The notes under the pieces are model-generated. The model was not told the DNA's origin and ran no database searches. It saw only the letters and a list, made by a program, of their open reading frames with translations. 10,907 nt of DNA from Lachnospiraceae bacterium (GTDB lineage: Bacteria > Bacillota_A > Clostridia > Lachnospirales > Lachnospiraceae): NCBI GenBank assembly GCA_024689605.1, contig JAILDD010000253.1, positions 1 through 10,907 on the forward strand, given 5' to 3'. The position numbers were made by a program, and so were the translations under genes. Shown piece by piece: positions 1-10,907 of this stretch (the stretch's first letter is position 1; each line of letters begins with the position of its first letter).

Positions 1-886
1 TTCCATTTCCGGCATACAAAAACAGAAGGTCATTGTTTTCATCAAGCAGTCTCTTTATCAGCCTGTAGTAAGTACTGTTCTCGTCTATTGTTTTGTATAA
101 AGCCCCTCCGCTAAATAGAATCTTCTTCCCTACGGCGTCAAAATCAAAACCCTTAAATTCTACCTCTTTATTAATGCAGGGATAAAACGGCAGGTCTACA
201 AGTTTATCTACAACAATGTTCCTATGATGTACGGAAACGCTTTTTCCATACCCCCTAAATTCTATATAACGGTCAGCAGCATTTGTCCCCAGCCAAAAGG
301 CATGGTCTGTAAGATTAATTAAATATCTCTTAACGATTCCCTTCAGCTGCATAAAGCACAGCAAACCTGCTATGTCATTAGGGAGCGAATAATAGAATGC
401 AGAGGCAGGCTCATATTTTAATATAATCTCCTGCAGGCTAATCTGCTGTTTCAGATACTGGTGCCTAAGATCCACGTACTCCTTTACTGTATCCGTTCCA
501 GCCAGCAAGCTGTCTATTACAGGCTGGCCATCCTTTGAGTGCAGCGGTGATACATATATTATTTTATAACCCAGTCCGATCAGCGCCTTCAGGTATATCA
601 GTGCCAGCCCCCTGGTATCCGTTCCAAAGCCGTCATAAAAAAGCACTGTCTTTTCTTTTGATTTGATGCCGGAAAGCCTTTTGTCATCTGTTAATGCCGA
701 CAAATCTTCCATATATGACTCTAACCTGTCATCCGTATATGACTGATTAGATTCATATAACAATTCCCCGCACACAGATAGTGCGGCTAACGCCCTTTCT
801 ATCTTGCCTGCTTTAATTGCCAGACCTATAACACTACAATACCTGCCATATTCAGTATTTAAAGTTTTAAGCTTATCCGTCTTCAT
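1..886 (-). CDS. Glycosyltransferase-like protein, C-terminus cut by window edge
   Basis: Reading the minus strand from the ATG at 886-884 gives an uninterrupted frame of 295 codons to the left edge, so the 3' end is missing. The protein starts MKTDKLKTLN. A charged helical region of about 75 residues is followed by a Rossmann-like beta-alpha unit at about 81-112 (VLFYDGFGTDTRGLALIYLK, then a strand ending IIYVS). A second segment contains LINLTDHAFWLG, and the visible end, LLFLYAGNG, resembles the start of the second Rossmann domain of GT-B glycosyltransferases. The start lies 16 bases after the acetyltransferase stop and has no clear Shine-Dalgarno sequence; the frame is open further upstream but offers no better ATG. 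I infer a GT-B glycosyltransferase from fold-like patterns and context. The donor and acceptor cannot be read, and the catalytic C-terminal motif is outside the window. Confidence 0.75.
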   Translation of the reverse strand, partial: MKTDKLKTLNTEYGRYCSVIGLAIKAGKIERALAALSVCGELLYESNQSYTDDRLESYMEDLSALTDDKRLSGIKSKEKTVLFYDGFGTDTRGLALIYLKALIGLGYKIIYVSPLHSKDGQPVIDSLLAGTDTVKEYVDLRHQYLKQQISLQEIILKYEPASAFYYSLPNDIAGLLCFMQLKGIVKRYLINLTDHAFWLGTNAADRYIEFRGYGKSVSVHHRNIVVDKLVDLPFYPCINKEVEFKGFDFDAVGKKILFSGGALYKTIDENSTYYRLIKRLLDENNDLLFLYAGNG

Positions 887-902
887 ATCACAACTAAATA
901 CA

Positions 903-1526
903 TCACAGGTTTTCTCGGCTGATAAGGGCTTGGATGTCTTTCACATTTTCAGCCTTTTGATACAGTTCATCTATATGTTCCTTTATGAAAGTCTCGTCAA
1001 GCTTTCCGAAGTCAAGCTGCATCAGCTCTTTTATCATTTCTTCATCAAATCTGTATCTTATCAGTTTCGCCGGGACACCGCCTACAATAGAGTATGGTTC
1101 CACATCCTTTGTTACTGTAGCACCTGCTGCCACCACGGCTCCCTGTCCAATATGCACCCCAGACATGACCGTTGCGCCATAACCGATCCACACATCATCA
1201 TCTATGACAATGTCCCCTTTGGAAAAAGCCTCATCACCGCCGTTTAATATCTTCGCTTTAAACGGGAAGGTTGAAACCGTATCCAGCCTATGTTCCACAT
1301 CCAGCAGGAATGTAACCCTTTGGGATATGGAAACATAATTGCCGATCCTTAATCTGCTCTTATTGTTAAAACTGATAACATTGAGCTCTCCATAGGAAGC
1401 TTTTCCCACAGTCACCAGTCCCGGGTCAAATAGGCTGACCGGAAAGGTTCCGTTATGCCGGTTGTTTTTTATCCATTTTCTTTTACTGCTCTGCAAAGCA
1501 AAGAATTCTCTTATCTCATGAAACAT
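903..1526 (-). CDS. Left-handed beta-helix O-acetyltransferase (CatB/XAT-like)
   Basis: A 207-residue acetyltransferase of the hexapeptide-repeat (LbH) superfamily, which uses acetyl-CoA and works as a cytoplasmic trimer. The N-terminal half holds short imperfect hexapeptide turns (about 40-70). Next comes the segment [10 protein letters not shown], whose His79 matches the catalytic histidine position of the xenobiotic/CatB-type acetyltransferases. The main beta-helix runs at about 105-155 ([18 protein letters not shown], then [17 protein letters not shown]) and ends in the family signature [16 protein letters not shown]. The C-terminal 45 residues are a charged helical tail. The length fits this family. 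The gene starts 23 bases after the WbsX-like gene behind a weak purine-rich site (AGAGAG). Inside this cluster the likely substrate is a sugar of the polysaccharide or a nucleotide-sugar precursor rather than an antibiotic. That is inference from context. Confidence 0.88.
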
Positions 1527-1549
1527 ATATTTTCTCTCTGAAACGATCT

Positions 1550-2668
1550 TTACCTGTCAAACTGTTCTTTGATTTTTTTTACAGCCTCAAGATAAGCATA
1601 CGAGGTATCTTCATCAGGTTCCAGGTACGCGCCGTCGCCCCATTCATTCCATGCGGTAAGCAGCAGAATGTCCTGGCCGTTCTTCATGCAGTTCTCATAT
1701 AATTTCTTCAAGTTATTGTAAAAACTGTCAGCAGATTCCCTACGTACTATAAGTGCCCTGTTTCCCCTGCGCGGAGTATCGTCATACCTTACAAATGCGC
1801 CCTGTATGATTTCAGGCCTGCTTTCCGAAAAACTAATTATCTTCTTCCAGACCGCATCATAATCATAAAGATACTTAACAGGCGAATCCAAACGAGGCTT
1901 TATCTTAAGATATCTTTCCAAACGATTTTCCCATCTGGAACGGAATGACCATGCACTGTAGGACGGCTGGTATACAAAATACCGGTCTCCGGGAAACCTC
2001 CCTTTCATCCTGTCATAATTGGTCAGAATAAATAGCCCCGCCAATCCGGATTCCGATGCTCTCTTGCGCCAGTAAGCAATCATCTTCTTCATTACTTCCG
2101 CTTCCCGGTAAGTCATAAAAGCAAATACCGGTTTATCGTTGATCCTTAAATATCTTTCATCATTGAAGAACTTAAGCAGGTACTGAAAGTGTTTTTCCCA
2201 CTCCGCTTCATTGCCATAGTCCAGCTCACAAAGAACAGCCTCGCCCTGCTTTTTCTCATTGTCCCTTAGAGGCGCCCAGTCATTTCCTTTTACATTGCTC
2301 CATGTCCGCCGCCAGGAATTATTATCCCAGGTAAAAAAATAACTGATCTCAATCTCCGGGTCCTCCAGCAGCAATTCGGCCGGCAGCTGCAGTTCCTGTT
2401 TTCCATCCTTAAACCAGTAATGATAGATATTGAAACCGTCAATCCCATATGACGCGGCCAGTTCAGCCTGTTTTCTCAGGGTTTCAGAATTTGAAAGATC
2501 ATAATAATCCTTTCCCTTCGGAACACGGGGTTGCTTATGGCCTTCATACTGGGGCTTTGCATCTCTGACGCTGTCCCAGTCGGTAAAGCCTTTTCCCCAA
2601 AAAAAATTATTATCTTCTGTTTCATGAAACTGCGGCAGGTAAGCAGCAAATATCTTCGTTTTTTTCAT
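1550..2668 (-). CDS. WbsX-like GH99-type glycan-processing protein
   Basis: A 372-residue protein with the hallmarks of the WbsX family (Pfam glyco_trans WbsX type, related to GH99 endo-alpha-mannosidase/mannanase folds). Seen in order: a beta strand with AAYLPQFH at about 8-15, WGKGFTDW at 24-31, [13 protein letters not shown] at 74-86, a FTWDNNSW segment near 112, and near the C-terminus [18 protein letters not shown] at about 337-354. The AWNEWGEG/YLEPD signature is typical of the family. There is no signal peptide or membrane segment, so it should act in the cytoplasm. Family members are common in O-antigen and capsule loci and are annotated as either glycosyltransferases or glycoside hydrolases; the true reaction is poorly known. 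The start codon directly follows the TGA of the upstream GT4 gene with no gap and only a poor Shine-Dalgarno, so translation is probably coupled. Confidence 0.88.
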
Positions 2669-3862
2669 TCAGGCACCACAGACCGTTTCCATTCTCTCCC
2701 TGATCCTTGCTCCGATCCTTCTTGCAGAAAGCTGTTCCGAAACTGATTTTTCTGCTTCTTCACCAAGCTTCTTTCTTAAGTCCGGATCATCATAAAGTTT
2801 ACGCAGCTTTCCTGCTGCATCGTGTATATCAGGTTCAGCCCAGACCGTTCCTGCACGGTACACGCTATAGTCCTTTTTTGTAACAACCTTTTTATACGCA
2901 ACCGGACAGCCGTTTCGTTCATTCACAAATTCTTTTGTAGCAGAATAGTCCGTGGAAATGACCACTCCTGCACAGCTCATCATCTCAGCCAGGGTCAGGC
3001 CGAATCCCTCTGCCCTATGCAGGGAAAGAAGCACGTCGCAGCTTGCCAGCAAGGACACGGTATCTTCATGGCTTAAGTAATCCTGTACGATGACAAATCT
3101 TTTTTCCCCGCCTAAAACTCTTTTTAAATGCGACAGGTCATCACCATTCAGGCACTTTGCCTTTATCATCAGGCAGGCATTTTCCCGTCCATCCGGAAAG
3201 GCCTCGCGAAAAGCCTTTATTGACGCGTCCGGATTCTTCCGTTCCGAACCGCTGCGCCTGTCATAAATTATCCCGGCAACAAAAGCATCTTCAGGAATGC
3301 CGTGTTTTTTTCTCACGCAGACACTGTCCTCCGGAATGAATGCTTCCTTTCCCGCTACAGCACAGGGGTATACCTTTATTATTTTTTTAGTCACCCTGCG
3401 CAATGCTTTCGCCACGAATACAGAGGGCGTCCATATCTCATCAAAACAGTCACAAAGGCCTATCCACTCCCGCGGAAAAACCGGTGTTTCCCACAGCCAG
3501 TACGCAATATTATAGTGACCGTCCAGGTCAGAAGCTTTCAGCTTTTCAAAAAGTGCCGGTATTTTTGCCGGCTGCACATGAAAAACATTTATTGCATAGT
3601 CAGTCTGCCGTTTCACATTCCCAGGAATACCGCTCCGTTCTTCTACCTGGTGCCTTGAACATGGGATGCCTGCGGCTTTCAGGCTTCCCATCAGAAGATT
3701 CACGCTCCTGGAAATTCCTGTTCCTGATACAAAATCACCATAAAGATTAATTCCGGCAGGCCTTGATCCCTTTTTGTAAGGCTCAACAAAATTCCTTGCA
3801 GCTTTTTTTACTGCCAAAGTATCCCGGATCATGTTATACCGATTGATCAAAAATCTCGTCAT
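2669..3862 (-). CDS. GT4-type glycosyltransferase (GT-B fold)
   Basis: A 397-residue retaining glycosyltransferase of the group 1 (GT4) type. The N-terminal domain carries the glycine-rich loop YGDFVSGTGISRSVN at 41-55. At 120-130 is AYWLWETPVFP, a motif seen in a subgroup of capsule GT4 enzymes that often have a W-E-L/T-x-x-P sequence. The C-terminal domain shows the nucleotide-binding SERKNP at 206-211 and the E-x7-E signature EGFGLTLAEMM at 285-295. Size is normal for the family. It should act at the cytoplasmic face on lipid-linked oligosaccharide; the sugar transferred is unknown. It follows the previous GT4 gene after a 76-base gap, unusually long for this locus, which contains a perfect TATAAT. 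The stop codon abuts the ATG of the WbsX-like gene. Confidence 0.9.
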   Translation of the reverse strand: MTRFLINRYNMIRDTLAVKKAARNFVEPYKKGSRPAGINLYGDFVSGTGISRSVNLLMGSLKAAGIPCSRHQVEERSGIPGNVKRQTDYAINVFHVQPAKIPALFEKLKASDLDGHYNIAYWLWETPVFPREWIGLCDCFDEIWTPSVFVAKALRRVTKKIIKVYPCAVAGKEAFIPEDSVCVRKKHGIPEDAFVAGIIYDRRSGSERKNPDASIKAFREAFPDGRENACLMIKAKCLNGDDLSHLKRVLGGEKRFVIVQDYLSHEDTVSLLASCDVLLSLHRAEGFGLTLAEMMSCAGVVISTDYSATKEFVNERNGCPVAYKKVVTKKDYSVYRAGTVWAEPDIHDAAGKLRKLYDDPDLRKKLGEEAEKSVSEQLSARRIGARIRERMETVCGA

Positions 3863-3884
3863 CGCCCTTTTTTCCCTGATAATA

Positions 3885-3890
3885 ATTATA
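3885..3890 (-). promoter_or_regulatory. Candidate -10 box of an internal promoter
   Basis: The minus strand reads TATAAT, a perfect sigma-A -10 hexamer, in the 76-base gap between the two GT4 genes. The region around it is AT-rich. A 17-base spacer would put the -35 at TGGTGG, a poor match to TTGACA, and there is no TG extension directly before the -10 (AGG precedes it). The predicted start near 3878 would leave a leader of only about 15 bases before the ATG at 3862, containing an AGGG purine tract. It could drive the distal genes (GT4, WbsX-like, acetyltransferase, left-edge gene) independently, but AT-rich gaps make such hexamers by chance. Confidence 0.3.
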
Positions 3891-3938
3891 CCTTAATCAG
3901 TTGACGCCCACCACACTTGGAGTCCCGCCTGCTCTAGC

Positions 3939-5159
3939 CTATGAAAAGTTTTTATTATACGCCTGCATCTGCCTATAAACATTTTCGGCGCTCTTCTTCC
4001 AGGAATACTTTCTCAGGCACGCAGGCTCAGTTTGTTGTTCTGTATTATCCCTGTATAACAGTGCCATTTTTGCGGAAAGGCCTTTTACGTCATGTAATTT
4101 AAAATAAACCGCATCCTCACCCAGCACTTCCCTGTGGGCAGGTATGTCAGATACCAGGACATGCCTTACTCCATTAGCTAACGCCTCTACGGGAGGCATG
4201 CCAAACCCCTCATACACAGATGCGTCCACAAAAAAATCCGCGTGGGAATATACTGACTTTAAATCATCATCATCAATAAATCCCGTAATGCAAATGCGGT
4301 CAGAAAAATTTTCCTTTATTGATGCGAGTTCCTCATCTACCAGCCAGCCCTTCCTTCCGGCAACAACAAGCTTTGGCGCATCAGTATTTTTTATTACAAA
4401 ATCTGCATATGCACTGAATACCTGACCTATGTTTTTCCTGGGTTCCAGGGTTGATAATACCAGTATATATTTTTCAGGAAGGCCGTATTTTTTCTTTATG
4501 TAGGCCCATGCTTTTTCTGATGATCCCAGACTATCTTCACCTGCACATTTTGTTCCAGATGAATATGCTCCGGCACCTATTCTGCCGGCACATCCATCCA
4601 TATGACCTGACACAACACCGCAGGGAGCATAAATTATGTTTCTTACGTTTTTAAAATGTTTCCGTATCCTCTTTTCGGAAAAATGGGATATGGTGATTAT
4701 GGATTTGCATACACTCACACTGTGCCGGTATCCCAGACCGAAGAGCAGCCTTGATTTAAGCTTCATGGTTTCCGGCACGTCCATCACGGCAGCATCTGCA
4801 ATGAGAGAATATATTTTCCCGCTCTGTCTTCCATGGGCACATTGGCATCCAAAAGCGTTCCCAAATAAAAGCGGCACTGGAAACGACGGAAACAGATATG
4901 CATCTGCCTTAATGTTTGACATGACAAGCGGAAGCTTTACCTGGTTAACCATCAGCTTCCCTCCGCTTACATGAACAAGGCAGACTCTGTCAGGATAAGT
5001 CCTTTTAAGCCGTTTTACCCGCTCCGGCACTTCATTCTTTACAACCAGGTACCACTTATCCCTGCCAAAACCTATCATCTCACTGACCAGGCAGAAGGCA
5101 TAGCGTTCAAGTCCTGAAAGGTTATCCGATAATGATGTCATATCTGCCGCGATGCGCAT
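3939..5159 (-). CDS. GT4-type glycosyltransferase (mannosyltransferase-like)
   Basis: A 406-residue GT-B glycosyltransferase. The N-terminal domain starts MRIAADMTSLSDNLSGLERY, with the glycine loop that contacts substrate in this family, and includes the linker strand IITISHFSEKRIRKHF at about 154-169. The C-terminal domain has ILVLSTLEPRKNI at 232-244 (donor-binding R-K) and the E-x7-E motif VYEGFGMPPVEAL at about 315-326, followed by a typical SDIPAHREVLGEDAVYF segment. This resembles the WbaZ/mannosyltransferase-like branch, but donor identity is not proven. Translation can be opened upstream to 5186, but that start lies inside the previous gene. I chose the ATG at 5159 because AAGGAG sits 8 bases before it and the previous TGA is only 2 bases away. 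Residues about 184-216 form an unusual glycine-, serine- and cysteine-rich insertion between the two domains. Confidence 0.92.
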   Translation of the reverse strand: MRIAADMTSLSDNLSGLERYAFCLVSEMIGFGRDKWYLVVKNEVPERVKRLKRTYPDRVCLVHVSGGKLMVNQVKLPLVMSNIKADAYLFPSFPVPLLFGNAFGCQCAHGRQSGKIYSLIADAAVMDVPETMKLKSRLLFGLGYRHSVSVCKSIITISHFSEKRIRKHFKNVRNIIYAPCGVVSGHMDGCAGRIGAGAYSSGTKCAGEDSLGSSEKAWAYIKKKYGLPEKYILVLSTLEPRKNIGQVFSAYADFVIKNTDAPKLVVAGRKGWLVDEELASIKENFSDRICITGFIDDDDLKSVYSHADFFVDASVYEGFGMPPVEALANGVRHVLVSDIPAHREVLGEDAVYFKLHDVKGLSAKMALLYRDNTEQQTEPACLRKYSWKKSAENVYRQMQAYNKNFS

Positions 5160-5161
5160 TA

Positions 5162-6421
5162 TCAGATCTCCTTCCTGTATTTCCATGCCAGAAGAAAAAT
5201 CTGCATGTCTTCAATAAAGTATCTGTGAAAGAGCCTGCCGGGCTCCTGTAAAAATCTGTAAAACCACTCCAGTCCGCATTTGCGCATCCATACCGGTGCC
5301 CGGAGGCTTTTCTCTGCAGCAAAATCCACCGCCGCTCCGAAGGGAAGGGCCACATGGAACTCCAGCTCATCCTTATTTGAATAAATAAATTTCTCCTGCT
5401 TGGGCATGCCCAGACATACAAAGATAATGTCAGGCTTTGACCTGTTTACGGCTTTAATGGCTTTTTTAAGTTCTTTCTCATCCTTGTCAAAATCCATAGG
5501 CGGTTCGTAATACCCGCAGATATTCAGGCCTTTGAACTTTTCTCTCATTTTTTGAGAAGCAGACTCTGCACTGCCGCCGGTACCTCCAAGGATAAAGACT
5601 GACTTTCCCTTTTCCGCAGCCCTTTTACAGATTTCCGGAAACATATCAGCTCCCGTCACCCTTTCCTTTATGGGGTGGCCCAGGGATTCAGCAATCCATA
5701 AAAGGGGCGTTCCGTCGGTGATAACCAGGTCTGCATCCTTATATATTTTCAGAAACTCTTCATCCTTCTGAAGACGCATCACATGATCCGCATTGGGAGT
5801 GACCACATAATGCCTGCCCTCTTCCGCAAATTCCATTATGCGCTCCGCAGCCTCATCAAAGCTTACATCATCCAGCTCAAAGTTCATGTATTTTCTGCGG
5901 CCATGCTCTGTATCTTCTTTTTTGCGCTTAGCTGAAAGTTTAAGCCTTATATCGCCGCATATCTGCCAGACAAGGGTGGCGATCATTATACCTGCCATAT
6001 CAATGGCAAAATCCTTTATCTCGCCATAACGCCCCGGCACAAAAATCTGCACAAACTCATCAGTCAGTGATACACAGACTCCTATGGCACAGATATAAAA
6101 AACACGCAGTTTCTCCCTGAAGCCGTTTACCGTAACGGTAACTCCCAGAAGAAGTCCCAGTACGATATACTCATTCATATGGGCAAAAGTGCGTGTTATC
6201 TCATCAAATCTTTTCAGACCCACGTCTGTTACCGGAATCTGCTCCACCGTCTCCGTCCCGAAGATCATCCCCAGGATCCAGCTGGTAACATGAAGGCTGG
6301 TATTCTCCGAACCCTCTCCCGGCTGCAGTGAAAAAATAAAAATCACCACTATCCAGATAACTACCGGAATCCAGACAATATACTCTATGACAGAGGATTT
6401 TTTAGACGGAGCATTTTTCAT
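5162..6421 (-). CDS. VanZ-like membrane domain fused to WecG/TagA/CpsF (GT26) glycosyltransferase
   Basis: A 419-residue two-domain protein. Residues 1 to about 158 form a VanZ-like membrane domain: hydrophobic helices at about 12-31, 82-100, 104-120 and 138-155, the FSLQPGEGSE loop, the HMNEYIVLG segment and the signature DEFVQIFVPGRYGEIKDF. After a basic linker (KRKKED, 165-170), residues about 178-419 form a complete WecG/TagA/CpsF domain: TPNADHV at 208-214, ITDGTPLLW at 234-242 with Asp236 at the family's catalytic aspartate position, GADMFPEI, FILGG, VCLGMPKQEKF at 335-345 and the LEWFYRFLQEPGRL tail. TagA-family enzymes transfer a sugar (ManNAc type in known cases) to the lipid-linked first sugar. 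The fusion would tether this normally peripheral enzyme to the membrane. The start has a weak ribosome site 20 bases after the UXS stop. The frame is continuous, so I see no sign of two separate genes. Confidence 0.9.
   Translation of the reverse strand: MKNAPSKKSSVIEYIVWIPVVIWIVVIFIFSLQPGEGSENTSLHVTSWILGMIFGTETVEQIPVTDVGLKRFDEITRTFAHMNEYIVLGLLLGVTVTVNGFREKLRVFYICAIGVCVSLTDEFVQIFVPGRYGEIKDFAIDMAGIMIATLVWQICGDIRLKLSAKRKKEDTEHGRRKYMNFELDDVSFDEAAERIMEFAEEGRHYVVTPNADHVMRLQKDEEFLKIYKDADLVITDGTPLLWIAESLGHPIKERVTGADMFPEICKRAAEKGKSVFILGGTGGSAESASQKMREKFKGLNICGYYEPPMDFDKDEKELKKAIKAVNRSKPDIIFVCLGMPKQEKFIYSNKDELEFHVALPFGAAVDFAAEKSLRAPVWMRKCGLEWFYRFLQEPGRLFHRYFIEDMQIFLLAWKYRKEI
5168..5173 (-). promoter_or_regulatory. 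Shine-Dalgarno site fixing the GT4 start at 5159
   Basis: The minus strand reads AAGGAG, 8 bases before the ATG at 5159-5157. The site lies inside the last codons of the VanZ-TagA gene, whose TGA ends at 5162. It supports 5159 over the upstream in-frame ATG at 5186, which would place the start before this site and inside the neighbour. Confidence 0.8.
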
Positions 6422-6441
6422 TGCAGTTTACTGACCACTCT

Positions 6442-7377
6442 TTACACAAACTGCCTGAAATATTCAATAGTCTTATCCAGTCCCTTATCAAGGGGAATAG
6501 TGGGCTCCCAGTCGAGCTCCTTCTTTGCCAGATCGATAACCGGTCTGCGCTGTATGGGATCATCCGAAGGAAGGGGCTTATACACGATCTTTGAGTCAGA
6601 CCCTGTCTTTTCAAGAACCATCTCAGCCAGCTCCTTAATGGTAAACTCACCGGGATTACCGATATTGACAGGGCCGGTGAAACCGTCTCTTGAATTCATC
6701 AACCTTACCATACCCTCGATAAGATCATCCACATAGCAGAAACTCCTGGTCTGTGAGCCGTCGCCATATACCGTTATATCTTCACCTCTGAGGGCCTGCA
6801 TTATAAAATTGGAAACCACCCTTCCGTCAGCAGGATGCATGTTGGGGCCGTAGGTGTTAAAAATCCTCATCACTTTGATATCCACATTGTTCATTCTGTG
6901 ATAATCAAAGAAAAGAGTCTCAGCCACACGCTTGCCCTCGTCATAGCAGGACCTGATACCTATGGTATTTACGCAGCCCCTGTAGCTTTCAGGCTGGGGA
7001 TGTACCTCGGGATCGCCGTATACCTCAGATGTGGAAGCCTGCAGTATCCTTGCGTGAACCCTCTTTGCCAGTCCCAGCATATTCATGGCACCGAGCACGG
7101 AGGTCTTGGTAGTCTTTATAGGATTATACTGGTAATGAACCGGGCTGGCAGGGCAGGCCAGGTTGTATATCTGATCCACTTCAATAACGATAGGGACGGT
7201 GACGTCGTGTCTTATGAATTCAAAATAGGGATTGCCGATGAGATGCCTGATATTGTCCTTGGTGCCCGTGAAAAGATTATCAAGGCAGATAACATCGTTG
7301 CCTTCCTCTATCAGCCTGTTGCATAAGTGCGAACCCAGAAATCCTGCACCACCTGTCACCAATATTCTCTTACCCAT
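6442..7377 (-). CDS. UDP-glucuronate decarboxylase (UDP-xylose synthase)
   Basis: A 311-residue short-chain dehydrogenase/reductase of the UXS group (EC 4.1.1.35), which converts UDP-glucuronate to UDP-xylose with tightly bound NAD+. The NAD-binding glycine motif [10 protein letters not shown] is at 8-17. The UXS-specific signature [12 protein letters not shown] is at 72-83. Catalytic residues visible are STSEVYG at 115-121 (Glu118 is the UXS catalytic glutamate position) and the YxxxK pair Tyr145/Lys149 in [24 protein letters not shown] and [12 protein letters not shown] follow as in the family. Length matches bacterial soluble UXS with no membrane anchor. AAGGAG at 7385-7390 lies 7 bases before the ATG. 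It follows the folded element at 7419-7680 and precedes VanZ-TagA by 20 bases. It implies xylose, or a pentose derived from it, in the polymer. UDP-glucose dehydrogenase, which supplies its substrate, is not in this window. Confidence 0.96.
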
Positions 7378-7384
7378 AGTATTT

Positions 7385-7390
7385 CTCCTT
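7385..7390 (-). promoter_or_regulatory. Shine-Dalgarno site of the UDP-xylose synthase gene
   Basis: The minus strand reads AAGGAG, 7 bases from the ATG at 7377-7375. It lies in a short AT-rich stretch (7378-7418) between the start codon and the folded element. That stretch also holds a TTTACA on the minus strand, but no correctly spaced -10 follows it before the ribosome site. Confidence 0.85.
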
Positions 7391-7418
7391 ATTATCTAAT
7401 TAATTTAGTTGTAAACCC

Positions 7419-7680
7419 AAACTTCCCACCTATAGTCTGTGGAAAGCAGAACGACGACTCGCATATGCGCCGGAACCGATGCAACGCCTCGGGAAACTAA
7501 CCGCTAACAGCCCGTAGTTATCCGTCACATGCAAGCCGGCAAAAAGCGTACCGTCTTGCAGCCCTGCACCGGATAACAACGGGCTGTAAGCGCTGGATTT
7601 CCCCTCGGCTAAGGACGCATCGTGATTGTTCCGGTGCAATTGCGAGTGTCGTTCTGGCTAGTTCAGTGAGTGGGAAGTTT
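7419..7680. repeat. 262-bp folded inverted-repeat element; candidate structured RNA or MITE-like element
   Basis: This fills nearly all of the only gene-free stretch of about 300 bases. The ends are perfect 11-bp inverted repeats: AAACTTCCCAC at 7419-7429 and GTGGGAAGTTT at 7670-7680. Nested stems continue inward: 7447-7455/7648-7656, 7457-7463/7641-7647 (one bulged base), 7466-7476/7628-7638 (one G-T pair), 7477-7482/7617-7622, 7486-7488/7607-7609, 7491-7496/7598-7603, 7502-7504/7590-7592, 7508-7515/7579-7586, 7517-7523/7571-7577 and 7530-7535/7555-7560. That is about 77 pairs, with symmetric internal loops such as TAA/TAA at 7505-7507 and 7587-7589. Hand count of 7501-7620 gives 71 of 120 G+C, against 18 of 60 for 7381-7440. 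No U-tract follows, so it is not a simple terminator. No target duplication or encoded protein is evident. Alternatives are an omega/HEARO-type RNA remnant, a MITE, or an RNA-processing hairpin. Identity is unresolved and the strand unknown. Confidence 0.85.
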
Positions 7681-8531
7681 TATATTCCAAAAACTATCCT
7701 CACATACGGTGTCACTGAGTGATATATCGCTGACAGTACACCGTAGTTCTTTTTCACGAAATAATACCAATCTTTTGCAGGCAGTCCCTTGGGAGTTTCT
7801 TTTTTCATTACACGCTCAAATATGGGGAGCTCGGGGTCCTGCCAGCTGTCCTCTATGGGATTGGCTTCGCAGGTGCCCACATAGCCGGCACTGCTTATTA
7901 CCTTGAGGCCTTTGCGCTTCATACGGAGGCCGTAGTCGTAGTCTCCCATACTGTGGGTATAGTGTCCGTCAAGGTTTCCGTTTTTCTTCATGCATTCCAG
8001 AGACATCAGCAGGCAGTTGCAGTTGAAGGTATCGCAGAGCACAGGTTTATTTGCAGGCGGGATCACTTCGAACCTTGCAAAGAATTTCGATAAGGTCCTT
8101 ACGCCTCCGTAGGTCTGCTCCCCGGTTTCGGAACAGACTGCGCCTACGACTGCATTCGCCCTGTAGCGCTTCCTTCTCTTCATCAGGGTATCAATGGAAT
8201 CCTCGAAAAATACCACATCATCATTTACCAGCAGTATGTCATCACCGGGCTTTGCATGCTTGGCTGCATAGGACATGGCATAACGCATGCCCTGATTCCA
8301 GTAAACATTTTTTTTGCAGTGAAGTATCTTAAGACTGATGTCACGATTGCCGTAGCGCCTGCTCTTTTGGGCATTATCCATGCACTTTCTTAAATATATA
8401 CCGGTACCGTCAATGCTTCCGGCATCCACATCCACTACTGTCACGGGACCTTTATAAGCTCCTAACAGTGACTTAAAACAATCCACTGTCTGCTCTCTTC
8501 TGTTGTAGGTAGTCATTAAAACCCAAAGCAT
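7680..8531 (-). CDS. Family 2 glycosyltransferase (rhamnosyltransferase-like GT-A)
   Basis: A 283-residue inverting GT-A glycosyltransferase. The N-terminal strand and loop LMTTYNRREQTVDCF is at 5-19, followed by VVDVDAGSIDGTG at 32-44, the usual nucleotide-contact segment. WNQGMRYAMSYA (78-89) precedes the metal-binding LVNDDVVFF at 101-109 (NDD in the DxD place). CNCLLMS and SMGDYDYGLRMKRKGLK at 194-210 form the acceptor-side region seen in rhamnosyltransferase-type GT2 proteins. There are no membrane helices. An AGGGGG ribosome site at 8539-8544 lies 7 bases before the ATG. It is the last gene before the folded element, and its TAA stop (7682-7680) shares its final base with the element's terminal repeat. 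The C-terminus may therefore have been altered by the element's arrival. The sugar donor is not known. Confidence 0.92.
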   Translation of the reverse strand: MLWVLMTTYNRREQTVDCFKSLLGAYKGPVTVVDVDAGSIDGTGIYLRKCMDNAQKSRRYGNRDISLKILHCKKNVYWNQGMRYAMSYAAKHAKPGDDILLVNDDVVFFEDSIDTLMKRRKRYRANAVVGAVCSETGEQTYGGVRTLSKFFARFEVIPPANKPVLCDTFNCNCLLMSLECMKKNGNLDGHYTHSMGDYDYGLRMKRKGLKVISSAGYVGTCEANPIEDSWQDPELPIFERVMKKETPKGLPAKDWYYFVKKNYGVLSAIYHSVTPYVRIVFGI

Positions 8532-8558
8532 ACATTTTCCCCCTGTTCTGCCTTCAGT

Positions 8559-9377
8559 TTAAAAGCCTGCTATCTTCTTATCCGTCAGATGGAAAAGCAC
8601 CTTGCTCTCAAAATCCACTATATCCTTAAGCCAGGGCCATCCATTTTTTTCCGCACTTGCATATGCATGATACACATGCCTGCACCAGGATATGTTCAGC
8701 TTATCTTTTCCTATCTCTTTCTGCAGCCTGTATACTTCCTTGCGGCGGGCCGCATTGTTTAAGCCGGTCTTATTATCCTCATACATCCGGTATACCGCAT
8801 AGGGCTCATGGGTATATACTTTCCTGCCGGATGAAAACAATTCTATAAAAAACTTCCAGTCGAAAACATAGTGATACTTATCATCCAAAAGCCTGTGCTC
8901 ATTTTTCCAGAAGCAGGCAGGCTGCACTATGTAATACCAGCGCCTGATCACATCATCGGTTACATTCCTGTCAGATTTATTATACTCGGTAAATTTCTTA
9001 TTCTTGTCGCAGTACCAGGCATCACCTACGGCAAGCTTAAGTCCCTCATTATCGGAAAAGACTTTATCAACATTCTCAAGCACATGCTCATCGAAATAAA
9101 AATCATCGGAATTAAGCCATGCCACGATCTCGCCCTTTGCCAGACGGAGTCCTTTATTTATGCCGTCAGCCTGGCCCCGGTCCTTTTCACGGATATAATG
9201 TATCCTCTTATCCTTTGCAGCATAGGACTCCACTATTTCCTTCGTACCATCCTCAGAGCAACTGTCGATTATTATATATTCGAAATCCCTGAAGCTCTGA
9301 TTCAATACGGATTCAATGGTATCGGAAATATATTCAGCCTGTTCAAATGTAGGTGTGATTATTGAAAATCTGCACAT
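8559..9377 (-). CDS. Family 2 glycosyltransferase (WcaA-like GT-A)
   Basis: A 272-residue GT-A glycosyltransferase of the common WcaA-like type. It begins almost directly with the first strand, FSIITPTFEQAEYISDTIES at 4-23, followed by the SVLNQSFRDFEYIIIDSCSEDGT region (Asp38 and Asp43 contact the nucleotide). Next are EKDRGQADGINKGLRLAKGE at about 64-83 and the DxD-type AWLNSDDFY at 86-94. FDWKFFIELF at about 172-181 is the catalytic-base region. The C-terminal part is helical and charged. It starts 17 bases after the phosphatase gene. The best purine tract (AAGGA) is about 14 bases from the ATG, longer than usual, so translation may depend on coupling. It is clearly different in sequence from the neighbouring GT2, so the pair is not a recent duplication. 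Donor and acceptor are unknown. Confidence 0.92.
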   Translation of the reverse strand: MCRFSIITPTFEQAEYISDTIESVLNQSFRDFEYIIIDSCSEDGTKEIVESYAAKDKRIHYIREKDRGQADGINKGLRLAKGEIVAWLNSDDFYFDEHVLENVDKVFSDNEGLKLAVGDAWYCDKNKKFTEYNKSDRNVTDDVIRRWYYIVQPACFWKNEHRLLDDKYHYVFDWKFFIELFSSGRKVYTHEPYAVYRMYEDNKTGLNNAARRKEVYRLQKEIGKDKLNISWCRHVYHAYASAEKNGWPWLKDIVDFESKVLFHLTDKKIAGF

Positions 9378-9394
9378 ATCAAATACCGTTGTCC

Positions 9395-9868
9395 TTACGC
9401 ATTCCTCTCGCCTGATATGAGCCTTGCAAGCTCCCTTACCACGCCATAGCCGCCGTTCTTTCCGGATACCCAGTCGGCAATCTCAAGTATCTCAGGCTCA
9501 GCATCCTTCGGTGCACCCTTTATACCTACGCATCCCATGGCTTCTATATCATTTAAGTCATTACCGATATACATGACTTTATCCAGTCCCACGGCCTTTT
9601 CGGCACAATATTTTTCCAGGGTCTCCTTTTTGTCAGACACCCCGTGTATCACTTCAATCTTTAGCTTTTCAGCACGCATCTCAACCACAGGATTCACTTC
9701 TGTGGACAGGATCACCTGCTCAATGCCCAGCTTCCTTATCATGCCCACGCCGTAGCCGTCACCCCGGTTAGCCATGACACTCTCATTCCCGTTCTGGTCC
9801 ACCAGGACACGGTTGTCAGTCATAACGCCGTCAAAATCATATACTATCAGTTCTATATTTTCAAACAT
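9395..9868 (-). CDS. KdsC-type HAD sugar-phosphate phosphatase
   Basis: A 157-residue C0-type HAD phosphatase of the KdsC group, which works as a cytoplasmic tetramer and removes phosphate from 8- or 9-carbon keto-sugar acids. Motif I is YDFDGVMTDN at 10-19 with nucleophile Asp11 and acid/base Asp13. Motif II is VILSTEVNPVVEMRAEKL at 52-69. Lys80 in GVSDKK is motif III. IGNDLNDIEAM at 101-111 is motif IV. The C-terminal glycine loop KNGGYGVVRELARLI (137-151) is the tail that closes the neighbour's active site in KdsC. The STEVNPV form of motif II differs from the TGRxS of true KdsC and recalls the HAD domain fused to CMP-acylneuraminate synthetases. I therefore favour a nonulosonate 9-phosphate or related substrate over Kdo 8-phosphate. 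No synthase or CMP-transferase partner is in the window. GGGGGA at 9878-9883 is its ribosome site. Confidence 0.88.
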   Translation of the reverse strand: MFENIELIVYDFDGVMTDNRVLVDQNGNESVMANRGDGYGVGMIRKLGIEQVILSTEVNPVVEMRAEKLKIEVIHGVSDKKETLEKYCAEKAVGLDKVMYIGNDLNDIEAMGCVGIKGAPKDAEPEILEIADWVSGKNGGYGVVRELARLISGERNA

Positions 9869-9888
9869 ATGCAGATTTCCCCCGGCAA

Positions 9889-10803
9889 TCAGATTATATG
9901 GAGTTTTCTTTTCAGAACCTCCATGATCTTCTTTGTCCCGTAATACTTTTTGATGTAAGCCCTGTCATAGTCCGTGTCACGGCGAATGACTTTTCTCTTT
10001 TTCATAGGAAATCGCATTTTTCCATATGAGAAATCCTCATCGCAGCTTCCGTTTGTATGAGTAGCATCTTCCCTGTCGAAGCCTATATTGCGTATCATAT
10101 TCACAGCAGGAACTATCCCCAGTCCCCCATGGGTATGCCGGCAGTAATCCCACTGTATGTCCCAGGTATCCTTCTTATGTGTGTAGACACTGTTCACATG
10201 TTTCTTTATAAACAGATACGAAAGACCGCTCTGGACTTTTTTAAGCTCACCTTTACGCTTTACCTGTGGCCAGGTCTTTACATCAGGATCATAATACTTC
10301 CAGGCCCTTGCCCAGGTAGCCCATCCCCAGATGCTTGAGAAACAGGAGAATGTATATGCACCTTTTATCTTTGCTCCCTTAAGCAGGTTCGTACCGGATA
10401 TCATCATTACCTTTTTGTCATTCTTGTATAATTCCAAAAGTTCATCGCAGTACCTGAAGAATTCCGGCGCAGGCACCACATCATCCTCAAGTATTATGGT
10501 GTGGGGTTCCTGGGAAAGTACCCAGCTGATACCGGTATGCATCCTCTCCTTGCAGCCCATATTTTCTTCCGCGTAATTCTTTTTGAATTCGCAGGGCCAG
10601 TCTATATGGGACTCCACATACTCGCGGCACTCCTTAACCTTATCTATGTCATCCGGCCTGCCCTTCCGGGGAGCATCCGATACCAGATAAAACCTTGAAG
10701 GCCTTGCCTTCCTGATCTCTTCAAAAACTTCCTTTGTTGTGTCCGGTCTGTTGAACACTATCATCATCACAGCCGTTTTTAACTTATAAACTTCTTCGCT
10801 CAT
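9889..10803 (-). CDS. HlpA/GNT-I-like glycosyltransferase
   Basis: A 304-residue GT-A type protein of the group often labelled hemolytic protein HlpA-like, related in fold to GNT-I (GT13-like) transferases; the haemolysin name is historical. It shows AVMMIVFNRPDTTKEVFEEI near the N-terminus, FYLVSDAPRKGRP at about 38-50, NMGCKERMHTGISWVL at about 81-96, and the metal-binding ILEDDVVPAPEFFRYC at about 104-119 (EDD as in GNT-I). MMISGTN and a conserved aromatic patch SIWGWATWARAWKYYD follow, and DTWDIQWDY lies in the acceptor half. There is no membrane anchor. The ATG at 10803 overlaps the preceding TGA by one base (TGATG). A GTG at 10806 is an alternative start that would overlap by four bases, and AAAGGG is well placed for either. 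The product likely adds a sugar early in repeat-unit assembly; specificity is unknown. Confidence 0.88.
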   Translation of the reverse strand: MSEEVYKLKTAVMMIVFNRPDTTKEVFEEIRKARPSRFYLVSDAPRKGRPDDIDKVKECREYVESHIDWPCEFKKNYAEENMGCKERMHTGISWVLSQEPHTIILEDDVVPAPEFFRYCDELLELYKNDKKVMMISGTNLLKGAKIKGAYTFSCFSSIWGWATWARAWKYYDPDVKTWPQVKRKGELKKVQSGLSYLFIKKHVNSVYTHKKDTWDIQWDYCRHTHGGLGIVPAVNMIRNIGFDREDATHTNGSCDEDFSYGKMRFPMKKRKVIRRDTDYDRAYIKKYYGTKKIMEVLKRKLHII

Positions 10804-10907
10804 CACTTTGAACCCTTTCCGAAAAGAACTACTCCCACTGTCTGCAGAAGTATCTTGCAGTCAAGCAGAAGGGACCACTGGTCTATATACTCAAGGTCAA
10901 GCCTTAC
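10803..10907 (-). CDS. Undecaprenyl-phosphate sugar transferase, C-terminal fragment
   Basis: The last 34 codons and TGA stop of a gene entering from the right edge. The visible peptide starts VRLDLEYIDQWSLLLDCKIL and ends with a hydrophobic segment and LFGKGSK. The pattern D-L-x-Y-I-x-x-W-S-L-x-x-D-x-K-I-L is the conserved C-terminal end of the bacterial sugar transferase domain (Pfam PF02397; WbaP, WcaJ and PglC type). These membrane enzymes start each repeat unit by moving a sugar 1-phosphate from a nucleotide sugar to undecaprenyl phosphate. The catalytic Asp-Glu pair and the membrane segment lie outside the window, so the sugar cannot be guessed. The stop overlaps the next start codon, so it is the upstream gene of the same operon. 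Confidence 0.85.
   Translation of the reverse strand, partial: VRLDLEYIDQWSLLLDCKILLQTVGVVLFGKGSK

Follow-up and report, generated by a model that had tools for sequence, protein, structure and literature searches.

The window analysed here, a stretch of 10,907 nucleotides from a Lachnospiraceae bacterium, carries a minus-strand operon in which a GT2-family glycosyltransferase gene is followed by a gene for an NAD-dependent epimerase/dehydratase. Between the two lies an element that forms a single long hairpin (Table 1), and the last A of the glycosyltransferase TAA stop codon is also the right end of this element. An earlier, sequence-only reading of this DNA, from which alone the name UDP-xylose synthase for the epimerase derives, placed the hairpin between a glycosyltransferase block and a UDP-xylose synthase block; glycosyltransferase-family genes are found on both sides, so the division is not a clean one. 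Elsewhere in the window, a single ORF (5162-6421, minus strand) comprises a VanZ-like domain and a WecG/TagA/CpsF glycosyltransferase domain, and a HAD-family hydrolase (PF08282) is encoded within the operon at 9395-9868 (minus strand).

Table 1. Features of the hairpin element and of the adjoining genes in the window
Feature	Position	Strand	Basis or remark
Whole long-hairpin element	7419..7680	+ (forward orientation of the family; antisense to the operon)	Fold and match to model R1
5' terminal arm AAACTTCCCAC, perfect 11-bp terminal repeat	7419..7429	+	Sequence
3' terminal arm GTGGGAAGTTT, perfect 11-bp terminal repeat	7670..7680	+	Sequence
Outer stem, 5' arm CAGAACGACGACTCGC	7447..7462	+	
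Outer stem, 3' arm GCGAGTGTCGTTCTG	7642..7656	+	
Conserved core, full-length match to model R1 (51.3 bits)	7467..7633	+	
GATGC-AAC-GCC, helix and 5' side of conserved loop A	7478..7488	+	
TCGGC-TAAGGAC-GC, 3' side of loop A	7605..7618	+	
AACTAACCGCTAACAG, 5' sides of loops B (CTAA) and C (TAAC)	7495..7510	+	
GTAAGCGCTGGATTT, 3' sides of loops C (GTAA) and B (TGGAT)	7586..7600	+	
GT2-family glycosyltransferase gene	7680..8531	-	PF00535; stop codon adjoins the element
NAD-dependent epimerase/dehydratase gene, next in the operon	6442..7377	-	PF01370/PF16363

The minimum free energy (MFE) of the element is -133.2 kcal/mol on the plus strand (z -10.87) and -141.7 kcal/mol on the minus strand (z -12.80), with none of 200 shuffled sequences folding as well on either strand. 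The near-complete self-complementarity described in the sequence-only reading was thus borne out, as were the perfect 11-bp terminal inverted repeats and a G+C content (0.542) above that of the remaining window (0.449). The nested pairing is likewise real, but the earlier count of about 77 base pairs was too low, the MFE folds containing 97 (plus) and 96 (minus). In agreement with the absence of a usable ORF, the sole open frame inside the element encodes 69 amino acids from a TTG start on the minus strand. Neither a target duplication nor a poly-T tract could be seen by eye at the window copy, as had also been stated, and its plus-strand flank reads TATATT.

The same gene order occurs in L001, from a Lachnospiraceae metagenome-assembled genome, where the proteins share 51, 55, 43, 86 and 48 % identity with those of the window, the highest value being that of the epimerase. 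The gap between the glycosyltransferase and epimerase genes is 26 nt in L001 versus 302 nt in the window, and the genome of L001 (G001) yielded zero matches to the family models described below. Absence of the element at this matching junction is consistent with its having inserted at the stop codon in the window's lineage. As the L001 proteins are only 43-86 % identical, the short junction could instead reflect a loss in L001. The L001 homologue of the VanZ-WecG/TagA/CpsF protein aligns across residues 31-419, so that the fusion seems common to both, while the HAD-family hydrolase gene had no tblastn match at 1e-10 in L001.

Relatives of the hairpin and their covariation

Searches by sequence similarity recovered few relatives. 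BlastN of the window element and of a copy from genome G401 against plasmids and phages gave no match, and the element aligned only in chance-level pieces within a set of 80 loci. Three of eight genomes gave matches at E<=1, none of which lay in a family-like hairpin once folded. Across 397 genomes of the family to which G001 belongs, weak matches at E<=0.01 were found in four, of which only those in G401 fold as long hairpins. In these hairpins the 5' arm contains GCAACGCC and the 3' arm TCGGCTAAGGACGC, at the places corresponding to those in the window, and the G401 locus comprises three tandem hairpins followed by a fourth. Among the five genomes of the G401 genus, three contain 28, 22 and 1 BlastN matches, respectively, counts that include some hairpins on both strands, and the copies form a mosaic of common modules. 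A self-complementary stretch scoring at least 60 was present in 32/40 fetched loci, with that of L155 representing a different repeat. The exact loop A pattern occurred in G401 only among 299 genomes. In viral contigs it was found in 25 stretches, which were then folded, and two further patterns gave 2 and 0 stretches; the second family model (R2, below) matched none of these 27 viral loci, nor L001 or L002.

Nineteen cores from three relatives' genomes (G401, G110 and G405) were aligned with MAFFT, excluding the window, and compensatory changes were observed in 22 of the 28 predicted pairs. The covariance model built from these cores (R1) matches the window at 7477-7630 with filters off (42.7 bits; E 1e-8, the E-values of R1 and R2 being rough), with the next match in the window at 10.4 bits; the window core with loops A, B and C is recognised by a model trained without the window. 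Two unrelated long hairpins in the searched loci (L133:2262-2427 and L142:531-694), which serve as natural decoys, were not matched by R1 even at E<=10. A search of 98 sources with R1 yielded 110 matches at E<=0.01. Five were dropped (three duplicate places and two partial matches), leaving 105 copies for the analysis of anatomy and placement. In an alignment of 107 distinct rows, two-sided changes occur at all 28 modelled core pairs and 91.9 % of the cells pair, with 676 two-sided cells compared to a shuffled mean of 187. The covariation score was 0.582, versus 0.186 when shuffled and at most 0.083 with the partner slid. This alignment was fitted to R1 and so leans towards its structure, which is not the case for the alignment of nineteen cores. 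The window hairpin is thus a divergent, distant member of a family in which the base-paired shape is preserved while the sequence changes; among the cores of seven relatives, those of G786 (60 % identity) and G284 (54-59 %) are nearest to that of the window over 165 columns. The sequence-only reading had named a lack of homologous copies and covariation as the outcome that would speak against a mobile element or functional RNA, and that outcome is absent, since homologues exist and covary.

Distribution, anatomy and placement at gene ends

Matches to R1 at E<=0.01 were found in 20/299 genomes of the family of G001. A further model (R2), built from the 110 R1 matches with the window included, gave 234 matches in 24 of 29 chosen genomes, with the copy number reaching 50 in G401, 43 in G110, 36 in G405, 23 in G034 and 14 in G305. 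R2 also matched both genomes in the genus of G284 and 2/391 genomes of the class (G068 and G268, both drawn earlier as same-family members), while none of 36 genomes from other groups was matched at E<=0.01. The large searches scored no more than 8 or 11 candidates per genome and applied stricter filters, so weak carriers may be missed. With the genomes taken as Lachnospiraceae on the basis of the title of L001 and their taxonomic grouping, the family has so far been seen in Lachnospiraceae only, where it is patchy among species.

A typical copy, read forward, has GGAC, an outer stem of mostly ~30 bp and, after the stem, TG..TTGG; a 3'-side bulge, several helices with loops between them and a variable head make up the remainder. 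The internal loops are asymmetric and conserved, namely A (AAC/TAAGGAC), B (CTAA/TGGAT) and C (TAA on both strands). The median element length is 185 bp (65 copies), and core length varied between 131 and 140 in 30 delineated copies. The foot could be located in 67/105 copies, using a search pattern that favoured AC and TG and leaving out the other 38, and reads exactly GGAC in 56 of the 67. Two false internal feet were dropped before measurement of the outer arms. In the resulting 65 copies, the arms of the outer 20 bp are 95.7 % complementary within a copy (35/65 being perfect), although the mean pairwise identity of the outer 20 nt between copies is only 33 %; the 5' arms are purine-rich (0.60). 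The GGAC and TG..TTGG foot was not found at the window copy, which does not belong to the 67; in place of the foot, the 11-bp repeat forms an additional terminal helix beyond the outer stem.

A 119-bp hairpin at L142:951-1069 is paired nearly throughout and looks like a copy from which the head has been deleted so that both arms are now complements; R1 matches it weakly at L142:974-1050 (21.9 bits). In the upstream flanks of L189 and L205, the start of the element recurs in tandem, together with the flank, just before the element, possibly as traces of slippage or repeated insertion. The two decoy hairpins, together with L155:769-934, represent a second, unrelated palindromic repeat of 164-166 bp in G110, with ends like CTAGAGCGTGTCTGAAAAA / TTTTTCAGACACGCTCTAG. 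In L155 this repeat is flanked by the two arms (640 and 989) of a gene-end family copy, as if inserted into it. Around positions 2535-2635 of L232, G110 has ~100 bp with similar ends that G401 lacks at the aligned position, a difference that resembles a filled versus an empty site of this second repeat.

No ORF of 70 amino acids or more runs across any of the 105 elements. Gene ends were counted for 104 copies, the window included, from open frames of at least 100 codons and without a gene finder. A sense stop codon lies on the 5' side of 87/104 copies, within 50 nt in 50 of the 87 (median 37 nt), while an antisense stop codon lies on the 3' side of 88 copies, within 50 nt in 14 of these, the window among them (median 226 nt). 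Where both are present, the stop on the 5' side is the nearer in 55/74 copies (p 3e-5). The window copy has the minority orientation, its 3' side adjoining an antisense stop, and does not follow the tendency towards a sense stop on the 5' side. Adjacent copies less than 800 bp apart, among 150 of the 234 R2 matches, include 12 convergent, 2 tandem and 0 divergent pairs. No function was enriched among the flanking genes, with no more than three of the 147 flanking proteins scanned (of at least 178) per Pfam, among the 25 commonest of 202 Pfams.

The evidence as to which strand is transcribed conflicts. Gene-end orientation points to a forward transcript, as does a T-rich edge; in most relatives the sense strand at gene ends is the counterpart of the window plus strand. 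Nucleotides 3-8 after the stem contain on average 3.17 T of 6 on the forward strand versus a background of 1.92 (p 6e-6), and 2.06 versus 1.86 (p 0.32) on the other strand. This 3' edge is weak for an intrinsic terminator. The T run is interrupted, with a consensus near TGTGTATTGG. Folding energy and mismatches, however, point to the reverse strand or to none. The reverse strand, antisense to the gene end, folds better in 70/76 copies, and A-C exceed G-T mismatches on the forward strand in the outer stems (22 versus 11; p 0.08, not significant) and inside (60 versus 22; p 3e-5), the latter being mixed with the conserved loops. Conserved mismatches in these loops may explain part of the energy difference. 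In the window, the G-T pair 7469/7635 had been taken as the single one and as a hint of a plus-strand RNA, but it is one of three G-U pairs on the plus strand, with five on the minus strand, and the argument thus fails. Should function reside in the forward strand, the copy in the window, being antisense to its operon, is a minority case.

Possible function and spread of the family

The explanation we favour, and consider rather more probable than its competitors, is that these elements constitute a new family of dispersed intergenic gene-end hairpins, with a divergent copy in the window, that would act at the RNA level and spread as a non-autonomous repeat. Both the RNA-level role and the spread are favoured by analogy with the ERIC and Correia hairpins, which alter transcript levels. 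The long stem-loop, in the 3' regions of mRNAs, would end, protect or, via RNase III, cut transcripts. The window copy has the rarer orientation and lies inside an operon, whose mRNA would thus contain the minus-strand hairpin; this hairpin would be expected to be read through and cut, or to lower downstream expression, rather than to terminate transcription. The proposal of a structured RNA or a processing hairpin in the sequence-only reading gains support from the covariation and the placement at gene ends, with processing itself being putative. A more elaborate version is offered tentatively, whereby some Lachnospiraceae lineages employ the freely diverging but shape-conserved hairpin at gene ends, mainly in the sense direction, as a device whose conserved loop modules are read by a putative loop-binding factor; the same fold would enable spread, and convergent partners could each carry a copy.

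The family could alternatively be a purely selfish DNA element without host function, recognised as a folded single strand in a REP/RAYT-like or group-IIC-intron-like manner by a mobilising enzyme that needs the hairpin. Group IIC introns prefer gene ends. This reading is possible but doubtful. It accommodates the multiple copies and patchy occurrence among species, the absence at the related operon junction of L001, the structure kept while the outer sequence is free, and the biased orientation, but no dedicated transposase was found. Y1 transposases (PF01797), the one transposase family considered, occur in 9/12 carriers and 7/12 non-carriers and are thus unlinked to the hairpins, and none of the 25 commonest Pfams among the flanking proteins is a transposase. 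Nor was a filled and empty pair of sites found between close relatives, where one internally deleted copy and one rearranged region were observed. In the former the element is complete in G110, while only its outer 32 and 13 nt remain in G401, which is best explained by an internal deletion rather than an empty site. The MITE-like origin suggested in the earlier reading holds in so far as homologues are dispersed, multi-copy, intergenic and absent from the related operon, but a target duplication was not seen by eye at the window copy, no mobilising gene emerged from the family considered, and terminal inverted repeats common to the copies, as in a classical MITE, were not found among the 65 copies with their divergent outer arms.

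Less probable still is a multi-copy structured RNA that acts in trans or binds protein, with functional internal loops and a gene-end placement that results from avoidance of promoters and coding regions. The conserved asymmetric loops, the two-sided covariation throughout the modelled core, the narrow range of core length and the absence of enriched functions among the commonest flanking Pfams speak for it, whereas the orientation bias, and for a trans-acting RNA the unusual presence of up to 50 copies per genome with differing outer stems, speak against it. Long structured non-coding DNA of this kind also led to the earlier suggestion of an orphan HEARO/omega RNA, or could belong to another Rfam class, which we regard as very improbable. 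No Rfam model, HEARO (RF02033) included, matched the window at the gathering cut-off, and at E<=1 the only match within 7350-7750 was mir-708 (19.9 bits against a cut-off of 71). Eight relatives' loci gave nine matches at E<=0.1, all to microRNA models below cut-off, and a HEARO/omega identity is refuted at the Rfam sensitivity used. A local inverted duplication or assembly fold-back confined to one genome, as the nearly full self-complementarity might suggest, is similarly improbable, being refuted by the R1 match in the window, the homologues with the same loops in other genomes and their covariation.

The gene-end hairpin family is unusual in that base pairing survives an almost complete turnover of the outer-stem sequence, which suggests that the internal loops are the probable functional part. 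The family represents a large natural alignment for testing events at bacterial transcript ends, and many currently unannotated intergenic regions could be labelled with the covariance model (234 matches in 24 genomes).

Comparison with known dispersed repeats

Enterobacteria, Neisseria and pneumococci are among the bacteria with known dispersed palindromic repeats. No description of the present hairpin family, or of dispersed palindromic repeats in Lachnospiraceae, was found in the open-licence literature. The family may be present, unnamed, among the 3,161 human-microbiome candidate RNAs reported in PMC8040213.

According to PMC2229807, the ERIC/IRU and YPAL/RU-2 repeats of enterobacteria are dispersed elements of ~100-200 bp whose transcripts fold into long stem-loops; both ERIC and YPAL have target duplications, and ERIC also has TA ends. 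PMC10969869 adds that transcript levels are affected where ERIC has inserted at the 3' end of genes in Yersinia, and that ERIC and Correia hairpins alter transcript levels via RNase E or RNase III. By description, rather than by sequence, the family here is similarly dispersed, of similar size and a long stem-loop. It occurs in another lineage, TA ends and target duplications were not seen at the window copy, and its outer stems are only 33 % alike (65 copies), conservation residing in the internal loops. The Correia/NEMIS elements of Neisseria are described in the same sources as non-autonomous hairpin repeats with transcripts cut by RNase III (PMC10969869), and with 24-bp terminal repeats, TA ends and a target duplication (PMC2229807). 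These features were not seen here, and cutting of the present hairpins by RNase III is putative.

The CGTC-tagged REPs, according to PMC3733652, are palindromes with stems of 8-9 bp that lie mostly downstream of coding regions, without a dedicated transposase. The foot of the present family would read CGTCC on the reverse strand, from GGAC followed by G in 56/67 located feet, a resemblance that may be due to chance. Such REPs are palindromes of 20-40 bp with an unpaired CGTC tag, to which the far larger hairpins described here do not conform. Finally, the family resembles intrinsic (rho-independent) terminators in that a strong stem lies close behind a gene and precedes a T-enriched stretch, but differs from them in its length of ~185 nt, its conserved internal loops and its interrupted T run.
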